DNA from: Bacillota bacterium
GTDB taxonomy: Bacteria > Bacillota > Sulfobacillia > DUSP01 > JBFMCS01
NCBI GenBank assembly: GCA_040754315.1
Contig: JBFMCS010000062.1
Coordinates: 12,081-76,080, forward strand
Reading direction: 5' to 3'
Length of the DNA stretch: 64,000 nucleotides
Shown: one piece after another, positions 1-64,000 of the stretch
How the letters are laid out: the number at the start of each line of letters is the position of its first letter
Position numbering within the stretch: the first letter of the stretch is position 1
The notes under the pieces: generated by a model
What the model was told of the DNA's origin: nothing
Seen by the model: the letters and a program-made list of their open reading frames with translations, nothing else
Database searches by the model: none
Translations under genes and position numbers: made by a program

Positions 1-1
1 C

Positions 2-286
2 GACGGTGTAACCGCCAGATCCTTCACGGGCTTCTGGGTGTTGTGCGAGGCCATCAACAGGGCGGGAAGCACCGAGCCTGAGAAGATCCGCCAAGCGCTC
101 CGGGAGACCAACATCTCCCCGGACAACCTGATCATGCCCTGGAGGGGAGTGAAGTTCGACGAGACCGGCCAGAACACCCTGGTGGATGCAGTCTTGCTCC
201 AGCTCCAGGGAGGCAAGTACAGACCCATATGGCCCTTCGGTGTGGCCACCACAGAAGTGATCTACCCGATGCCGGCATGGAAGTAG
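2..286 (+). CDS. Branched-chain amino acid ABC transporter substrate-binding protein, C-terminal end (partial)
   Basis: This is the last 94 codons of a gene that begins before the window; the frame is open from base 2. The C-terminal pattern (an early aromatic-rich helix, then ISPDN, MPWRGVKFDETGQN and a final stretch with YRPIWP) is typical of type 1 periplasmic binding proteins of the LivJ/LivK class. These bind leucine, isoleucine, valine or related amides outside the membrane. The permease and ATPase genes of the same class follow on the same strand, which supports the call. The true ligand cannot be judged because most of the binding cleft is missing. Confidence 0.75.
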   Translation, partial: DGVTARSFTGFWVLCEAINRAGSTEPEKIRQALRETNISPDNLIMPWRGVKFDETGQNTLVDAVLLQLQGGKYRPIWPFGVATTEVIYPMPAWK

Positions 287-405
287 CCCCGCCCCTTGGC
301 CCTTGGGCTTCGTGAGACCCAGGCATCGAGCACGGCGGGCTGAGCCTCACTAGGCCAAAGAGAGGCGTAGCTGGGCTTCCCGCCGTAGAGGTTCTAGGGG
401 CTGGC

Positions 406-443
406 GCGGGCGGGTCTTCCCCCCGCTCGGGAGACCTGCCCGC
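406..443 (+). terminator. Strong hairpin between binding-protein gene and livH
   Basis: Bases 406-417 pair with 432-443 over 12 base pairs (one G-U) around a 14-base loop, followed by a T-containing tract at 446-457. It lies 120 bases after the binding-protein stop and 46 bases before livH. A partial terminator or 3' stabiliser here would give more binding protein than permease, a common arrangement in such operons. That role is inferred. Confidence 0.55.
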
Positions 444-488
444 CACCTTTATCCCTTTAAAAAAATGGGGCGGCGAGGGGGACACACA

Positions 489-1346
489 ATGGATCTTATA
501 CAGGCCATTGTCAGCGGCGTTCTCATGGGTTTCATCTACGCCCTGGTAGCAGCGGGCCTGAGTTTTATATACGGTGTTATGGGTCTTATTAACTTCGCCC
601 ATGGCGCGCTGCTGATGCTCTCCATGTACAGCGCCTTCTGGATCAACACCTATTCTGGGCTTAAGCCTCTCGCGGCAGTGCCCTTGACTGCCAGCCTCAT
701 GTTCCTTGTAGGCATGGGTCTTTACCGTGGCCTCATCAGGAGGATGCTGGATGCCCCCTTCCTGATGCAGGCGGTTCTCACCTTTGGGGTCTCTGTGTTC
801 CTGGTAAACCTGGCGCTCTTCATGTGGAGGGCGGACTTCCGCACTGTCTATGACACAGGGCTCAGCGGGAGGGTAGAGTTGCTGGGGGCATACATAGGGA
901 TGCCCCAGCTGGTGAGCAGCCTCGTCTGTCTCCTGGCCTTCGGCGCCCTCTACTACCTGGTCAACCGCACCAGCCTTGGACGGATCATCCAAGCGGTGAG
1001 CGAAGACAAACAGGCCGCCAAGCTCATGGGGATCAACACGGACAAGGTGTTCACCCTTGGATGGGGCATCGGCCTTGCCGTGGTGGGTGTGGCCGGCACA
1101 ATGGTTGCCTCCTTCTTCCCCATCTTCCCTGACGTGGGAACCAGGTTTGTGCTGTTCTCCTTCGTGGCCGTGACCATCGGCGGATTCGGGTCCCTGACCG
1201 GGGCCCTCCTGGGGGGGATAGCCATCGGCCTCATCGAGAACCTCGCGGGCGTGTACATACTGCCCGCCTTCAAGGCCGCCGTGGTCTACCTGGTATTCGT
1301 CATAGTCCTCCTGGTAAGGCCACAAGGCTTTTTCGGCACCTACTGA
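489..1346 (+). CDS. livH: Branched-chain amino acid ABC transporter permease LivH
   Basis: Product of 285 residues, an inner-membrane permease of the LivH class that forms half of the channel for branched-chain amino acids or similar solutes. The sequence is dominated by hydrophobic segments and has the family pattern LSFIYGVMGLINFAHG near the start and GGFGSLTGALLGG near the end, where the ATPase docks. An in-frame ATG lies 24 bases earlier, but the ATG at 489 is preceded by GAGGGGG at good spacing and starts the usual MDLIQAIVSG N-terminus. It is followed 34 bases later by livM. Substrate specificity is not visible from the sequence. Confidence 0.92.
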   Translation: MDLIQAIVSGVLMGFIYALVAAGLSFIYGVMGLINFAHGALLMLSMYSAFWINTYSGLKPLAAVPLTASLMFLVGMGLYRGLIRRMLDAPFLMQAVLTFGVSVFLVNLALFMWRADFRTVYDTGLSGRVELLGAYIGMPQLVSSLVCLLAFGALYYLVNRTSLGRIIQAVSEDKQAAKLMGINTDKVFTLGWGIGLAVVGVAGTMVASFFPIFPDVGTRFVLFSFVAVTIGGFGSLTGALLGGIAIGLIENLAGVYILPAFKAAVVYLVFVIVLLVRPQGFFGTY

Positions 1347-1380
1347 TGGAGAGGGGGGGGCAACGCTGAAGGCGCTACGC

Positions 1381-2385
1381 ATGATGGCGACACTGAAGAG
1401 GCCGGGCCTGAAGCGGCACTTGCCGTTGAGCCTCCTTGTCGTGGGGCTGCTGGTGTATCCCCTGTTAACGGACAAACCCTTCTACATCCACGTGCCCATC
1501 AGAACCTTTGTCTTCGCCAGCGTCGCCCAGGCGTGGAACATCCTGGGGGGGTACACAGGGCAGACTAACCTAGGCCAGGCCGTCTTCTTCGGGACGGGCG
1601 CCTACACCGCGGCAATACTCATGATCGACTATAATATAGGCCCGTGGATAGGGATGCTGCTGGGCTGCTTCCTGGCGGTGCTCCTGTCCATGGCCCTGGG
1701 CTACCCCACATTTGGCTTGGTTGGCCGCTACTTTGCCATCGCCACCCTGGGCATTGGGGAGATAGGGCAGCTCATAGCCCTGAACTGGGGACTCACGGGG
1801 CGAGCCGTGGGGCGCTACATCCCCATCGTCCATGACAGCGTGTGGTGGCTCCAGTTCCACCGGACGAAGGAACCCTACTACTACATTGCCCTGGGAATAA
1901 TGGCCTTCGCCTTCATAGTCACGGCCTCCCTGGAGAAGACCCGCATGGGGTACTACTGGAGGGCCATCAAGGCCGACCAGGATGCCGCCCAGAGCCTGGG
2001 AATCCCTGTGAGGCGCTACAAGATGATAGCCGCCGGGATCTCCGCCTGGATTACCGCGATGGTGGGAGCCTTCTACGCCAACTACGTCCTGGTGGTGGAC
2101 CCCTTTAACACCCTCAAGATGGACCTTTCCATCATGTTCATGCTCGTCGCGGTTCTGGGAGGTGTTGGCACCCTCTGGGGCCCCTTCCTCGGGGCCCTGG
2201 TCATTATCCCCCTTTCCGAGTTCACCCGGTCCCAGCTGGGCGGGGGGGGTGGCGGCGTGGACCTCATGGTTTACGCTGCACTTATCGTGATCATCGTCAT
2301 GTTCGAGCCCAAGGGCATCCTGGGGCTATTAAGCAGGCTCAGCCGCAGGCTGGCAGCGGGAGGTGGCCGGGTTGAGGCTGCTTGA
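1381..2385 (+). CDS. livM: Branched-chain amino acid ABC transporter permease LivM
   Basis: A 334-residue polytopic membrane protein of the LivM class, the second permease subunit. Family marks include AWNILGGYTGQTNLGQAVFFG in the first third and the cytoplasmic GGVGTLWGPFLGALV loop near residue 255, which couples to the ATPases. The length is normal for the family. Two ATG codons occur in tandem at 1381 and 1384 with GAAGG upstream. The 3' end overlaps the livG start by 23 bases, so translation of the two is probably coupled. It should work with LivH, LivG and LivF. Confidence 0.92.
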   Translation: MMATLKRPGLKRHLPLSLLVVGLLVYPLLTDKPFYIHVPIRTFVFASVAQAWNILGGYTGQTNLGQAVFFGTGAYTAAILMIDYNIGPWIGMLLGCFLAVLLSMALGYPTFGLVGRYFAIATLGIGEIGQLIALNWGLTGRAVGRYIPIVHDSVWWLQFHRTKEPYYYIALGIMAFAFIVTASLEKTRMGYYWRAIKADQDAAQSLGIPVRRYKMIAAGISAWITAMVGAFYANYVLVVDPFNTLKMDLSIMFMLVAVLGGVGTLWGPFLGALVIIPLSEFTRSQLGGGGGGVDLMVYAALIVIIVMFEPKGILGLLSRLSRRLAAGGGRVEAA

Positions 2386-3103
2386 GGCCGAGAAGGTCAC
2401 TAAGAGATTCAGCGGCTTGGTGGCGGTCAGGGACGTGGACATGCATGTTGACGAGGGTGAGACTGTGGGCCTCATCGGCCCCAACGGCGCGGGCAAGACC
2501 ACCCTGTTCAACTGCCTCTCGGGCTTTTACCCTCCCACCTTTGGCAAGGTGTTCTTCATGGGGAAGGAGATCACCGGCAAACCCTCCAACTACATCTGCC
2601 GCCAGGGCCTGGCGAGGACCTTCCAGATCGTCAGGAGCTTTTTGGGAATGACCGTCCTGGAGAACGTGATGGTGGGGGCCTTCAAAAACACCAGCAACTC
2701 GGGGCAGGCCCAGGAGAAGGCCCAGGAGGTGCTGGAGTTCTGCGCTTTGCACGAGAAGAGGGCCCAGCAGGTCAACGAGCTCACCATAGCCGACAAGAAG
2801 AGGCTGGAGGTGGCCAGGGCCCTTGCCACATCGCCCAAGCTGCTGATGCTGGATGAGGCCATGGCCGGGCTAAATCCCTCAGAGCGAAAGGAAGCTGTGA
2901 GACTCATAGAACGCATCAGGGATTCCGGAGTCACGGTGTTCCTCATCGAGCACGTCATGGACGTGATCATGCCCATCTCCGACCGCATCGTTGTACTTAA
3001 CTATGGCAACAAGATCGCCGAGGGGACCCCGCAGGAGGTATCCAGGAACCAGGAGGTTCTCACTGCTTATCTGGGGGCGAAGTACCGTGCTAAGAGCGTG
3101 TGA
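2363..3103 (+). CDS. livG: Branched-chain amino acid ABC transporter ATPase LivG
   Basis: A 246-residue ABC ATPase starting at a GTG inside livM. Walker A is GPNGAGKTT (about residues 39-47) and Walker B is LLMLDEAMAGL (about 162-172), followed by the H-loop region LIEHVMDVI. The sequence TFQIVRSFLGMTVLENVMVG is characteristic of LivG. The odd point is the ABC signature: where relatives have a form like LSYGQQRRLE, this protein reads LTIADKKRLEVARALA, so the signature Ser-X-Gly is missing. In a LivG/LivF heterodimer one degenerate site can be tolerated, since LivF keeps a normal signature. The gene overlaps livF by 17 bases. Confidence 0.9.
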   Translation: MAGLRLLEAEKVTKRFSGLVAVRDVDMHVDEGETVGLIGPNGAGKTTLFNCLSGFYPPTFGKVFFMGKEITGKPSNYICRQGLARTFQIVRSFLGMTVLENVMVGAFKNTSNSGQAQEKAQEVLEFCALHEKRAQQVNELTIADKKRLEVARALATSPKLLMLDEAMAGLNPSERKEAVRLIERIRDSGVTVFLIEHVMDVIMPISDRIVVLNYGNKIAEGTPQEVSRNQEVLTAYLGAKYRAKSV

Positions 3104-3797
3104 CATCACGGTAGGATACGGGGACATGATGGCGATACATGGCATTTCCTTCGAGGTGCGCCAGGGGGAGATCGTGTGCATCGTGGGAGCCAACGGCGCT
3201 GGGAAGAGCACCATCCTCCGGACGGTGTCCGGGCTCCTCAAGCCTGTCTCGGGCACACTGGAGTTCCAGGGGGTTCGCCTGGACAGGATGGAGCCCCACG
3301 ATATAACCGCGCTGGGGATAGCCCACGTACCCGAGGGCAGGAGACTGTTCAGCAGGCTCAGTGTCAAGGATAACCTCCTCCTGGGCGCCCACGCCTTGGG
3401 GGACCGGGGGGATGTGGCTTCGGGCCTGGAGATGGTGTACGAGCTCTTCCCGGTACTGAAGGAACGGAGCCAGCAGAGGGCCGGAACCATGAGCGGTGGC
3501 GAGCAGCAGATGGTGGCGATCGGCCGCGGCCTCATGCTGAGGCCGAGGCTCCGGATGCTTGACGAGCCCTCCCTTGGCATCGCTCCCGCTCTGGTTGAGA
3601 GGATCCTCACCAGTATTGCCGAGATCAACGGGCAGTTCGGCACCACCATTCTCCTGGTCGAGCAGAATGTCGTGGAGGCCCTGGAGATCTCCCACAGGGC
3701 CTACGTGATCCAGAGCGGTGAACTCCTGGCTAGCGGCGCCAGCCGGGAGATCCTCGAGTCGGAGACGGTGAAGAAGGCCTACCTGGGGATGTTCTGA
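3087..3797 (+). CDS. livF: Branched-chain amino acid ABC transporter ATPase LivF
   Basis: A 236-residue ABC ATPase, the second nucleotide-binding subunit of the Liv transporter. Walker A is GANGAGKST, the signature is MSGGEQQMVAIGRGLM and Walker B is LRMLDEPSLGIAP. The reading frame is open further upstream inside livG, but the GTG at 3087 has GGGGGCG at correct spacing and gives the expected N-terminus VLRACDITVGYGD. It is the last gene of the operon. A G/C hairpin follows about 17 bases after the stop. Confidence 0.92.
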   Translation: MLRACDITVGYGDMMAIHGISFEVRQGEIVCIVGANGAGKSTILRTVSGLLKPVSGTLEFQGVRLDRMEPHDITALGIAHVPEGRRLFSRLSVKDNLLLGAHALGDRGDVASGLEMVYELFPVLKERSQQRAGTMSGGEQQMVAIGRGLMLRPRLRMLDEPSLGIAPALVERILTSIAEINGQFGTTILLVEQNVVEALEISHRAYVIQSGELLASGASREILESETVKKAYLGMF

Positions 3798-3813
3798 GAA
3801 CAGGAGGGAAACC

Positions 3814-3836
3814 GGGGGGTCGATTTGGCGCCCCCC
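3814..3836 (+). terminator. Possible terminator hairpin after livF
   Basis: Six G (3814-3819) can pair with six C (3831-3836) around an 11-base loop, 17 bases after the livF stop. There is no clear T tract behind it, so Rho-independent termination is only suggested. Confidence 0.4.
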
Positions 3837-4502
3837 TATCGCATTGTCCGAAAGTTACTGGAGAAGGACGGGGAGGCTGCTGGTCCACCGGGCAGGGCTG
3901 CTGGGCAGCTGGCCTCGGCTTGGCCTGGCGCGTGTCACCCAGGGCCTCCAGGGCCCTGGATTCGTGCTCAGTGTGACTACCCACCCTCCCAGGAAGGCCT
4001 GAGCCTGCCTGGGCCTTGACCTCCACAGGCCACAGCAGCACTGGCGCCGAGGCCGACACCAGGCCCCCAGGCCTGGCCCGGCCAGCACGGCCGTGAGCTG
4101 GGCCGCGCCCATGTAGATAGCGGCGACCTGGCCTCCACTCCCCTCCCGTCAGGTAGAGGCTGAAGGAGGGGAAGGCAAATCTCCAGGGACTTCACGACTT
4201 GCGCTGTGGCGCTGCGGGCAGTGGTAGAAGCAGAACGCCTGAGTTACGGGCACCAGTTTAAGCCTGCCTTTGCCACCTAAACATCGCTGGTAGATCCGCT
4301 GCCACATCAGGGGATCACTGTTTATGAACACATGCTTCCCCAGCCCCGGTTGCGTTTCTTGCTGGCAGGTACCCCAGGGCAGGCGGAATCATTATCGCCG
4401 TCCCTATAAACAACAGTTTAGAAATATGAAGATAAGAGGCCAAAACTCGAGAAAACAATAGGAATTGCAGTGATATTGAGGATAGATCCGGCTATAGGTG
4501 GC
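3837..4502. other. Intergenic stretch without a convincing gene
   Basis: About 670 bases between livF and the iron transporter promoter. Short open frames exist on both strands, including a 60-codon minus-strand frame at 4149-4331, but none has an SD site, codon pattern or motif that I can support. Composition turns clearly more AT-rich after about 4390, marking the boundary of the next unit. Confidence 0.6.
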
Positions 4503-4531
4503 TTGCCAGTGAAATGTGATAATGCTAGAAT
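4503..4531 (+). promoter_or_regulatory. Near-consensus sigma-A promoter of the iron transporter operon
   Basis: A -35 element TTGCCA at 4503-4508 and a -10 element TAGAAT at 4526-4531 are separated by 17 bases; each matches the consensus in five of six positions. The predicted start site is near 4538, about 75 bases before fbpA and inside the Fur-box-like sequence. Confidence 0.65.
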
Positions 4532-4537
4532 GCCATA

Positions 4538-4558
4538 TGAGAATGACTTTCAATATCA
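4538..4558. promoter_or_regulatory. Fur-box-like operator over the transcription start
   Basis: Two overlapping 7-1-7 motifs offset by six bases start at 4538 (TGAGAATGACTTTCA) and 4544 (TGACTTTCAATATCA). Aligned with the classical 19-base Fur box, 4539-4557 matches at 14 of 19 positions by eye. It sits on the predicted start site of an iron(III) transporter operon, exactly where an iron-dependent repressor would block transcription. Confidence 0.6.
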
Positions 4559-4612
4559 ATGTTGGCTAGCATTCCTTGCAGGTAGAACAAGTACTGAATG
4601 GGAGGCAGGAAA

Positions 4613-5656
4613 ATGTCTAAGAAAACCGGGTTCTTGATCATCAGTGGTCTTGTTTTGCTGTCTTTTATCCTGGGCATGATTATTGCCGAATCGCGGCAGG
4701 CACAAAAAACCGCACCGGTAAACAGTGTAGTTAACGTTTACACCGCCCGTCATTACGGGGTGGAGGAAGCTTTCGCTGAATTTACCAGGGAAACTGGCAT
4801 TGCCGTCCGCTTTACTACGGGAAGCGATGCCGTCTTGCGCGAGCGAATTAAGGCCGAGGATAAGTATACGCCTGCCGATGTCTACATAGCCGTGGATGCC
4901 GGCAACCTCTGGCTGGCCGCCCAGGACGGCTTGCTCTCGCCGGTGGTGAGCGAGGTGCTTGCCGCCAACATCCCGGAAAATCTGCGGGACACGGAAAACC
5001 GCTGGTTTGGCCTGACCAAGCGCGTCCGCACCATTATGTATCATCCTGACCGGGTCAGCCCGGAAGAATTATCCACCTATGAGGCATTGGCCGACCCCAA
5101 ATGGCGCGGGCGCCTGGCGATGCGGCCGGCCACTCACTCCTATACCCAGTCGCTGGTCGCCAACCTGATAGCAATACATGGCCGGGAGCAGACCGGTGAA
5201 ATCGTGCGCGGCTGGGTAGCCAACTCACCCACGCTGATTGACAGCGATACGCGGATCCTGGAGACACTGGCTGCCGGCGGCGCTGATGTCGCCATCGCCA
5301 ATCATTACTACCTGGGAAGGCTGCTGGATGCCAACCCCGGCTTCCCTGTCCGTGTCTTCTGGGCCAACCAGGGTGATGGCGGGCGGGGTGCTCACGCCAA
5401 CATCAGCGGCGCCGGCGTTACCACCCACGCGACAAACCGTGACAGCGCCGTTAAGCTGCTGGAGTGGCTGAGCAGCCCGGGCGGCCAGAAATTGTTTGCC
5501 GACTCCAACCATGAGTTTCCTGCCAATCCCAATGTGGAGCCGCATCCTATCATCGCCGGGTTTGGTACCTTTATCACCGATCCAATCGACAAATCGGAGT
5601 ACGGACGCCTGCAGGTGGAAGCTATCAAACTGCTAGATGAGGCCGGATATAGGTGA
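4613..5656 (+). CDS. fbpA: Iron(III) ABC transporter substrate-binding protein (FbpA/FutA type)
   Basis: A 347-residue extracytoplasmic binding protein. After a short positive N-terminus there is one hydrophobic segment (TGFLIISGLVLLSFILGMII) that serves as signal or anchor; no lipobox cysteine is visible. The mature part starts VVNVYTARHYGVEEAFAEFT, typical of iron-binding proteins of the FbpA/FutA family, and includes an NPNVEPHP segment near the end. The ATG at 4613 is preferred over an ATG 15 bases earlier because GGGAGG lies just upstream. The stop overlaps the fbpB start by four bases. Codon use is less GC-biased than in the flanking genes. Confidence 0.85.
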   Translation: MSKKTGFLIISGLVLLSFILGMIIAESRQAQKTAPVNSVVNVYTARHYGVEEAFAEFTRETGIAVRFTTGSDAVLRERIKAEDKYTPADVYIAVDAGNLWLAAQDGLLSPVVSEVLAANIPENLRDTENRWFGLTKRVRTIMYHPDRVSPEELSTYEALADPKWRGRLAMRPATHSYTQSLVANLIAIHGREQTGEIVRGWVANSPTLIDSDTRILETLAAGGADVAIANHYYLGRLLDANPGFPVRVFWANQGDGGRGAHANISGAGVTTHATNRDSAVKLLEWLSSPGGQKLFADSNHEFPANPNVEPHPIIAGFGTFITDPIDKSEYGRLQVEAIKLLDEAGYR

Positions 5657-7329
5657 GACCGCTCAATACACTCAAGACAAAACGTTTCCCTGGGTTAGTC
5701 AGGCACGGGTGGAGCTGGCGCAGCCTGCCCGTGCTGCCGCTTTCCCTCGCGCTGCTGGTGGGGCTGCCGGTGCTGGTGGTCAGTTCTGCTCTCTTAACAC
5801 CCACCAGGGAAGTCTGGCTTCACCTGGGACGGACGCTGTTGCCGGAGATGAGCCGCAACACGCTGATGCTGCTGGTGGGCGTAGGTGCTGGCACGCTGCT
5901 GCTGGGCGTCAGCCTTGCCTGGCTGGTGTCGGCTTACCGTTTTCCGGGCCATGGCATGCTGGAATGGCTGTTGGTGCTGCCCATGGCCATGCCTACCTAC
6001 GTGCAGGCCTTTGTTTATATGGCCACTCTTGATTTTGCCGGGCCGGTTCAGAGCTTCCTGCGCCTGCACTTTCCCGGTATTGCCTGGCTTCCAGAAATCC
6101 GGTCGGGAGCAGGCGCCATCCTGGTAATGACCCTGGTCTTATACCCTTATGTTTACCTGTTAGCCAGAGCCGCTTTCCGGGAACAGAGCGGCGTGTTGCT
6201 GGAAGCCGCCCGAGTAATGGGATACGGCCCGACAGCTATCTTTTTCAGGGTTATCCTGCCGCTGGCCAGGCCTTCCATCGCCGCCGGCCTGGCGCTGGCT
6301 GTCATGGAAGCGCTCGCTGATTTTGCCACAGTCCGTTTTCTTAATTTTCCAACCTTGTCTGACGGCGTAATCCGTGTCTGGTACGGGATGATGAACCTGC
6401 GCGCCGCTTCTGAACTGGCCGGACTCCTGGCGGTGGTGGCTTTGGCCATTCTCCTGCTGGAGTACGCTCTGCGCGGTCGCAGCCGTTACTTCCAGGTGGG
6501 CGGCAAGGCGCCCGGGATTGCGTTATCCGGGCTGCGGGGCTGGCGCGGTTACCTGGCGTCGGCTGCCTGCCTGCTGGTAGTGGGGATAGCCTTTGCTTTG
6601 CCGGTGGCGCAGCTGCTTTCATGGGCGCTGAAGGAACTGCTCAGTCAGCCCGCCGGGGCACTGGAAGTCTATGCGCGGCTTGCCCAGAACAGCATCCTCC
6701 TGTCCTTGCTTGCGGCGCTTTTTGCCTCAATCACAGCACTGCTGCTAGCCAGCGGTGTCCGGACAAGCGGGAATAAAGCCGCCTTTATCCTCGCCAGGCT
6801 GGCGACCAGCGGCTACGCCATGCCGGGGGCGGTCATTGCAGTTGGCATTATCGGTCCCCTGTCCGCCTTTGACCACGCACTGAATAATCTCCTGCAGGCG
6901 TGGCGGGGAACCGGTGTGGGGCTTTTGTTGACCGGGTCTGTGATTGGCCTGGTTTACGCATACGTTGTCCGCTTCATGTCTATTGGCTTTAGTAGTGTCG
7001 ATGCCAGCCTGGAGAAGATTACGCCAAATGTTACGGCGGCGGCTCGTATCCTTGGAGCAGGCCCGTGGCGCCTGCTCCGGCACATCCACCTGCCGCTGGT
7101 GGCACCCGGTATGCTGGCTGGAGCGATCCTTATTTTTGTCGATGTCATGAAGGAGCTGCCGATAACGTTGATGCTACGTCCCTTTGGCTATGATACACTG
7201 GCCGTGTGGGTCTGGCAGATGGCCGCCGAATCCGCCTGGGGCGGCGCGTCACTGCCAGCACTGGCCATCGTGCTGACCGGACTGATACCGGTAGTCTTCT
7301 TAATGCGGGCAGCCTCCCGCAGTTACTAA
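5653..7329 (+). CDS. fbpB: Iron(III) ABC transporter permease (FbpB type, two fused permease halves)
   Basis: A 558-residue polytopic inner-membrane protein made of two homologous permease units, as in FbpB/SfuB-type iron permeases. Each half carries an EAA loop for ATPase contact: EAARVMGYGPTAIFFRVILP (about residue 185) and TAAARILGAGPWRLLRHIHL (about residue 460). The GTG start overlaps the fbpA stop (GTGA), so the two are translationally coupled. Length is normal. It should move the iron delivered by FbpA, powered by FbpC. Confidence 0.88.
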   Translation: MRPLNTLKTKRFPGLVRHGWSWRSLPVLPLSLALLVGLPVLVVSSALLTPTREVWLHLGRTLLPEMSRNTLMLLVGVGAGTLLLGVSLAWLVSAYRFPGHGMLEWLLVLPMAMPTYVQAFVYMATLDFAGPVQSFLRLHFPGIAWLPEIRSGAGAILVMTLVLYPYVYLLARAAFREQSGVLLEAARVMGYGPTAIFFRVILPLARPSIAAGLALAVMEALADFATVRFLNFPTLSDGVIRVWYGMMNLRAASELAGLLAVVALAILLLEYALRGRSRYFQVGGKAPGIALSGLRGWRGYLASAACLLVVGIAFALPVAQLLSWALKELLSQPAGALEVYARLAQNSILLSLLAALFASITALLLASGVRTSGNKAAFILARLATSGYAMPGAVIAVGIIGPLSAFDHALNNLLQAWRGTGVGLLLTGSVIGLVYAYVVRFMSIGFSSVDASLEKITPNVTAAARILGAGPWRLLRHIHLPLVAPGMLAGAILIFVDVMKELPITLMLRPFGYDTLAVWVWQMAAESAWGGASLPALAIVLTGLIPVVFLMRAASRSY

Positions 7330-7343
7330 GTGAGGTGGCAACA

Positions 7344-8426
7344 ATGTCATTGACGCCAAACTCATCTGGAGCATGTCAGCTGAAAGACAGGCCTGCTTAT
7401 GTCCTTCTGGACAATGTCTCGAAGTTTTATGCGACCACCAAAGCAGTTTCCCACCTGGCAGTCGGCATAGGCAAAGGAGAGTTTTTTTCTTTGCTCGGCC
7501 CGTCAGGCTGTGGGAAGACAACCACTTTGCGGTTGATTGCAGGCCTGGAGCGTCCTGACGAAGGCACTATTATCATCGATGGAGAAGTGGCGGCTTCGCT
7601 CGACACCTGGATTCCACCTGAAAAAAGAGGCATTGGCATTGTCTTTCAGGATTATGCCCTGTTTCCCCATATGTCTGTGGCACAAAACGTGGTCTTCGGA
7701 CTGAAAGGGTACGGGCGGGGAAAGGCCAGGGACAGAGTGAAAGAACTACTCGCGCTGACAGGGCTGGCAGATCTTGCCGCGAGGTACCCGCACGAGCTTT
7801 CCGGCGGTCAGCGGCAAAGGGTGGCGCTAGCCCGCTCTTTGGCTCCGCGCCCCCGCGTTATTCTGCTTGACGAGCCTTTTTCCAACCTTGATGCCGACCT
7901 CAGGGAAGAACTGCGCAGGGAAACGAAGGGCATCCTTAAAGAGCAGGGCGCAACCACAATTCTGGTTACCCATGACCAGGAGGAAGCCTTCTCCCTTTCC
8001 GACAGGGTCGGCGTACTGCGGAGCGGCACGCTGGAGCAACTGGGCAGCCCGTCGGAAATATATCACTGGCCTCGCAGCAGATTTGTCGCCGATTTTGTAG
8101 GTAAGGCCGATTTCATTGACGGCACCGTCGAGGGCAAAACGGTTCATTCCCCCTTCGGCTCTTTCCCGCTTGACGATGTCCGGGAGTTAGGGACAAAGGT
8201 AGAACTGATGGTCAGGCCTGACGATGTCGATTTCGCCCCCGATGCTACAGGTCAGGCTGTTATCACCGAGTCGCGTTTCCTCGGGGCGTCGGTGCTGTAC
8301 CGGTTGCAGTTTGCCGACGGCAGGGCCTTACATGCCGTCAAACCATCTGAAGAGCTGACTCCCGCCGGCACCAGAGTACACGTTAAGGTCAACGTGAGCC
8401 ATATGGTCATTTTCCCCAAAGACTGA
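7344..8426 (+). CDS. fbpC: Iron(III) ABC transporter ATPase (FbpC type)
   Basis: A 360-residue ABC ATPase: Walker A GPSGCGKTT, signature LSGGQRQRVALARS and Walker B ILLDEPFSNLD in the first 240 residues, then a regulatory C-terminal domain of the TOBE type. The frame is open upstream into fbpB, but the ATG at 7344 has GAGGTGG at good spacing and lies 14 bases after the fbpB stop. Polyamine or sulfate ATPases share this architecture, so the iron assignment rests on FbpA and FbpB. Confidence 0.85.
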   Translation: MSLTPNSSGACQLKDRPAYVLLDNVSKFYATTKAVSHLAVGIGKGEFFSLLGPSGCGKTTTLRLIAGLERPDEGTIIIDGEVAASLDTWIPPEKRGIGIVFQDYALFPHMSVAQNVVFGLKGYGRGKARDRVKELLALTGLADLAARYPHELSGGQRQRVALARSLAPRPRVILLDEPFSNLDADLREELRRETKGILKEQGATTILVTHDQEEAFSLSDRVGVLRSGTLEQLGSPSEIYHWPRSRFVADFVGKADFIDGTVEGKTVHSPFGSFPLDDVRELGTKVELMVRPDDVDFAPDATGQAVITESRFLGASVLYRLQFADGRALHAVKPSEELTPAGTRVHVKVNVSHMVIFPKD

Positions 8427-8434
8427 CGGTCTTT
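8418..8434 (+). terminator. Small hairpin at the end of fbpC
   Basis: AAAGAC (8418-8423) can pair with GTCTTT (8429-8434) across the stop codon. The stem is short and the T tract is part of it, so this is a weak terminator candidate. Confidence 0.3.
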
Positions 8435-8592
8435 CCATCTTAGTGCAAGCAAAGCCTTCATCGACAAAGGTCCAATAACCTCTGGCGCGAAGGGGAGACG
8501 CCCCGCAGGGTGAAGGGCTTGGCAGGCGCCTTCGCCCAATTCCCGCACCTGCCGAAGATGAATCACCAGTCTCCTGCCGCTACCGCCCAGCC

Positions 8593-10005
8593 TCATCCCG
8601 CCATAACGCGATCGAGTGACCTTGCCTCCTCGTAAAAATGGCCAACCCGGAGCACGGTGAGATCATCCCCTCTCCTCCCCATCACCTGGAGCCCAGCGGG
8701 GAGACCCTCCCCTGTGAAGCCACAGGGAACGCTCAGGGCAGGCCCGCCTGTAAGGTTACCCAGGCGGGTATGCCTCACCAGCATCTCCCTGGCGGGTTCC
8801 TCCAGCCCCCTCACCTGGATGGTCCTTGAGCCAATGGGGTAGGCAGGCACAGGGAGGGTGGGCATGGCAAGCACGCTTACCTCATTCATGGCCTCGCCAA
8901 AGGAGGCCCCGACCCTCTCCATTTCCCTGAGGGCCTCGATGTACTCCACCGCAGTGACCCGCAGGCCCGCCTCCAGGCGGCCCAGGACGTCAGGTTCGTA
9001 GTCGCCTGGCCTTACTGCCAGGTTCTCCCTGTGATAGTGGGCAGCCTCAGCATACATCAGGGTGCTGGTGATCCTTGGTACATCGTCCAGCCCGGGGATG
9101 GTGACCTCCCTGAGCCTGGCGCCAAGATCCCCCAGGGCCTCGATGGCGGCCCTCACCAGTGTCTCTATCTCCGGCTCCACCTTGTCGAAGTAGAAGTTGG
9201 CCGGGACTCCCACGGTGAGGCCAGCGAGAGGCATGTCCCCCGCAGGCGCCAGCGCCTCCTCAAAGGCCAGTTGCTCCCCCCAAGTCCGGGGGTCCCGGGG
9301 ATCAAGGCCGGCAATGGCATCCATGGCCAGCGCCGTATCCCTGACACTCCTGGCCAGGGGCCCTGCGTGATCGAAGCTGCAACTGAGGGGGATCACCCCG
9401 GAGAGGCTCACCCTGCCCAGGGTTGGCTTGAAACCCACAACACCGCAGAGACTCGCCGGGATGCGCACGGACCCCCCGGTATCGGTGCCCATGGCCATAT
9501 AGCTCATTCCTGTGGCCACGGCCACGGCTGACCCTCCACTGGACCCGCCTGAGATCCTCGAAGGGTCCCAGGGGTTCCGGGTGGGACCGAAGTAGGAGTT
9601 CTCCGTTGTGGGACCAAAGGCGAACTCGTGGGTATTGGTCTTGCCGGTGATTATCGCCCCGGACCGCCTCAGCCTCTCCGCCACAGTAGAGTCATACCCT
9701 GGCCTGAAATCCGCCAGGATCTTTGAGCCAGCGGTGGTGGGTCCCTCCCTGGTGTAGTAGAGGTCCTTCAGGGCCACAGGTATGCCGTGCAGTGGCCCCC
9801 GGGACCCCTTGAGAAGTTCCTCTTGGAGCTCCCTGGCCTGCTGCCTTGCCTCCTCAGGGAACACCGTTATGAAGGCATTGAGCCGCTCCTGGTGCTCCTG
9901 GATTCGCTCTAGGGCAGCATCCACCAGCTGGACAGGAGATACCTCTCCCCTGGCCACCAGTGAGGCTGCCTCGGCCAGATTGAGCCGGGAAATGTCCTGA
10001 GTCAC
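8593..10005 (-). CDS. Amidase of the amidase-signature family
   Basis: A 470-residue cytoplasmic hydrolase with the amidase signature: the Gly/Ser-rich core GGSSGGSAVAVATGM, then GTDTGGSVRIPAS with the catalytic serine, and an upstream lysine (VALKDL) completing the Ser-cisSer-Lys triad. It resembles GatA, but no gatB or gatC is nearby, so a free-standing amidase acting on a small amide or peptide amide is more likely. The GTG start has AAGGGGG upstream. It lies about 240 bases after oppF on the same strand, so it may be the last gene of the uptake/demethylation operon. Substrate unknown. Confidence 0.85.
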   Translation of the reverse strand: MTQDISRLNLAEAASLVARGEVSPVQLVDAALERIQEHQERLNAFITVFPEEARQQARELQEELLKGSRGPLHGIPVALKDLYYTREGPTTAGSKILADFRPGYDSTVAERLRRSGAIITGKTNTHEFAFGPTTENSYFGPTRNPWDPSRISGGSSGGSAVAVATGMSYMAMGTDTGGSVRIPASLCGVVGFKPTLGRVSLSGVIPLSCSFDHAGPLARSVRDTALAMDAIAGLDPRDPRTWGEQLAFEEALAPAGDMPLAGLTVGVPANFYFDKVEPEIETLVRAAIEALGDLGARLREVTIPGLDDVPRITSTLMYAEAAHYHRENLAVRPGDYEPDVLGRLEAGLRVTAVEYIEALREMERVGASFGEAMNEVSVLAMPTLPVPAYPIGSRTIQVRGLEEPAREMLVRHTRLGNLTGGPALSVPCGFTGEGLPAGLQVMGRRGDDLTVLRVGHFYEEARSLDRVMAG

Positions 10006-10245
10006 AATCCTGACCCCCTTCTTGCTGTCGTGAAAGAGACCCTGGGCCTTGAGCTTTCACCGGTAGGCCTGTTTTCCGGGAATTCCAGCCACTTATACCC
10101 TGCAGGAATTCACCGGGAATCCATGGAGATCCTCCCACTAGGGGTAATGGCTGAGGCAGGCACAAGTGACTGCGGGGCTTTGTGATGAGGCCTCTTTTCC
10201 CGGAGAGGTTCGTGTGGCGGAGGCAGGCACCCTGGGCTAGCCCGC

Positions 10246-11229
10246 TTATTGACCTCCCATGCCAGCCCGGGCGTGACATGCCACCCAGTGGGAACACGAG
10301 ACCTGGGTGACCCCCGGCTCCTCAACCCGGCATATATCCATGCAAAGCCAGCACCGTGAGTGGAAACGGCAGCCCGGGGGAGGGTTGGCCGGGTTCCCCA
10401 CATCCCCCTCCAGGACCCTTCTTTTCACCTCCACGCCGGGATCCGCCACGGGTATGGCGGAGAGCAGGGCCTCAGTGTAGGGGTGGAGGGCCTTTGTAAA
10501 CAGCTCCGTCTTGGAGGCCACCTCAACCACCTTGCCCAGGTACATTACACCTATCCTGGAGGAAACATGCTCTATGACGGAGAGGTCATGGGATATGAAC
10601 ACATAGGTTAATCCCATATCCTCCTGGAGCTCGGAGAGGAGGTTTATGACCTGGCTCCTTATGGACACATCCAGGGCAGACACAGGCTCGTCGCACACCA
10701 CCAGCTTGGGCTCCAGGGCCAGAGCCCTGGCTATGCCCACCCGCTGGCGCTGGCCCCCGGAGAGCTGGTGGGGATAACGGTCATACAGGTTGGCGCTGAG
10801 CCCGACAACCTCAAAGAGATCCAGCACCCGCTTCTTCCGGGCGGCCCTGGATCCAATCCCGTGGGCGGTCAAGGGTTCGGAGACACTCTCACCTATAGTA
10901 AGGCGTGGGTTCAGCGAGGCGTAGGGGTCCTGGAACACCAGCTGGAGATCCCTCCTGAGCTCGTGAAGGTCCTGGCCACGGAGGCCAACAATGTCACGAC
11001 CCTCGAACCGGATCTCCCCTGCCGTGGGCCTAAGGAGCCTGAGCACAAGCCGCCCCAGGGTGGTCTTGCCGCACCCGGACTCCCCCACCAGCCCGAATGT
11101 CTCTCCCCTTGCCACGGAGAAGCTCACGCCGTCCACGGCCTTCACGTGGCCTACAACCCGGGAGAACACCCCGCTCTTGATGGGAAAGTACTTGACCAGG
11201 CCTTCGATGCTCAGTATGGGGTCAGCCAA
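10246..11229 (-). CDS. Oligopeptide/dipeptide-type ABC transporter ATPase (OppF class)
   Basis: A 327-residue ATPase with Walker A GESGCGKTT, signature LSGGQRQRVGIARAL, Walker B LVVCDEPVSALD and the C-terminal oligo/dipeptide domain with the cysteine pattern GCRFHSRCWLCMDIC, which in relatives binds an iron-sulfur cluster. The open frame extends upstream into oppD. I chose the TTG at 11229 because GGGAGGTAGGAG precedes it and it lies 20 bases after the oppD stop; an ATG at 11256 is the alternative. Partner of the OppD gene upstream and of the two permeases beyond the regulator. Confidence 0.88.
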   Translation of the reverse strand: MADPILSIEGLVKYFPIKSGVFSRVVGHVKAVDGVSFSVARGETFGLVGESGCGKTTLGRLVLRLLRPTAGEIRFEGRDIVGLRGQDLHELRRDLQLVFQDPYASLNPRLTIGESVSEPLTAHGIGSRAARKKRVLDLFEVVGLSANLYDRYPHQLSGGQRQRVGIARALALEPKLVVCDEPVSALDVSIRSQVINLLSELQEDMGLTYVFISHDLSVIEHVSSRIGVMYLGKVVEVASKTELFTKALHPYTEALLSAIPVADPGVEVKRRVLEGDVGNPANPPPGCRFHSRCWLCMDICRVEEPGVTQVSCSHWVACHARAGMGGQ

Positions 11230-11248
11230 TGCTCCTACCTCCCGTATA

Positions 11249-12208
11249 TCAGGCATACAGCCAGCAGCGGACGACCCGGTCCTCGCCCAGGGTTGTGACA
11301 GGGGGTTCATCAGCCCTGCACCTCTCCATGACTTTCACACACCGGGGATGAAAGCGGCAGCCCAGTGGGAACTCCAGGGGGTTAGGCACCCCTCCGGGTA
11401 TGGAGGGGAGGCGATCCTGGCGGGCACCGATCTTGGGCAGCGAAGCCAGGAGTCCTTGGGTGTAGGGATGGGCCGGCTCCCGGAAAACCGGACCCACAGG
11501 GGCGGACTCCACCACCTTGCCTGCGTACATAACAGCAACCCTCTCAGCCATCTCCGCCACAATGCCGAGGTCATGGGTTATGAGAAGCAACGCCATGCCC
11601 AGCTCTTCCTTGAGGCGCTTCATGAGTTCCAGGATCTGCGCCTGTATGGTCACGTCCAGCGCCGTGGTGGGCTCATCGGCGATGAGAAGCCGGGGCTTGC
11701 AGGCCAGTGCCATGGCGATCATCACCCTCTGGCGCATTCCCCCGGAGAGCTGGTGCGGGTACTCCCCCAGCCGCTGCCGGGGGGCGGATATGCCCACCAT
11801 GTCCAGGAGCTCCTCACACTGCTTAAGCCCGTTCTTCCGGTCAATGCGGGTATGGAGCCGGAGAACCTCCATGATCTGGCTCCCCACGGTCATGACAGGG
11901 TTCAGCGATGTCATGGGCTCCTGGAACACCATGGAAACCCGGCTGCCCCGGATCCGCTGCATCGCCTTCTCGCTCTTTGAGAGCAGGTCCTCACCCTCCA
12001 GGGTCATGCTGCCGGCGATGATCCGCCCGGGGTGTGGGAGCAGGCGCATGATGCAGAGGGAGGTCACGCTCTTGCCGCATCCTGACTCCCCCACCATGCC
12101 CACGGTCTCACCCCGCCCAACGCTGAAGGAAACGTCATCAACGGCAGGCACCACACCCTCAGGTGTATAGAAGTATGCCTGTAGTCCCTGAACCTCAAGA
12201 AGTCCCAT
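11249..12208 (-). CDS. Oligopeptide/dipeptide-type ABC transporter ATPase (OppD class)
   Basis: A 319-residue ATPase: Walker A GESGCGKSV, signature LSGGMRQRVMIAMALA, Walker B LLIADEPTTALD and the C-terminal motif with cysteines (LGCRFHPRCVKVMERC). It starts at an ATG preceded by GGGGAG; a GTG 15 bases upstream is possible. It begins four bases after the end of the corrinoid-protein gene, so methyl-carrier and transporter genes are interleaved in one transcript. Confidence 0.88.
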   Translation of the reverse strand: MGLLEVQGLQAYFYTPEGVVPAVDDVSFSVGRGETVGMVGESGCGKSVTSLCIMRLLPHPGRIIAGSMTLEGEDLLSKSEKAMQRIRGSRVSMVFQEPMTSLNPVMTVGSQIMEVLRLHTRIDRKNGLKQCEELLDMVGISAPRQRLGEYPHQLSGGMRQRVMIAMALACKPRLLIADEPTTALDVTIQAQILELMKRLKEELGMALLLITHDLGIVAEMAERVAVMYAGKVVESAPVGPVFREPAHPYTQGLLASLPKIGARQDRLPSIPGGVPNPLEFPLGCRFHPRCVKVMERCRADEPPVTTLGEDRVVRCWLYA

Positions 12209-12212
12209 AACC

Positions 12213-12881
12213 TCACTCCCCACTTGGAAAGACCCCTGGTCTTAGGAGCCTCTCCCTGCAAGCCCTGGCGGCCTGGACGGCGTCGTATGCATAGATGTCT
12301 GCCCCGACCCCGGAGGCAAAGGCCTCACTCACTGGGCGCCCCCCCACGGCCACCAGGACGGAGTCCCTGAGCCCCTCGCGTTTAAGGCTCTCCACGGTCT
12401 TCTGGATGGAGGGCAGCGTTGTGGTGAGGAGCGCCGACATGGCCAGGATGTCCGGGGAATACCGCCGGACAGCCGCCAGGAAGTCCTCAGAGGGAACGTC
12501 GATCCCAAGGTCAATGACCTCCATGTTCTCGGTCTCCAGCATCATCACCACTATCTTCTTCCCGATGTCGTGAAGGTCGCTCGCGACGGTTCCGATAACC
12601 ACCGTTCCTATGCTTGGCTGCCTGGGCGCTTTGTTATGGGTCTCCAGAAGGTGCAGGGAGGCGTGAACCGCCCTGGACGACAGGAGAACATCGGGTATCA
12701 CGCAGCGCCCGTCCCGGAACATGCCGTTTACACGGTTCAGGGCTGCCATGAGCGCCTTGTCTATGACCTCGAGGGGGTCGGCCCCCGCCATCAGCGCCTG
12801 TTCTGTCAGGACCTTGGCCAGGGAGGCGTTGCCCCTGACGACACACTCGTAGAGGTCCTTGAGAACCCGTTTCTCCCTCAT
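12213..12881 (-). CDS. Corrinoid (cobalamin-binding) methyl-carrier protein, copy 1
   Basis: A 222-residue protein of the MtaC/MtbC/MttC type. Residues 1-90 form the helical cap domain and the rest a B12-binding Rossmann domain with the cobalt-ligating signature DLHDIG (His104) and a later GG of the base-off binding fold (VGGRPVS). Such proteins carry a methyl group on cobalt between a substrate-specific methyltransferase and a second methyltransferase. The ATG start overlaps the stop of the PocR-AraC gene by four bases. It differs clearly from copy 2 at 19255-19902, so the operon encodes two carriers. Confidence 0.92.
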   Translation of the reverse strand: MREKRVLKDLYECVVRGNASLAKVLTEQALMAGADPLEVIDKALMAALNRVNGMFRDGRCVIPDVLLSSRAVHASLHLLETHNKAPRQPSIGTVVIGTVASDLHDIGKKIVVMMLETENMEVIDLGIDVPSEDFLAAVRRYSPDILAMSALLTTTLPSIQKTVESLKREGLRDSVLVAVGGRPVSEAFASGVGADIYAYDAVQAARACRERLLRPGVFPSGE

Positions 12882-14179
12882 GACAGCGCACCCTCAGCCG
12901 GGAGCGAGCCCAAGAACCTCCGCCGGTAGGCGCTGGGGTTCATCCCAACGTTCCTCTTGAAGGTCCTGCTGAAGTAGCCGGGCTCCCTGTATCCGACGCT
13001 GGCCCCTATCTCCGCCACTGAGAGGCTGCTGGATTCCAGGAGCTGCTTGCTCCTCTCCATCCGCACCCCGGCGGTGTACTCGAGGATGGTGCAGCCCGTC
13101 TTGGCCTTGAACAGGTGGCAAAGATGCCCGGGGCTAAGGTGAACGAAGGTTGCGATATCCTCCAGCTCCAGGGCCTTGCTGAAGTTTTGCCGGATGTACC
13201 AGATGGCCCGCTGCACCGGGTCCCCTGCCACTCCACGGCTGGCCAGCATGTCGATGACCAGGGCTGACGAGGCCCGCTCGGCCTGGCCTGCCACCTCGTC
13301 CGGGTCGGGTGAGCCCATGATCCCCTGGGACGCCCTGCATATTGCCGGGGAGTCCACGGCGACGCCGAAATCCTGGGCGGCCCGGGACAGGAGCAGGAGG
13401 ACCTCTAACGCCCGCCTGCGTACCTCTTCGATGCTGGCGTTCTGGCTGGCAATATCCCGGAAGAGGCTGCCCAGGGTTGCCAGGGCATCCCCCTCGTTTC
13501 CTTTGACAATGGCCCTGAAGAGGTCCCGTTCGGTAACCAGGTACACCGGGGCCCAGTCCCTGTAGGGTCTCCCCCCGAACTCGCCGGGCACCGGGGATTC
13601 CCCCATCATAGCCTCCTGCTCAGCCAGTTTGCGCTTCTGTTCCATCACTGTGAGGCCGCTGGTCATGACGCTATTGGTCACCAGGAACAGGAGGTCCGCT
13701 GCAGCCTGGACCTTGCGAGGGGACATCACCGGGAGGCTCATGGCTGCCTCCACCAAGTCAGGCACGCTCACATCCAGGTCCCTGGTCATGCGGGCGATCT
13801 CCGTCCAGAAGAACTCCTCCGGTTCCCACATGAGCACCTGCCCGCATATTACCGTGGCCACGTGCTGCTCACTGTGGACCACGGCGGCAGCCCAGAGGAT
13901 CAGGCCGGCGTGGCACCGGAAGATGTAGGGCTGGGCGATCTGGAACGCCTGGTCGCCCGCCCGGGCGTAGCAGCCCGCGCACTTCTCCTTGGCGCGGCCG
14001 CTGGCCCGCACGACCTGGCAGAAACGGGGGTGCCTCTCCTCCCGGGCACCAACCCGGGGGTACCCCGAGCGGTCCACAATCTGGGCGAGGATGCCGGTGG
14101 CCTCGGTGAAGGCCGCTAGCATGAGGGCCAGGTTGGGCCCGTTCTCTTTCAGGAAGTCCGGGAAGTCCTTGTGCTGCAT
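12878..14179 (-). CDS. AraC-type transcription factor with PocR sensory domain
   Basis: A 433-residue regulator. The N-terminal 130 residues match the PocR ligand domain, with Cys54, Cys67, Cys70 and Cys89 in FCQ, KCAGC and RCHAG. In known relatives this domain senses small hydrocarbon-like ligands or methyl-donor substrates. The C-terminal 100 residues contain an AraC double helix-turn-helix (LEDIATFVHLSPGHLCHLFK, then IGASVGYREPGYFSRTFKR). It lies inside the operon, between the permease genes and corrinoid protein 1, and overlaps the latter by four bases. It is the likely substrate-responsive activator of this gene set. The ATG start has GGGAGGAAG upstream. Confidence 0.85.
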   Translation of the reverse strand: MQHKDFPDFLKENGPNLALMLAAFTEATGILAQIVDRSGYPRVGAREERHPRFCQVVRASGRAKEKCAGCYARAGDQAFQIAQPYIFRCHAGLILWAAAVVHSEQHVATVICGQVLMWEPEEFFWTEIARMTRDLDVSVPDLVEAAMSLPVMSPRKVQAAADLLFLVTNSVMTSGLTVMEQKRKLAEQEAMMGESPVPGEFGGRPYRDWAPVYLVTERDLFRAIVKGNEGDALATLGSLFRDIASQNASIEEVRRRALEVLLLLSRAAQDFGVAVDSPAICRASQGIMGSPDPDEVAGQAERASSALVIDMLASRGVAGDPVQRAIWYIRQNFSKALELEDIATFVHLSPGHLCHLFKAKTGCTILEYTAGVRMERSKQLLESSSLSVAEIGASVGYREPGYFSRTFKRNVGMNPSAYRRRFLGSLPAEGALS

Positions 14180-14192
14180 GTCTTCCTCCCGC

Positions 14193-15065
14193 TCACTGCA
14201 TCACCGTGGTGGGATCGATGGCATCCCTGAGGCCATCACCTATGGCGTTCAGGCAGAGTACCGTCACAAGAATGGCAAGGCCCGGGAACATCACCATCCA
14301 CCACACGCCGAGGAGGAGGAAGTCCCGGCCTTGCCCCAGCATGGTCCCCCACTCCGCCTGGGGGGGCTGAGCCCCAAGTCCCAGGAAGCCCAGGGAGGCC
14401 GCGTAGAGTATCCCATCGGCCAGGCATAGGGAGAGGTAGACCACGGTGGGACCCGCTATATTCGGGAGTATGTGTCTCAGGACGATCCTGGAGTTGGATG
14501 TGCCAGCCACCCTGGCCGCGTCGATGAAGGTCCTCTCCTTCACCGACAGTACCGAGCCCCTGACTACCCTGGCCACCAGCGGGGTGTAGGCTATCCCCAC
14601 AGCCAGCATGGCCTTGTCTATGCCCGCGCCCAGGGCGGCGCTGATGGCCAGGGCCAGGATGAGGGTGGGGAAGTTCAGCACTATGTCCACAACCCGCATG
14701 GTTACCAGGTCTACCGTACCGCCGGAAAAACCGCTCATCACGCCTATGGCCGTGCCGAGGGCACCCGCGAGGCCGATGGAGATGATCCCCATGGTGAGGG
14801 TGAGTCTCCCGCCATAGACGATGCGGCTGAAAATGCACCGCCCGACCCTGTCAACCCCCAGGGGATACTCCCAGTTGCCAGCCCAGAAGCCTGGCTCCAG
14901 GCGGTGATCTATGTCCTGCTCGTAGGGGTCATGGGGCGCTATGAGGGGGGCCAGGACGGAAACGGCCACAAGAGCGGCCATGATCACCACACCTGTGAGA
15001 GCCATCTTGTGGTGGGAAAACCGTCTCAGGTACCACCCTAGAGCGCCCGCTGACTGGGCTTTCAA
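14193..15065 (-). CDS. Peptide/nickel-type ABC transporter permease (DppC/OppC class)
   Basis: A 290-residue inner-membrane permease. It begins with a cytoplasmic stretch and a transmembrane helix, then LIAPHDPYEQD and LGVDRVGRCIFSRIVYGGR, typical of DppC; the EAA loop reads DAARVAGTSNSRIVLRHILP. The TTG start has GGAGG nine bases upstream. It lies 13 bases downstream of the DppB-type gene and forms the channel with it. Confidence 0.9.
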   Translation of the reverse strand: MKAQSAGALGWYLRRFSHHKMALTGVVIMAALVAVSVLAPLIAPHDPYEQDIDHRLEPGFWAGNWEYPLGVDRVGRCIFSRIVYGGRLTLTMGIISIGLAGALGTAIGVMSGFSGGTVDLVTMRVVDIVLNFPTLILALAISAALGAGIDKAMLAVGIAYTPLVARVVRGSVLSVKERTFIDAARVAGTSNSRIVLRHILPNIAGPTVVYLSLCLADGILYAASLGFLGLGAQPPQAEWGTMLGQGRDFLLLGVWWMVMFPGLAILVTVLCLNAIGDGLRDAIDPTTVMQ

Positions 15066-15078
15066 AGATGCCTGCCTC

Positions 15079-16086
15079 CTAATCGTAGCGTATCCGAGGG
15101 TCTATCGCCACATAGAGGATGTCGACGATCAGGTTCACGCTGACAAACATGAACGCCACCAGGAACACCGCCCCCTGGATCATGGGGTAGTCCCTAGAGT
15201 AGATGGCCCTGACTATGAGGGAGCCCACCCCTGGCCAGGCAAACACCGTCTCCGTGAGCACGGCACCGGAGAGGAGGGAGCCGAAGGCCAGGCCAGTAAC
15301 GGTGACCACAGGGATTAGCGCGTTCCTCAGGGCATGCTTCATTACCACCGCCAGGTAGGGCAGCCCTTTGGCCCGGGCGGTGCGGACGTAATCCTCGTTC
15401 AACACCTCCAGCATGCTGGAGCGGGTGACCCTGGTGACCAGGGCCAGCGGCCAGGTGGCAATGCACGCCGCCGGCAGTATGATGTGCCTCAGGGCATCCC
15501 AGAATGCGGCGTACTCGCCCCTGAGGAGGGATTCCGCCAAGAAGAACCCGCTGGCGGGCACGAACTGCGATTCCAGGCCCGAACGGCCTGATATGGGGAG
15601 CCAGCCCAGGGATACGGAGAAGGCCCATATCAGCATCAGTCCTAGCCAGAACACGGGCATGGACACCCCGGTTAGGGCCACTATGGAACTGAGGTAGTCC
15701 GGGAGCCTGCCCTTGTTGATAGCTGAGATCACGCCCAGGGGGAGACCCAAGGCCACCCCCAGGATCATCCCCATGAGGCTCAGCTCCACAGTGGAGGGAA
15801 CCCGCCGGGCTAGCTGGGTCATCACAGGCTCCAGTGTTGTCACGGAGGTGCCCAGATCAAACCTGGCGGCACGGCTAAGCCACATCCAGTACTGGACCAG
15901 GACGGGCTGGTCGAGTCCCAGCTGGGCCCTCAGTCTCTCAATGGCCTCGGGGGAGGCCTTGGGGTAGAGCATAATCTCCACGGGATCCCCCGGGACCATG
16001 TGGATGATGAGGAACACCAGCACGCTCAGACCAAGGAGCGTCGGTATGAAAAGCAGAAGCCTCTTCAGGATGTACTGGCGCATCAT
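15079..16086 (-). CDS. Peptide/nickel-type ABC transporter permease (DppB/OppB class)
   Basis: A 335-residue permease with the standard DppB start (YILKRLLLFIPTLLGLSVLVF), the short motif MVPGDPVEIML after the first helix, an EAA loop (YVRTARAKGLPYLAVVMKHA) and the end LYVAIDPRIRYD. Two ATG codons lie in tandem at the start. The gene follows mttB by 18 bases, so uptake and methyl transfer are encoded together. Confidence 0.9.
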   Translation of the reverse strand: MMRQYILKRLLLFIPTLLGLSVLVFLIIHMVPGDPVEIMLYPKASPEAIERLRAQLGLDQPVLVQYWMWLSRAARFDLGTSVTTLEPVMTQLARRVPSTVELSLMGMILGVALGLPLGVISAINKGRLPDYLSSIVALTGVSMPVFWLGLMLIWAFSVSLGWLPISGRSGLESQFVPASGFFLAESLLRGEYAAFWDALRHIILPAACIATWPLALVTRVTRSSMLEVLNEDYVRTARAKGLPYLAVVMKHALRNALIPVVTVTGLAFGSLLSGAVLTETVFAWPGVGSLIVRAIYSRDYPMIQGAVFLVAFMFVSVNLIVDILYVAIDPRIRYD

Positions 16087-16104
16087 GTGCGTAGCCCCTT
16101 CTAG

Positions 16105-17532
16105 TTACCGGCAGCCCTTCTCCCGGCCCGCAGCCTGCAGCAACTCATCCAGCTCTCGCTGGAGGCCGTCATCCAAGGGCGGCACTTCATGCTTCGACAT
16201 CACTTCTCGTATGGCCTGCCTCGCCCCTTGTACCAAGTCCTGGCTGCCCTTGGCGGCCCACTCCTCGAAGCCTATGCCGCAGCTCAGCCCGGGCATCCAG
16301 AGCTCGCCGGCCCTTATGAAGTCCCGGGTGTGCTCCTGTGCCAGGAAGTTGCCTCCCTCCATGACGCTGGCGATGACGTCCACGCCCAGCGTTGTGTCAT
16401 TCACTACCAGGCCCTCCCGGCGGTGGGTTAGGAAGGCAAATATCTCGTCGTCAATGTAGAGCTGCTCGATGCTGGCAAGGAGCCCGCCGTTCAGTGACCC
16501 GAAGCCTGAGATGAAGGTGGCACCCGCCATCACAGGCCACAAGGCGTTGACCGCCCTCTCCCAGCCCGCCTGCAGGTTGAGCCGGGGGGAGCCAGTGTCA
16601 AATCCGTACACGTCCGAGGGAAGGCCGTAGAAGGCGGCCAGCTGAGAGGCGCACGCCCCGGCGTACCCCACGTCAGGGTCGTTCCCCACGACCAGTCCTG
16701 TCCTCATGTTTGCAGAGAACAGGCGGCAGGCGTATATCAGGGGGCACTCGGGGTTGAAGAGCTTGGCCAGGACCAGGTAGGCCAGTTCCTCCACGTTCTG
16801 CTGCATGAGGCCTCCCGCCAGGGTCACCGGGGATGTGAGGCCCCGGCCTGGGCAGGGCAGCATGGTCATGGGCACCCCCGACAGGGCGCCCTCAATGATG
16901 GCCTCAGTGATGTCCTTGGGAAAATGCAGCGGGCTTATGGGGGATATGGAGAGGGTCCCCATGGGCTGAGCCTTAAGCCGGTCTGACCCGCCCGCCACCA
17001 GGCTCGCCGCCTTTATCATGTACTTGGTTTCCCACGCGTCGGACGCCGCCCCTATGGACACGGGCTTCGTCGTATTCTTCAGGCAGATTACTGTCATGGC
17101 CAGGGGCGCGATCTCTGATGGCACATCCTCAGGCCTCAGGCTGGGAACCACCTTCTTGAGGTGGGGAAGGTAGTCCGAGAGCCGGGCAAAGTCCTCCTGA
17201 TCCTTGGAGGTGGCACCCCTGACGGCGTCCTTCTCCATGTCCAGGAGGACAGACACGGAGCCGAAGTTGTGGGTGAAGCCCTGGCCCACTGTGAGGTCAA
17301 GGGTGTGGGCGCCGTCCCGGCCCGTCAAGACTATTGGCGCCGGGTTCTTGAGCATCCGCTCTACTAAGGCCCTGGGGAAGAGCAGCCTCTTGTCCTTGGG
17401 CTGGCAACCCGCGTCCATTAGCGCCTTGCGGGCCCTCTCCCCCTCGAACGTGACCCCTATTTCCTCCATTACCCTGAGGGACGCCTCGTGTATTTTCAGG
17501 ATGTCTTCCCGTGTAAGGGGCTGGAAAGCCAA
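16105..17532 (-). CDS. Trimethylamine methyltransferase (MttB)-family protein without pyrrolysine
   Basis: About 475 residues with full-length similarity to the MttB superfamily, TIM-barrel methyltransferases that move a methyl group from a quaternary or tertiary amine to a corrinoid protein. Family marks include IHEASLRVMEEIGVTF, the FGSVSVLLDME region and the C-terminal AGELWMPGLSCG. There is no in-frame TAG, so it belongs to the non-pyrrolysine branch, which includes demethylases for glycine betaine, proline betaine and carnitine. I prefer the TTG at 17532, eight bases after AAAGGAG, over the GTG at 17541, which touches that SD. The substrate cannot be read from the sequence; the linked Opp-type transporter suggests something larger than simple amines. 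Confidence 0.88.
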   Translation of the reverse strand: MAFQPLTREDILKIHEASLRVMEEIGVTFEGERARKALMDAGCQPKDKRLLFPRALVERMLKNPAPIVLTGRDGAHTLDLTVGQGFTHNFGSVSVLLDMEKDAVRGATSKDQEDFARLSDYLPHLKKVVPSLRPEDVPSEIAPLAMTVICLKNTTKPVSIGAASDAWETKYMIKAASLVAGGSDRLKAQPMGTLSISPISPLHFPKDITEAIIEGALSGVPMTMLPCPGRGLTSPVTLAGGLMQQNVEELAYLVLAKLFNPECPLIYACRLFSANMRTGLVVGNDPDVGYAGACASQLAAFYGLPSDVYGFDTGSPRLNLQAGWERAVNALWPVMAGATFISGFGSLNGGLLASIEQLYIDDEIFAFLTHRREGLVVNDTTLGVDVIASVMEGGNFLAQEHTRDFIRAGELWMPGLSCGIGFEEWAAKGSQDLVQGARQAIREVMSKHEVPPLDDGLQRELDELLQAAGREKGCR

Positions 17533-17594
17533 TCGACTCACTCCTTTGACGAAGCCGGGGGCCCGGGCATTGGCCAGGGCCCCCGGGTGCCTTG

Positions 17595-19202
17595 CTACTC
17601 CAAGTACGCCCGGTGCAGCCTGAGAATGCCGTCTGCGCCTACATTGAACCCCTTCAGGTTGGCCACGTACGCGTACACCGCATTGCCGTAGGCCACAGGT
17701 ATAGCGGGAACCTCACTGTAGACGATCTCCTGCAGCTGCTCGTAGTAGCCGGCCCGCTCGCTGTTATCGTAGGTTGAAGCACCCTTGATAGCCAGGTCCG
17801 TTACTTCTTCGTTTTGGTATCTCCAGCGGGTCCCTCCGTACACCACCAGGAGGGTGTGGAGGAAGTTGTTGGGGTCTGGGACATCCATCCAGCCCGCCCA
17901 TGCCAGGTCATACTCCCCGGCAGTGGTCGCGGCTGACCAGGCGCCCATCTCCAAGGGCTTCGCCACCACGTCGATGCCCACTGCCTTGAGGTCGTTCTGC
18001 ACCATTTCCAAGCCAGTTATGGGATCCGGGTGGGACCAGCGGGGCGCGTTAGGGGCTATCATAGTGAGCTGGTAGCCCTGGGGGATCCCGGCCTGGGCCA
18101 GGAGGTCCTTGGCCTTCTCCTGGTCAAACTCGTAGGGCTTCAGGTCTGAATGGGAGCCCAGGACTCCCCCGGGCAGGATGCTGCTGGCACGATAGCCCAG
18201 CTCGCCCCAGATTACCTCAACGATCTTATCCCAGTCCACGGCATGGGCTATTGCCTGCCTTAGCCGCACATCAGTGACGGTATCGTTGTTGATGGCAACG
18301 TAAGCCAGCTGGGCGGCGGGGAAGCTGCCCACCTCCAGCTGGGGGTTAGCCTTGATCCTGGGGATCTGCTCTGAGGGAGGGCTCTGGAAGATATGGACGC
18401 CCCCCGTCTCCATCTCGGCCAGCCTCGTGGAGACCTCGGGCACCACCCTGAGGATGACCCTTTCCAGGTAGGGTTTGTCACCCCAGTAGCCCTCGAAGGG
18501 CACCAGGACGATGCGGTCGTCCTTCCTCCACTCCTCCAGCTTGAAGGGGCCTGTACCCACGGGGTTCTTGAAGAAGTCCTCACCGTACTTCTCCACAGCC
18601 GCAGGGCTCACGATAGACTCTGAGTAGTATCCCAGGTAGGTGAGGAGCGGCGCGAAGGGCCGCTTCAATACGATCTTCACCGTGTTCTCGTCCTCGGCAA
18701 TGACGTCCTCCAGGACGTCTCCCAAGAGGTCATCGAAGTACGACCAGCGACCCTCGATGAAGTAGGGGTGGGTTTCATCATAGAGGCGCTTAAAGGAGAA
18801 CACCACGGCATCGGCGTTGAAGTCCGTGCCATCGTGGAACTTCACGCCATCGCGTAGATTGAAGGTCCACTCCAGCCCGTCATCGGAGTGGGACCACTCA
18901 GTGGCCAGGTTCGATGAGTAGGTGACGCCCCCGTCCGGCGAAAACTCGTAGTTGAGCAAGGTCTCGAAGACCAGCATCGTGGGGTCGATATCCTCACCGG
19001 TGTAGGCGTAGCCAGGGTCTATGTAGGCGGCATCGTGGCCGTGGGCCCACACCACCGTTCCTCCAGCCTTGGGTCCCCCGGCGGGTTCCTCCGCCGTTTC
19101 TTCATCCTCCTCCGGCGGGGGCGATTGGGTTTGCCCTCCGCAGCCGGCTGCCAGGGCAGCCACCACGGACATCACCAGGAGAAAAGCCAGGAATCTTCTC
19201 AC
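17595..19202 (-). CDS. Peptide/nickel-type ABC transporter substrate-binding lipoprotein (DppA/OppA class)
   Basis: About 535 residues. A lipoprotein signal peptide ends in the lipobox LAAGC, followed by an acidic linker, then the extracellular solute-binding family 5 fold (YEFSPDGGVTYSSNLATEWS, GVKFHDGTDFNADAVVFSFK). The GTG at 19202 is preferred because GGAGGGG lies eight bases upstream; a GTG at 19211 directly abuts the SD. Located between corrinoid protein 2 and mttB, it is the specificity element of the transporter and should bind the substrate of the methyltransferase. Confidence 0.9.
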   Translation of the reverse strand: MRRFLAFLLVMSVVAALAAGCGGQTQSPPPEEDEETAEEPAGGPKAGGTVVWAHGHDAAYIDPGYAYTGEDIDPTMLVFETLLNYEFSPDGGVTYSSNLATEWSHSDDGLEWTFNLRDGVKFHDGTDFNADAVVFSFKRLYDETHPYFIEGRWSYFDDLLGDVLEDVIAEDENTVKIVLKRPFAPLLTYLGYYSESIVSPAAVEKYGEDFFKNPVGTGPFKLEEWRKDDRIVLVPFEGYWGDKPYLERVILRVVPEVSTRLAEMETGGVHIFQSPPSEQIPRIKANPQLEVGSFPAAQLAYVAINNDTVTDVRLRQAIAHAVDWDKIVEVIWGELGYRASSILPGGVLGSHSDLKPYEFDQEKAKDLLAQAGIPQGYQLTMIAPNAPRWSHPDPITGLEMVQNDLKAVGIDVVAKPLEMGAWSAATTAGEYDLAWAGWMDVPDPNNFLHTLLVVYGGTRWRYQNEEVTDLAIKGASTYDNSERAGYYEQLQEIVYSEVPAIPVAYGNAVYAYVANLKGFNVGADGILRLHRAYLE

Positions 19203-19254
19203 TTGAAACACCCCTCCTCTTATTCACTTTCGCCTGGCCCTTTCTGGGCCTGTT

Positions 19255-19902
19255 CTAGGAAACTCCCAGCATCTCTTTGGCCATCTTCACAGCGCTGATG
19301 GCATCAGGGGCGTAACCGTCCGCACCGATCTTTCGGGCCCACTCGGCGGTTATGGGCGCCCCGCCCACCAGTACTCTGACCCCTTTCCGGATGCCGTCCC
19401 TCTCAAGTTGTGAGACTATGTCTGCCTGCTTGGTCTGGGTGGTGGTCATCAACGCGGAAATCCCCAGGATGTCGGCCTTGTGTTCCCCCACAGCCCTGGC
19501 GAAGTCCCCAGAGGTCACATTGACTCCCAGGTCTACCACTTCGAAGCCGGAGGCTTTCAGCATCATGGCTACGATGTTCTTGCCGATCTCGTGAAGGTCC
19601 CCTTCCACAGTGCCCAGAACCACCTTGCCCAGTTTCCTTAGGGATGACGCGCCCCCTTTCATCAGTGGCTCTAGCATCTCCACGGAATTGCCCATGGCCT
19701 CTGCGGACAACATCATGTCCGGCAGGTAGTACTCGCCGCACTCGAACCTGTCCCCTACCTTCTGGATACCCTTGGTCAGTCCCTGTTCGATGATGGCTAC
19801 CGGGTCTATACCCTGATCAACGGCGGCTTTAACCCACTTGAGGGTCTCGGCCTTGCTGCCGTTCACCACCGCCTCAGTTACCCTGGCAATGAGATCCTCC
19901 AA
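19255..19902 (-). CDS. Corrinoid (cobalamin-binding) methyl-carrier protein, copy 2
   Basis: A 215-residue methyl-carrier protein with cap domain and B12-binding domain; the cobalt-ligating histidine is in GDLHEIG (His104), followed by VVDLGVNV and VLVGGAPIT. It resembles the MttC/MtmC type more than copy 1 does. The TTG start has GGGAGG at eight bases. It is the first gene of the tight cluster leading to the binding protein and mttB, so it is the likely direct partner of the MttB protein. Confidence 0.92.
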   Translation of the reverse strand: MEDLIARVTEAVVNGSKAETLKWVKAAVDQGIDPVAIIEQGLTKGIQKVGDRFECGEYYLPDMMLSAEAMGNSVEMLEPLMKGGASSLRKLGKVVLGTVEGDLHEIGKNIVAMMLKASGFEVVDLGVNVTSGDFARAVGEHKADILGISALMTTTQTKQADIVSQLERDGIRKGVRVLVGGAPITAEWARKIGADGYAPDAISAVKMAKEMLGVS

Positions 19903-20077
19903 GGCGCCTGCCTCCCTCCCTGCTGCAGCTAATATCCCGTTATGTTAGGCGCCCGGCGATGCTTTCCCTTTGGTCCTGATTGCGGAATACCCATGAAATA
20001 TTACGGTATTTTCGCAACAAAAGTCTACAACCGTAAGATTGTACAAGTCGGTGCCCAGGGGGATCTCGCCCTTGAGG

Positions 20078-21991
20078 TTACAGGGGGGACTCTGGCCGCG
20101 CACTGGGCGCCTGGACGCCCGGTCTTGAGGACAGTTTCCTGTCCCACAGCCCCTCTAGTCCCAGGGCCTCCATGGTGGCCCTGGGGGGTGTTCCATCATG
20201 ATCCCACCCCATTGCCCGGTAGAAGTCATCCACCAGTGCCCTGACCCTCACAGTGGTCCCCTGGGTGGGTCCCGGGTCAGGCACGGGTACTGCCTGGAAG
20301 TGCTCGGGCAGGGTGTCTTCAGTACCGTGGGCGCCATGCACCAGGTTGAAGAGGCGTTCCGAGTTGATGATGCGCTCACCCGCGGTGAAGAGGTCCCCCG
20401 CGGTGAAATGCCACCCGGTGACCGCCGAGGCAAGGCGAGCCTCCTTGTCAAGGTCGAAGTCCCCTATGAGGGAGAGGGCGGGAACCTTGCAGATACCCAG
20501 GCCATCCAGGACAGCGCACACCGTCATGGTCCTCTTCACCAGATCTCCCTTGCCTTCGTGGGAGAGACGGTCCACGGAACACTCCGTGCCGAAGGCCTCT
20601 TTGCCCTGCTCCGGCTTCCACCGGTACTCAGGGGTCGGGTAGACGCTGGTGAAGTCCCCGCCCCTGGTGGAAACGGCATATCCCAGGGCGGTGCCCAGGG
20701 CTCCCCGGGGGTCGTAGCCCGTTAGCTCCAGCCCCTTCGAGTGGTGGGCGTAGGCCTCGGAGCCCCGCCCTACCAGCTGGGCAGCCCCCCGGACACCGTG
20801 AGAGAGGACAGCCCCGAAGCCCTCCCTCCGCGCCATGAGGTCCATCATGGCCGCCATGGCAGTGGCGTTCCCCCAGGTGAGCTCGATCCCACCGGTATCA
20901 TCCCGGGTGATGATGCCCCTTTCGTAGATCTCCATGGCAAAGGCCAGCACACCGCCGGCGGAGATCACGTCTATCCCCAGGGTCCCTGCTAGGGCGTGGA
21001 GGTGCAACAGGGCCTCAGGGTCATCCAGGCCGCACTTGGCCCCAAGGTTCATTATAGGTTCGATGTCCGGCCTCTCGCCACGGGTGCCAGCGTAGGGCCC
21101 CTGGCGTATCTCAAAGGAGGCCTTGCACCCCACGGGGCAGCGGTGGCAGGTGTGCCGCCGGGTGACGTAGTCTATGAGACGGGAGCCGTCGATCTGGCCA
21201 GCCCCCTCAAACCTGACACCCTGGTAGTTGCGGGTTCCCAGGATCCCCATATCGTTGGCCCAGTTCACAAAGGCGCTGTTGCTGTAGCGGGAGTACATCT
21301 CGTACCGGGATGAGGACCTTATAGCAAAGATGTACTCCCTGACGGATTCCTGGGAACCGGGATGCGTGGTCCTCTCCCTCTTGGCCCGGACAACGATGGC
21401 CTTGAGGCGCTTGGACCCCATGACCGCTCCCATGCCCGTCCTTCCCGCGGCGTGCTGTGTTCCCGTGACCATGCAGGCGAAGGGAACCAGGTTCTCCCCT
21501 CCCACCCCTATCACGAGGACCTCCGAGCTAGGCCCAAACCGGGAGGCCAAGCCGCTTGCGACGGACCTGGTATCCTGGCCCCACCAGTCGCTGGCGTCCA
21601 GCACCTCCACCCGCCCGTCCTCCACCAGGAGGAGGGAGGGCCGGGGCGCCTGCCCACGGACGACCAGGCTCTGCACGCCGGCCAGGCGCAGGCGGGCGCC
21701 GAAGCCTCCCCCAACGTTGGAACTCCCGAGGAGTCCCGTCAGGGGAGAGCGGGCACTCACGTGGAGCCTGGCGGAGGAAGGCGCCTCCGTACCCGTGAGA
21801 AGCCCACAGCTGAAGCACAGGAGGTTCTCGGGACCCAGGGGGTCTGCCCCGGGCACCTGCCGCTCCAGGAGATGCCAGGAGTTGACGCCGCGGCCCCCGA
21901 GAAACCGCCGGTAGACCTGTTCTTCCTCGTGGGTAGTCACAGCCTCCTGGCAGTCAAGATCCATCCATACGGTACTGCCCATGGCACTCAT
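20078..21991 (-). CDS. Aldehyde:ferredoxin oxidoreductase family protein
   Basis: About 637 residues of the AOR family, tungsten or molybdenum bis-pterin enzymes that oxidise aldehydes to acids with ferredoxin, or run in reverse. Visible marks are GGRGVNSWHL near the start, the [4Fe-4S] motif CHRCPVGC (C-x2-C-x3-C) near the middle with a distal cysteine in LDGLGIC, and a GRTGMGAVMGSKRLKAIVV loop. The ATG at 21991 has GAGGGGGG six bases upstream; a TTG at 22006 is less likely. It lies 175 bases upstream of the corrinoid operon on the same strand and may be co-expressed. The aldehyde substrate is unknown. Confidence 0.88.
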   Translation of the reverse strand: MSAMGSTVWMDLDCQEAVTTHEEEQVYRRFLGGRGVNSWHLLERQVPGADPLGPENLLCFSCGLLTGTEAPSSARLHVSARSPLTGLLGSSNVGGGFGARLRLAGVQSLVVRGQAPRPSLLLVEDGRVEVLDASDWWGQDTRSVASGLASRFGPSSEVLVIGVGGENLVPFACMVTGTQHAAGRTGMGAVMGSKRLKAIVVRAKRERTTHPGSQESVREYIFAIRSSSRYEMYSRYSNSAFVNWANDMGILGTRNYQGVRFEGAGQIDGSRLIDYVTRRHTCHRCPVGCKASFEIRQGPYAGTRGERPDIEPIMNLGAKCGLDDPEALLHLHALAGTLGIDVISAGGVLAFAMEIYERGIITRDDTGGIELTWGNATAMAAMMDLMARREGFGAVLSHGVRGAAQLVGRGSEAYAHHSKGLELTGYDPRGALGTALGYAVSTRGGDFTSVYPTPEYRWKPEQGKEAFGTECSVDRLSHEGKGDLVKRTMTVCAVLDGLGICKVPALSLIGDFDLDKEARLASAVTGWHFTAGDLFTAGERIINSERLFNLVHGAHGTEDTLPEHFQAVPVPDPGPTQGTTVRVRALVDDFYRAMGWDHDGTPPRATMEALGLEGLWDRKLSSRPGVQAPSARPESPL

Positions 21992-22155
21992 CAAGGCCCC
22001 CCTCAACCGTTAATGGCGACATAGACACCTATTTCTTCGCCAGGCCTTCTTCTCCTCCCGCTGGGTTGGCCTGCCTTGGAGGAAGAGCCTGCCCGGGGGT
22101 GAATAGGCTAGGTAGGAAATTTGGTTAGTGACGGTAAAGAAACGGGGGGAAGAAC

Positions 22156-23118
22156 ATGGGCGATCTCCAGGAAGCGGTAGCCATAGCGCTATCACAGTGC
22201 ATGGGACTGGAACCCCACGAGAGTGTCCTTATAGTTACTGACGGTGTCAACCTTGAGGTGGCGGAGGCATTCTACGCGGCTGCTGGGGAGATGGCCAGGG
22301 ACTACTCCATGGTGGTGTTCCCGCAGAGGGCCAGGAATGGTGAGGAGCCCCCCGCCTCGGTGGCGGCAGCCATGAAGGAAGCGAGCGTGGTGCTAGTCGC
22401 CGCATCCCGCTCCCTCTCCCACACCCGGGCGCGAAGGGAGGCCTGCCTGGCCGGCGCCCGGGTTGCGAGCATGCCCGGCATAACCCAGGATATGGCCGCC
22501 AGGGCCCTGAGGCTGGACTACGCGGCCCTGGCCCGCCGCTCGGAGGCCCTGGCCCGCATGCTCACAGAGGCCAAGGAGGCCCGGCTCACATCCCCCGGAG
22601 GCACCCTTGTCACCCTTTCCCTGGAGGGCCGGCAGGGCATGGCCGATACCGGCATCCTGCGGGAGCCCGGCAGGTGGGGAAACCTGCCCGCAGGGGAGGC
22701 CTGTATCGCGCCCCTTGAGGGTCTAACCCAGGGCGTTATCGTGCTGGATGGTACCCTGGCAGGCTGGGGAAGCCTGGAGGAACCCATAACACTAGTGGTG
22801 GAAGCAGGCATTGTAAAGGAGGTATCCGGGGGCAAGGCGGCCTCCTGGCTCCGGGAGAACCTGGACGCCGCTGGTCCTGCCGGCCGGAATATTGCCGAGC
22901 TGGGAGTGGGCACGAATGACAGGGCCAGGATCACAGGGATACTCCTGGAAGACGAGAAGGTACTAGGCACGGCGCACGTGGCCATGGGCAACAGCCTGTC
23001 CCTGGGAGGGAGAGTGGATGCCAGCGTGCACCTTGATGGGGTAGTGTTCGAGCCCGTACTGGAACTGGATGGCCAAGTGGTGCTGGAGGGTGGGCACCTC
23101 AGGGTGGGCACCATTTAG
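22156..23118 (+). CDS. M29-like aminopeptidase / leucyl aminopeptidase-related protein
   Basis: A 320-residue protein resembling COG2309 enzymes (M29 aminopeptidases and related metal-dependent enzymes). The C-terminal half keeps the metal-site pattern: NIAELGVGTND, then EDEKVLGTAHVAMGNS and DASVHLDGVV, giving glutamate, histidine and aspartate ligands. It is shorter than classical M29 enzymes (about 400 residues). The ATG start has GGGGGGAAGAAC upstream. It diverges from the AOR gene across 164 bases and precedes the sigma-54 activator. A peptidase role is a family inference; other ring-cleaving or hydrolytic roles exist in this superfamily. Confidence 0.65.
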   Translation: MGDLQEAVAIALSQCMGLEPHESVLIVTDGVNLEVAEAFYAAAGEMARDYSMVVFPQRARNGEEPPASVAAAMKEASVVLVAASRSLSHTRARREACLAGARVASMPGITQDMAARALRLDYAALARRSEALARMLTEAKEARLTSPGGTLVTLSLEGRQGMADTGILREPGRWGNLPAGEACIAPLEGLTQGVIVLDGTLAGWGSLEEPITLVVEAGIVKEVSGGKAASWLRENLDAAGPAGRNIAELGVGTNDRARITGILLEDEKVLGTAHVAMGNSLSLGGRVDASVHLDGVVFEPVLELDGQVVLEGGHLRVGTI

Positions 23119-23165
23119 AGGGTTCAGAATACCGCAAGCATAGCAAGCCCCGAGGAGTGATAGGG

Positions 23166-25217
23166 GTGGCGAATACTCCCAGGGTGACCGTAGTAAGTGT
23201 AAGCAAACTGACAAAAGAGATATTTGTCTCTCAGGTCCGGGAGTTCTTCGGAGCCTCGCTGGACGTACATACAGTCTGCTTCGAGGAAAGTGGGGCGTTC
23301 CGTAGCGATTCTGACATTGTGCTCGTATCCCAGGCCTCCCTGAAATCGAGCCTGCCGCCACTGCCTCCCGATAGTCCAGTGGTTGTTGCACGGCGATCTC
23401 TTGACATGGGACGTATTGCCGAAGTAATGTCTGTGCCTGCCGGGAAGGCACTGGTGGTCAGCAACATGCGAGAGGCGGCGGAAGAAGCCGTTGAACTGCT
23501 ACTGGGCATAGGCATTAGCCATCTTGAGATGATCCCGTACTACCCTGGGGCCCCTCTCCCACCATATGAAGTCAGGGTGGCCATCACTCCAGGGATAGTG
23601 GGCTTGGTACCCCCCGGACTTCAAGTTGTTGACATCGGTGTAAGGCCCCTTGATGTTTCCACGCTTGTTGAAGTGGGTGTTAGGCTTGGCTTGCCTCTTG
23701 ACAAGGCCAACATTCTAGGAGCCAGGTACAACAAGCGGATGGTGGCCCTCATTAGCGAGCAGGCACAGATGCTGGTGGAAATCAACGCGCTCACCAAGTA
23801 CTTGGAGGCCATTCTGAACTCTGTTAATGACGGCGTCATAGCCGTTGATGATCAACTCAGGATAATCGTGATGAACTCTGTGGCAAGCGAGATAACCAAG
23901 AGCAACTCTGGTCCCGGTGGAAGGCTGCACCAACCCCAGCTGGCCAAAGAACTGGAGGATCTGCTGAAGACGGGAAAGGCCGATATTAACCGGCTCATGC
24001 ATCTGAACGGTCGACAGCTCCTGGTTACAAAAACCCCCGTATTCAGCAAGGACAAGACTGCAGCGGTAGTTGTCATACTCAAGGAAGTCACCGAGTTGCA
24101 CCGTGCCTCTCGGGACCTCTCGCGGCAAATAAGGCGTAAAGCGTATAAGACCAAGTATTCCATTGATGACATTCTCGGGGACTCTACGGACATCCGCCGG
24201 ACCAAGACCGTAATGAGAAAGATCGGCCCTACGAACCTGACGGTTCTCATTATGGGGGAGCATGGAACTGGCAAGGAGCTGGTGGCTCACGCCTTGCACA
24301 ATCTCTCCAGGAGAAAGGGGCAACCCTTTGTCCCCGTCAACTTGGCCTCCCTACCGGAGACCTTGATTGAGAGCGAACTCTTCGGATACGAGGAAGGTGC
24401 CTTCACCGGGGCTCGAAAGGGCGGCAAACCGGGTTTGTTCGAGCAAGCGCATCCGGGAACCATCTTCTTGGACGAAATCGGTGACCTGCCGTTAAACACT
24501 CAAGTGAAACTTCTTCGAGTCCTCGAGGAGAAGGAAGTAATGAGAATAGGTGGAACTAGCATCATTCCCATTGATGTCCGCATCTTAGCAGCAACCAACA
24601 AGGACCTCTTGAAAAGCGTAAGGCAAGGCTCGTTCCGCGCTGACCTTTACTACCGGCTGTGCGAATCACGCCTTATGGTACCACCTCTCCGGAGTAGAAA
24701 AGAGGATATCCCGCTTCTGGCCGCGCACTTCTTCACGAAATTCGGCCCCACCAGCGCACCTCTTTCGGAGCGGTTGCTCACCTGCCTCACTCGGTACGAT
24801 TGGCCGGGGAACGTTCGCCAGCTTGAGGGGGTGATCCGCTATATCTGCAACACAACTGACGGGGACGACGATGAAGTGTATATTCTCCTGGATGAGATGC
24901 TCGAGGGCGACACTAATGAGCGAACGGAAGAGGAGTGGCTGGAAGTTCTCGAGGTCATTGAGGCAAGGGGATCTCGTGATGAGTACACCGCCATACTCCA
25001 GGAACTCCTGATCGCAAAAGAGGAGGGGCTACGGGCTGGCAGGGAGAGCTTGGTGAAAAGATGCCAGTCCCACGATCTCAGGGTCACCGGCAACATGATG
25101 CGCTCGCGTTTGGATGCCCTGCGGGCTCAAGGTTGCGTTGTTACGGGACTGGGCCGGCAGGCAACACGGATTACGGAACGAGGAGAAGGGTTCCTTCGTT
25201 GGCTGAGACGGCACTAA
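23166..25217 (+). CDS. Sigma-54-dependent transcriptional activator with PAS domain
   Basis: About 683 residues. The N-terminal 190 residues form a receptor region of uncertain type (PrpR-like at best), followed by a PAS domain (ILNSVNDGVIAVDDQLRIIV) and the AAA+ activator domain with Walker A GEHGTGKE, the sigma-54 contact loop EGAFTGARKG and Walker B IFLDEIGDLP. The end is unusual: instead of a Fis-type helix-turn-helix there is an acidic linker and a helical/winged-helix-like tail (LRAQGCVVTGLGRQATRITERG). The GTG at 23166 is preferred, eight bases after GAGGAG; a GTG at 23157 lies too close. A -24/-12 promoter follows 170 bases after the stop and is its likely target. Confidence 0.88.
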   Translation: MANTPRVTVVSVSKLTKEIFVSQVREFFGASLDVHTVCFEESGAFRSDSDIVLVSQASLKSSLPPLPPDSPVVVARRSLDMGRIAEVMSVPAGKALVVSNMREAAEEAVELLLGIGISHLEMIPYYPGAPLPPYEVRVAITPGIVGLVPPGLQVVDIGVRPLDVSTLVEVGVRLGLPLDKANILGARYNKRMVALISEQAQMLVEINALTKYLEAILNSVNDGVIAVDDQLRIIVMNSVASEITKSNSGPGGRLHQPQLAKELEDLLKTGKADINRLMHLNGRQLLVTKTPVFSKDKTAAVVVILKEVTELHRASRDLSRQIRRKAYKTKYSIDDILGDSTDIRRTKTVMRKIGPTNLTVLIMGEHGTGKELVAHALHNLSRRKGQPFVPVNLASLPETLIESELFGYEEGAFTGARKGGKPGLFEQAHPGTIFLDEIGDLPLNTQVKLLRVLEEKEVMRIGGTSIIPIDVRILAATNKDLLKSVRQGSFRADLYYRLCESRLMVPPLRSRKEDIPLLAAHFFTKFGPTSAPLSERLLTCLTRYDWPGNVRQLEGVIRYICNTTDGDDDEVYILLDEMLEGDTNERTEEEWLEVLEVIEARGSRDEYTAILQELLIAKEEGLRAGRESLVKRCQSHDLRVTGNMMRSRLDALRAQGCVVTGLGRQATRITERGEGFLRWLRRH

Positions 25218-25300
25218 CCATGAGTGTTTTGCACTACCACAAGTAGGAGCATAGTCCACCGCGGGCCTTAGCCCCACCTGAGTCAATAGGGTATAATTGG

Positions 25301-25336
25301 TGGTATCTGGCCTCCCAATAGCGCCACTTGCTACCA
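25301..25336. promoter_or_regulatory. Imperfect dyad, candidate activator-binding site
   Basis: TGGTA (25301-25305) and TACCA (25332-25336) frame an inner TGGC/GCCA pair, about 55-90 bases before the -24/-12 promoter. This is the usual distance for an enhancer site bound by a sigma-54 activator. The dyad is imperfect, so the assignment is tentative. Confidence 0.3.
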
Positions 25337-25389
25337 GAAAGTCCCCGAAGCCTCCCAGCATGCCGCACACAAGAGCTAGCAGGTTGCTT

Positions 25390-25405
25390 GGGTACGATAC
25401 TTGCG
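25390..25405 (+). promoter_or_regulatory. Sigma-54 (-24/-12) promoter upstream of the SDR-symporter operon
   Basis: The sequence GGGTACGATACTTGCG matches the sigma-54 consensus: GG at 25391-25392 and GC at 25403-25404 with the required 10-base gap, plus ACG and TTGC in register. Transcription would start near 25416, about 80 bases before the SDR gene. It follows directly after the sigma-54 activator gene, which supports the call. Confidence 0.65.
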
Positions 25406-25495
25406 ATAGGCTATTCTGCATTTAACCCGTCGTGCGAGTCCAGGGGTCTGAAGACGCGGTGTTTGCCTTGTCAACAATACTGCACCAGGGGGTTG

Positions 25496-26284
25496 ATGCT
25501 ATTGGATACGAGTTGGCTGAAGGGCAAGACAGCAATTGTCACTGGGGCCTCTTCCGGTATCGGGAGTGCACTGGCAGAATCTCTTGCCCTGGGAGGAGCC
25601 CAGGTTGCCCTGGCTGCTCGGAGTGAAACGAAGCTGAAAGAGAATGCTGCGCGTATTGAGGGGAAGGGAGGAACGGCACTACCGGTAAAGGCTGATGTCA
25701 CCTTGGGTGCAGATGTCAACAACATGGTGGCTACTGTCGTAGATACCTTCGGTTCCATTGACTTCCTGGTAAACAATGCTGGCATATTCCCAGTCCTCCC
25801 CGTGCTCGAGATGGAAGAGAAGGAGTGGGACAGGGTCCTAGATACGAACTTGAAAAGCGCATACCTGTGCTCCCGGGCAGCTGCAAGGATTATGATTGAC
25901 CACGGAATCCCTGGAAGGATTGTGAACGTCAGTTCCACCTCTAGTATCATAGCTAGGCCGGGATGTGCTCACTATGCAGCATCGAAGGCCGGAATGATCA
26001 TGTTTACCAGGGTGCTGGCTCTCGAACTAGCTCCCTACGGAATTCTGGTAAATGCGGTTTGCCCTGGGGTAATCGGAACGGAAATCGTGGAGAGGCTAGC
26101 CAAGACTCAACAAGGGGAGGAGGAGAACCAGGCAAAACTCAATCGCATTCCGCTAGGTAGGTGGGGTACTGTAGACGAAATCGTCGGCGCTGTCATGTAT
26201 CTGCTCTCACCGAGTGCGAGCTATGCAGTTGGGTCATCTATAGTGATTGACGGCGGCTATTGTCTAGGAATCCCCAAGTACTAG
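25496..26284 (+). CDS. Short-chain dehydrogenase/reductase
   Basis: A 262-residue NAD(P)-dependent SDR. It has the cofactor motif TGASSGIG near residue 15, NNAG (about 92), the catalytic serine in VNVSSTSS and YAASK (Tyr-x3-Lys), and a normal C-terminus (VIDGGY). The frame is open far upstream, but only the ATG at 25496 (or TTG at 25502) has a nearby SD (AGGGGG) and gives the expected N-terminus. First gene of the presumed sigma-54 operon. Substrate is probably a small alcohol or ketone linked to the imported compound; not determinable. Confidence 0.88.
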   Translation: MLLDTSWLKGKTAIVTGASSGIGSALAESLALGGAQVALAARSETKLKENAARIEGKGGTALPVKADVTLGADVNNMVATVVDTFGSIDFLVNNAGIFPVLPVLEMEEKEWDRVLDTNLKSAYLCSRAAARIMIDHGIPGRIVNVSSTSSIIARPGCAHYAASKAGMIMFTRVLALELAPYGILVNAVCPGVIGTEIVERLAKTQQGEEENQAKLNRIPLGRWGTVDEIVGAVMYLLSPSASYAVGSSIVIDGGYCLGIPKY

Positions 26285-26318
26285 TAATGGCGCAACACCA
26301 TTAACAGGGGGTGACATC

Positions 26319-27743
26319 TTGGACGCATACTCAATCGGCATCGGAGTCTACCTGGTAGCATTGCTGGTTATCGGGTTTATCTGTACAAAGTTCGTGAAGA
26401 CCTTCGAAGATTTTGCCTTGATGGGTCGCCGGGTAAAGCCTTGGCTGATAGTAGCAACGATTTCCGCTAGTTGGTACGGTGCTGGTACTGTATCAGGGCT
26501 ACCATCCCTGGCGTTCCGGTCCGGCATGACAACACCTTTCATGTGGTTGATGGGTGCAAGCCTTGGCTACTTCATCGTGATTACTCTAGCCCCACGAGTT
26601 AACCGCACCAAACTCATAACCGTACCAGACATTCTCGAGGCACGGTACGGACCAGCCGCTAGGTATCTTGGGCTGGTGGGAGTCCTTGGCACATGGTCAA
26701 CATACATAGGCTACCAAATTATCGCCATCGGCTGGATCTTGGATGTGGCACTGGGCATTCCGCCCGTACCATGGGGTTTCATTCTGGGCTTCGGAATTGT
26801 GCTGATTTATACTGTGGCAGGCGGCTTGTATGCCGTGGTCTGGACAGACTTCATACAGGCAATGGTAATGATTGTGGGTATTACCTTGATGGTGCCGGTC
26901 GCTCTCTCCAAGATCGGAGGAGTCGCAGCGGCTACTGCAGCCATCACCGCGGTCGACAGTAATCTTTTCAACCCTTTTGGCGTGGGCTTCCTAACCGCAA
27001 TAGGTTTCTTTTTAATGCTGTTTGGACTTGCAGTCTGTGACCCCACTACCCACCAGAGGCTTCTTGCCTGTGAAAGTGACCGGTCGGCCAGAAAAGCGGC
27101 GTACGCGGCGCTGTTCATGCCCATCTTCTTCTACACTTTAATCCCCATCGCTGCTCTCATGGCCCGGGTGCTCTTCCCCGATATTCCAAACCCGGAATAT
27201 ACACTGCTCTGGTTGGCCCGTTACCTTCTCCCCGCGATAGTGGGCGTACCCTTGATGGTGGCTGTGGTCGCCACAGTGATGTCTACGGCCGACTCGGCAC
27301 TGAATATATGCTCCACACTGATCATTAACGACATTTACAAGCGGCTCATCAACCCCAAGGCCAGCGAACAAAGACTAGTCTTTCTCTCTCGGGTATTCGT
27401 CGTCGTATGGGCCATCTACGGACTTGTCTTGGCGTTTGCGTTACCAGGAGTGTTGGCGGGCCTGAGGATCGCCTACAGTATCATGGCGGGGGTTGTAAGC
27501 CCAGCCTTCCTTGCCGCCTTCCTGTGGAGGAGGGCAACGCCGGCCGGGGGAGTCGCAAGCCTGGCGGTGGGCTTGGTAACACTCATATACTCCTACTACA
27601 ACGAACCATTCGGATTGAGTCCAGTAATTCCCACCATGCTCTTGGGGTGGATAGCCCTCATAGTGGTTTCCCTGGCAACTGCTCCGCCCGAGGATGAGCA
27701 GGTCAGGCTCTTCATGCCGCCCCGGAAGACCATATCCAGCTAA
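26319..27743 (+). CDS. Sodium:solute symporter family transporter
   Basis: A 474-residue polytopic membrane protein with about 13 hydrophobic helices and SSS-family marks: ISASWYGAGTVSGLPS near residue 50, TVAGGLYAVVWTDFIQA (about 165-180) and VMSTADSALNICSTL (about 323-337). These carriers import organic solutes with sodium. The TTG start has GGGGGTGA upstream. It is followed after 37 bases by a gene for a 63-residue membrane protein. Likely the import step for the substrate of the peptidases downstream. Confidence 0.88.
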   Translation: MDAYSIGIGVYLVALLVIGFICTKFVKTFEDFALMGRRVKPWLIVATISASWYGAGTVSGLPSLAFRSGMTTPFMWLMGASLGYFIVITLAPRVNRTKLITVPDILEARYGPAARYLGLVGVLGTWSTYIGYQIIAIGWILDVALGIPPVPWGFILGFGIVLIYTVAGGLYAVVWTDFIQAMVMIVGITLMVPVALSKIGGVAAATAAITAVDSNLFNPFGVGFLTAIGFFLMLFGLAVCDPTTHQRLLACESDRSARKAAYAALFMPIFFYTLIPIAALMARVLFPDIPNPEYTLLWLARYLLPAIVGVPLMVAVVATVMSTADSALNICSTLIINDIYKRLINPKASEQRLVFLSRVFVVVWAIYGLVLAFALPGVLAGLRIAYSIMAGVVSPAFLAAFLWRRATPAGGVASLAVGLVTLIYSYYNEPFGLSPVIPTMLLGWIALIVVSLATAPPEDEQVRLFMPPRKTISS

Positions 27744-27780
27744 TGTGCCACAAAGCCTCCGAAAAAGGAGTGAAAAGAAG

Positions 27781-27972
27781 ATGAAGGGCGGAGATTTGTT
27801 TCCACTGTGGCTGATAGGCTTCATGGCCATAGGACTATTCGGCGCCATAATGATGACCATCTTCTTGTTTAGTGCAAGGGTGCCTACAGCATTTCTTGCC
27901 GTTGTTTACATGTTCGGGATACTTGCCGTGGGCACATGGCAGTACCTTGAACAAAGCAGGGAGGATACATAG
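27781..27972 (+). CDS. Small two-helix membrane protein, putative symporter partner
   Basis: A 63-residue protein with two hydrophobic segments (WLIGFMAIGLFGAIMMTIFLF and FLAVVYMFGILAVGTW) and a charged tail. The ATG at 27781 has AAAGGAG at good spacing, which shows that this short gene is real and that the longer open frame is not used. Small hydrophobic subunits are encoded beside some sodium/solute symporters; the position here suggests the same role, but I recognise no named family. Confidence 0.7.
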   Translation: MKGGDLFPLWLIGFMAIGLFGAIMMTIFLFSARVPTAFLAVVYMFGILAVGTWQYLEQSREDT

Positions 27973-28047
27973 ACACTAGTTCCAGCACAGGGGAGAGGGT
28001 TCACTCTCCCCTCCCCCCTGTGAATGGAAGAAAGAGGTGCTGCCCTG

Positions 28048-29223
28048 TTGCTGATGGATAGGTGCGGTAGCAAGGATGAATTGCTTGAGTTGTTCTTGGA
28101 GGTATTAAGAGCTCCCAGCGTGAACCCTCCAGCATATACCAGGGAAGTCGCGGAGATAATCCATCAAGCATTCCGACGAGAAGGAATAACCTCGGAACTA
28201 CTGGAGAAGGAACCGGGAAAGGCCAATGTGGTAGCTAGATTGGTTAATTCTAAGAGGGGATCAACCGTGGCCCTCAACGGGCATATCGACGTCGTCCCCC
28301 CTGGTGAGGGATGGACGTGTGACCCCTTCGAGCCGGCTGTGTTGGATAACTGGGTGGTGGCCCGGGGCGCTTCAGACATGAAATCAGGGGCCATTGCCAT
28401 GGCATACTCCATGATACTGATGGCTCGCTCAGGAATGAACCTCTCTGGCAATATCCTGTACACTGCCGTTGCAGATGAGGAGACAGGTAGCTCGTGCGGT
28501 ACTCGGTTCCTGATAGAATCAGGCGTGTTCGAGAACGTTGAGTGGGCAGTGGTAGGAGAGCCAACCGGGCTCAACGTCGAGCACGGCAATAGGGGAGTCA
28601 TATGGATGGAACTGGTGATCGAAGGAGTCGCCTGTCACGCAGGTCGATCTCATGTTGGCCAGAACCCCATTACCATAGCTGCAGAGTTGATAGAGGTTCT
28701 GTCACGTGACAGATTTGATGTTAGGAATAGTGAATTCGAGGTACCCACTCCCAGCCTGACAGTAACCCGCATATCTGCAGGGATAGCAGACAATGTTGTA
28801 CCACAGACTTGCACAATGACCCTGGATCGCCGGCTGCTTCCCGGGGAAAACGTGGCCAGGGCCACGGACACGATCCGGGAGGCGGTCCGCAATACGGTTG
28901 GGAATAGAGCCAAGGCTCACTGTTACGTCAAGACAGCATGGGAGCCATACTATCTGGATCCTTGCCATCCCCTACTAGCGGTTGCATGTGGCTCGTGTGA
29001 GAGGATTCTGGGTCAGAAACCGGAGGTCAGGTGTAAGGGAGGCGCAACTGACTGTTCTCATCTGTATCATATGGCTGGCATACCCTCAATACTTTTTGGG
29101 CCAGGTGAGCCTGAGGAGAGCCACGTGGTCGGTGAGAAGGTCTTGTTTGACAAGGTCGTGAAGTCTGTGGACATCTATGCTGATATCGTAAGGCAACTTC
29201 TTGGAGGGGAAGAGATTGAGTGA
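28048..29223 (+). CDS. M20-family metallopeptidase (ArgE/DapE type)
   Basis: About 391 residues. Zinc ligands and catalytic residues of the M20 family are visible: GHIDVVPPGEGW (His, Asp), GASDMKSG (metal-bridging Asp) and VADEETGSS (catalytic Glu plus ligand Glu), with a C-terminal histidine in FGPGEPEESH. Relatives remove acyl or amino acid groups from N-acylated amino acids or dipeptides. The TTG at 28048 has AAAGAGGTG nine bases upstream; an ATG at 28024 lacks an SD. The stop overlaps the next gene by eight bases. Confidence 0.85.
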   Translation: MLMDRCGSKDELLELFLEVLRAPSVNPPAYTREVAEIIHQAFRREGITSELLEKEPGKANVVARLVNSKRGSTVALNGHIDVVPPGEGWTCDPFEPAVLDNWVVARGASDMKSGAIAMAYSMILMARSGMNLSGNILYTAVADEETGSSCGTRFLIESGVFENVEWAVVGEPTGLNVEHGNRGVIWMELVIEGVACHAGRSHVGQNPITIAAELIEVLSRDRFDVRNSEFEVPTPSLTVTRISAGIADNVVPQTCTMTLDRRLLPGENVARATDTIREAVRNTVGNRAKAHCYVKTAWEPYYLDPCHPLLAVACGSCERILGQKPEVRCKGGATDCSHLYHMAGIPSILFGPGEPEESHVVGEKVLFDKVVKSVDIYADIVRQLLGGEEIE

Positions 29224-30025
29224 AGTCGTCCTAACCTTTGACTTGGACGGAGAGACGCTGTGGCTGGCCCGGGACCCGGAAAACGCCCACCGCCCTGTTA
29301 CACTATCCCAGGGCGCCTTCGGGCCCAAGGTCGGAGTCCCTCTCATTCTTGACCTACTCAATTCTCACGAGATTAAGGCCACATTCTTCGTACCAGGATG
29401 GATTGCAGAAAAACACACAACGACCGTCAAGAGCGTCATGGAAAAGGGCCACGAGATAGCTTTCCACGGCTACATGCACGAATGGCCCCATACCCTGTCT
29501 CCCGAGCAGGAGCGCGCGGTGTTCTTCAGGGGACTAAAGGCGCTTCAGGATATCCTGGCTGTGTCTCCCTCTGGCTACAGGGCACCGGCGTGGGAGTTAA
29601 GTACAAGTACCATGGGATTCCTCATCGAGCAAGGCTTCCTTTACTCCAGCAACTTCATGGATTCAATCAAGCCATATTGTCATCACTTGCCTTCAGGTGG
29701 GAATCTCGTTGAGATCCCCGTGAGCTGGGTTTGTGATGACGCTCCCTTCTTCCTGTACGGCTTGAACCTTCCAGGCCGCCAGATCGCTTCCCCTGACTCT
29801 GTGCGCGATATCTGGCGCAAGGAGTTTGACAGCCTCCACAAGCGTGGCCTCCCGCTGGTTCTTACCATGCATCCCCAGCTCATAGGAAGGCCCAGCCGCC
29901 TCGACATGCTACATGAACTCCTGACGTACATCCAGGAGCAGGGAGGATGCTTCCGTACGGCTTGGGAAGTAGCCGTAGGTTGTTTGGAAGAAGAACTCCA
30001 ATTCGCGAGGTGGAAGAATGTTTAG
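29216..30025 (+). CDS. Polysaccharide deacetylase (NodB-like) family protein
   Basis: About 269 residues with the NodB fold: TFDLDGE (catalytic and metal Asp), HGYMHEWPHTL (two metal histidines), RAPAWE and MHPQL near the end. This subtype, without a signal peptide, resembles cytoplasmic cyclic-imide or allantoin hydrolases (PuuE/HpPgdA-like) as much as peptidoglycan deacetylases. With peptidases on both sides, a role in amide or imide hydrolysis of an imported compound is plausible. The TTG start has GGAGGGG six bases before and overlaps the M20 gene. Confidence 0.82.
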   Translation: MSEVVLTFDLDGETLWLARDPENAHRPVTLSQGAFGPKVGVPLILDLLNSHEIKATFFVPGWIAEKHTTTVKSVMEKGHEIAFHGYMHEWPHTLSPEQERAVFFRGLKALQDILAVSPSGYRAPAWELSTSTMGFLIEQGFLYSSNFMDSIKPYCHHLPSGGNLVEIPVSWVCDDAPFFLYGLNLPGRQIASPDSVRDIWRKEFDSLHKRGLPLVLTMHPQLIGRPSRLDMLHELLTYIQEQGGCFRTAWEVAVGCLEEELQFARWKNV

Positions 30026-31754
30026 CCTCAACCAAGACATTCTTGACGCATTGGAAGAGATTTCAGCCGAGGAACTCATGGAACATACGAGGAGAGTATC
30101 CAGCGAAGTCAGGTTGTCAGGAAGCAGCGAAGAGATCAGGGCATTCCACTACGTACAGTCGGAATTGAAGTCAATGGGCCTCCAGCCGGTGCTTCGTTTC
30201 CACAAGGCGCTTATCAGCTTGCCGGGGTCCGCGGCCATCTGTTTTCCAGCGCTCCAGTTAACGATTCCCTGCATCACTCATTCTTTCTCCGGATCGTGCC
30301 AAGGCCTGGAAGGTGAGCTGTTCTACCTGGACACCGCAGGTGAGCCCCCGGCAGGCCCTGTGGTGAATCTGGAAGGGAAGATTGTGCTTCAGGAAGGCAT
30401 AGCCATGCCGGTGAAAGTCCATCATGCCAAGACGCTCGGCGCTATCGGCCAGATATACATAAATGACGAGCACACTCACGAAATGATAGTCTCTACGGTT
30501 TGGGGTAGCCCTTCCCCTGATAGAATGGAGGATCTCCCCTCCTTTCCTGTCGTCTCTGTTACCTCACAAGTGGGAGCCAGGATCAGAGAAATCGTGAAGA
30601 CTCATAACCCACTTACAGTGCGGCTATCAACCATGGTGGACACTGAATGGCGAGACATACCGCTAATGACTGCGGATATCCAATGCACTTCGGGAGGTTC
30701 CCAATACGCCTTGCTGTCTGGCCACATTGATTCGTGGCATTTTGGAGCCATGGACAATGCGGCCGCCAACGCAACTATGCTGGAAGTAGCCAGAATCCTA
30801 TCTGGCCGGAAAGGTCTGATGAGACGGAACTTGCGCCTGGCCTTCTGGTCTGGCCACTCGCATGGTCGATATGCGGGCTCTACGTGGTATGCCGACAATA
30901 ACTGGCTCGACCTCCACAAGAACTGTGTGGTCCATGTCAATGTTGATTCTACGGGAGGAGCCGGGGCCAGTATCACCGATGAAGCACCAGTCATGCCCCA
31001 AACCTATGATGTCGCCAGGGAAGTAATTGGTGCTATCACTGGTGCGGATCTTCGCTTCAAACTGATCGGACGAGCTGGGGACCAGTCATTCTGGGGACTC
31101 GGGATTCCTTCCCTGTTTATTAACGTTTCCGAACAGCCATTAGATGAAAGTGCAGCCAGCAAGGGCTTTTCCCTCTTGATGGGACCGCAAGGCGGTTATC
31201 GTGGAGGTGGACTGGGTTGGTGGTGGCACACGACAGAGGACCTAATAGACAAGATCGACAGCAACAATCTGGTTAGAGACACCTCCATATACCTAGGCGT
31301 AGTAATGCGTTTCTGCATGGATTTGGTAATCCCCCTTAGGTATTCATCCCTAATTCGATGGTTGCTTGCGCAGATTAGGAATTTGGATGGCCAACACTTT
31401 GAGCCATTCAATGCAGTGGAAATCCTAGCAGAGAAACTGCTAGGCCTTCTCATAGAGTTAGAACACCCGGAGAACAACAGTACCTACCTGAATCCCTGTC
31501 TAATGGAGTTGGGGAAGCTACTGGTCCCATGCACCGTGACAAGCGGGGACCCCTTTGAACATGATGACGCTCTGCCAAGAGGCCCAGTGCCAATGCTAGA
31601 CGCAGTGAGGGCCATGCTGACTAATGAACCGGGTTCTGACGGATACCTGCTGTACCAAGTGGCCGCCGTGAGGAAGGTCAATCGCTTACTCTATTGCCTG
31701 GATAAGGCATCGGAACTGGTACAGTCAGCCCTGGGATCCTCAAAGGGCGCTTAG
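30018..31754 (+). CDS. M28-like peptidase homologue with altered catalytic motif
   Basis: A 578-residue protein with an N-terminal M28/PA-type region and a peptidase domain. Some zinc-site residues are kept: SGHIDSW (His236, Asp238), the bridging Asp in GAMDNAAAN (Asp246) and His404 in WWWHTTED. Where active M28 enzymes have the Glu-Glu pair (as in WGGEE), this protein reads FWSGHSHGRYAGS, so the catalytic and ligand glutamates are replaced around residues 279-282. The C-terminal 150 residues resemble the helical dimerisation domain of the PSMA/transferrin-receptor group. It overlaps the deacetylase gene by eight bases and ends the operon. It may be an altered enzyme or a binding protein. Confidence 0.75.
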   Translation: MFSLNQDILDALEEISAEELMEHTRRVSSEVRLSGSSEEIRAFHYVQSELKSMGLQPVLRFHKALISLPGSAAICFPALQLTIPCITHSFSGSCQGLEGELFYLDTAGEPPAGPVVNLEGKIVLQEGIAMPVKVHHAKTLGAIGQIYINDEHTHEMIVSTVWGSPSPDRMEDLPSFPVVSVTSQVGARIREIVKTHNPLTVRLSTMVDTEWRDIPLMTADIQCTSGGSQYALLSGHIDSWHFGAMDNAAANATMLEVARILSGRKGLMRRNLRLAFWSGHSHGRYAGSTWYADNNWLDLHKNCVVHVNVDSTGGAGASITDEAPVMPQTYDVAREVIGAITGADLRFKLIGRAGDQSFWGLGIPSLFINVSEQPLDESAASKGFSLLMGPQGGYRGGGLGWWWHTTEDLIDKIDSNNLVRDTSIYLGVVMRFCMDLVIPLRYSSLIRWLLAQIRNLDGQHFEPFNAVEILAEKLLGLLIELEHPENNSTYLNPCLMELGKLLVPCTVTSGDPFEHDDALPRGPVPMLDAVRAMLTNEPGSDGYLLYQVAAVRKVNRLLYCLDKASELVQSALGSSKGA

Positions 31755-32012
31755 AGACTCCGGCAAGACATTGGATCTGGCCCTTCCGGGTGATGCGGGG
31801 GGGCCATCTTGAATCTTCCTACCCGGCACTTCAGTATCTTAGTGCCCAGGCAACTCGACCCGGACATTGGACTTGTACGCCGCCTGTTACTCCCAGGAGG
31901 TTGGCTATGAGGATAAATTGTGCGTACCTGCCAGGTCTGCATTGTATATATAGAATGATTATTATAAGATTAGGAATGTACAACTGTTTACCCTAGGAAG
32001 GGGCGAACCCCT

Positions 32013-33194
32013 GTGAAGAGAGTCAACATGGACCACGGTGCCGCAACCCCTCTACACCCTGCAGTGTGGGAGGCAATGAAGCCCTTCTTCCTCGAGCACT
32101 TCGGAAACCCCTCCAGCGGGCACAGCCTGGGAGCGGGACCCAGAAGGGCAATCTCCGAGGCCAGGGAGAACGTGGCCGCGCTCATCGGGGCGACCCCTGA
32201 GGAAGTCGTGTTCACATCCTGCGCCTCCGAGGCCAACAACATGGCCATCAAGGGGATCGCCGCCGCTAGGGGGCCCCAGGGAAACCACATCATCGCCTCA
32301 TCCATAGAGCACTTCTCAGTGCTAAACCCCCTCAAGACCCTGGAGAAGGAGGGTTTCCGGGTAACCCTGCTCCCGGTGGACCGCTATGGCCTTGTGAACC
32401 CGGGCGACCTGGCCTCGGCCATCACGCCCGGGACCATCCTGGTGTCCGTAATGGCCGCCAACCCGGAGATCGGCACAGTGGAGCCCCTGGAGGACCTGGC
32501 GGCGGTGACCCGGGAGAGAGGGATCCTGTTTCATACAGATGCCTGTGCCGCCGCAGGCCGGGTGCCGCTGGACGCCGGGGTGGGGTTCGACCTCCTGACA
32601 CTGGCGGGGGACCAGCTACGGGGCCCAAAGGGCAGCGGCGCCCTCTATGTGCGCCGCAGGACCCGCCTCCTTCCCCTCCTAGAGGGGGGAATCCAGGAGA
32701 GGGGCATCCGGGCGGGTACGGAGAACGTCCCTGCCATCGTGGGCCTGGGCAAGGCCGCTCGCCTGGCGGCCGAGACAATGGGGGAAAGGGCAAGGTGCCT
32801 TTCCGGTCTCAGGGACGAGCTCAGGGATGGCCTCTTTTCCCGGATCCCCCACCTTCACCTGAACGGGCACCCCGAGAGACGCCTCCCTGACAACCTCCAC
32901 GTATCCGTGGAGTTCGTGGAGGGAGAGGCCCTCCTTCTCCACCTGGACATGGCAGGCATCAGGGTATCCAGCGGTTCCTCCTGTACCTCCCAGGCACTGA
33001 AGTCCTCTCACGTGCTGGGCGCCGTGGGCCTGGCCCCCGAACTCGCCCAGGGCTCTTTGCTCTTCACTTTGGGGCAGGATAACACCAGGGAGGACATCCC
33101 CTACGTCGTAGAGGAGCTGGCCCGGGTGGCCAACCTCCTGAGGCAGATGTCGCCCCTTTACCACAACTACCTTAAGGAACATGGAAAAAACTAG
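32013..33194 (+). CDS. Cysteine desulfurase-like protein lacking the PLP lysine
   Basis: A 393-residue class V aminotransferase fold protein close to IscS/NifS. Kept features are DHGAATPLHP, His100 (SSIEHFSV), Asn150/Glu152 (ANPEIG), Asp176 (HTDA), the GTEN segment and the persulfide cysteine Cys324 in SGSSCTS. However, the canonical His-Lys before GPKG is Asp200-Gln201 (LAGDQLRGPKG), so the lysine that forms the PLP Schiff base is absent. The usual Gln after Asp176 is also Ala179. TusA-like and DsrE-like genes follow within 35 bases. It may be a persulfide carrier or a non-PLP homologue rather than an active desulfurase. Confidence 0.85.
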   Translation: MKRVNMDHGAATPLHPAVWEAMKPFFLEHFGNPSSGHSLGAGPRRAISEARENVAALIGATPEEVVFTSCASEANNMAIKGIAAARGPQGNHIIASSIEHFSVLNPLKTLEKEGFRVTLLPVDRYGLVNPGDLASAITPGTILVSVMAANPEIGTVEPLEDLAAVTRERGILFHTDACAAAGRVPLDAGVGFDLLTLAGDQLRGPKGSGALYVRRRTRLLPLLEGGIQERGIRAGTENVPAIVGLGKAARLAAETMGERARCLSGLRDELRDGLFSRIPHLHLNGHPERRLPDNLHVSVEFVEGEALLLHLDMAGIRVSSGSSCTSQALKSSHVLGAVGLAPELAQGSLLFTLGQDNTREDIPYVVEELARVANLLRQMSPLYHNYLKEHGKN

Positions 33195-33224
33195 AACGCC
33201 AGGCAGTCAGAAGGAGGGGGTCAA

Positions 33225-33482
33225 GTGCCCGGGGATAAGGAGAAATATAGCCAGGTGCTGGACTGTGCCGGGCTGTACTGCCCCGTGCCGGTGATGAGAT
33301 CACGGGAGGAGATGGACCGCATGTTTCCCGGGGAGATCCTAGAGATCATCGCTGATGACCCTGCGGCGGAGGAGGACATTCCCCGCTGGGCCAAGAGGGC
33401 AGGCCACACCGTGGTGAACATGTGGAAGGACGGGAGTGAGATACACTTCTTGATAAGAAAGGGCGAGAACAAGGAGGAGTGA
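33225..33482 (+). CDS. TusA/YedF-family sulfur-carrier protein
   Basis: An 85-residue protein of the TusA/SirA family. It carries the hallmark CPVP (CGLYCPVPVM-type motif with the active cysteine near residue 19) and the two-layer fold pattern ending in HFLIRKG. These proteins accept a persulfide from a desulfurase and pass it on; YedF members also occur in selenium metabolism. The GTG start has AGGAGGGGG upstream. It lies 30 bases after the desulfurase-like gene and three bases before the DsrE-like gene. Confidence 0.88.
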   Translation: MPGDKEKYSQVLDCAGLYCPVPVMRSREEMDRMFPGEILEIIADDPAAEEDIPRWAKRAGHTVVNMWKDGSEIHFLIRKGENKEE

Positions 33483-33485
33483 GCG

Positions 33486-33851
33486 GTGAAGAAGATCCTC
33501 TACGTGCAGACTAGCGGGCCGGAAACCCCCGAGAGACTCTATTCCCCTCTCATCCTGGCCCAGACGGCACTGGCCATGGACATTGAGCCTACCATCTACT
33601 TCTTGGGCCTTGGCCTTAAGCTCCTGGTGAAGGGCGAGGCTGAGAGGATCAGGGTTGGGGCCTTTCCCACTGTTGCGGAGGTGCTCAAGGACACCGCCGC
33701 CAAGGGGGTGAGGATCGTGGCCTGCCAGCAGAGCATGCAGTTGTTCGGCGGCAGCGTGAAGCCTGAGGACATCATGGAGGAGGCCATCATCGCCGGGGCG
33801 GCCACCTTGAATGACCTGGCGCTGGAGGCCGACGCCATACTAACCTTCTAG
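33486..33851 (+). CDS. DsrE-family sulfur-relay protein
   Basis: A 121-residue protein of the DsrE/DsrF-like fold, with a central cysteine in VACQQSM (about residue 79) at the position used for sulfur binding in DsrE/TusD-type proteins. The GTG start has GGAGGAG at good spacing. Together with the two genes before it, it forms a three-gene sulfur or selenium relay unit. The final acceptor is not encoded nearby. Confidence 0.82.
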   Translation: MKKILYVQTSGPETPERLYSPLILAQTALAMDIEPTIYFLGLGLKLLVKGEAERIRVGAFPTVAEVLKDTAAKGVRIVACQQSMQLFGGSVKPEDIMEEAIIAGAATLNDLALEADAILTF

Positions 33852-33867
33852 AACAAGGATGCCCGGG

Positions 33868-33896
33868 GGGCCCGGGGAGGCGAGACCTCCCGGCCC
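33868..33896 (+). terminator. Hairpin after the sulfur-relay genes
   Basis: GGGCCCGGGGAGG (33868-33880) can pair with CCTCCCGGCCC (33886-33896) with small irregularities around a five-base loop, followed by TCTCCTTT. It lies 17 bases after the DsrE-like stop and separates this unit from the coiled-coil/FtsEX genes. Confidence 0.5.
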
Positions 33897-33990
33897 TCTC
33901 CTTTAGAAGCCCCCGGCAGGGTGACTGCCCCTCGCTGTCGAATCCATCCTCTACTGGCCAAGACCGCCATCCCTAGAAAGGGGTTCTGCC

Positions 33991-35076
33991 TTGAGCCGCT
34001 GGCGACAGAGGTGCCTGTTCCTGGTAATCCTGTCCCTTGCGTACGCCCTCTTCTCATGGGCCGGTTTCGCCTCTCCCTCCCCCATCCTGTCCCTGGAGCC
34101 CGCGGAGCGTGATGCCCTCTCCAACCTGTTCCTCCTGCTTCTGAAGATGGAGCGGTCCAGGGCACGCATGGATGAACTGGATGTGGAGATAGGGGTTGTC
34201 CAGGAGGACATTCACAGGCTGGAAGAGTTGCTGGAGGAGACAGAGGCCAGGTACCGTGAGGCCCGCGCCAAGACGGGCACCGCCCTGCGCTGGCTGCACC
34301 GGATGGGCCCCACCTCCTACCTGGAGGTCCTCCTTGGAGCATCCTCACTCAGGGACTTCCTGGTCAGGGTGAACCTGGTGTCATCCGCGGCCAAGGGGGC
34401 CCTCAGGGTCCTGGCGGAGGTCCAGGAAGAGAAAAGGTCCTTTGCCTCCACCCGGGAGGACCTGGATGCGGCCCGGGATCGCCTTAGTGTCCTGGAGGAG
34501 GAAAGGAGCGCACTGGCCACGGCAGGCCAGGAATACGAGAGGGGTAAGGAGGGCCTTGCAGCCTCCCTGGGCCCCCGTGCGCCCTCAGTGTTCACTGAGA
34601 TGGATCGCCTTCAGGGCGCCTGGAACAGCCAGGCCAAGCCCTACCTGCTGAGGCTCCCCGAACGACTCTCGGCTCTCATGGAGAAGGGGATCATGCCCGA
34701 GGGGGTCACCATCACGCCCTCCCTCTTCAGCGTGAGGGTGAAGATACCGGAGTCCGGGCTCAATGCGGTCCTGGCAGAGGAAGCGGGCCTCAAGGACGCG
34801 GCCTTCGAGTTCGAGCCCGGGGGAGCGCGGCTCAAGGTCCCCTCCCTGGACCTCACGCTCCACGGGAGCCTCTCCGTGACCCCCCAGGGGCTTTTAGCCT
34901 TCAGCGTATCCCAGGTGGAATTCTCAGGCCTTACTATCCGCAGCGACCCTGTGCTCGAGCCAGTGTCTAGCCTCTCCCTGGACCTGGGGCCTTCCCTCCA
35001 GGGCATGGTACCCCAGAGCATCAGCATGGACCAGGACTTCATAGAGATGACAGTCAGCCTGGGCGGCTCAAGATGA
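33991..35076 (+). CDS. Secreted coiled-coil protein linked to FtsEX
   Basis: A 361-residue protein with an N-terminal signal or anchor segment (CLFLVILSLAYALFSWAGFA), then about 150 residues of heptad-rich coiled coil (roughly residues 45-190) and a beta-rich C-terminal domain ending in SISMDQDFIEMTVSL. The coiled-coil part resembles those of PcsB, CwlO and EnvC, which FtsEX controls outside the membrane. No NlpC/P60, CHAP or M23 hydrolase domain is visible. The TTG start follows AAAGGGG. The ftsE gene starts 19 bases later, so this is a likely FtsEX partner that acts as an adaptor rather than a hydrolase. Confidence 0.7.
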   Translation: MSRWRQRCLFLVILSLAYALFSWAGFASPSPILSLEPAERDALSNLFLLLLKMERSRARMDELDVEIGVVQEDIHRLEELLEETEARYREARAKTGTALRWLHRMGPTSYLEVLLGASSLRDFLVRVNLVSSAAKGALRVLAEVQEEKRSFASTREDLDAARDRLSVLEEERSALATAGQEYERGKEGLAASLGPRAPSVFTEMDRLQGAWNSQAKPYLLRLPERLSALMEKGIMPEGVTITPSLFSVRVKIPESGLNAVLAEEAGLKDAAFEFEPGGARLKVPSLDLTLHGSLSVTPQGLLAFSVSQVEFSGLTIRSDPVLEPVSSLSLDLGPSLQGMVPQSISMDQDFIEMTVSLGGSR

Positions 35077-35095
35077 ACGGAAGGGGGTTTTGGGG

Positions 35096-35785
35096 GTGAT
35101 AGAGGCTAGAGGCCTCTCCAAGGTATATCCCAACGGCAGCGCGGCCCTGACGGGTCTTGACCTTACTGTGAACACAGGTGAGATGCTATTCATCAGGGGG
35201 CCCAGCGGGGCCGGGAAGACCACCCTCCTCCGGCTGCTGATGGGGGTTGAACAGCCCTCATCAGGCTCCCTTCGACTGGGCAGCCTTGACATGAAGGGCG
35301 CGGATGCCCGCACTCTAAGGAACCTCAGGAGGAAGATGGGTGTGGTATTCCAGGACTTCCGCCTGATCAAGGGCAGAACCGCCCGGGAGAACGTGGAGAT
35401 GGGCCTCAGGGTGCTTGGTGTCACCGGCCGCCAGATGCGGCAGAGGGCTGGGGAGTACCTGGAGTTCCTCGGCATGGCCTCCAAGGCCGGCACCTACGTG
35501 GACCTCCTCTCCTGGGGGGAACAGCAGAGGGTAGTGATAGCCAGGGCACTGGCCCGAGAGCCGGAGATAGTCCTGGCGGACGAGCCCACCGGCAACCTGG
35601 ACGACGCCTCCTCCGACCGGGTGCTGGCACTGCTCATGGCGGCGCGAGACCGCGGGGCTACCGTCCTGGTGGCCACCCATGCCTCCCGCATGCTGGAGAG
35701 GCCGGGTCACCGGGTGATTACCCTGGCGGAAGGAAGGGTTGTTCAAGATGCTGCAGGGCATTTTGAAGGGGGGATGGCCAGGTGA
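35096..35785 (+). CDS. ftsE: Cell division ATP-binding protein FtsE
   Basis: A 229-residue ABC ATPase: Walker A GPSGAGKTT, Walker B IVLADEPTGNLD and the FtsE-like start VIEARGLSKVYPNG. The signature is LSWGEQQRVVIARAL, with Trp for the first Gly of LSGGEQ; the second Gly is kept. The GTG at 35096 follows AAGGGGG by eight bases; a TTG at 35090 is less likely. It overlaps ftsX by four bases. FtsE with FtsX transmits ATP hydrolysis to extracellular cell-wall hydrolase control. Confidence 0.88.
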   Translation: MIEARGLSKVYPNGSAALTGLDLTVNTGEMLFIRGPSGAGKTTLLRLLMGVEQPSSGSLRLGSLDMKGADARTLRNLRRKMGVVFQDFRLIKGRTARENVEMGLRVLGVTGRQMRQRAGEYLEFLGMASKAGTYVDLLSWGEQQRVVIARALAREPEIVLADEPTGNLDDASSDRVLALLMAARDRGATVLVATHASRMLERPGHRVITLAEGRVVQDAAGHFEGGMAR

Positions 35786-36651
35786 GGCACCTGGGCTACT
35801 TCACTGGGGAAACCCTCAGGGCCCTCAGGCTCCATGCGGTGGCCAACCTCGTATCGGTGGCCTGCGTGACCCTGGCCCTCCTGACCCTCAGCTTCTTCCT
35901 GGGGGCCTGGTGGAACCTGGAGCATCTCCTGGAGGTTGCCGGGGCAGAGTCCCAGATAGTGGTTTACCTCTACGAGGGCACCGCGGAGGAGGACGCCCTC
36001 GCCCTGGCGGGCATCCTGGCCGAAGGTCCCGGTGTCCATGGCACGCGGGTGGTCACCGGAGAGGAATCTCTCTCCCGGATCCAGGCCATGCTGGGGTCCG
36101 GCATTGACATGGCTGGGATTCTGGAGGGCTATAACCCGTTTCCTCCCTCCGTGGAGGTGAGCGTTCTTCCCGAGAGGGCGCGGGAGATTGCCGCCTTCGC
36201 CCGGAACCTCAGGGGGGTGGATGCGGTAAGGGATAACGAAGAGATACTGCAACCCCTGGCCAGGTTAACCCGGGCGGTCCGGTGGATCGGGACCGTCGCC
36301 TCCCTGGCAGTGGTTACGGCCGTCCTTGCCCTGGTGTCGCACATGGTGCGCCTGGGCATCGCTGCCCGCAGGCAGGATATGGAGACCCTCAGGCTCATGG
36401 GGGCCTCGGAGTGGTTCCTCGCAGCCCCCTTCCTCTTGGAAGGGGTAGCCATAGGGGCCCTAGGCGGGTTGTTGTCCCTGGCAGCTGTGGCCATACTGTG
36501 GCCCGGCGCCTATGGTCTCGTTGGGAGTTCCCTGCCCTTCCTGCCGCTCTTGGAATGGACAGGGATCTTCTGGAGGCTCGGCCCTCTCCTGTTATGCCTG
36601 GGACTGGTCTCAGGCCTTCTGGGGAGCGTGATCTCCCTGAAGTCCCCGTGA
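35782..36651 (+). CDS. ftsX: Cell division permease-like protein FtsX
   Basis: A 289-residue membrane protein with the FtsX layout: an N-terminal helix (VANLVSVACVTLALLTLSFFL), an extracellular domain with QIVVYLYEGT and PPSVEVSVLPE, and three C-terminal helices with RRQDMETLRLMGAS between them, where FtsE docks. The GTG start overlaps the ftsE stop (GTGA). With FtsE and the secreted coiled-coil protein it should form one complex. Confidence 0.88.
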   Translation: MRHLGYFTGETLRALRLHAVANLVSVACVTLALLTLSFFLGAWWNLEHLLEVAGAESQIVVYLYEGTAEEDALALAGILAEGPGVHGTRVVTGEESLSRIQAMLGSGIDMAGILEGYNPFPPSVEVSVLPERAREIAAFARNLRGVDAVRDNEEILQPLARLTRAVRWIGTVASLAVVTAVLALVSHMVRLGIAARRQDMETLRLMGASEWFLAAPFLLEGVAIGALGGLLSLAAVAILWPGAYGLVGSSLPFLPLLEWTGIFWRLGPLLLCLGLVSGLLGSVISLKSP

Positions 36652-37289
36652 CAGGGCGCCCGGCCTACCTGCATCTACAGCGCCGGGCGGCTTGGCCTGA
36701 TGTCTCAGTCACTCATGTAAACAGCGTAGGAGTAGGGAATGGGATCTCCACCGTTTAATTCGATCCAGGCCCTTTCCTGGTGTGACCTGCTGGAGAGGCG
36801 CTTCGCGGTGTACTTTCCGACCTCTTCCTAGACCCTCTCCAGCGTTTCTATCTCGTCACGGTCAAGATCGCTCTCACCAGGGGGCTCGACGGTGATCACC
36901 TCTCCTTCACCGGTGTCCCCCGCTGGCTTCTGGCCAATGCGAACGCACCCCTCGCCAGACAGGATACCAAGAAGGCACTCATAGTGGTCCGGAGCAGGCC
37001 CATAGAGCCCAAGGGTGGGTCTGGGCCACATGCCGCCGCATCGCAGCCGTGAGAATGCCCCCTTCCCAATGGCCGCCTCAGTCGCATTCTTGAGACGGGT
37101 AGCACGGCTGAGAACCATACCCATGCGCCAGGGTGAGTCAGCAAAACTGCCGCATGCACCGGGATTTCTCCAGCGCGTGAGCCACTTGCGGAGCCTGCGT
37201 CTATTATCGATGTGATAAGGGGCGCACGGGAAAACACTCTGGCCCTGTGGTGGTGACTCTCTACACAACGGCACACTTCTTGCTTGTAA
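36652..37289. other. Gap between ftsX and a broken dehydrogenase gene
   Basis: About 640 bases. The longest open frame runs on the minus strand (36828-37274) but shows no recognisable motif and no convincing SD, and its amino acid composition is not protein-like at the N-terminal half. I see no RNA gene here. It may hold remains of the 5' part of the decayed gene that follows. Confidence 0.45.
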
Positions 37290-37960
37290 TTGCCGCCAGA
37301 GGACCGGTCCGCACCGCGAGCCTTGCGGGAATACGTGAGGACCAGGGTGGTGGGAGACGGGAACATTCCTCCAGATACGGCTGGCCCACCGGCAGCGGGC
37401 TGGCTTTGCTGCGTCAATTCAAGGGTATACAGCGTTGCCCATGAAGAGGTGGAGACGCTCCCCAGGAACATCAAGAAGGGCTTGCGTTACTGCGATTTCA
37501 AGTACGCCCTGGATGACCATCTGGTGGAGGTTCTCAAGGTACTAAATCTCCTGGGGCTGGACAGGCCTGATCCGGTGAGCGTGAAGGGGGTCGAGGTGGT
37601 GCCCAGGGACGTGGTGACGGCCCTTCTTCCCAGGTTCATCGACCTGGGTGGGAAGATAAAGGGGTGGTCCTGCGTAGGCCCGGTCATCCGTGGTGCCAAG
37701 GCCGGGGTGGAAAAGGAGTACTACGTGTACACTATGAGCAGCCATGATGAGGCCTACCAGCGCCTCGGGGTAAACGCCACCGCATACCAGACGGGCATAC
37801 CCCCCGTGGTGATCGCCGAGATGATCGCCGAGGGTGCATCCAGGGCCATGGTGTCTTCTGCCCAGAGCAGTTTGACGCCCAGCCTATAATCCAGCGGCTC
37901 CCTGAAATGGGACTGCCTGTTTACACCAGGGAAAGCAGTCTGGCAAAGAGAGGAGAGTAA
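37290..37960 (+). pseudogene. Saccharopine dehydrogenase-type C-terminal fragment, frameshifted
   Basis: The frame 37290-37889 matches the C-terminal domain of saccharopine-dehydrogenase-like proteins (VETLPRNI, FKYALDDHLVEVLKVL, YVYTMSSHDEAY, TAYQTGIPPVVIAEMIAEG). The expected N-terminal Rossmann domain is missing. At about 37833-37837 a one-base shift moves the continuation to another frame, which reads HGVFCPEQFDAQPIIQRL and runs to a stop at 37958-37960; this is the normal family ending. Truncation plus frameshift indicate a dead gene. Confidence 0.78.
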
Positions 37961-38058
37961 CGCATGCCAGGGGTAGCGGGGAAGCGGAGCCCGAGCCAAA
38001 CGGGTGGGGTTGTGGGTTGGGCTTCTGGCAAAGGCACGGTGGGGGGGACCGGCAGAGA

Positions 38059-38115
38059 GCCCGGAGCATGCGCTCCGGGCAAGGCGGGAACCGGGGCACG
38101 CACCCCGCGTGCCCC
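38059..38115 (-). terminator. Tandem hairpins after grpE
   Basis: Two perfect 9-base-pair stems lie downstream of the grpE stop: 38093-38101 with 38107-38115 (GGGGCACGC/GCGTGCCCC) and 38059-38067 with 38072-38080 (GCCCGGAGC/GCTCCGGGC). Neither has a clear U tract. They probably end or protect the heat-shock operon mRNA. Confidence 0.45.
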
Positions 38116-38139
38116 AGCCTCGATACCCCTTCTTTTCCC

Positions 38140-38664
38140 CTACTTGGCCGGCCTTGCCACCTTGACCTTTGCCGGCCTGAGGACCTCGTCGTGGAAGGTG
38201 TAGCCCTTCTCCAGTTCCTCGCACACAGTCTCCTCGTCTACCCCGCTACTGTCGAGGACTACAACGCACTCGTGAACCGCGGGGTCGAACCCCTTTCCTT
38301 CGCACTCGAAGGCGCACACTCCCTCGGCTATGAGCAGCTCCTGCATCTGCCGGTGGATCATCTTGACCCCCTCCAAGAAGGACACCCCGCCGGTTTCCTC
38401 TTGGCCGATGGCTCTCTCCAGGTTGTCAACAACGCCCAGGATCTTCAGGAGGAGGTCCCTTTTGCCCCGAAGGATCATGCGCCCCAGGTCTCGTTCTGAG
38501 CGACGCCGGTAGTTCTCCATCTCCGCCCGGGCCTTTAGGAAGAGCTGCCAGTTCTCCTCAGCCTTGAGCCTTAGTTCCTCGAACTCGTTCCGGTCACCCT
38601 TGCCTTCCCCAGGCTCCTGGGCATCTTTGGTGTCGCACTTCATCTTGTCCTGGTTCTCGTCCAA
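38140..38664 (-). CDS. grpE: Nucleotide exchange factor GrpE
   Basis: A 174-residue GrpE: an acidic, disordered N-terminus, a long helix (LFLKARAEMENYRRRSERDL) and the beta domain ending GYTFHDEVLRPAKVKVARP, the family signature. It releases ADP from DnaK. The TTG start has AGGTGA upstream. It lies 22 bases after dnaK. No dnaJ follows; the next sequence downstream is the decayed dehydrogenase gene. Confidence 0.95.
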   Translation of the reverse strand: MDENQDKMKCDTKDAQEPGEGKGDRNEFEELRLKAEENWQLFLKARAEMENYRRRSERDLGRMILRGKRDLLLKILGVVDNLERAIGQEETGGVSFLEGVKMIHRQMQELLIAEGVCAFECEGKGFDPAVHECVVVLDSSGVDEETVCEELEKGYTFHDEVLRPAKVKVARPAK

Positions 38665-38686
38665 TTCATGTCACCTGCCTTGGGAA

Positions 38687-40603
38687 CTACTTATCCTCGT
38701 CCTCCTCCTTGAACTCGGCATCGATCACGTTGTCGCCGGACTCCTGCTTGCGCTCTTCGCCGCCGGCAGGCCCTGTCTCAGGCCCTGCCTGGGGCTGGTC
38801 CGTGGCCTTGTAGAGTTCCTCCGCCAGCTGGTACGTTGCTGCCTTCAGTTCTTCGGTCTTGGTCTTAACGAGGTTTGCATCCTTGCCCTCCAGGGCCGAC
38901 TTGAGGTCCTGCACGAGCCCCTCAACCTTGGTCTTGGTTTCCGGTGACACCTTGTCACCCTGTTCCTTCAGGGTCTTTTCCGTGCTGTAGACCAGGCTGT
39001 CAGCAGCGTTCCTGACCTCCGCCGCTTCCTTAAAGGCCTTGTCCTCCTCCGCGTGGATGCTTGCTTCCTTCACCATGGACTCCACCTGTTCCCTGTTGAG
39101 CTGGGTCGAGGCGGTGATGGTGATCTTCTGCTCCTTGCCCGTGGCTTTATCCTTGGCAGTGACCTTCAGGATGCCGTTGGCGTCGATGTCGAACTTCACC
39201 TCGATCTGGGGTATACCCCTGGGGGCAGGCGGGATCCCCACCAGGTGGAAGCGGCCCAGGGTCCTGTTCCTCCTGGCCTCGCCGAATTCACCCTGGAGCA
39301 CGTGGATCTCCACCATTGTCTGGTTATCCGCAGCCGTTGTGAATACCTGGCTCTTCTCCGTGGGTATTGTGGTGTTCCTCTCGATGAGGTGAGTAGTGAC
39401 GCCCCCAAGGGTTTCGATGCCGAGGGAGAGGGGGGTAACGTCCAGCAACACAACATCCTTGACGTCTCCTGCCAGAACGCCTGCCTGGATGGCTGCCCCC
39501 ACGGCCACCACTTCGTCAGGGTTGACTCCCCGGTGTGGCTCCTTGCCAGTGAGCTTCCTTATCAGCTCCTGGATCACCGGCATCCGGGTAGCGCCGCCCA
39601 CCAGGATCACCTCATCCAGGTCCTCGGGCTTCAACTTGGCGTCCGCCAGCGCCTTGCGGAAGGGCCCTACTGTCCTTTCCGTGAGGTGGGCCGTGATCTC
39701 CTCGAACTTGGCCCGGGTGATCTTCATCTCAAGGTGCTTGGGCCCGGACTGGTCCGCGGTGATGAAGGGTAGGCTAATAGTGGTCTCGAACACCGTAGAC
39801 AGTTCCGTCTTGGCCTTCTCCGCCGCCTCCAGGAGCCGCTGGAGGGCCTGGCGGTCCTTGGTGAGGTCGATCCCCTGGTCCTTCTTGAACTCGCCGGCCA
39901 CATACTCAAGGAGGGCATGATCGTAGTCGTCGCCGCCAAGGTGAGTGTCACCGTTGGTGGACTTCACCTGGAATACGCCGTCACCCACATCCAGTATTGA
40001 GACGTCGAAGGTGCCACCCCCCAGGTCCCACACGAGGATGGTCTCACTTGCCTTCTTGTCCAGGCCGTAGGCCAGGGATGCCGCCGTAGGCTCGTTGATG
40101 ATACGCAGGACCTCCAGGCCGGCAATGCGGCCCGCGTCCTTCGTTGCCTGCCTCTGGGCGTCGTTGAAGTAGGCGGGTACCGTTATGACTGCCTTGGTGA
40201 CTGGCCCTCCCAGGTACTTCTCGGCGTCCTCCTTCATCTTCCTGAGGATCATGGCAGAAATCTCTTCCGGGGTATAGTCCTTCCCCGTGCTGGGTATATT
40301 CACACGAACTCCCTGGTTGGGGCCGGGATCCACCTTGTAGGGGACGATCTTCATCTCCTCGGTGACCTCGTCGTGCCGCCGGCCCATGAAACGCTTGATG
40401 GAGGACACTGTATTCTCCGGGTTCAGGACACCCTGCCGCTTGGCCAAGAGGCCTACCAGCCGTTCCCCGGCCTTCGTGAAGGCCACCACTGAGGGGGTAA
40501 GCCGGGAACCCTCGGAGTTGATAATCACCGTGGGCTTGCCCGCTTCCATCACAGCTATCACGGAGTTCGTGGTACCAAGGTCTATTCCCACAACCTTACT
40601 CAC
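38687..40603 (-). CDS. dnaK: Chaperone DnaK (Hsp70)
   Basis: A 638-residue Hsp70 with the three family signatures: IDLGTTNSV at the start, [14 protein letters not shown] near residue 195 and [17 protein letters not shown] near 335. The substrate-binding domain and a Glu/Asp-rich tail ([14 protein letters not shown]) follow. It is a complete ATP-dependent cytoplasmic chaperone. The 5' end overlaps the hspR stop by eight bases, so both are read from the hspR promoter. Confidence 0.97.
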
Positions 40604-40883
40604 TGCTCTTCACCTTCCCTTCTTCTTTTGCCATTACCGCTTCCATGTGGAGTATGGCCTTGACTCCAGCCACGTTAACCCCGTTCACCTTCATCAGGCG
40701 GCATATCCTCCCAAGGATCTTAAGGTCGTTCTGGGAGTAAAGCCTTGCCCTCTTCCGGGTCCTCAAGGGCTCCACAAGGCCCTTGCGCTCAAGGAGTCTA
40801 AGCATGTGAGGGCTCACCCCCAGCAATCTTGCGGCTACCCCTATAGTGTAAACGGGCTCATCTGGTCCCTGTATACCCTCCAT
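40596..40883 (-). CDS. hspR: MerR-type heat-shock regulator (HspR-like)
   Basis: A 95-residue MerR-family protein: [28 protein letters not shown] is the winged-helix DNA-binding part and [18 protein letters not shown] the second helix pair. HspR repressors typically precede dnaK, as here. The ATG at 40883 is chosen, with GAGGAG about ten bases upstream; the frame is open further but would place the start beyond the promoter. It is probably an autorepressor acting with DnaK as sensor. No classical HAIR inverted repeat was seen upstream. Confidence 0.88.
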
Positions 40884-40917
40884 TCCCGCTTCACTCCTCG
40901 TTCCGGTCCCTAAGAGA

Positions 40918-40946
40918 ATTATAGAAAGCCTGCGTGGTTCTGTCAA
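40918..40946 (-). promoter_or_regulatory. Perfect-consensus sigma-A promoter of hspR-dnaK-grpE
   Basis: Read on the minus strand, TTGACA (40946-40941) and TATAAT (40923-40918) are separated by exactly 17 bases, matching the vegetative consensus at all 12 positions. The start site would be near 40911, about 28 bases before the hspR ATG. Confidence 0.85.
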
Positions 40947-41057
40947 TAATGTTAATATGGCTGAATGAGATAATCTAGGGGAGGTTGCCAGGGCAATTGG
41001 AAAGCGGGTGGTTTCCCACCCGCTCCTGAGTTGCGTCTTTCGGGCTCTGAGAGGTGC

Positions 41058-42089
41058 CTAGTAAACACCCTGTCCCGAGTAGGCCATGTGACCCTGGGCA
41101 TAGGGACTTGCCCTGAAGCCCACGCCTTGCCCGTAGCCGCCGGCTCCCACTCCATAGCGGGTGCCCGGAGGCCCGAAGGTCTCAGTCCTGGCCCAGTCGG
41201 GAAGCCCTGTGGCGTACCCTCCATATCCCATGCCATACCCGCCCTGGTAGATGCCCTGCTGCTGCATGGGACTTGGGTGCGCCGGCTGGTAACCGTAGCC
41301 GCCGGCTCCCACTCCATAGCGGGTGCCCGGAGGCCCGAAGGTCTCAGTCCTGGCCCAGTCGGGAAGCCCTGTGGCGTACCCTCCATATCCCATGCCATAC
41401 CCGCCCTGGTAGATGCCCTGCTGCTGCAGGGGACTTGGCTGGAACCCGTAACCGCCAGCCCCTACGCCGTACCTCGTGCCCGGAGGCCCGAAGGTCTCAG
41501 TCCTGGTCCAGCTGGGGATCTGGCCCATGGTGTAGTAGGGGCTCTGGTAGATCCCCTGCTGGCCACCGTAGCCTCCCCCGATGCTCCCCGCAGACATGGC
41601 GTCCTGGTAAATGGCGCCCTGAGCCTGTGAGTAGGGGTCTTGGTAGATGCCTTGCTGTACATAGGGGTTCATTCGATATCCTCCCGTCTGTCCCGCGGCA
41701 GGCCCACCGGCTTGGTAAATGCTGTCTTGACCCACCTGGGAGTAGTAGCCACCCGGGTTGCCCTGGGCGGTGGGACTCTGGCGCCCCCCTCCGGGAGCAC
41801 CGCTGATGGCTTGACTTGCCTCCGACGCAGTGTTGCTCAGCCTGTTGAGCATCTGAGGATCAACCCCAGTAACCCGGTACCAACCCTTGGAACTTAGATA
41901 GTCGAACACCTTCTTGGCATGCTCCTGGACATCCCCATGGATCTGCTTGAAGACGTTGCGGACCTGCGGGTTAGAGGCCTCCAGCGTTGCCTTGTTGTAA
42001 AGATCCGAGAAGTACTTTTCGGAGGTCAACAGGTCTTCAGCGATTTCGCGATCCCCTAACCCAGGGATGCCCGGCCCTATCATGGACAT
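41058..42089 (-). CDS. CotF-domain spore coat protein with Gly/Tyr/Gln-rich repeats
   Basis: About 343 residues. The first 75 form a helical CotF-type domain (IAEDLLTSEKYFSDLYNKAT, then VQEHAKKVFDYLSSKGWY). The remaining 260 residues are low-complexity and rich in Gly, Tyr, Gln and Pro, with repeats containing QQGIYQ and TRTETFGPPGTRYGVGAGGY. Such tails are common in spore coat proteins. The ATG at 42089 has GGGGGA seven bases upstream; an ATG at 42095 lies too close. It lies next to a second small coat-like gene, supporting a sporulation role. Confidence 0.8.
   Translation of the reverse strand: MSMIGPGIPGLGDREIAEDLLTSEKYFSDLYNKATLEASNPQVRNVFKQIHGDVQEHAKKVFDYLSSKGWYRVTGVDPQMLNRLSNTASEASQAISGAPGGGRQSPTAQGNPGGYYSQVGQDSIYQAGGPAAGQTGGYRMNPYVQQGIYQDPYSQAQGAIYQDAMSAGSIGGGYGGQQGIYQSPYYTMGQIPSWTRTETFGPPGTRYGVGAGGYGFQPSPLQQQGIYQGGYGMGYGGYATGLPDWARTETFGPPGTRYGVGAGGYGYQPAHPSPMQQQGIYQGGYGMGYGGYATGLPDWARTETFGPPGTRYGVGAGGYGQGVGFRASPYAQGHMAYSGQGVY
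41131..41445. repeat. Tandem 162/153-bp repeats inside the coat gene
   Basis: The unit at 41131-41292 recurs at 41293-41445 with almost no base changes over the first 140 or so positions; a third, diverged unit starts near 41446. Units are 54 and 51 codons, so the frame is kept. The near identity points to recent duplication or recombination. Confidence 0.9.
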
Positions 42090-42107
42090 CAACATTCCCC
42101 CTTTCCG

Positions 42108-42296
42108 CTAACATCCTACCTGCCCGGTCAACATGTCGAAGTGCCTTCTATGGGAATCGTGAACCTCCTGGCACATCTGCCTCAACTGAGGGTCCCTCAC
42201 CTGCGATACGCAGGATGACACCTTCTGCAGTAAGAGCTTCTCCCCTCGTATGCACTCGTCGAGGAACCATGCCTCAGTCTGGCTGAGGTTTGGCAT
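42108..42296 (-). CDS. Small CotF-like spore coat-associated protein
   Basis: A 62-residue helical protein (SQTEAWFLDECIRGEKLLLQ, then MCQEVHDSHRRHFDMLTGQV) with the pattern of short CotF/YhcQ-type proteins that accompany coat genes. The ATG has GGAGGTG nine bases upstream. It lies 18 bases before the larger coat gene and is probably co-transcribed in the mother cell. Confidence 0.75.
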   Translation of the reverse strand: MPNLSQTEAWFLDECIRGEKLLLQKVSSCVSQVRDPQLRQMCQEVHDSHRRHFDMLTGQVGC

Positions 42297-42419
42297 CCAG
42301 GCTTACACCTCCTCGTGGCTTCTTCTGGACGTTGTACCGAGATATAGGATGCCACAGGGAATGCAGGGTATTCATGAGATGAGGAATCCAGGCGGGATTT
42401 TCGCGGGCGGGGCAACGCA

Positions 42420-42450
42420 AGGCCCGGGTGTTCCGGTATCGCCCGGGCCT
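42420..42450 (-). terminator. Hairpin after the ferritin gene
   Basis: AGGCCCGGG (42420-42428) pairs perfectly with CCCGGGCCT (42442-42450) around a 13-base loop, 26 bases downstream of the ferritin stop. On the minus strand it is followed by TTGCGTTGCC, so the T tract is poor. Confidence 0.5.
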
Positions 42451-42475
42451 CGGTTCTTAGTGTTCAAGAAGCGGG

Positions 42476-42994
42476 CTACCGGGGGGTCCCGCTTGGGGCT
42501 GGCGTGAAGACCCTCTGGCCCAGTTCCTTATCGAGGAGGTAGACAGAACTGCCGTCTTGGCCCACGAGCTTGATCTTTTCAAGGAGATGTTCCGCGGTAG
42601 ATTCCTCCTCGACCTGCTCGTCCACGAACCACTGCAGGAAGCTGTAGGTGGCGTGATCCCGCTCGTCTAGGGCCATGTCCACCAGGTCGTTGATGAGCCC
42701 GGTAACCTTGCGCTCATGCTCTATAACCCCCTCGAACACCGCCAGGGGCGAGGTCCACGTGGCAGGAGGGCCAGCGATGGGCTTGAGGTTAACCCTGCCT
42801 CCGCGGGCCACAACGAAATCATAGAACCTCATGGCGTGCATGAGTTCCTCCTGGGCCTGCACCCTCATCCAGTGAGCAAAGCCTTCCAGGTTCGTGGAGT
42901 GCAGGTAGGCCGACATGGAGAGGTAGAGGTAGGCGGAGTAGAGCTCGGCGTTTACCTGGCCGTTGAGAGCATCCTGGAGTCTATCCTTCAGCAC
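42476..42994 (-). CDS. Ferritin (non-heme iron storage protein)
   Basis: A 172-residue four-helix ferritin of the FtnA class. Ferroxidase ligands are visible: NAELYSAYLYLSM (Glu), AQEELMHAMRFYDF (Glu and His) and VEEESTAEHLLEKI in the fourth helix. It oxidises and stores iron in the cytoplasm. The GTG start has AAGGGATGG upstream. With the iron transporter at 4.6-8.4 kb it shows active iron handling. Confidence 0.93.
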   Translation of the reverse strand: MLKDRLQDALNGQVNAELYSAYLYLSMSAYLHSTNLEGFAHWMRVQAQEELMHAMRFYDFVVARGGRVNLKPIAGPPATWTSPLAVFEGVIEHERKVTGLINDLVDMALDERDHATYSFLQWFVDEQVEEESTAEHLLEKIKLVGQDGSSVYLLDKELGQRVFTPAPSGTPR

Positions 42995-43129
42995 TTGCCA
43001 TCCCTTCCTTCAAGTGGTCTGTGACCGGAGAAGAAGTGTCACGGTCATCTTTGGTATTCCCCGAACTGGCGTTTCCTCCTTCTCCGGTGGGGTCTTCCCG
43101 GGTACCCCCACCCTCACCCCAAGGGCGCG

Positions 43130-44062
43130 TCGTTAAACCGTTGCCGCCAAGTTCAACGGCACGGGCGAGGTCCTCGATCTCATCCAGGTGTAAAGAGGAA
43201 GCAGGTGGAGCGAAGCCTCCCCCGCGGTACAGCGGTTGCCTTCACCGTACTCATCGTGGGGAAACTGCACTAAGACTATGGGTTTTTAGCTCCTGAGATC
43301 CAGCACCCGCTTGCGGAAGCGTTCCCTTGCGTCCTCCTCCAGCACCCACCCGGGGTTGGGGCAGGGGTCACAGGGAACGTACTCGCTAGAGAATCCCAGG
43401 GAGCACCCCTTGCGGATCATCTCATCGACGAACCCCTCCCGGCCCAGCTCCTCGCTGTTCTGGGCGGTGGTAGTGGCGGCAAAACCGAAGGGGGCTCCGG
43501 CGTCTGCAAGGCGCCCCATGGCCAGGAAAGCCGCCTCGTGGGCACCGGGCCCGCGACGCCCGTCAGTGTTGTCCTCTTGGCCCTCAATGCTTACCAGGGA
43601 AATGGTGTTGCCGCTCCTCGGGAGCTGGCGGGCATCCCCCCCAATACAAGCGAACCGTTGGTGATGACTAAGAGGGGGCGCCGGTGGCTTCGTACGAGGC
43701 CCACCAGGCCAGGACGGGTGAAGGGCTCCCCGCCTTGTCACCAATACGGCCAGGACACTCAGGTCCTCCGCTTCAGATAACGGGGAATCCAGTTCCAGGG
43801 TGGACAGTTCATCCTGGGTGGAGCGCCCCCGGGAGTAACAGCCAAGGCAGTTGTAGCTACACCGCACGGTGGGACTTAGGACCACTACCGTGGGGATGTG
43901 CATCCCCGTCTTGGCCTGTTGCCTTGCGCGGCGTCTCCTGGTCACCCCAAGGCGGTACCCGGCGCGGAGCATGAAGACCACGTGGCTAGGTCCCGAGCGC
44001 CCCACATGATCAGCTTCGGATCTCATGAGCCTCCCGGCGCCAGGGGCCCGGCTCACCTTCAC
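43130..44062 (-). pseudogene. Decayed radical SAM protein gene
   Basis: The N-terminal part keeps the radical SAM cluster motif CSYNCLGC (C-x3-C-x2-C). A shift near 43735 moves the frame to one reading GGEPFTRPGLVGLVRSHRRP and ITNGSLV, and a second shift at a seven-C run (43632-43640) returns it to SGNTISLVSIEG. A TAA near 43286 interrupts the frame, after which the family pattern continues as KPIVLVQFPHDEYG. Further on only DEIEDLARAVEL remains. Two frameshifts, a stop and loss of the C-terminal cysteines show a dead gene. Relatives are predicted radical SAM enzymes of unknown function. Confidence 0.8.
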
Positions 44063-44362
44063 AGCACCGCTCTTTAGAATGGCCCCTTCTTTTTCCTTCC
44101 TTGACCCTTAGCCCTTCTGTTCATTCAGCGACTTGGCGGCGATTCCTTTTTCATTTCCAGCCTATACAGGAAGTCTCCAAGAATCGTGGGGGGGTGCCTG
44201 CTGTGGAACCCGGCGTCCCACCTCAGGAGATTGCTTTGTTACCGGATTGTTATGTAAAACTGGTCCCCATTTTGCCCCGGTTTGTCGATTTATCTGATAT
44301 GCTGGACGAGGGCCACTAGAACCCCATAGCAGCCGGACCGGCAAGAATGAGGAGGGGAGCCC
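44063..44362. other. Gap between the radical SAM remnant and the phospholipase-like gene
   Basis: About 300 bases without a supported gene. The segment 44225-44290 looks unlike its surroundings (AT-rich and not coding), possibly the end of a lost insertion sequence, but no inverted repeats or target duplication were found. The last 15 bases hold the SD of the next gene. Confidence 0.4.
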
Positions 44363-45067
44363 TTGACCTCACTCCGCCAGGTGGCGGACACCACCAGCCT
44401 CACCCTGTGCAAGGTGGCGCTGTGCATGGCCTTGCCCTTCCAGCGCTGGATAACCCCTGTGCATTCCACTCATAGCTTCATCAACAGCCAGGCCATTAAT
44501 ATCCTCCGGGCCGACGGGCACACCAGGTGGGCCGGTCTTGCCGAGAAGTACTTTGACCTGTGGAACACTGGGACCTACTGCGCAGACCATCACTACAGGA
44601 ACACCACCCACCACTTTAACCTGAAGACCGGGCGGGGCCTCTGGCGCTGGCCCAGCGCAGTGGATGTGATCGGCGGCTTCTGGGATGAGGCGCTGTCCGC
44701 CTGGCGCTCCGGGCACCAAGGGCGGGCCTTCTTCTGGCTTGGGGCGGTGGTCCACCTGGTACAGGACCTCTGCGAGCCCCATCACGCCAGGGCCACCGTA
44801 CTTCACGGCCACAGGAGGTTCGAGAGGTGGGCCGCGGCGAACAAGGATGTTTATGTTCTGCCCCAGGGCGGGATATATGACCTGGGGAACAGGCCTGAGG
44901 AGTGGGCCGTGGCCAACGCGGGGGTGGCGTGGGAGATGTTCCCCCTGGTGACCGACAGCTCAAACCTTGAGGACTACTCCTCGGCCACGGGCATCCTGCT
45001 CCCCCGGGCCCAGGCCACCACCGCGGGACTTGTGGGAAGGTTCCTGGCGGTGGCTGAAGGTACGTGA
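44363..45067 (+). CDS. Zinc-dependent phospholipase C-like protein
   Basis: A 234-residue helical protein with the metal-ligand pattern of zinc phospholipases C and S1/P1-type enzymes: STHSFINSQAI (His37), DHHYRNTTHHFN (about 75-86) and HLVQDLCEPHHA (His131, Asp135, Glu138, His141). The TTG start follows GAGGAGGGG. No clear signal peptide is seen, unlike the secreted toxins, so a cytoplasmic or non-classically exported role is likely. Related genes occur in many Clostridia. It stands alone, between a decayed gene and an insertion element. Confidence 0.72.
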   Translation: MTSLRQVADTTSLTLCKVALCMALPFQRWITPVHSTHSFINSQAINILRADGHTRWAGLAEKYFDLWNTGTYCADHHYRNTTHHFNLKTGRGLWRWPSAVDVIGGFWDEALSAWRSGHQGRAFFWLGAVVHLVQDLCEPHHARATVLHGHRRFERWAAANKDVYVLPQGGIYDLGNRPEEWAVANAGVAWEMFPLVTDSSNLEDYSSATGILLPRAQATTAGLVGRFLAVAEGT

Positions 45068-45156
45068 AGGGATGAGCCAGCAAGAGGGGGCAGGTGTTCA
45101 ATGTCCTCAAGATACCCGCATGGGGTAGTGTAGTTCAGCTATGTTCCATAAGCACA

Positions 45157-45398
45157 TTCATTTAGATGACTATCAATCTTGTTCAGGAAAGCCTTCCCTC
45201 CGGGTGGGGTCTGTAGCGCTTTCATATCCACATATCACGGGCCCATGAAGAAGCGCCTGCAATCCTACCTGTATGAATATTTTTACCGATTCAACCGAAG
45301 GTGGTGGCAACCAGAACTCTTTGACCGTCTACTCTCAGCCTGCATAACCGGCCAAATTGTCACCTATGCTGACCCAACTTGATAGTCATCTTCATTTA
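45157..45398. mobile_element. Miniature IS1595-type element with 8-bp target duplication
   Basis: Perfect 12-base terminal inverted repeats GATGACTATCAA (45165-45176) and TTGATAGTCATC (45379-45390) bound a 226-bp element. The 8-base direct repeat TTCATTTA flanks it exactly (45157-45164 and 45391-45398). Inside, on the + strand, the end of a transposase reads RLQSYLYEYFYRFNRRWW and ACITGQIVTYADPT, the typical C-terminus of IS1595-family transposases. The 5' part of the transposase is deleted, leaving a non-autonomous, MITE-like derivative. Confidence 0.85.
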
Positions 45399-45476
45399 AG
45401 CAAGTCCCGGAGCTGTACCCTCACAGACAGTTTACCTATGGGGTTTTTCGCGCACTAGGGTTTGCCATGCTCCCAC

Positions 45477-45857
45477 CTAGTCAGATCGCCGCTGAATGTA
45501 CCGGACACCGTCCAGGTCTTTGAAGTCAACATCCTGGGTCCACAGGATGGCACCGTGGGTCCGTGCTGTCGCCAGGATGATACTGTCGGCCATAGGCAAT
45601 CCCAGGTCGACTGATAGCGCGGCGGCACTCAAGGCCAGCCTGGTGTCCAATTCAACGACCTTCCCCTGGAGCATGACAGCAACAGCCTGCAACGCTTCAC
45701 CTTCACTCCGCTGCTGCAGAACACGCTTGAAGACCTCGTAAAGGCTTATCGACGGTACGAACAACTGCTTTGTGTCTTCAATTGGCTCCTGGAAGAAACC
45801 AGCGTTTGACCCGCCGGCAAAGTACTCCAGCCAGCCAGACGAATCAACAACGTTCAT
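45477..45857 (-). CDS. vapC: PIN-domain toxin (VapC-like)
   Basis: A 126-residue PIN ribonuclease. The acidic active-site residues are present: Asp5 (NVVDSSGW), Glu41 (SLYEVFK), Asp91 (MADSIIL) and Asp109 (WTQDVDF). VapC toxins cleave tRNA or rRNA when not bound by antitoxin. Its ATG overlaps the antitoxin stop by four bases. Confidence 0.9.
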   Translation of the reverse strand: MNVVDSSGWLEYFAGGSNAGFFQEPIEDTKQLFVPSISLYEVFKRVLQQRSEGEALQAVAVMLQGKVVELDTRLALSAAALSVDLGLPMADSIILATARTHGAILWTQDVDFKDLDGVRYIQRRSD

Positions 45858-46060
45858 AGCCGGTCCGGCTCCCGTTCTACGGTGGTATCAATACCATCAA
45901 GAAACCCTCGGGATTCCCGTACGGGTCTTACCGGGACCAGCTCAATTCGATTATTATATGCAATGACCTGGATTTTTTGCCCTGGCCTAATGCCCAGCAT
46001 GTTGCGCACCCGCCGTGGTATCACCACCTGGTACTTGGTAGACACCGTTACCGTATCCAT
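45854..46060 (-). CDS. vapB: AbrB/SpoVT-type antitoxin (VapB-like)
   Basis: A 68-residue protein with the swapped-hairpin AbrB fold (VSTKYQVVIPRRVRNMLGIRPGQKIQVI) and a charged C-terminal tail that would wrap the toxin. The frame is open far upstream, but the ATG at 46060 has AGGAGG at good spacing. The palindrome CTATCGATAG (46072-46081), just upstream and overlapping the SD region, is a candidate operator for autoregulation by the complex. Confidence 0.88.
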   Translation of the reverse strand: MDTVTVSTKYQVVIPRRVRNMLGIRPGQKIQVIAYNNRIELVPVRPVRESRGFLDGIDTTVEREPDRL

Positions 46061-46256
46061 GACTCGCCCTCCTATCGATAGAGTCAGTGTATTACGGCTA
46101 CATGATAACATCCCGCTGCCAGGCTGGTCAACCGGCGTTTGGTTCCATGTGTGCGTAGCCTCCAGTGGATTCCTCATGAAGAGGCGAGCCCCCTTTGTGC
46201 TCGCTTGGGAAGGAGAGGGAGCCGGGGTGACGAAGAGTTCACCGGAGGTGAAGATA

Positions 46257-46529
46257 ATGGCGAAAGACCCCCGCATTGAGGCTCTTGCCGTGGAATCCAA
46301 CTGCAACAGGGTCAAGGAGGGTGACCGCATGGTCTTCAATGGCCCCATCCTTGACCTCGAGGAAACCACCATAGCCTGCTGCACCGCCCTGACGGCCATG
46401 TACCCGCTGGTATGCGCCTTGAGGTTCGGAATGGACCCGTCCAACTGGGGCAACCAGGACAAGATCATGACCCAGTGCCCCGACCGGGAAAGCAGCGTCA
46501 CCTTCGAGCTCCGGCGCATAGACGCCTAG
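46257..46529 (+). CDS. TIGR04076-like small protein
   Basis: A 90-residue protein similar to the TIGR04076 family: an early cysteine (ESNCNRVKEGD), a middle cysteine pair (IACCTALTAMYPLVCALRFG) and CPDRESSVTFEL near the end. The function of the family is unknown; the conserved cysteines suggest metal or redox chemistry. The ATG has GGAGGTG upstream. It is convergent with hutI. Confidence 0.72.
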   Translation: MAKDPRIEALAVESNCNRVKEGDRMVFNGPILDLEETTIACCTALTAMYPLVCALRFGMDPSNWGNQDKIMTQCPDRESSVTFELRRIDA

Positions 46530-46538
46530 ATTAGGACC

Positions 46539-47771
46539 TTAGCCGCCCAAGACTATGCGTCCCCTCTTGATCACGAGTTCCACCAGGTTGTGACCGAGCC
46601 TGTACGGTATGTGAGGGAAACTGGGAGCGTCAAAGAGGGTGATGTCTGCCTGCTTGCCGGGTTCCAGGGTTCCCAGCCGGTCCTGGACCCCCAGGGCCTT
46701 GGCAGCCTGGCAGGTGCACCCCTGCAGCGCCTCCCAGGGGCTCATACCCGCTGTGAGGCAGGCCAGGCTCATGGTGAGCGGCAGCGATAGCAGCGTGCAG
46801 CTGCCCGGGTTGAAGTCTGTGGCCAGGGCCATGGGGACCCCGGCATCCCTGAACCTCCCGGCGTTGGGGGGTTCATGCTGGGTGAAGAAGGGGGTGCCCG
46901 GGAGCAGCACCGCCACGGTCCCTGACCGGGCCATGGCCCTTAGCCCCTCACGGCTGGCGGCGACCAGGTGATCCGCGGAGAGCGCCCCTACCATGGCCGC
47001 CAGCTCAGCCCCGCCGGAGGGCCTGAATTCGTCCGCGTGGAGCCTCGGCTTCATCCCGTGTTCCATCCCACACTCCAGCACCCGGCGGCTCTGCTCCGGG
47101 CTGAAGGCTCCAACCTCGCAGAAGACGTCCACGTACACTGCCAGGTTCTCCTGGGCCACCCTGGGTATCATCTCCTGGCACACCAGATCCACGTAGCCAT
47201 CGGGGTCTCCCTGGAACTCCGGGGGGACGGCATGGGCCCCAAGGAAGGTGGGCAGCACCTCAACAGGGTGGGAGGAACCGAGCCTCCCGGTGACCCGGAG
47301 GCACTTCACCTCGTTCTCCGTGTCCAGCCCGTAACCGGACTTGGCCTCTAAAGTGGTGGTGCCACACTTGAGCATGGCGTCCAGGCGTTCCCTGCCAAGA
47401 GTGAAGAGTTCCTCTGGGGAGGCAGCCCTGGTCGCCCTTACAGTGTTGAGTATCCCGCCGCCAGCCTTGAGGACCTCCATGTAGTCAGCACCCCCGAGGC
47501 GCATCTCGAACTCCTCGGCCCGCCATCCCCCGAACACCGGGTGGCTGTGACAGTCGATGAGGCCGGGTGTGGCCACGGAATGGGGCCTTTCAATGCGAAG
47601 CGCCCCTCCCACCAGCCTGGTGGAGCCCTCTACCTCCTCCCGGGATCCCACCATTACCACGCGACCCTCAAGGCACGCAACGGCACCCTCCTCCAGGACC
47701 GGGCCCGCGGGGCCATGGGCCATGGTCACCAGCTGTCCTGCCGACAGGACAAGGTCGGCCTCAACCTTCAC
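46539..47771 (-). CDS. hutI: Imidazolonepropionase HutI
   Basis: A 410-residue amidohydrolase that opens the imidazolone ring to N-formimino-L-glutamate. Metal ligands are visible in DCHSHPVFGG, LHADEF and ATDFNPGS; the substrate region EAKSGYGLDTENE is typical of HutI. The GTG start has GGAGGTGAT and overlaps the ftcD stop by 11 bases. Third step of histidine degradation. Confidence 0.95.
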   Translation of the reverse strand: MKVEADLVLSAGQLVTMAHGPAGPVLEEGAVACLEGRVVMVGSREEVEGSTRLVGGALRIERPHSVATPGLIDCHSHPVFGGWRAEEFEMRLGGADYMEVLKAGGGILNTVRATRAASPEELFTLGRERLDAMLKCGTTTLEAKSGYGLDTENEVKCLRVTGRLGSSHPVEVLPTFLGAHAVPPEFQGDPDGYVDLVCQEMIPRVAQENLAVYVDVFCEVGAFSPEQSRRVLECGMEHGMKPRLHADEFRPSGGAELAAMVGALSADHLVAASREGLRAMARSGTVAVLLPGTPFFTQHEPPNAGRFRDAGVPMALATDFNPGSCTLLSLPLTMSLACLTAGMSPWEALQGCTCQAAKALGVQDRLGTLEPGKQADITLFDAPSFPHIPYRLGHNLVELVIKRGRIVLGG

Positions 47772-48681
47772 CGGGGATCACCTCCATGAGTTCCTCCAGG
47801 AGCCGCGCCTCCATGACCTGGGCGGCGCTAAGGTCCCCGGCCTGGAGGAAGTGCCTCAAGGACTCCAGGAGCACTTCCAGGGGCACCAGGCCTATGATCT
47901 CGCTGCCGGAAAGGGCTACGCCAGCGGCCTCCGCTTCCTCCCTCACAGCCTGGTAAGCCCTATGAAGGGACGTCACCGAGGGATCCGTGAGGTTCATCGA
48001 CACCTGGACCTCACCGCGTTGTCTCAGGGCAACCGCTGTTGCCATGATGTGGGGAAGCCCTCCGGAGGAGGTCCTTATGTGCCGGGATATCCGCTTGGCC
48101 AGGTCCAGGTCGGCTGAGGCCAGGTTGATGTTGAAGGCAACCAAGGGCATCCTTGCCCCCACAGCCGTGGCGCCGGCGGAGGGGTGCATGCGGGTGGGGC
48201 CGTAATCAGGGCACCTCTCTGGCAGGTGGATCCCCTCCTTGAGCCCCTCATACTGCCCGCGTCTCACATGGCCCAGGCTCCTCCGCTCCGGAGTGGAGGC
48301 CGCCTCCCCGTAGAGGTACACAGGCACCTCCAGCTCCTGGGCTATGCGCTGGCCCACACTCTTGGCCAGGCCGACGCAGTCCTCCATGGTGACACCCCTG
48401 ACGGGAACGAAGGGGACCACATCCGCGGCGCCCATCCGGGGATGGTCACCCCGGTGACCCTCCATGTCAATGAGGGATACGGCGGTCCTGACCCCCTGGA
48501 AGGCCGCTTCAGCCACGGCCTCGGCCTCGCCCACCACCGTCATGACCGAGCGGTTGTGGTCCTCATCCCACGAGTAGTCCAGTAGGGTTGCCCCGGGCAC
48601 CCGGAGGGACCGGGCGATCTGTTCTATGATTCTCTTGTCCCTTCCCTCGCTGAAGTTGGGGACACACTCCACGAGTCGCAT
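47761..48681 (-). CDS. ftcD: Glutamate formimidoyltransferase
   Basis: A 306-residue formiminotransferase domain protein (MRLVECVPNFSEGRDK start; GDHPRMGAADVVPFVPV with the catalytic histidine). It moves the formimino group from formiminoglutamate to tetrahydrofolate, giving glutamate and linking histidine breakdown to one-carbon metabolism. No cyclodeaminase domain is fused. The ATG at 48681 follows GGTGAGGGG; a GTG at 48696 is less likely. Confidence 0.93.
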   Translation of the reverse strand: MRLVECVPNFSEGRDKRIIEQIARSLRVPGATLLDYSWDEDHNRSVMTVVGEAEAVAEAAFQGVRTAVSLIDMEGHRGDHPRMGAADVVPFVPVRGVTMEDCVGLAKSVGQRIAQELEVPVYLYGEAASTPERRSLGHVRRGQYEGLKEGIHLPERCPDYGPTRMHPSAGATAVGARMPLVAFNINLASADLDLAKRISRHIRTSSGGLPHIMATAVALRQRGEVQVSMNLTDPSVTSLHRAYQAVREEAEAAGVALSGSEIIGLVPLEVLLESLRHFLQAGDLSAAQVMEARLLEELMEVIPGEG

Positions 48682-48692
48682 GGCTTTTCCCC

Positions 48693-50336
48693 TCACCTCG
48701 GTATTTTGATGCCTCTTTGCCGGGCTACCTCCCAGGCCCTCTCGTATCCAGCGTCTGCATGGCGAGCCACGCCGGTGCCAGGGTCCACGGTGAGCACCCG
48801 CTGGAGTCTCTCACTGGCCTCGGGGGTGCCGTCCGCCACCACCACCATGCCCGCGTGGATGGAGTAGCCGATGCCCACCCCCCCACCGTGGTGGACCGAC
48901 ACCCAGGTAGCCCCCGCGGCAGTATTCACCAGGGCGTTCAGGATGGGCCAGTCGGCTATGGCGTCGCTCCCGTCAAGCATGGCTTCGGTCTCCCGGTTGG
49001 GGGAGGCCACCGACCCGCTGTCCAGGTGGTCCCTGCCTATTACCACCGGCGCCTTGAGGTCTCCCCTCCTGACCATTTCGTTAAAGAGGAGCCCTGCCTT
49101 TGCCCTCTCCCCATATCCCAGCCAGCATATCCTGGCGGGTAGCCCCTGGAAGGGGATCCTCTGGGCAGCCTCCCTAAGCCAGCGTCCCAGGGAAGGATCC
49201 CGGGGAAAGAGCTCCAGGAGCGCCCTGTCGGTCTTGAGGATGTCCTCGGGGTCGCCGGAGAGGGCAGCCCACCGGAAAGGGCCCTTTCCTTCGCAGAAGA
49301 GTGGCCTGATGTAGGCGGGTACGAACCCCGGGTAGTCGAAGGCCTCCTTCAACCCAGCGTTCAGGGCCTCCTGCCTTAGGTTGTTGCCGTAGTCAAAGGC
49401 GATGGCGCCTTTTTCCTTCATGGCGAGGATCGCCCTGACATGACGGGCGATGGACTCTCCGGAGCGCTTGAGGTATTCCCGGGGGTTATCCCTCCTCAAG
49501 ACACCCGCGTCCTCCAGGCTCATCCCTCCGGGAACATAGCCGTTAAGCGGGTCATGCGCCGAGGTCTGGTCGGTGACCACATCTGGGATCACACCCCTTT
49601 TTACCAGCTCGGGGTGGGTTTCGGCGGCGTTGCCAAGGAGCGCCACGGAGAGGGGCTCCTTCCTATCCCGGGCCTTTTCCACACAGGCTAGGGCCTCATC
49701 CATATCCCTGGTCCACCTGTCACAGTAGCCCATCCGTACCCGCCGCTGTATCCTGGCGGGGTCTACCTCCACAACCAGGGCCACCCCCTCATTCAGTGTC
49801 ACGGCCAGGGGCTGCGCCCCGCCCATGCCACCCAGCCCGGCTGTGAGAACGAGCCTGCCTCTCAGGGAGCCGCCCAGGTGCTGGCGGGAGACCTCCGCCA
49901 GGGTCTCGTAGGTGCCCTGGATGATACCCTGGGTGCCTATGTATATCCAGCTGCCGGCGGTCATCTGCCCGTACATGGTGAGACCCTTTCTCTCCAGTTC
50001 CCTGAAGCTTTCCCAGGTGGCCCAGGCCGGTACCAGCATGGCATTGGAGATTAGCACCCGCGGGGCCATGGAGTGGGTGCGAAAAACCCCCACAGGCTTT
50101 CCGGACTGGACAAGAAGGGTCTCGTCCCCCTCAAGATCCTTTAGTGCCCGGATGATGGCGTCGTAGGCCTCCCAGCTCCTGGCAGCCCTCCCGGTGCCCC
50201 CGTAGACGATGAGTTCCTCGGGCCTCTCCGCCACGTCGGGGTCCAGGTTGTTCATGAGCATCCTCATCGCAGCCTCCTGGGGCCACCCCTTGCAGCTGAG
50301 GGTGGTGCCCGTAGGGGCCTTTATCCCCCGCTTCAC
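48693..50336 (-). CDS. hutU: Urocanate hydratase HutU
   Basis: A 547-residue urocanase. It has the NAD-binding [15 protein letters not shown] segment, [14 protein letters not shown] and the signature [11 protein letters not shown]. It converts urocanate to imidazolone propionate. The GTG start overlaps the hutH stop by four bases, so the two are coupled. Confidence 0.97.
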
Positions 50337-51880
50337 TCTTCATCCCCCCCACATTCCAGATCCACCGCGGCCTCCACCGCGGCAAAGAGTGAACCACTGG
50401 CCATCATCACCCTCACCGTCTCAATGTCCCTGTGGAGTTCCCGGTCCCTCTCCATGAAGGGTACCCCTTCCCTCAACACCCTCCTGGACTCCCGGGTGCC
50501 GGCGCCCGGCGCCAGGGGTCGGCGCATGTCCATGGCCTGGCAGGCTGCCAGGCCCTCGATGGCAAGAACAGCCTCCAGGTTACCCGCGATCTCCCAGGCC
50601 TTCCTCGCAGCTATTGTACCCATGCTCACGTGGTCCTCCTGGTTCGCCGATGTGGGGATGGAGTCGATGCTGGCCGGACCTGCCAGCACCTTGTTCTCCG
50701 AGACCAGTGCGGCCGCGGTGTACTGGGCTATCATGAAACCGGAGTTAAGCCCGCTCTCCGGAGCCAGGAAGGCCGGGAGACCGCTGAGGGCGGGATTGAG
50801 CATTTGCTCGACCCTTCTTTCTGAAATGCTGCCTAGCTCCGCCAGGGCGATCCCAAGGAAGTCCATGGCCAGGGCCACAGGCTGCCCGTGGAAGTTGCCC
50901 CCCGAGATCACTTCCTCCTCCCCCGGGAACACCAGGGGGTTATCGGTGACTGAGTTCATCTCCACCTCCACCACCCTCCTGGCGTAGGCCAGGGCATCCT
51001 TTGAGGCGCCGTGGACCTGGGGGATGCAGCGGAGGGAGTAGGGGTCCTGCACCCTAACCTCCCCGCTCCTGGTGGTGAGCTGGCTGCCCTCCAGCAGCCC
51101 GAGGAGGTTCCTGGCTGTGGCCATCTGGCCGGGGTGGGGACGAAGCCGGTGTAACCTTGGGTCGAAGGCGGACGGGATACCCCTGAGGGCCTCCAGGCTC
51201 ATGGCCCCAGTGATATCCGCCAGCAACGAAAGGCGCCTGGCCCGGTCGCAAAGGAGGGCTCCCAGGGCAGTCATGACCTGGGTGCCGTTGATGAGGGCGA
51301 GTCCCTCCTTGGGTTCCAGGGCCAGGGGCTCTAGACCAGCACTGGCCAGGGCCTCCCCCCCGGGCATCCTGCGGCCCTCGTACCATGCCTCTCCCTTCCC
51401 CGTGAGCACCAGGGAGAGATGGGCCAGGGGGGCAAGGTCGCCGCTGGCCCCCAGGGAGCCCTTGGATGGCACGATGGGTACCACGTCCCGGTTGAGCATG
51501 CCGAGGAGGAGGTCCACCACCACGGCGCGCGCCCCGGAGTGGCCCTTGGCCAGGGTGTTCGCCCTGAGGAGCATTGCCCCGCGCACCACCTCGGGGGGAA
51601 GAGGGTCTCCCACCCCCACGGCGTGGCTGGCTAAAAGGTTCTCCTGGAGCCTCGCGAGGTCACTCCGGGAAACGCTGACCTGGGCCAGCCGGCCAAAGCC
51701 AGTTGTGACCCCGTATACCGGGCGCCCCTCCTCCACAGCCCTGATTACCACTTGGCGGCTGGCCTCCATCCGCTCCCGGGCCCTTTCATCAAGGCATACC
51801 CCGGCCCCGGCAGCCACCCGGGCCATATCCTCCACGGTGAGCCCCTCGCCGGTGACCCTTACGGCGTTCTCATCTCCCAT
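50333..51880 (-). CDS. hutH: Histidine ammonia-lyase HutH
   Basis: A 515-residue lyase. The Ala-Ser-Gly triplet that forms the MIO electrophile is in [17 protein letters not shown] (about residues 143-145), and YGVTTGFG and the tyrosine-containing [11 protein letters not shown] regions are kept. It removes ammonia from histidine to give urocanate. First gene of hutH-hutU-ftcD-hutI. The ATG has GGGGAGGGGAAG upstream. Confidence 0.97.
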
Positions 51881-52262
51881 CCTGCTTCCCCTCCCCTGCG
51901 ATGGAAAAAGGACACCCCTCTAAGAGGTGCCCCCTGGCGTCTTGTGTCTGTGGGCAGTTACCCCTCCACTATTCTACACATGTGCCTCGAATCCTGCGCA
52001 AAGTGGCGCGACCCTCCCATCACTACTATCCCCAGGTAGGGGCAAATCCTGTATCCACGTGCATTCTTGCCTGCCGGCGCCTGAGGGGAGCGCTCGCCGG
52101 GAACATGTGACCCTGGCATCCAGGGGATCCAGCGGCATGTATCACGGGCGCGCCATCTTGCCGCCCCCAGGAAGAGAATGGCTTACCTGAGAAGGCTCAG
52201 GGGCTCAGGGCAGGCACTCGCCCACCTCACCTTGAGGGGCATAAAGCGGAGACACTGCCCTC
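51881..52262 (-). promoter_or_regulatory. Long leader before hutH with a terminator-like hairpin
   Basis: No gene is visible in these 382 bases. On the minus strand, 25-55 bases before hutH, CCTC and GAGG (plus flanking CA/TG and GG/CC pairs) form a hairpin followed by five T (51909-51904 region). Upstream of it are several TAG triplets (for example GATAGTAGTGATG and GTAGAATAGTGG). A leader terminator controlled by an antiterminator would fit histidine genes, but the stem is modest. Confidence 0.35.
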
Positions 52263-53522
52263 CTAGTACCTCCTGAGATCCGCTGAACGCTGGTGTGCGA
52301 AGAGCCCCTCCACCCCGCTCAGGTGCGTGCAGGCACTGGCAAGCCTGCTCGCTCCCTCCCTGGTGACCCGCTGGTATGGCGCCACCCTGGTGAAGGTTCC
52401 CACCCAGAGGCCGCTGGCAAAGCGTGCGCTTCCCATGGTGGGCAGGGTGTGATTCGTGCCTGAGCAGTAGTCCCCGAAGGCTACCGGGGAGTAGTCCCCC
52501 ACGAAGAGTGAACCGTAGTTCACAAGGGCCGGGATGATTTCGTCGTTCCGGAGGGTCATGACCTGGAGGTGCTCCGGGGCGATCTCGTTTGATACCCTCA
52601 CCGCCTCTTCAAGAGAATCCACGAGGATGACCCTGCCATTGGCATCCCAGGCCTCCCGGGCCAGGGCCGCGGTGGGGAGTCCCTCCAGGGCTTGATCCAG
52701 GGCCCCCAGCACCCTAGTGGCTAGGTCACGGTTGGGGGTCACCAGCAGCGCCACGGAGTTGGGGTCGTGCTCGCAGGTGGCCAGGAGGTCGGCGGCCACA
52801 AAGACGGGGAGAGCACTGTCATCGGCAATGATCAGGGCCTCGCTGGGTCCCGCCAGGAGGTCGATGCCCACGGCGCCGGCTACCTGCCGCTTGGCCTCAG
52901 TTACGTAGATGTTCCCCGGCCCTACCACAAGGTCCACCTGGGGGACGCTCTCGGTCCCATAGGTGAAGGCGGCAATCGCCTGGGCCCCTCCCATGCAGTA
53001 GACCTCACCGGCGCCGGCAATGTCCATGGCCACCAGCACCGCGGGGTGGATGCCCCCGTGTTCCCGGGACGGGGGCGAACAGGCAGCCACCCGCCTCACC
53101 CCCGCCACATTGGCGGGAATGATGGACATCAGGGCGGATGATGGCAGGGGATATCTACCCCCGGGCACGTAGGCGGCGCAGCGCTCCACCGGGATCAGCC
53201 TGTGGCCCAGGGTGACCCCGGGGATGCTGGAACACTCCAGCTCCTGGAGGCACGCCGCCTGCTGCCGGGCGAAGAATTCCACCTGAGCGGCGGCGAACCG
53301 GAGGCTCTCCAGGGTTGCCTGGCTGACCTGCCCGTAGGCCTCCCGGATGGCATCCCGGGCTACTGGTATGTGGTCAAGGGAAACGCCATCAAGGAGACGG
53401 GTGAGTTCCAGGAGGGCAGTGTCACCTCCCTCTCTCACCTGGCGAAGGATATCCTTGACCGCCTGCTCGACACCTTCCAGCCGCAGGTATGACTGCCTGC
53501 GGGCATCCTTGAGCACCTCCAC
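52263..53522 (-). CDS. Histidinol dehydrogenase-family protein
   Basis: A 419-residue HisD-family NAD-dependent dehydrogenase. The catalytic Glu317-His318 (IAPEHLQ), His252, Asp351 (FGDYCSGTNH) and His410 match the HisD active site. The usual zinc-ligand Gln in the motif SQAEH is Thr249 here (ATCEHD). No other his biosynthesis gene is nearby, and HisD paralogues such as HpsN oxidise other alcohols. The GTG start has GAGG upstream. Lying between hut genes and a molybdopterin enzyme, it more likely serves catabolism than biosynthesis. Confidence 0.82.
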   Translation of the reverse strand: MEVLKDARRQSYLRLEGVEQAVKDILRQVREGGDTALLELTRLLDGVSLDHIPVARDAIREAYGQVSQATLESLRFAAAQVEFFARQQAACLQELECSSIPGVTLGHRLIPVERCAAYVPGGRYPLPSSALMSIIPANVAGVRRVAACSPPSREHGGIHPAVLVAMDIAGAGEVYCMGGAQAIAAFTYGTESVPQVDLVVGPGNIYVTEAKRQVAGAVGIDLLAGPSEALIIADDSALPVFVAADLLATCEHDPNSVALLVTPNRDLATRVLGALDQALEGLPTAALAREAWDANGRVILVDSLEEAVRVSNEIAPEHLQVMTLRNDEIIPALVNYGSLFVGDYSPVAFGDYCSGTNHTLPTMGSARFASGLWVGTFTRVAPYQRVTREGASRLASACTHLSGVEGLFAHQRSADLRRY

Positions 53523-53571
53523 GCTGAAGCCCTCTCCCTTCCGAAATCCTTCCTCTATCTTGAAAGAAGCC

Positions 53572-55572
53572 TCACCTGGCCTTCTTCACCTGGCACAGGC
53601 AGTCGAAGTAGGGGACCCCGAGCCCCATGTCACTGTCCTGCTCCCCGGTGAGGGGGTTGACCCCCTCCCCATCCTGGTGCCAGCCACCCTGGCGTGCCCT
53701 TACCACGTCCTCCCGGAGTTCTGGGGTGAGGATAGCAGTACCCGCTATCCCCCCGCGGTCATTGAACACGCGCACCGGGTCGCCATGGTGGATGCCGCGG
53801 GCATGGGCTGCTACCGGGTGGATCTCCACAGCAAGACCCTGGCAACCCCGGTGGCCGGCAGGGAAGTTCGCGAACTGGGAGTTAAGGCACTCCCGCCTGT
53901 GAGATGTCATGAAGTGGAGCGGGAACCTCGCGCCCAGCGCCCCGTCAGGGTCTTCGCTGCGGGCCCTGTAGGCCGGGAGCGGGTCCAGCCCGCCAGCAAG
54001 GGCCCGCTCTGAGTAGAGCTCGTACTTGCCTGAAGGGGTGGGAAAACACCGGTCTTCCCAGGCAACAGGGCTTACCCTTGGGTTCCTTACCGGGCCCTCC
54101 TCCAGGGCCTCCAGCGTTATGCCCAGAGGGGCCGCTGGCCTGAGGGCCTCCTCAAGGTGCCTCCGGGGCTCGAAGGGCCCGAAGCGGTCAAGGCCCATGT
54201 GCCTTGCCAGTTGGCAGAAGATGCTGGCATCTGAACGGGCATCCCCAGGGGGGTCTACCAGTTTGGGGGCCAGGGCTATGTAGGGGTTCCAGGAATTGAA
54301 CACCACGTCTTCCTGCTCGAAGAGGCTTGCCACAGGCAGGACAAGGTCGGCCAACTGGGCTGTACAGGTCATGTAGAAGTCCACCACAACCACGAAGTCC
54401 ACACGCCGGAAGGCCTCTATCACCCTCCTGGTACCGGCGAGCTGGTTCACCGGGTTGGAGCGAGTCACGATTATAGCCTTGATGGGCGGGTCCCCAGCAT
54501 CCATTATGGCGCTGGCCAGGCGCGGCCAGGGCAGCCTCCGGGTTCCCCTGGCCAGGCTTTTCCCCGTGATGTCCCCGAACACGTCCTTCCAGCCCCTGTG
54601 CCCGTAGCTCGCCCCGCCGCCGGGGACACCGGTGTTCCCGGTGATGGCTGACAGGGCATCGATGGCCCGCACCGTCTGCCCACCGTTGGCGTAGCGCTGG
54701 AGGCCGTAGCCCAGAAGTATGGCGGAGGGCCTGCCCTCCCCGTAGAGCCTCGCAGCCTCCCTGATCCCCTCGGCGCTCACGTCACAGACCCTTGCTGCCC
54801 TCTCGGGCGGGTACTCCCGGACCATATCCCTGAAGGCCTCGAAACCTACCACGTGGTCCCTGAGGAAGCCTGTGTCTGTCATGCCATCCTCGACGATCTG
54901 GTGGGCCATGGACAGGGCCAGGGCGCCGTCGGTACCAGGCCTCGGCGCTAGGTGCATGTCCAAGCCCCCTGGGACATGAACGGCAGCGGGGTTTATGGCT
55001 ACCACTCGGGCGCCCCTGGCGCGGGCCTTCATGATGTGAGGGAGCACGTGGACCTGGGTAACCGCCGGGTCTCTCCCCCACAGGATAATACACCTGGAGT
55101 TCTCAAGGTCCGCCCAGTCGTGCATGCCCGGCTCCCCGAAGTCGTAGGACTGGGCAGCGTAGCCGCTCCCCCAGCAAACATCGCCCTCGGGGGTAGTCAC
55201 CCCCCCGAAGGCGTTACAGAACCTCTTTGACAGGTTGCCCAGGAGTCCCTCGGACCCGGACACATCGTGGTGGAGCACCGCTAGGCTGCCGTACTCGTCA
55301 CGAATCCCCAGGAGCCTCTCGGACATGATATCCAGGGCCTGTTCCCAGGTTATGGCCCTCCAGGTACCGTCCCTGCGCTCAAGGGGCCTTAAGAGGCGGC
55401 GGGGATCGCTGGCCCTATCTACGTGCCGCCTTGCCTTGCCGCAGGTGATCCCTCTGGTAAGGGGGTGGCGGGGGTCACCCTTCACCCTGACCACCCTGCC
55501 TGCCTCCACGGTGGCCAGGAGCCCGCAGTGGGGGTGACAGTCCAAGGTACAAACGGTCCTCGACTCTCGCAT
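53572..55572 (-). CDS. Molybdopterin oxidoreductase of the DMSO reductase family
   Basis: A 666-residue catalytic subunit. The N-terminal [4Fe-4S] motif is CTLDCHPHC with a fourth cysteine in GITCGK. A cysteine in GDVCWGSGYAAQ is the likely metal ligand. Later parts show LWGRDPAVTQVH, ITGNTGVPGGGASYG and a C-terminal cofactor domain (HFMTSHRRECLNSQFANF). There is no Tat signal and no electron-transfer or membrane subunit next to it, so it is probably cytoplasmic. The substrate is unknown. It starts the transcript leading to the HisD-like gene 49 bases later. Confidence 0.85.
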   Translation of the reverse strand: MRESRTVCTLDCHPHCGLLATVEAGRVVRVKGDPRHPLTRGITCGKARRHVDRASDPRRLLRPLERRDGTWRAITWEQALDIMSERLLGIRDEYGSLAVLHHDVSGSEGLLGNLSKRFCNAFGGVTTPEGDVCWGSGYAAQSYDFGEPGMHDWADLENSRCIILWGRDPAVTQVHVLPHIMKARARGARVVAINPAAVHVPGGLDMHLAPRPGTDGALALSMAHQIVEDGMTDTGFLRDHVVGFEAFRDMVREYPPERAARVCDVSAEGIREAARLYGEGRPSAILLGYGLQRYANGGQTVRAIDALSAITGNTGVPGGGASYGHRGWKDVFGDITGKSLARGTRRLPWPRLASAIMDAGDPPIKAIIVTRSNPVNQLAGTRRVIEAFRRVDFVVVVDFYMTCTAQLADLVLPVASLFEQEDVVFNSWNPYIALAPKLVDPPGDARSDASIFCQLARHMGLDRFGPFEPRRHLEEALRPAAPLGITLEALEEGPVRNPRVSPVAWEDRCFPTPSGKYELYSERALAGGLDPLPAYRARSEDPDGALGARFPLHFMTSHRRECLNSQFANFPAGHRGCQGLAVEIHPVAAHARGIHHGDPVRVFNDRGGIAGTAILTPELREDVVRARQGGWHQDGEGVNPLTGEQDSDMGLGVPYFDCLCQVKKAR

Positions 55573-55622
55573 GGCGGATCCCCCTCCCCGCTGAATCTAC
55601 GACTCTTCCCATCAAAGCCGCC

Positions 55623-55895
55623 CTATTGCGGGTTTTCCTCAGACTTCCTTAGTCTAAGGCAGTAGCCCCTGTCCTGGGCAATCTCATCCAGTATGGAGTG
55701 AGGCAGTCTTGACCTGGCTCGAGCATCCAACCCCTGGGACCTCTCCTGGGCGGTTTTCGAGGCGCGCTCCAATTCGTCTACCCTTAGAACTGCCGCCGCA
55801 ATGCAGTAGTACCTCTTGGAACGCCCCTCATTGAAGTCCTTGAGCATTTTAGCCAGCAACCGCTCCCTGGCCTTCTGCTTCTCGAACCTCGCCAC
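55623..55895 (-). CDS. Small charged protein of unknown function
   Basis: A 90-residue, strongly charged, mainly helical protein (KARERLLAKMLKDFNEGRSK, then RYYCIAAAVLRVDELERA). The GTG start has AGGAG about seven bases upstream. I do not recognise a family. It lies 50 bases upstream of the molybdopterin oxidoreductase on the same strand. Confidence 0.5.
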   Translation of the reverse strand: MARFEKQKARERLLAKMLKDFNEGRSKRYYCIAAAVLRVDELERASKTAQERSQGLDARARSRLPHSILDEIAQDRGYCLRLRKSEENPQ

Positions 55896-56532
55896 CCCGT
55901 GCTCCTGGGCTAGACAAATGTCGTCCTCCAGGCTCTGGTAACACTTGACTTGCCTCCCGGAGAAGCGTTATTGCCGCTCGCTGCCGTTTGGCCGATTTGG
56001 CCACGACTGGGCAGTAGGTAGTCTTTCTGCTCTGGGCACGTCACTTCCTCCCGGGCAAAGGCAGGGGGCCTCACGCCCCCCTTCACAGATCCCAGCTAAT
56101 GGCCATCTGGGACTTGCACCGTCCTCCCTAGACCTCTCTTTGGAACACCACCCGGTCCTTTCCGGGGCCGTCGTAGCCCACGGGTACGGGAAGGCAGTCC
56201 ATAACGGTGTCTGCCGGTTTCGCCTTAAACGCATCCTCTGGCGAAAGGCCAGGGACTTCTTTGATGGGGGCTACGGCCCGCAATGACGAAGCAGCGCCCG
56301 GAGCCCTTGGCCATGACACGAATTCGCTGTAGAGGCGCCTTCAGCCGGTAGTGGGGGTGGACCTCGGCTAAGTGAGTGTAGGACATGTAAGAGGGCGAAA
56401 GCAAACCACGTGCAAAACCGACAGGGTACCCGTCATCCTCAGTGGCCAGGGTGGTGCCACGAAGGTGGGCGAAAAAAGCGGGGCAGCGTGCCCACGACAT
56501 CCCATTGACTCCACGCTCCTAGAGCGCAGGGG
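55896..56532. other. Stretch without a supported gene
   Basis: About 640 bases. Short minus-strand frames (56128-56319 and 56225-56500) overlap in different frames and could be parts of one decayed gene, but I cannot identify it. No RNA gene or repeat is seen. Confidence 0.4.
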
Positions 56533-56696
56533 CTATGGCATCGTAGCCTCCATCCTTGACTTCCGTATTTCCACGGCTTCCCGCCTGGAATGAGGCGTGG
56601 GTATCCTTCGGCCGGGCGCTTCACCCTCCAGAAATTGATGAGGGGGAGGTGCGACCCTCCCTCCCTCAAGTCTTCTGGCAGTTTGATGAAGCCTTA

Positions 56697-56861
56697 TCAG
56701 GTCTTCACAGCCGGGCGAGCCATATCCAGCAGGCCCAGCACTATGTGGGCCAAGCCAAAGCCAGTAACACCTGCGCCGAAGTTTCCCGCAAGCAGGGTTG
56801 AGCCGATGGCCGTGACGGCAGCCCCCACCCCCACCACTACCCAGCTGGTAGTCCTTCGCAC
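56697..56861 (-). CDS. 54-residue membrane protein behind a perfect ribosome-binding site
   Basis: A short gene starting at GTG 56861 and ending at 56697. The SD is AGGAGGTGAT, a perfect anti-SD match, six bases before the start. The product has two hydrophobic stretches ([18 protein letters not shown] and [13 protein letters not shown]) rich in glycine. It lies just after the likely end of the sigma-54 activator remnant. I recognise no named family; the strong SD and clean hydrophobic pattern argue that it is real. Confidence 0.6.
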
Positions 56862-56866
56862 GAATA

Positions 56867-57854
56867 TCACCTCCTGGGCAAATTGTGCCCAGTTCGAGGA
56901 GAAACCAATGCAGATAGGCCTTTCGCTCTGTGAGCACGTAGCGCAGCACCCTCGGGGTCACCCCCAGGAGCCTGGCCGCCTCCTTCCTGTTGCCCACGGT
57001 CTCCTTGAGGGCCTTCGAGGCAATCCCGGCGGCAGTCTCCACCTCTATACGCCTGAGCTTGGCCATGATGGATGCCAGGTTCACGGGGCAAGAGAGATCC
57101 ACCAGGGAGACCGCCTCCCGGATGACCCGGTCCGCCAGGCCATCCAGGGGGTCCCGGGCCTCACTGCTGCTCTTATGGCGCAAGGATAGCTTCTCCGCTA
57201 TGTGGACGTCATCGATGGTGTCGCCATCCGAGAGGGCTACCGCCTGGGCCAGGACGTTCCCCAGCTGTCTTGCGTTCCCTGGCCACGGGTAGGCCTCCAG
57301 TAGGGCCTCGGCGGCAGTGGAGAGTCTCTTGGCGGGATGGAGCCTGGACAGGAAGTGGTGGGCCAGGGCCAGGATGTCCTCACGGCGCTCTCTCAGGGGC
57401 GGCACCACCAGGGAGGCCACGTCCAGGCGGTAGAACAGGTCCTCCCTGAAACGCCCGTGAGAGACCTCCTCCTTGAGATCCTCATTGCAGACAGCGATGA
57501 GCCTCACGTCGGCCTTCAGGGGCCTCTCTCCTCCCACACGGTAGAACTCCCCGGTTTCCAGCACCCCCAGGAGCTTTACCTGAATGGCAGGGGTGGAGGC
57601 GGACACCTCATCAAGGAAGAGCGTGCCGTCATGGGCAAGTTCGAATAAGCCACGGCGCTGCGAGAAAGCCCCTCGGAAGCTTCCCTTCTCATGGCCGAAG
57701 AGCTCGGACTCAAGAAGTGTCTCGCTGAAGGCCCCGCAGTTCACCGCAACGAAGGGGCCCCCGGCCCTGTGGCTCACGCCGTGTATGAAGCGAGCCAGCA
57801 CCTCCTTGCCAGTGCCGGTCTCGCCCTGGATCAAGGCGGTGATGTTCTTGCGTC
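56867..57854 (-). pseudogene. Sigma-54 activator, 5' part lost to a tnpB element
   Basis: The AAA+ domain is present: Walker A GETGTGKE, the activator loop GSFRGAFS (a variant of GAFTGA), Walker [10 protein letters not shown] and the arginine-rich RERREDI segment, followed by a Fis-like helix-turn-helix ([19 protein letters not shown]). The gene begins abruptly at the Walker A region, where the insertion element ends, so the sensor domain is gone. After TERK a one-base shift would give a stop at 56867, just before the small membrane gene; without it the frame runs on to 56533 as nonsense. Both facts suggest a dead gene. Confidence 0.75.
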
Positions 57855-58963
57855 AGCTACCCACGGCTAAAGCCGGTGGGCTTGCAGGTGGCCCTAGATA
57901 AGCGGCCCCCGCGTCCGCCTGGTTGACGACAGCCCTGCGGATGTTCTCCGCAGCGATGGTGTCCGCAGGCCCAGCGAAGCCGCAGGACACGCAGGGGAAA
58001 GAGGCCTGAGTAGGGCGGTTGGCCTTGGCCACGTGGCTGCAGACGGGGCAGGTGCGGGAGGTGTTTCGAGGGTCGATGAGCGCGACGGGGACTCCCGCGA
58101 GACGGGCTTTGTACTCAATGAAGGAGCCAAGTTGATGAAAAGCCCAGGAGTGCTGGACGCGACGCTGAGCCTTGCGAACCGTTACCCGCTCACGGATGCC
58201 CTTCAAGTCTTCAAGGACGATGCCGCGCCCGGTGTCTTTGGCCTTCGCGACCCAGCCGCTTGGAGATGCTGTGGTTGACGTCACGGGCAAAGCGGTCTTC
58301 CGGCGCCGTTTCCTAAGGAGACGTTTGGCGGATGCGGTGCCTTTGGACTGCAGGCGCGCCCGCAGTTCGGCATGGCGCTTCCGCAGGCCGTTGACCTGCC
58401 CGCCGGAGTAAGTCACGCCGTCCGAATCCGCGGCGATGTTGACAATGCCGAGGTCCACACCAAGCCACCCCCGGGGGCCATTGCTTTTAGGTCCGGGCAC
58501 GTCAACGATTACGGCGAGATAGAAGACGCCGTCCCTGTAGACAAGATCAGCCTGGCCTCTAATGCGGCCAAGTCTCGCCGCTTGATCCTCCCAAAACGAT
58601 GGGGATGATCTGCCTGCCTTCAAGCGTCAGGATGGACACGCGGTTAAGGCCCCTCCAGGACAGCACCCGCTGGTCGTAGACAATGGCGCCGTGGGGTCTG
58701 AACGTGGGCTTCTTGGATTTGTCCCGCTTGTAGGCCTCAGCGGTCTTGCTGATGACACGGATCCCCATCTGGGCGGGGAGCCCGAACTGCTCCCGGATGT
58801 CGTAATAAACGAGTTTCTGAAGGCGGATCTTATTGGCCGAATGCTCCCGGAAGGCTGCTTCTTCAACTGCGTTGCAGGCGGCGTTGAACCTCTCCACTGT
58901 CTCCAGGAGGGCGGCGGACTGTTCGGGCGTGGGCTGGAGTTTGACAAAGAACGCCAGGTTCAT
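57853..58963 (-). pseudogene. TnpB (OrfB) gene with frameshifts
   Basis: The N-terminal part starts MNLAFFVKLQPTPEQ (ATG 58963) and runs to GRQIIPI; a frameshift near 58600 moves it to the frame reading EDQAARLGRIRGQADLVYRD. RuvC-type residues are seen in GVDLGIVNIA and LEDLKGIRERV, and the zinc finger in CPVCS and CVSCG. A second local double shift (about 58240-58320) replaces the expected RFARDVNHSISKRL. The protein is therefore not made in full length. Confidence 0.75.
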
Positions 58964-59035
58964 GGTTCCAGTACAACACAGATATGCCAAATGCGGGAAG
59001 GGGGGCCGCATTCCTCCCAGGGTTAAAGACCCTGA
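57855..59035 (-). mobile_element. IS200/IS605-type element (tnpB only)
   Basis: The element is bounded by hairpins typical of this group: at the tnpB 3' end, CCCAC-GGC-TAAA-GCC-GGTGGG (57860-57880), and near the 5' end the palindrome CAGGGT-TAAAG-ACCCTG (59019-59035). No tnpA (Y1 transposase) is present. It interrupts the sigma-54 activator gene at about 57855. The guide-like omega RNA of such elements would lie at the 3' end, running into the activator gene. Confidence 0.72.
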
Positions 59036-59068
59036 CCTTCCTGCGGCCGTATCCGTGAGGTCGCGGCG

Positions 59069-59203
59069 GTGAGGTTCTCCGAGATGAGCCTCATGGCGTT
59101 CAAGGCGCGGACACCTGTGAGACAGGTTACCGCCATTCTCGACGAGTTAGAGGAAGACCTGGTGACCGTCAAGGAGTTTTTGCAGAATGAAAGTGTTCTC
59201 TAA
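59069..59203 (+). pseudogene. Antitoxin remnant
   Basis: A 44-codon frame (starting at GTG 59069) reads EMSLMAFKARTPVRQVTAIL and ELEEDLVTVKEFL, resembling the C-terminus of UPF0175-type antitoxins. The DNA-binding N-terminus is missing, probably removed with the neighbouring insertion. It overlaps the PIN remnant that follows, as in intact toxin-antitoxin pairs. Confidence 0.4.
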
Positions 59204-59450
59204 CTCAACACCACTTGTTGCCTTGGCGCGGATTAAGCAGGTAAACCTCCTGCATGCCTTATTGGGCTGGATTATTATTCCTCAAGGTGTACATCATAAG
59301 TGGTACAGGGGGCTGGACTTCCGGGTGTGAAAGAAGTCAGGGAGGCTACTGGATCGAAAAACTCCGCAAAAAGCGTTCTGGCGGTTTCCTTGCTTAGAAT
59401 CAACCTTGACCGAGGTTTAGACTGGTCACTCGCAGGAGGATGTTCGTGAT
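59187..59450 (+). pseudogene. PIN-domain (DUF3368-type) toxin remnant
   Basis: The frame from ATG 59187 reads KVFSNSTPLVALARIKQVN and GWIIIPQGVHHKW, the N-terminus of DUF3368 PIN proteins, and stops after 47 codons. A related downstream piece (NLDRGLDWSLAGG) remains in another frame. The toxin is truncated and frameshifted. Confidence 0.6.
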
Positions 59451-59452
59451 AT

Positions 59453-59803
59453 CTAAGCTTCCGGTATTTCAACAGATCCGCTCAGAATATCAATTACTTC
59501 TTCTATAATGTCCCTGGGGGTGTTTTCGACAAAAGTGGCTTTTCTGGCTGACAGATCGAGAGATTTGGCCTGTTCGCACATGACTACACCCCGTGTATTC
59601 ACCCTTCGGTCGAGAGGCACATGCAGGGGAAACCCTCTATCTGTATTTGTTATCGGACAGACGATTGCCAGGTTAGTCAGTTTATGGAATGTACTGTTGC
59701 TGGCCACAAAGGCCGGTCTCCTGCCCTTTTGTTCATGCCCGGTTTGCGGATTAAAGTCGAGCAGAATAATATCACCCTGTACCGGAATGTAGGGCGCTAC
59801 CAT
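59453..59803 (-). CDS. mazF: MazF/PemK-family endoribonuclease toxin
   Basis: A 116-residue toxin: the first strand motif GDIILLDFNPQTGHEQKGRRPA, then ITNTDRGFPLHVPL and GVVMCEQAKSLD, are standard for MazF. It cleaves mRNA at short sequences. It overlaps the antitoxin gene by seven bases, and both appear intact, in contrast with the remnants beside them. Confidence 0.92.
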   Translation of the reverse strand: MVAPYIPVQGDIILLDFNPQTGHEQKGRRPAFVASNSTFHKLTNLAIVCPITNTDRGFPLHVPLDRRVNTRGVVMCEQAKSLDLSARKATFVENTPRDIIEEVIDILSGSVEIPEA

Positions 59804-60036
59804 ACTTCTTTACCTACCGGCTTTCCGGTATCCCATTCCGTGGGTTGATATTCTCCCTGGTAGCCGGCGGCTCTTTCTTGCAGTGCCAGGTGTTTCTTCA
59901 GGGGAACCACTAATATATTCCCTTTTTCAACCCTGATCTCTACGCGATCATTCTCTTGCAGTCCCGCCTTTTCCAATACTGCTTTTGGCAGCCGTACAGC
60001 CTGGCTGTTCCCCCATTTTTGAATCGTAGTATACAT
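59797..60036 (-). CDS. mazE: MazE-type antitoxin
   Basis: A 79-residue AbrB-fold antitoxin (TIQKWGNSQAVRLPKAVLEKAG start, typical of MazE) with an acidic/aromatic tail that binds the toxin. The ATG at 60036 has GAGGTGATTCG; the frame is open seven codons upstream but without an SD. Confidence 0.9.
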   Translation of the reverse strand: MYTTIQKWGNSQAVRLPKAVLEKAGLQENDRVEIRVEKGNILVVPLKKHLALQERAAGYQGEYQPTEWDTGKPVGKEVW

Positions 60037-60056
60037 GCGAATCACCTCTAAAACCA

Positions 60057-60085
60057 AGTATATACCGTGTATCTACCGATGTCAC
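60057..60085 (-). promoter_or_regulatory. Promoter of mazEF
   Basis: On the minus strand, GTGACA (60085-60080) and TATACT (60062-60057) are 17 bases apart, each with five of six consensus matches. The start site would be about 15 bases before the mazE ATG. Confidence 0.6.
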
Positions 60086-60431
60086 CACGTATTCCCGTAT
60101 TCCGCACCCATGATGACATATCTTTTCGCACCTGAGTGTCTATCAAAATATTAGTCCATATTCTGCCACCCACTTAGATAGCTCAACCCTAAAACTCGGG
60201 AGATTGCCGCTGGTGAAAGAGTGAGGCAGGGACTAGAGGACTAGAGGCTCTGGAATACTTGCCAGTTACTGTAACCAGGAATTGGGGGCGTCAATGCCAA
60301 ATCCCCATATTGAAGGGAGGCGACAGAGAATGTTGGTGCTTAGGGGCTCCAAGAAAGACCGGGTGGATATATGGAAGGTGCTTTACCGGGGTCGCGTTCC
60401 CTGGGGAACCCTGCAAGCAAGGGAAGAGGGC
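60086..60431. other. Gap upstream of mazEF
   Basis: About 345 bases, AT-richer at the left and GC-rich at the right. No open frame with an SD, no repeat and no RNA structure was found. Confidence 0.45.
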
Positions 60432-60455
60432 GGGGCCTAGGGCTCACCCTGCCCC
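60432..60455 (-). terminator. Hairpin after the cysteine-rich gene
   Basis: On the minus strand GGGGC-AGGG pairs with CCCT-(AG)-GCCCC around TGAG, seven bases after the stop of the cysteine-rich gene. It is a stable stem but followed by CGCCCTCTTCCC rather than U residues. Confidence 0.5.
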
Positions 60456-60461
60456 TTAGTC

Positions 60462-60681
60462 CTACGCCTTTATCACACGGGGCGTCTTCCTCTCCCCGGG
60501 CACCGCCGCGAACCCGATAGCCAGCATCATCTTGGCCAGGCACTCCTCCCGCTTGGCATTACTGCATCCGGCCCGGTCGAGGTCCCGGGGATCCACATCC
60601 TGGGAGAACGCCGCCAGGTGACAGTAACACGACACCGCTGGTGGATTCGTACTCCGTCCAGTACTGGCACCTCTTATTCAC
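60462..60681 (-). pseudogene. Cysteine-rich small protein gene with a frameshift
   Basis: From GTG 60681 (SD GGGGGTGA upstream) the frame reads NKRCQYWTEYESTSGVV. A one-base shift near 60630 leads to YCHLAAFSQDVDPRDLDRAGC and KREECLAKMMLAIG, ending at 60462. The combined pattern, C-x2-W, YC, then two further cysteines, copies the N-terminal domain of the upstream FNT channel protein. It is a separate copy of that domain, now frameshifted, or contains a sequencing error. Confidence 0.6.
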
Positions 60682-60873
60682 CAAGGTGTTCACCCCCACT
60701 CAGCTTTGCGCCCGGGCAGCGCCGGGAACCTGGCCTTGCACCACACTGAAGGCCCTGGCGGAAGCGGCCTCCTTCCTCCTGAACACATACCAGTAGGCTG
60801 AGCCTACGAAGAGGGTCCCGCCCACTATGTTGCCTATGGTCACAGGCAAGAGGTTTGCCCACAGGAAGGACCC

Positions 60874-61788
60874 CTAGCCGAGGTTGGCCAGGCCGGTGAG
60901 GCCTGCGGACTCCAGGGCCGCAGCCATCTCGGGGTGGGCCTTCAGCGCTATGCCCAGGGGCACGAAGTACATGTTGGCTATACTGTGCTCGAAACCGGAG
61001 GCAATGAAGGCCATGACGGGGAACATGATCGCCGCCATCTTGCTGAGGGCATCACGCCCGGCCATGGCCATCCACATGGCCAGGCACACCAGCCAGTTGC
61101 AGAGGATGCCCCGGGCGAGGGCCTCACCCCAGGAGAGGTTCACCTTGGCACTGGCGATGGCCACGGTCTTGAGGCCAACCTCCCCTACCCTCCAGAGGCC
61201 GGAGTAGTAAAAGAGGGCTACCACCAGGATCGCGCCAAGGAAGTTGGTAGCGTAGACCACGGCCCAGTTCCTCAGGAGCTGGGCCTTGCTGATCCGCCCA
61301 TCCAGAACCCCTGCCACCATCAGGTTGTTCCCGGTGAAGATCTCGCCTACCCCGATGACCACGAGGATGAGCCCCAGCGAGAAGACGGCGCCCCCTACGA
61401 TCCGGGTGAGCCCTTCGCCGGTGTACTTGGCCAGGTCAGCCGTGGCCACCGTTGAGAGCTCCCCTCCCAGGGCTATGTAGGCGCCGGCCATGATGCCCAG
61501 GAGGGCCAAGGGTAAAAGGGGCGTCTCCGCTTTCTTCTGGCATGTGCCCAAGAGAATTTTCACCACGTCCTTGGGCGCATCCATTGTTGTTGTGGGCACG
61601 GTGGCGGGTACCGCGCCCTGTCCCAGGTTCAACTTCATGGTGCTGAGGCACTCCCGCCGCCTCTCCTCGGTGCAGCCTACCCTCTCCAGCTCGCTTGGAG
61701 GGACGGGCTTGTTGAAGGCTGCGACCTCGCAGTAGCTGATGGTGCCTGCTATGGATGGATACTCTTGCCAGTGCGGGCACTTGTTCAT
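60874..61788 (-). CDS. Formate/nitrite transporter-family channel with cysteine-rich N-terminus, ended by an early TAG
   Basis: A 304-residue frame. Residues 1-50 are a cysteine-rich domain (Cys4, Cys20, Cys39, Cys47), then a linker and five FNT helices with marks such as GIMAGAYIALGG, GEIFTGNNLMVAG, NWLVCLAMWMAMA and ASGFEHSIANMYF. These channels carry formate, nitrite or hydrosulfide. The TAG at 60876-60874 stands before the last helix; in the same frame the sequence goes on with NLLPVTIGNIVGG and FVGSAYWYVF, the family's sixth helix, to a TGA at 60700. The ATG at 61788 has GAGGAGGGAG; the longer open frame lacks an SD. Confidence 0.8.
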   Translation of the reverse strand: MNKCPHWQEYPSIAGTISYCEVAAFNKPVPPSELERVGCTEERRRECLSTMKLNLGQGAVPATVPTTTMDAPKDVVKILLGTCQKKAETPLLPLALLGIMAGAYIALGGELSTVATADLAKYTGEGLTRIVGGAVFSLGLILVVIGVGEIFTGNNLMVAGVLDGRISKAQLLRNWAVVYATNFLGAILVVALFYYSGLWRVGEVGLKTVAIASAKVNLSWGEALARGILCNWLVCLAMWMAMAGRDALSKMAAIMFPVMAFIASGFEHSIANMYFVPLGIALKAHPEMAAALESAGLTGLANLG

Positions 61789-61979
61789 CTCGTCTCCCTC
61801 CTCGTTGTTACCCTTTAGCAACCTACTTCCGCAAGGGCCGTGCCAAGGTATCCGTGAAGGTCTCCGGGAAAAAGAAAAGCCCCCAGCACTGGGGGAGGCT
61901 TCACTGGTCTCGTTTGGGTGCCGGAGGATCGACACCTGTGGACTACCATTCGACCTTCATTGCCGGGATTTCGTCAAGG

Positions 61980-63017
61980 TCACTTCTTCAGGGCTGCGGC
62001 AACCAGCCCGAAGCAGCCGGTGAGCATCATGTCCCCGTGGGGGCTGGCCATGACCCCCATACCCTGGGCCAGGTACCTCCTGGGCCCGGTGATGGCCACC
62101 CGGCCAAAGGGAGACACCTCAAGGTAGTCCCCATGTATGTGGCAGCCGTGGCCACCCTCGGAGTAGACCTCGGAGTGAGTCAGCGTGCCCCGGGAGAAGG
62201 CCTCCAGGCGGGAGGCCAGCTTCCGGGTGGTCATGAGCCCCGTATGTTCTTCCAGGACACCCAGGACCCTCTCTCCAAGGATCAGTAGGGCGACGGTATG
62301 GGCGTTGCCCACGTTGAGCCCGATGAAGCCCTCCTGGGCCATGGCGGCCACCGCTTCATCCTGGAGCATCCCCAGGATTGCGGCGGGGCCTGTGTCCATG
62401 ACCAGGCACCCGGGGGCCTGGTCCTGCACCGACCGCATCCTGGTGAGGGATGCGGGCACATCGCGGTACCCCAGGTCCCAGAGGTTCCCCGAGCCGTCCA
62501 CGAAGCCCTTCCAGTAGCGGAACCTCACAACCCTGTTGGATTCAGTGGGGCCGTGCCCGTGGTCCTGCACGGCCACGGCCACGGAGCCGGGCATGGCCAC
62601 GTCGAAGCAGGACAGGGCCTGGGAGATGCCCTTGAGATCGAGGTCGCCCAGGGCGATGGCCACTGCCTTGGGAGGGGGGGCTTCCCCATCCTCCAGGATG
62701 GAGACCCCCATCCTGGCCACCTGCTCCAGGTTGTCCGAGAAGGTCAGGGCCGCGTCCCGGGTGGAGTAGGCACTGAGCCCCCTGTCAAGGTGCGCGCCCA
62801 GGGCCCGGGTGCATGGCCCGCCCCCCATGAGGTGCCCGTGGAAGTAGATGGGCCTCCCCTCCACGGTGGCCCTGCGGATTGCCCTGGCCACCATGAGGGT
62901 GGGGGACGGCATCACCATCCGCGGGGAGTTCTCCACGGGTCCGCGCTCCTCGTACACCAGGATGTCCTGGGTGCCGGCCCCGACGTCAACCGCTAGGATC
63001 CTCCTACCTTCCACCAA
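61980..63017 (-). CDS. DUF1786-family protein
   Basis: A 345-residue protein that begins ILAVDVGAGTQDILVYE, a phosphate-binding loop like that of actin/hexokinase-fold proteins, and later has VMDTGPAAILGM and GLNVGNAHTVALLI. This corresponds to the DUF1786 family (COG4812-like), sometimes annotated without proof as a pyruvate formate-lyase activating enzyme. No radical SAM motif is present. The TTG/GTG start region overlaps the end of the acyl-CoA dehydrogenase gene by 14 bases, so the two are coupled. Function unknown. Confidence 0.65.
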   Translation of the reverse strand: MVEGRRILAVDVGAGTQDILVYEERGPVENSPRMVMPSPTLMVARAIRRATVEGRPIYFHGHLMGGGPCTRALGAHLDRGLSAYSTRDAALTFSDNLEQVARMGVSILEDGEAPPPKAVAIALGDLDLKGISQALSCFDVAMPGSVAVAVQDHGHGPTESNRVVRFRYWKGFVDGSGNLWDLGYRDVPASLTRMRSVQDQAPGCLVMDTGPAAILGMLQDEAVAAMAQEGFIGLNVGNAHTVALLILGERVLGVLEEHTGLMTTRKLASRLEAFSRGTLTHSEVYSEGGHGCHIHGDYLEVSPFGRVAITGPRRYLAQGMGVMASPHGDMMLTGCFGLVAAALKK

Positions 63018-64000
63018 GGTTCGTCTTGGCCTCCTTGAGAAGGGCGCCGGATATCACCATCTTCATGACCTCTGATGTCCCTTCGTAGATCTGTGTTATC
63101 TTTGAATCCCTCATGAGGCGTTCCACATGATACTCCTTCATGTAGCCGTAACCCCCGTGGATCTGCACTGCCCGGGAGGTCGCCCGTTCAGCCGCCTCCG
63201 AGGCGAAGAGCTTGGCCATGGCTGCCTCTTTGGCGTAGCTGAGACCCTGGTCCACCAGGCTGGCCGCCCTCAGGTAGAGCAGGCGCGCCGCCTCGATCTC
63301 CGTGGCTGTCTCCGCCAGCATCCACTGGATTGCCTGGAAGTCCGATATGGGGCGGTCGAACTGGTGGCGTTGCAGGGAGTAGGTCAAGGCCCGTTCCAGG
63401 GCATGCTGGCCAATGCCCACAGCCTGAGCCGCTATGCCTATCCTGCCTCCGTTCAGGGTTGTCATGGCCACCTTGAAACCCTCTCCCTCCCGGGCAAGGA
63501 GGTTCTCCCTGGGGACCTCCACGTTCTCCAGGAGGATGTCCGAGGCAACGGAGGCCCTGATCCCCATCTTGTCCTCGGGCTCGCCGAAGGATACCCCGGG
63601 CTGGTCCTTGTTTACGATGAAGGCGGAGAGTCCCCTGGCCTTCTTCTCCGGGTCTGTGCTGGCGATGATGACGTAGATGGAGGCCTCCCGGGCGTTGGTG
63701 ATGAAGCGCTTCTGGCCGTTGAGGACGTATCCTGACGGGGTCCTCTCCGCCCGGGTGGCGATGGACCCGGCGTCGCTCCCGGCATCGGGTTCTGTGACAC
63801 CCAGGGCCCCCAGCCGCTCGCCGCTGGCCAGCAATGGGAGGTAGCGTTTCTTCTGGTCCTCGTTTCCCCAGGTTTGGATGGTGGATGCGCAGAGGTGCAG
63901 GTGGGTTTCGAATATCACGCCTGTGGAGGAACATGCCCTGGAGAGCTCCTCAATGCAGATGGACTGGCTCACCATGTCCTGCCCGGCGCCGCCGTACTCC
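63004..64000 (-). CDS. Acyl-CoA dehydrogenase (5' end outside the window)
   Basis: About 331 C-terminal residues. Family signatures are clear: ALGVTEPDAGSDAGSIATRA, SIYVIIASTDPEK, the catalytic glutamate region QIYEGTSEVMKMVIS near the end, and RAVQIHGGYGYMKEYHVERL. The enzyme uses FAD to desaturate an acyl-CoA and would pass electrons to an ETF. The frame is open to the window edge (EYGGAGQD before the first ATG), so the start lies beyond 64000. Chain length specificity is not visible. Confidence 0.93.
   Translation of the reverse strand, partial: EYGGAGQDMVSQSICIEELSRACSSTGVIFETHLHLCASTIQTWGNEDQKKRYLPLLASGERLGALGVTEPDAGSDAGSIATRAERTPSGYVLNGQKRFITNAREASIYVIIASTDPEKKARGLSAFIVNKDQPGVSFGEPEDKMGIRASVASDILLENVEVPRENLLAREGEGFKVAMTTLNGGRIGIAAQAVGIGQHALERALTYSLQRHQFDRPISDFQAIQWMLAETATEIEAARLLYLRAASLVDQGLSYAKEAAMAKLFASEAAERATSRAVQIHGGYGYMKEYHVERLMRDSKITQIYEGTSEVMKMVISGALLKEAKTNLGGR

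Follow-up and report, generated by a model that had tools for sequence, protein, structure and literature searches.

Canonical cysteine desulfurases of the IscS/NifS type hold PLP through a Schiff-base lysine, Lys206 of the His205-Lys206 pair in E. coli IscS, while the carboxylate of the cysteine substrate is held by Arg354 of IscS, as likewise in SufS. IscS homologues without this lysine are already known from Archaeoglobus fulgidus and Methanosarcina acetivorans. In A. fulgidus IscS (PDB 4eb5, 4eb7 and 4hvk; D199K mutant 4r5f) the lysine is replaced, Gln183 has become alanine and Arg354 leucine, the cysteine is kept and there is an IscU partner. Published work (PMC7585200) describes this protein as having no desulfurase activity and as giving a cysteine ligand to the cluster on IscU. 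IscS1 of M. acetivorans, an IscS paralogue described in the same source, is reported to be without the catalytic lysine and is encoded with IscU1 beside lysine-containing paralogues; it differs from the protein studied here in being archaeal.

The other systems with which the locus can be compared concern the movement of sulfur between carriers. In the E. coli IscS-TusA pair the two cysteines, that of TusA being Cys19, lie 4 Å apart (PMC11302665), and in A. vinosum DsrEFH Cys78 of DsrE binds sulfur in vitro, with sulfide among the donors used (PMC3397948). Sulfide-fed Fe-S assembly without a dedicated cysteine desulfurase feed, as is proposed below, is represented by the SMS system (SmsCB) of M. 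jannaschii (PMC12192291), although its scaffold is SufBC-like, unlike IscS/IscU.

The locus described here lies in a 64,000-nucleotide stretch of DNA (the window) from a Bacillota bacterium, and consists of genes for a lysine-less IscS homologue, a TusA-like protein and a DsrE-like protein, in that order and without iscU. No description of a lysine-less IscS together with TusA and DsrE was found in the literature searched, which lay mostly outside subscription papers; nor did the same literature yield a description of the bacterial lysine-less clade, of the joint loss of Arg354, of TusA-DsrE linkage in both lysine-less clades or of a unit devoid of iscU.

An IscS fold with an altered active site

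The iscS homologue is an open frame of 393 aa on the plus strand at 32013..33194, with a GTG start at 32013 and a stop at 33192-33194, as clean as a first-pass annotation of this DNA had described it. Residues were mapped by alignment with E. coli IscS as the reference. The PLP Schiff-base lysine is absent, Asp200-Gln201 (GAC CAG, 32610..32615) replacing His205-Lys206 such that Gln201 stands at the lysine position. Ala179 (32547..32549) replaces Gln183, the contact of PLP O3', and the substrate-binding arginine is likewise absent, with Leu350 (33060..33062) at the position of Arg354. Further substitutions are Pro151 for Asn155 and Ala198 for Ser203, whereas A. fulgidus IscS keeps both Asn155 and Ser203 and has Asn-Asp where the window protein has Asp-Gln. 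Retained are His100 (32310..32312; E. coli His104, stacking on the PLP ring), Asp176 (32538..32540; E. coli Asp180, at the pyridine N) and, in the mobile loop, the invariant persulfide cysteine Cys324 (32982..32984; E. coli Cys328), all encoded on the plus strand. The first-pass annotation had read the His-Lys, Gln and cysteine sites in the same way, but had overlooked Leu350 at the Arg354 position, the absence of the customary iscU from the unit and the extent of the trait over entire clades, and had not foreseen a lineage of IscU partners with an archaeal precedent in print.

The protein shares its fold, its long mobile cysteine loop and about 42-51% identity with canonical IscS/NifS proteins (E. 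coli IscS and L002 of the host itself), but Lys206, His205, Gln183 and Arg354 of those proteins are all lost. The aminotransferase class V fold of fold type I is present (Pfam PF00266, 2.5e-60), and the best Protein Data Bank matches are cysteine desulfurases, A. fulgidus IscS among them. The nearest NCBIfam model is NifS, for which the score of 461.7 falls under the cut-off of 530.75; the score against the IscS model, 371.7, also falls under its cut-off of 643.2. A structure model with a pLDDT of 92.4 has the IscS fold, only the Cys324 loop (323-328) being of very low confidence (<50). Superposition gives 1.1 Å for A. fulgidus IscS 4hvk and 1.4 Å for E. coli IscS, and the model can also be superposed on human NFS1, with Foldseek TM values of 0.93-0.96 against IscS/NFS1.

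Since the equivalents of Lys206 and Arg354 have both been lost, neither the chemistry nor the substrate site is left. Judged by its sequence the protein is not a desulfurase, a conclusion common to the sulfur relay and the cluster-ligand readings considered below. This pattern of joint loss beside an invariant cysteine favours the suggestion of the first-pass annotation that the protein may be a persulfide-type carrier incapable of the PLP desulfurase reaction. As His100 and Asp176 are invariant, it is possible that PLP or PMP is still bound without a covalent link; A. fulgidus IscS was reportedly isolated with PMP.

Conservation and ancestry of the lysine-less proteins

The level of conservation was studied in a homologue set comprising 80 loci obtained by scanning a single genome from each species, together with relatives, the lysine-less genomes themselves and one archaeal phylum. 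Aligning homologues, a check that the first-pass annotation had proposed for those beside TusA-DsrE genes, identifies the loss as a clade-wide trait: the lysine is missing from 79 of 156 scorable proteins and present in the remaining 77. The equivalent of Arg354 is found in 77/77 lysine-containing proteins but in 0/78 of the lysine-less proteins that cover the site, and that of Gln183 in 75/77 as against 1/79. By contrast, the cysteine corresponding to Cys324 is present in every lysine-less protein in which it is covered (78/78) and in all 77 lysine-containing ones, and the equivalents of His100 and Asp176 are invariant among the scored homologues. The pair at the His-Lys site of the lysine-less proteins may be DQ, ND, SV, MS, NQ, HQ or others, free variation of the kind that should follow once catalysis makes no further demand on a residue.

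A sequencing error as the source of the missing lysine was rejected, because Asp-Gln occupies the same site in 27 homologues, 79 are without the lysine and dN/dS between close relatives is 0.05-0.10, indicative of purifying selection. The loss of catalytic residues could also mark a decaying pseudogene, yet this is contradicted by the same purifying selection and by conservation throughout the clade, with a full-length frame and 47 invariant columns over 27 divergent members, and the probability of such decay is negligible. Nor does it seem at all likely that the protein is an unusual but active PLP enzyme, employing either another lysine or external PLP chemistry. His100, Asp176 and, in most lysine-less homologues, Thr236 are kept, which speaks for such an enzyme; however, the substrate arginine is lost in all of them, A. 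fulgidus IscS is reported to be inactive (PMC7585200), and no lysine in the lysine-less alignment is both invariant and specific to these proteins, which argues against the use of a different lysine envisaged in the first-pass annotation. K330, present in 93% of the bacterial lysine-less clade, is missing from the archaeal one and occurs in the lysine-containing PDB protein 9wep.

In a tree of 117 proteins, from which columns 198-203 were left out, 40 bacterial lysine-less rows form one clade (SH-aLRT 100). A second, mainly archaeal clade (SH-aLRT 99) is made up of 14 other lysine-less rows, A. fulgidus IscS among them, and groups with archaeal lysine-containing proteins (SH-aLRT 92). A tree of 59 rows gives the same picture, the window protein and A. 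fulgidus IscS falling in separate clades in both, and a single lysine-less clade, when enforced, costs 19.3 log units but is not rejected (p-AU 0.235). Two losses of the lysine fit these sequences better than one, and the trait would have only about two origins. Going by the titles of the records, the bacterial clade spans Bacillota (many of them Syntrophomonadaceae MAGs), Aminicenantes, Acidobacteria, Chloroflexi and Elusimicrobia, as well as Nitrospirota-type, delta-proteobacterial, Planctomycetota and WOR-3 genomes. One member of the second clade, a lysine-less IscS of the archaeal type (Asn-Asp), lies beside TusA in a bacterium that belongs to the same class as the window (L118 1501-2664, minus strand), and is likely to reflect horizontal transfer between domains.

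Gene neighbourhood and an orphan IscU

Downstream of the iscS homologue, and on the same plus strand, are genes for a TusA-like sulfur carrier of 85 aa (33225..33482; Pfam TusA 1.5e-24) and a DsrE-like sulfurtransferase of 121 aa (33486..33851; Pfam DsrE 5.6e-18). Cys19, in the Cys-Pro motif of the former, is invariant in the neighbouring TusA set, and Cys80 of the latter is invariant as well. The gaps of 30 and 3 bases bear out the tight unit with TusA-like and DsrE-like genes noted in the first-pass annotation. The 30-base gap (33195..33224, plus strand) is the place at which iscU stands in nearly all close relatives; the order in close bacterial relatives is IscS-IscU-TusA-DsrE, and in archaeal members TusA-DsrE-IscS-IscU. 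The unit is composed of the same protein families as the E. coli IscS-TusA and TusBCD/DsrEFH relays, with Cys19 of TusA and the DsrE-type cysteine conserved, although IscS in E. coli generates the persulfide. No RNA families were detected in 31500-34300, and a scan for promoters and terminators gave weak consensus matches only. A block of ~8 kb (window 24001-32000) with a GC content of 0.52-0.55, as against about 0.60-0.64 on either side, ends just before the iscS start; it carries symporter-like, peptidase/deacetylase-like and M28 peptidase genes, and may be a recent insertion.

Within 1.2 kb and on the same strand, TusA accompanies 51/72 lysine-less but 1/48 lysine-containing loci, and DsrE 39/74 but 0/47, counts that are not phylogenetically independent; a test of the TusA link that corrected for descent had only 1-2 independent pairs and no power. 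For IscU the figures are 66/78 and 48/65, a difference that is not significant. About a third of lysine-less loci have no TusA nearby, those of Aminicenantes mostly having IscU alone, and no TusA was found in two of the lysine-less genomes (G071 and G072; the Endomicrobium and WOR-3 genomes tested). As the link is not universal, the core consists of the lysine-less IscS and IscU, to which TusA and DsrE are often added.

Alternatively, the protein could be solely a cluster-ligand or scaffold partner, which carries no sulfur but binds IscU and provides Cys324 as the fourth ligand of a cluster built from free sulfide, TusA and DsrE serving another pathway. Such is the role suggested for A. fulgidus IscS (PMC7585200), and it accords with the adjacency of IscU at 66 of the 78 lysine-less loci and with the lysine-less genomes that have no TusA at all. 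It leaves unexplained, however, both why TusA and DsrE recur next to the gene in two clades whose gene orders differ and a window unit that has TusA-DsrE but no IscU, and is considered rather unlikely.

Several related clusters carry additional features. A TusA with an N-terminal Cys-rich (zinc-ribbon-like) extension, which the window TusA does not have, or a separate small Cys-rich protein beside IscU, is found in some (L008 3184-3552, L015 1868-2227, L034 5602-5772). A rubrerythrin-like gene, named by eye from its translation, lies divergently upstream of several lysine-less iscS clusters (L008 791-1285, L021 2547-3107), and in some Chloroflexi and Bacillota the DsrE partner is longer, different and resembles DsrE2 (L027 5838-6341, L029 5800-6273, L034 5788-6261).

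The host genome contains three IscS/NifS-like genes at E <= 1e-60, further remote homologues and two IscU genes. A canonical unit, comprising an Rrf2/IscR-like regulator, a NifS with His-Lys, IscU and MnmA (regulator and MnmA being named by eye), is located on a separate contig (C61). An orphan iscU, with no IscS neighbour, is found on contig C41 (L089 1468-1869, minus strand); it keeps the cluster ligands, has the composition of the host and falls among the IscU partners of bacterial lysine-less proteins (33 rows, SH-aLRT 86). The simplest history is that iscU became separated from the IscS-TusA-DsrE unit. As the window unit is without iscU, its IscU partner must act in trans, the IscU of matching type being unlinked and none adjacent.

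All 12 of the other lysine-less genomes tested also encode a lysine-containing second copy, hence the lysine-less protein is an addition to the cysteine-fed enzyme and not a replacement for it. The ubiquity of this copy in the genomes tested, and the transfer from IscS to TusA established in E. coli (PMC11302665), might instead suggest that the lysine-less protein accepts persulfide made by the host's canonical IscS and relays it to TusA and DsrE and on to processes further downstream, for instance the thiolation of tRNA. Yet the canonical IscR-NifS-IscU-MnmA cluster is separate and could feed TusA directly, and conservation of the IscU partner is indicative of iron-sulfur assembly; such an acceptor role is improbable. 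The selenium carrier role raised in the first-pass annotation finds less favour still, and is scarcely to be expected. SelD is present in the host genome, but on another contig and unlinked to the lysine-less gene, it is missing, by the cut-off used, from 3/13 lysine-less genomes, and a distinct desulfurase-like homologue adjoins another TusA gene of the host on contig C47.

A proposed reverse persulfide relay

The reading preferred here, which is regarded as probable though far from secure, is that the protein is a non-desulfurating IscS paralogue, Cys324 of which takes sulfur from a DsrE-TusA relay and serves IscU as a persulfide donor or cluster ligand. With the desulfurase site lost and the sulfur-carrying cysteine kept, Cys324 would have to obtain its sulfur from elsewhere, and the flow is proposed to run in reverse because this IscS homologue is apparently unable to make persulfide. 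DsrE would bind inorganic sulfur (sulfide or polysulfide) as a persulfide on Cys80, to be passed to Cys19 of TusA and thence to Cys324, opposite to the known direction from IscS to TusA in E. coli. Cys324 would then swing into the IscU encoded elsewhere in the host genome, as a persulfide donor or a transient [2Fe-2S] ligand, in line with what has been proposed for IscS of A. fulgidus; PLP or PMP, if bound, would be structural. This route from sulfide through DsrE, TusA and Cys324 to IscU fits the gene content, and it is the lost active site only that suggests the direction of flow. The competition of TusA and IscU for IscS in E. coli (PMC11302665) counts against the proposed relay, and as some lysine-less genomes have no TusA it cannot be universal. 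More tentatively, it is possible that the bacterial and the mainly archaeal lysine-less lineages, with independent origins, both operate in a TusA-DsrE-IscS-IscU machine that loads IscU from inorganic sulfur by a reverse persulfide relay through a dead desulfurase, beside the cysteine-fed ISC of the cell.

Ever since IscS of A. fulgidus was found to be inactive, it has been uncertain where its IscS-IscU system obtains sulfur, and the recurrent linkage to TusA-DsrE, which spans two clades and two domains of life, suggests both a concrete source and a route. The lysine-less family suggests iron-sulfur assembly that does not draw its sulfur from cysteine at the lysine-less IscS itself. It also indicates that homologues in many anaerobes, which probably bear a cysteine desulfurase annotation, are incapable of the reaction, with consequences for metabolic models and for surveys of Fe-S systems.

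Follow-up and report, generated by a model that had tools for sequence, protein, structure and literature searches.

The locus occupies positions 33991-36651 of the window, the whole 64,000-nucleotide stretch that was analyzed, where three tightly packed open reading frames lie on the forward strand. They encode a coiled-coil protein of 361 residues with a TTG start (33991..35076), termed here the CC-TULIP protein, an FtsE paralogue of 231 residues (35090..35785) and an FtsX paralogue of 289 residues (35782..36651); ftsX and ftsE overlap by 4 nt. Comparison with relatives makes a GTG at 35096 a likelier start for ftsE than 35090. A scan for promoters and terminators had no useful outcome. The CC-TULIP protein, delineated from its reading frame, Pfam, AlphaFold2 and profiles, comprises an N-terminal hydrophobic helix at about residues 2-24, which may serve as a signal or anchor, an antiparallel coiled coil at residues 37-232, and a putative TULIP domain corresponding to the C-terminal half of LmeA at residues about 240-356 (34708..35058), placed by profile and model. 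The tip of the coiled-coil hairpin, set by the helix ends of the model, falls at residues about 104-130 (34300..34380).

Pfam assigns CC_PcsB to the coiled-coil protein barely above the cut-off (27.4 bits against 27, E 3e-6); no match to a hydrolase family was obtained at E<=10, and NCBIfam returns nothing informative. The FtsE paralogue matches ABC_tran in Pfam and has the FtsE ATPase motifs, with a Walker A of GPSGAGKTT and a Walker B of LADEPT; its ABC signature reads LSWGE in place of LSGGE. In the FtsX paralogue, an extracellular domain at residues 58-149 (FtsX_ECD, PF18075; E 6e-9, 36.8 bits against a cut-off of 23.5) is combined with a C-terminal permease part (Pfam FtsX, E 2e-7). Thus, the original prediction that FtsEX is encoded here with a coiled-coil protein without a hydrolase is borne out by the reading frames, CC_PcsB, FtsX_ECD and the lack of any hydrolase match at E<=10. 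The best NCBIfam model for FtsE, TIGR02673, scores 239.7 bits, below its equivalog cut-off of 264.85, and FtsX also remains below the two FtsX cut-offs (156.4 of 225 and 154.9 of 255 bits). Because both proteins score under the NCBIfam orthology cut-offs, they are classed by sequence as a divergent pair, a paralogous subfamily rather than classical FtsEX.

The source genome contains two copies of the FtsX extracellular domain. The other copy lies on contig C27 in a cluster of ftsE, ftsX, a coiled-coil hydrolase of 381 residues that we take to be of the M23 type, and a protease presumably of the CtpA type. This is the ordinary Gram-positive FtsEX arrangement; therefore, the window module is the second FtsEX of the genome, a circumstance that the original prediction, made from the window alone, had no means of seeing. 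The FtsX proteins of the two loci are 30% identical. Full-length homologues of the coiled-coil protein with 33-40% identity (L005-L008) adjoin ftsE and ftsX in other genomes, and the linkage is therefore more than chance.

The coiled coil

The coiled coil of the window protein is PcsB/EnvC-like. All ten of the full-length homologues that make up profile A1, each with a coiled coil and a C-terminal domain, contain CC_PcsB (Pfam, E<=5). Searched against solved structures, A1 aligned with the hydrolase PcsB 4cgk (E 0.0064) solely over profile positions 11-191, which are the coiled coil. A hidden hydrolase domain was rejected on this confined alignment, together with the lack of Pfam hydrolase matches at E<=10. 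The CC_PcsB match is not universal among proteins fusing a coiled coil to this C-terminal domain. It was found in seven of eight fusions scanned at E<=0.05, above the cut-off in four, and it stays under the cut-off in L154, L212 and L213; no match was obtained in L150 or in the ftsEX-linked L056, and L057 gave a value of 0.056.

An AlphaFold2 model built from the window protein and five relatives, one of them partial, had a mean pLDDT of 87.1 and a pTM of 0.68, and consisted of the N-terminal helix, a hairpin of helices at residues 37-105 and 120-232, and a beta-rich end. In a Foldseek search of the PDB with this whole model, PcsB 4cgk ranked 1, Vibrio cholerae EnvC in complex with FtsEX (8tzl) 2, EnvC-FtsX (6tpi) 5 and RipC (8jia) 21, with unrelated proteins between them; these PcsB, EnvC and RipC rows had probabilities of 0.85-1.00 and E values of 2e-3 to 0.1, and no match reached E<=0.001. 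VIA aligned 175 residues to EnvC (8tzl_E) with a Z of 10.8, a row that on its own proves little because equally high Z values were obtained with many helical proteins unrelated to it. Among five orthologues, invariant columns were densest at residues 85-124, in or next to the hairpin tip. By analogy, the position of this tip may be comparable to that of the FtsX-binding tip of EnvC and RipC.

The C-terminal domain and LmeA

The C-terminal domain most probably corresponds to the TULIP half of LmeA (PF11209), as indicated by profile searches, Pfam, hhalign and the predicted structure. The link goes via relatives, as the window protein itself has no Pfam match in its C-terminus. Profile A5, made from the C-terminal part of the homologues, matched 37 of 154 genomes of the class: 23 have a fusion, meaning a long frame covering the linker, and 14 have only standalone frames of 194-284 residues. 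All six standalone matches that were scanned are LmeA above the Pfam cut-off. One fusion, L059, joins CC_PcsB (6.5e-13) and LmeA (1.2e-7, above the cut-off, profile positions 91-214 of 217) in one protein; it was the one LmeA match among four fusions in a first scan (Pfam, E<=10), in which L065 had CC_PcsB only, and L056 and L057 had neither domain above the cut-off. Across the class, the LmeA model matched four of the 23 fusions, above the cut-off in G036 and under it in G109, G023 and G142. Two of eight further fusions (E<=0.05), the ftsEX-linked L154 (9.2e-5) and the unlinked L213 (1.1e-4), also matched under the cut-off, and the other six had no match. In all fusions that match LmeA, coverage is restricted to profile positions about 74-216 of 217, the TULIP half, and the N-terminal half of the profile is absent.

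An hhalign comparison of A5 with nine LmeA proteins gave 97.9% probability (E 4.9e-13, 115 columns), which is not independent of the A5 search because A5 had found seven of those nine proteins. Modeled alone, the domain reached a pLDDT of 89.3 and a pTM of 0.82. When VIA aligned this model to 995 chains, the four best were all TULIP entries: YceB (Z 7.7, 112 residues, rmsd 3.4), BPI 1bp1 (Z 7.3, 122 residues), CETP (5.2) and BPI 1ewf (5.2); the next eleven include P47 (twice), LBP and an SMP entry of E-Syt2. Foldseek returned nothing at E<=0.001 for this model and no TULIP among its best 50 rows. The fold and the LmeA profile evidence are therefore to be read together, since the VIA Z values remain below 8 and Foldseek alone is not significant. 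The protein had been described beforehand as ending in a novel beta-rich domain: it is indeed a different C-terminal domain from those of known partners, and a wholly new fold is overturned by the LmeA matches, hhalign and the TULIP ranking in VIA, several lines that make it an LmeA-related TULIP. Nor did it turn out to be a known hydrolase.

LmeA reportedly binds phospholipid, going by its Pfam name and by how a cited paper is titled. The source genome has no match to the LmeA model. Elsewhere in the class, after four fusions were left out of 48 LmeA rows, 21 of the 44 standalone LmeA genes preceded an FtsX domain by 3.6-14.9 kb, counting only places on the same strand of one contig; these 21 loci are not independent because related genomes inherit neighborhoods by descent. 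For the other 23, the same strand of the contig contained no FtsX domain up to 30 kb away. Three of the LmeA loci were read further, and contain in order what we take, by sequence, to be LmeA, a CsaB-like protein, two transketolase halves, ftsE, ftsX, M23 and CtpA genes. According to one paper, DUF2140 and DUF2993 are predicted TULIPs, the C-terminal half of DUF2993 being a predicted TULIP lipid-transfer domain and its N-terminal half Chorein-N-like (PMC6791001). In mycobacteria under stress, LmeA is described as maintaining both lipomannan and MptA, a mannosyltransferase (PMC7643837).

Recurrence of the module and its FtsEX subfamily

The search for the C-terminal domain in other genomes that the original prediction had proposed thus found it in the class, and it did so in the phylum as well, where A5 matched 92 of 398 genomes sampled, the source and one other class member included. 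A long frame covering the linker is present in 49 of these 92; 33 such genomes were inspected, namely the source, G023 and 31 further loci, all 31 of which match the full-length profile A1. The order CC-TULIP, ftsE, ftsX recurs in 28 genomes from 12 families, with the contig of G234 ending in ftsE. Within the class, the fusion stands directly before ftsE and ftsX in 14 of the 23 fusion genomes, a set identical to the fusion genomes that have a second FtsX match; outside it, ftsE follows the fusion at 14 of the 31 loci, with ftsX in view at 13 of those 14. The linked FtsX is not a second copy everywhere, being the sole FtsX match in G496 (completeness 87%) and G455 (97%). When 15 of the 28 linked loci were compared, only the three module genes were common to more than three loci.

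In the remaining fusion loci (nine of the 23 class loci and 17 of the 31 others), no FtsX adjoins, and the partner may therefore not need this FtsX. All nine such class genomes have one FtsX match, as do all 14 tested of the 17 outside. Neighboring gene families around unlinked fusions are common to 3 to 6 loci only; the flanks covered about 1.5 kb per side for seven of the outside-class fusions and several kb for the other ten. Near L139 and L215 there are generic ABC ATPases whose weak FtsE scores (45-87 bits) did not qualify them as FtsE in these counts. Five public records that were consulted are MAGs with sediment isolate names, presumably from soda lakes.

In a tree of 53 FtsE proteins (24 linked, 29 canonical), the linked sequences are separated from the rest by a branch supported at 100/100. 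Larger trees of 74 FtsE and 71 FtsX, obtained with a short search and including canonical copies from outside the class as well as two extra FtsEX pairs without TULIP, again place the linked sequences on one side of a branch, with SH-aLRT values of 99 and 100. The 28 linked loci contributed 27 FtsE (L156 is cut at a contig end) and 25 FtsX that were long enough; canonical FtsE comprised 19 of the earlier 29, 21 from 30 loci and 5 more, alongside the 2 extra pairs. An aromatic residue occupies the ABC signature of 27 of 27 linked FtsE (LSWG in 24, LSYG in 2, LSFG in 1) and of 0 of 47 others, which read LSGGE throughout (45 of 45 canonical copies, 2 of 2 extra ones). The ten canonical FtsE left out of the larger tree also have LSGGE, and the canonical L020, outside the 27-versus-47 comparison, reads SAGE. 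Linked FtsE and linked FtsX each form one clade, and in terms of sequence represent a distinct FtsEX subfamily.

The idea that any extra FtsEX has this partner was rejected, as five of the 19 class genomes with at least two FtsX matches lack a fusion. The extra pair in G095 and that in G146 have LSGGE and a coiled-coil neighbor without a TULIP match, and one FtsX locus each in G035, G087 and G096 is an ordinary LSGGE pair beside an M23-type match (cut by the contig end in G096).

A proposed lipid-binding-type effector for FtsEX

Like FtsEX-PcsB, FtsEX-CwlO and FtsEX-RipC, the window module consists of FtsE, an FtsX with an extracellular domain and a CC_PcsB partner. Unlike PcsB, CwlO and RipC, this partner has no detectable hydrolase and carries a TULIP domain there, and the FtsE signature is LSWGE; the gene order is partner, ftsE, ftsX, as opposed to ftsE, ftsX, partner in the C27 cluster. 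Among bacterial TULIPs, the C-terminal domain resembles YceB/DUF2140, YceB being the best VIA match of its model; those proteins are not known to have a coiled coil or an FtsEX association. It also shares its TULIP half with LmeA (PF11209, DUF2993), whereas the coiled coil takes the place of the N-terminal half of LmeA, described as Chorein-N-like in part of PMC6791001. FtsEX-EnvC likewise has a coiled-coil partner that lacks hydrolase activity. However, EnvC ends in a degenerate LytM domain (PMC11627006), and the window protein ends in the TULIP domain, with no Pfam match to an M23-type (degenerate LytM) domain at E<=10.

The architecture of the module is well supported. We consider it fairly probable that a dedicated FtsEX paralogue drives a lipid-binding-type effector in place of a hydrolase; secretion, FtsX binding, lipid binding, ATP control and a septal role are what we infer for the module. 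In the systems treated in sections of PMC11627006, the FtsX extracellular domains grip the coiled-coil tip, at EnvC residues 114-160 or the RipC linker 110-128, and ATP binding compresses these gripping domains and frees the effector. By analogy, a motion of the EnvC/RipC type may act on the TULIP domain here. The FtsEX paralogue and its secreted partner would form one dedicated set, in which the partner grips the FtsX extracellular domains by its PcsB/EnvC-type coiled-coil tip and bears at its far end an LmeA-kind TULIP domain, in the place occupied in relatives by a degenerate LytM domain or by a hydrolase of peptidoglycan. When the FtsE pair binds ATP, the FtsX domains and the coiled coil would shift, and the TULIP domain would thereby become exposed, oriented or loaded; outside the cytoplasmic membrane, at its outer face, this domain would bind a lipid or a wall precursor linked to lipid.

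An activator of the EnvC kind, as suggested at the outset with a new effector domain, offers a different account. In that case, the TULIP domain would offer a docking surface for proteins, through which some other peptidoglycan hydrolase is recruited or activated under the control of FtsEX, and lipid would play no part. EnvC shares this plan of a coiled coil plus a non-catalytic domain, according to part of PMC11627006, and is among the best Foldseek rows of the whole model; yet Pfam shows no LytM-like domain, the C-terminal domain relates to a lipid-binding family, and no hydrolase recurs at the 15 linked loci compared, where nothing beyond the module is widely shared. We therefore regard this account as unlikely: of the earlier suggestion, the PcsB/EnvC-type coiled coil stands, and nothing points specifically to amidase activation.

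None of 28 genomes with a fusion (23 linked carriers and 5 unlinked; many are drafts) gave an Omp85 match, against 7 of 14 controls, and an outer membrane in these bacteria is unlikely, as judged from one marker in partly draft genomes. Lipid shuttling to an outer membrane was therefore rejected as unlikely. The same result, with probably no outer membrane to receive lipid in any of the 28, favors the TULIP domain as a membrane tether that keeps the distal end of the coiled coil attached to the outer leaflet, FtsEX being a structural clamp or a sensor of membrane curvature or composition, and TULIP and SMP domains do touch membranes. Such a tether leaves unexplained the retention of a dedicated FtsEX whose ABC signature is altered, and we consider it quite improbable. 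Very improbable indeed is an antagonist or decoy, in which the hydrolase-less partner would restrain FtsEX-M23 by competing for the canonical FtsX or by drawing it into inactive complexes. An ordinary FtsEX-M23 does exist in the same genome, and the unlinked relatives sit in one-FtsX genomes both in the class and outside, but the linked form has its own FtsEX clade, and the C-terminal domain is kept across 12 families, which would be needless for a mere decoy.

A further-reaching version of the lipid-effector reading, possible if doubtful, is that this FtsEX subfamily has become an ATP-driven lipid-handling machine and is no longer a mechanical switch for wall hydrolases. Acting as a lever at the outer leaflet, the coiled coil would load or unload the TULIP domain, whose cargo would be a lipid of the membrane or a polymer linked to lipid; the supply of lipid or lipoglycan would be coupled to envelope growth in bacteria that have no outer membrane, and the aromatic ABC-signature residue would mark the change of use.

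FtsEX is described as a signal transmitter governing peptidoglycan degradation (in the portion of PMC11627006 concerned), with a further role in septal synthesis via FtsA (an excerpt of PMC7343993). Among open-licence papers, a scope that does not prove absence, we found none joining LmeA with FtsX and none on FtsX, TULIP and lipid, on a TULIP domain with FtsE, or on FtsEX with a lipid-binding domain, a coiled coil and Clostridia. If a dedicated FtsEX paralogue does drive a lipid-binding-type effector, the range of processes powered by mechanotransmitting ABC proteins of the FtsEX type would be wider, division-type machinery would be connected with the handling of lipids or lipoglycans, and LmeA/DUF2993, a family that has been little studied, would gain a new setting. 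The aromatic residue in the ABC signature offers a simple marker to search for, and the recurrence of the module in the phylum is a hint that lipids, in addition to wall cutting, may come under FtsEX control.

Gene neighbourhood of the module in the window

Just upstream of the module lie genes for a class-V aminotransferase (cysteine desulfurase-like), a presumably TusA-like protein of 85 aa and a DsrE-family protein (window 32013-33851). On the (-) strand, window 38140-40946 holds ORFs that read, in this order, as a MerR/HspR-like regulator (40596-40946), DnaK (38687-40603) and GrpE (38140-38664); a dnaK operon headed by a regulator of the HspR type would be unusual in Bacillota. Just upstream of the reverse-strand regulator and DnaK genes, a tandem duplication was observed at window 41131-41438 (162-bp unit, 1.9 copies, 99% matches); it overlaps the ORF at 40952-41398, which also lies on the reverse strand.

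Coiled-coil-TULIP proteins without adjoining ftsEX

Unlinked coiled-coil-TULIP proteins, encoded without ftsEX beside them, were found at loci L150, L152, L159, L160, L163, L165 and L166, among others. Each of the tested genomes from outside the class that carry such a protein (14/14) had one FtsX match. In genome G042, a CtpA-like protease ORF of the same orientation immediately precedes the unlinked fusion (L141:5038-7705, (-)), and the genome's FtsX match lies on a different contig.

Other FtsEX pairs and standalone LmeA genes

The extra FtsEX pairs in genomes G095 and G146 (L197:346-2915 and L199:3543-6732) carry the signature LSGGE, and the coiled-coil protein adjoining each of them lacks a TULIP match; this neighbour perhaps represents another type of FtsEX partner. 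Of the 44 standalone LmeA genes in the class, 21 share a strand with the ordinary ftsEX cluster and lie upstream of it, as at L130, L131 and L132, an arrangement that provides a second hint of a link between LmeA and FtsEX.
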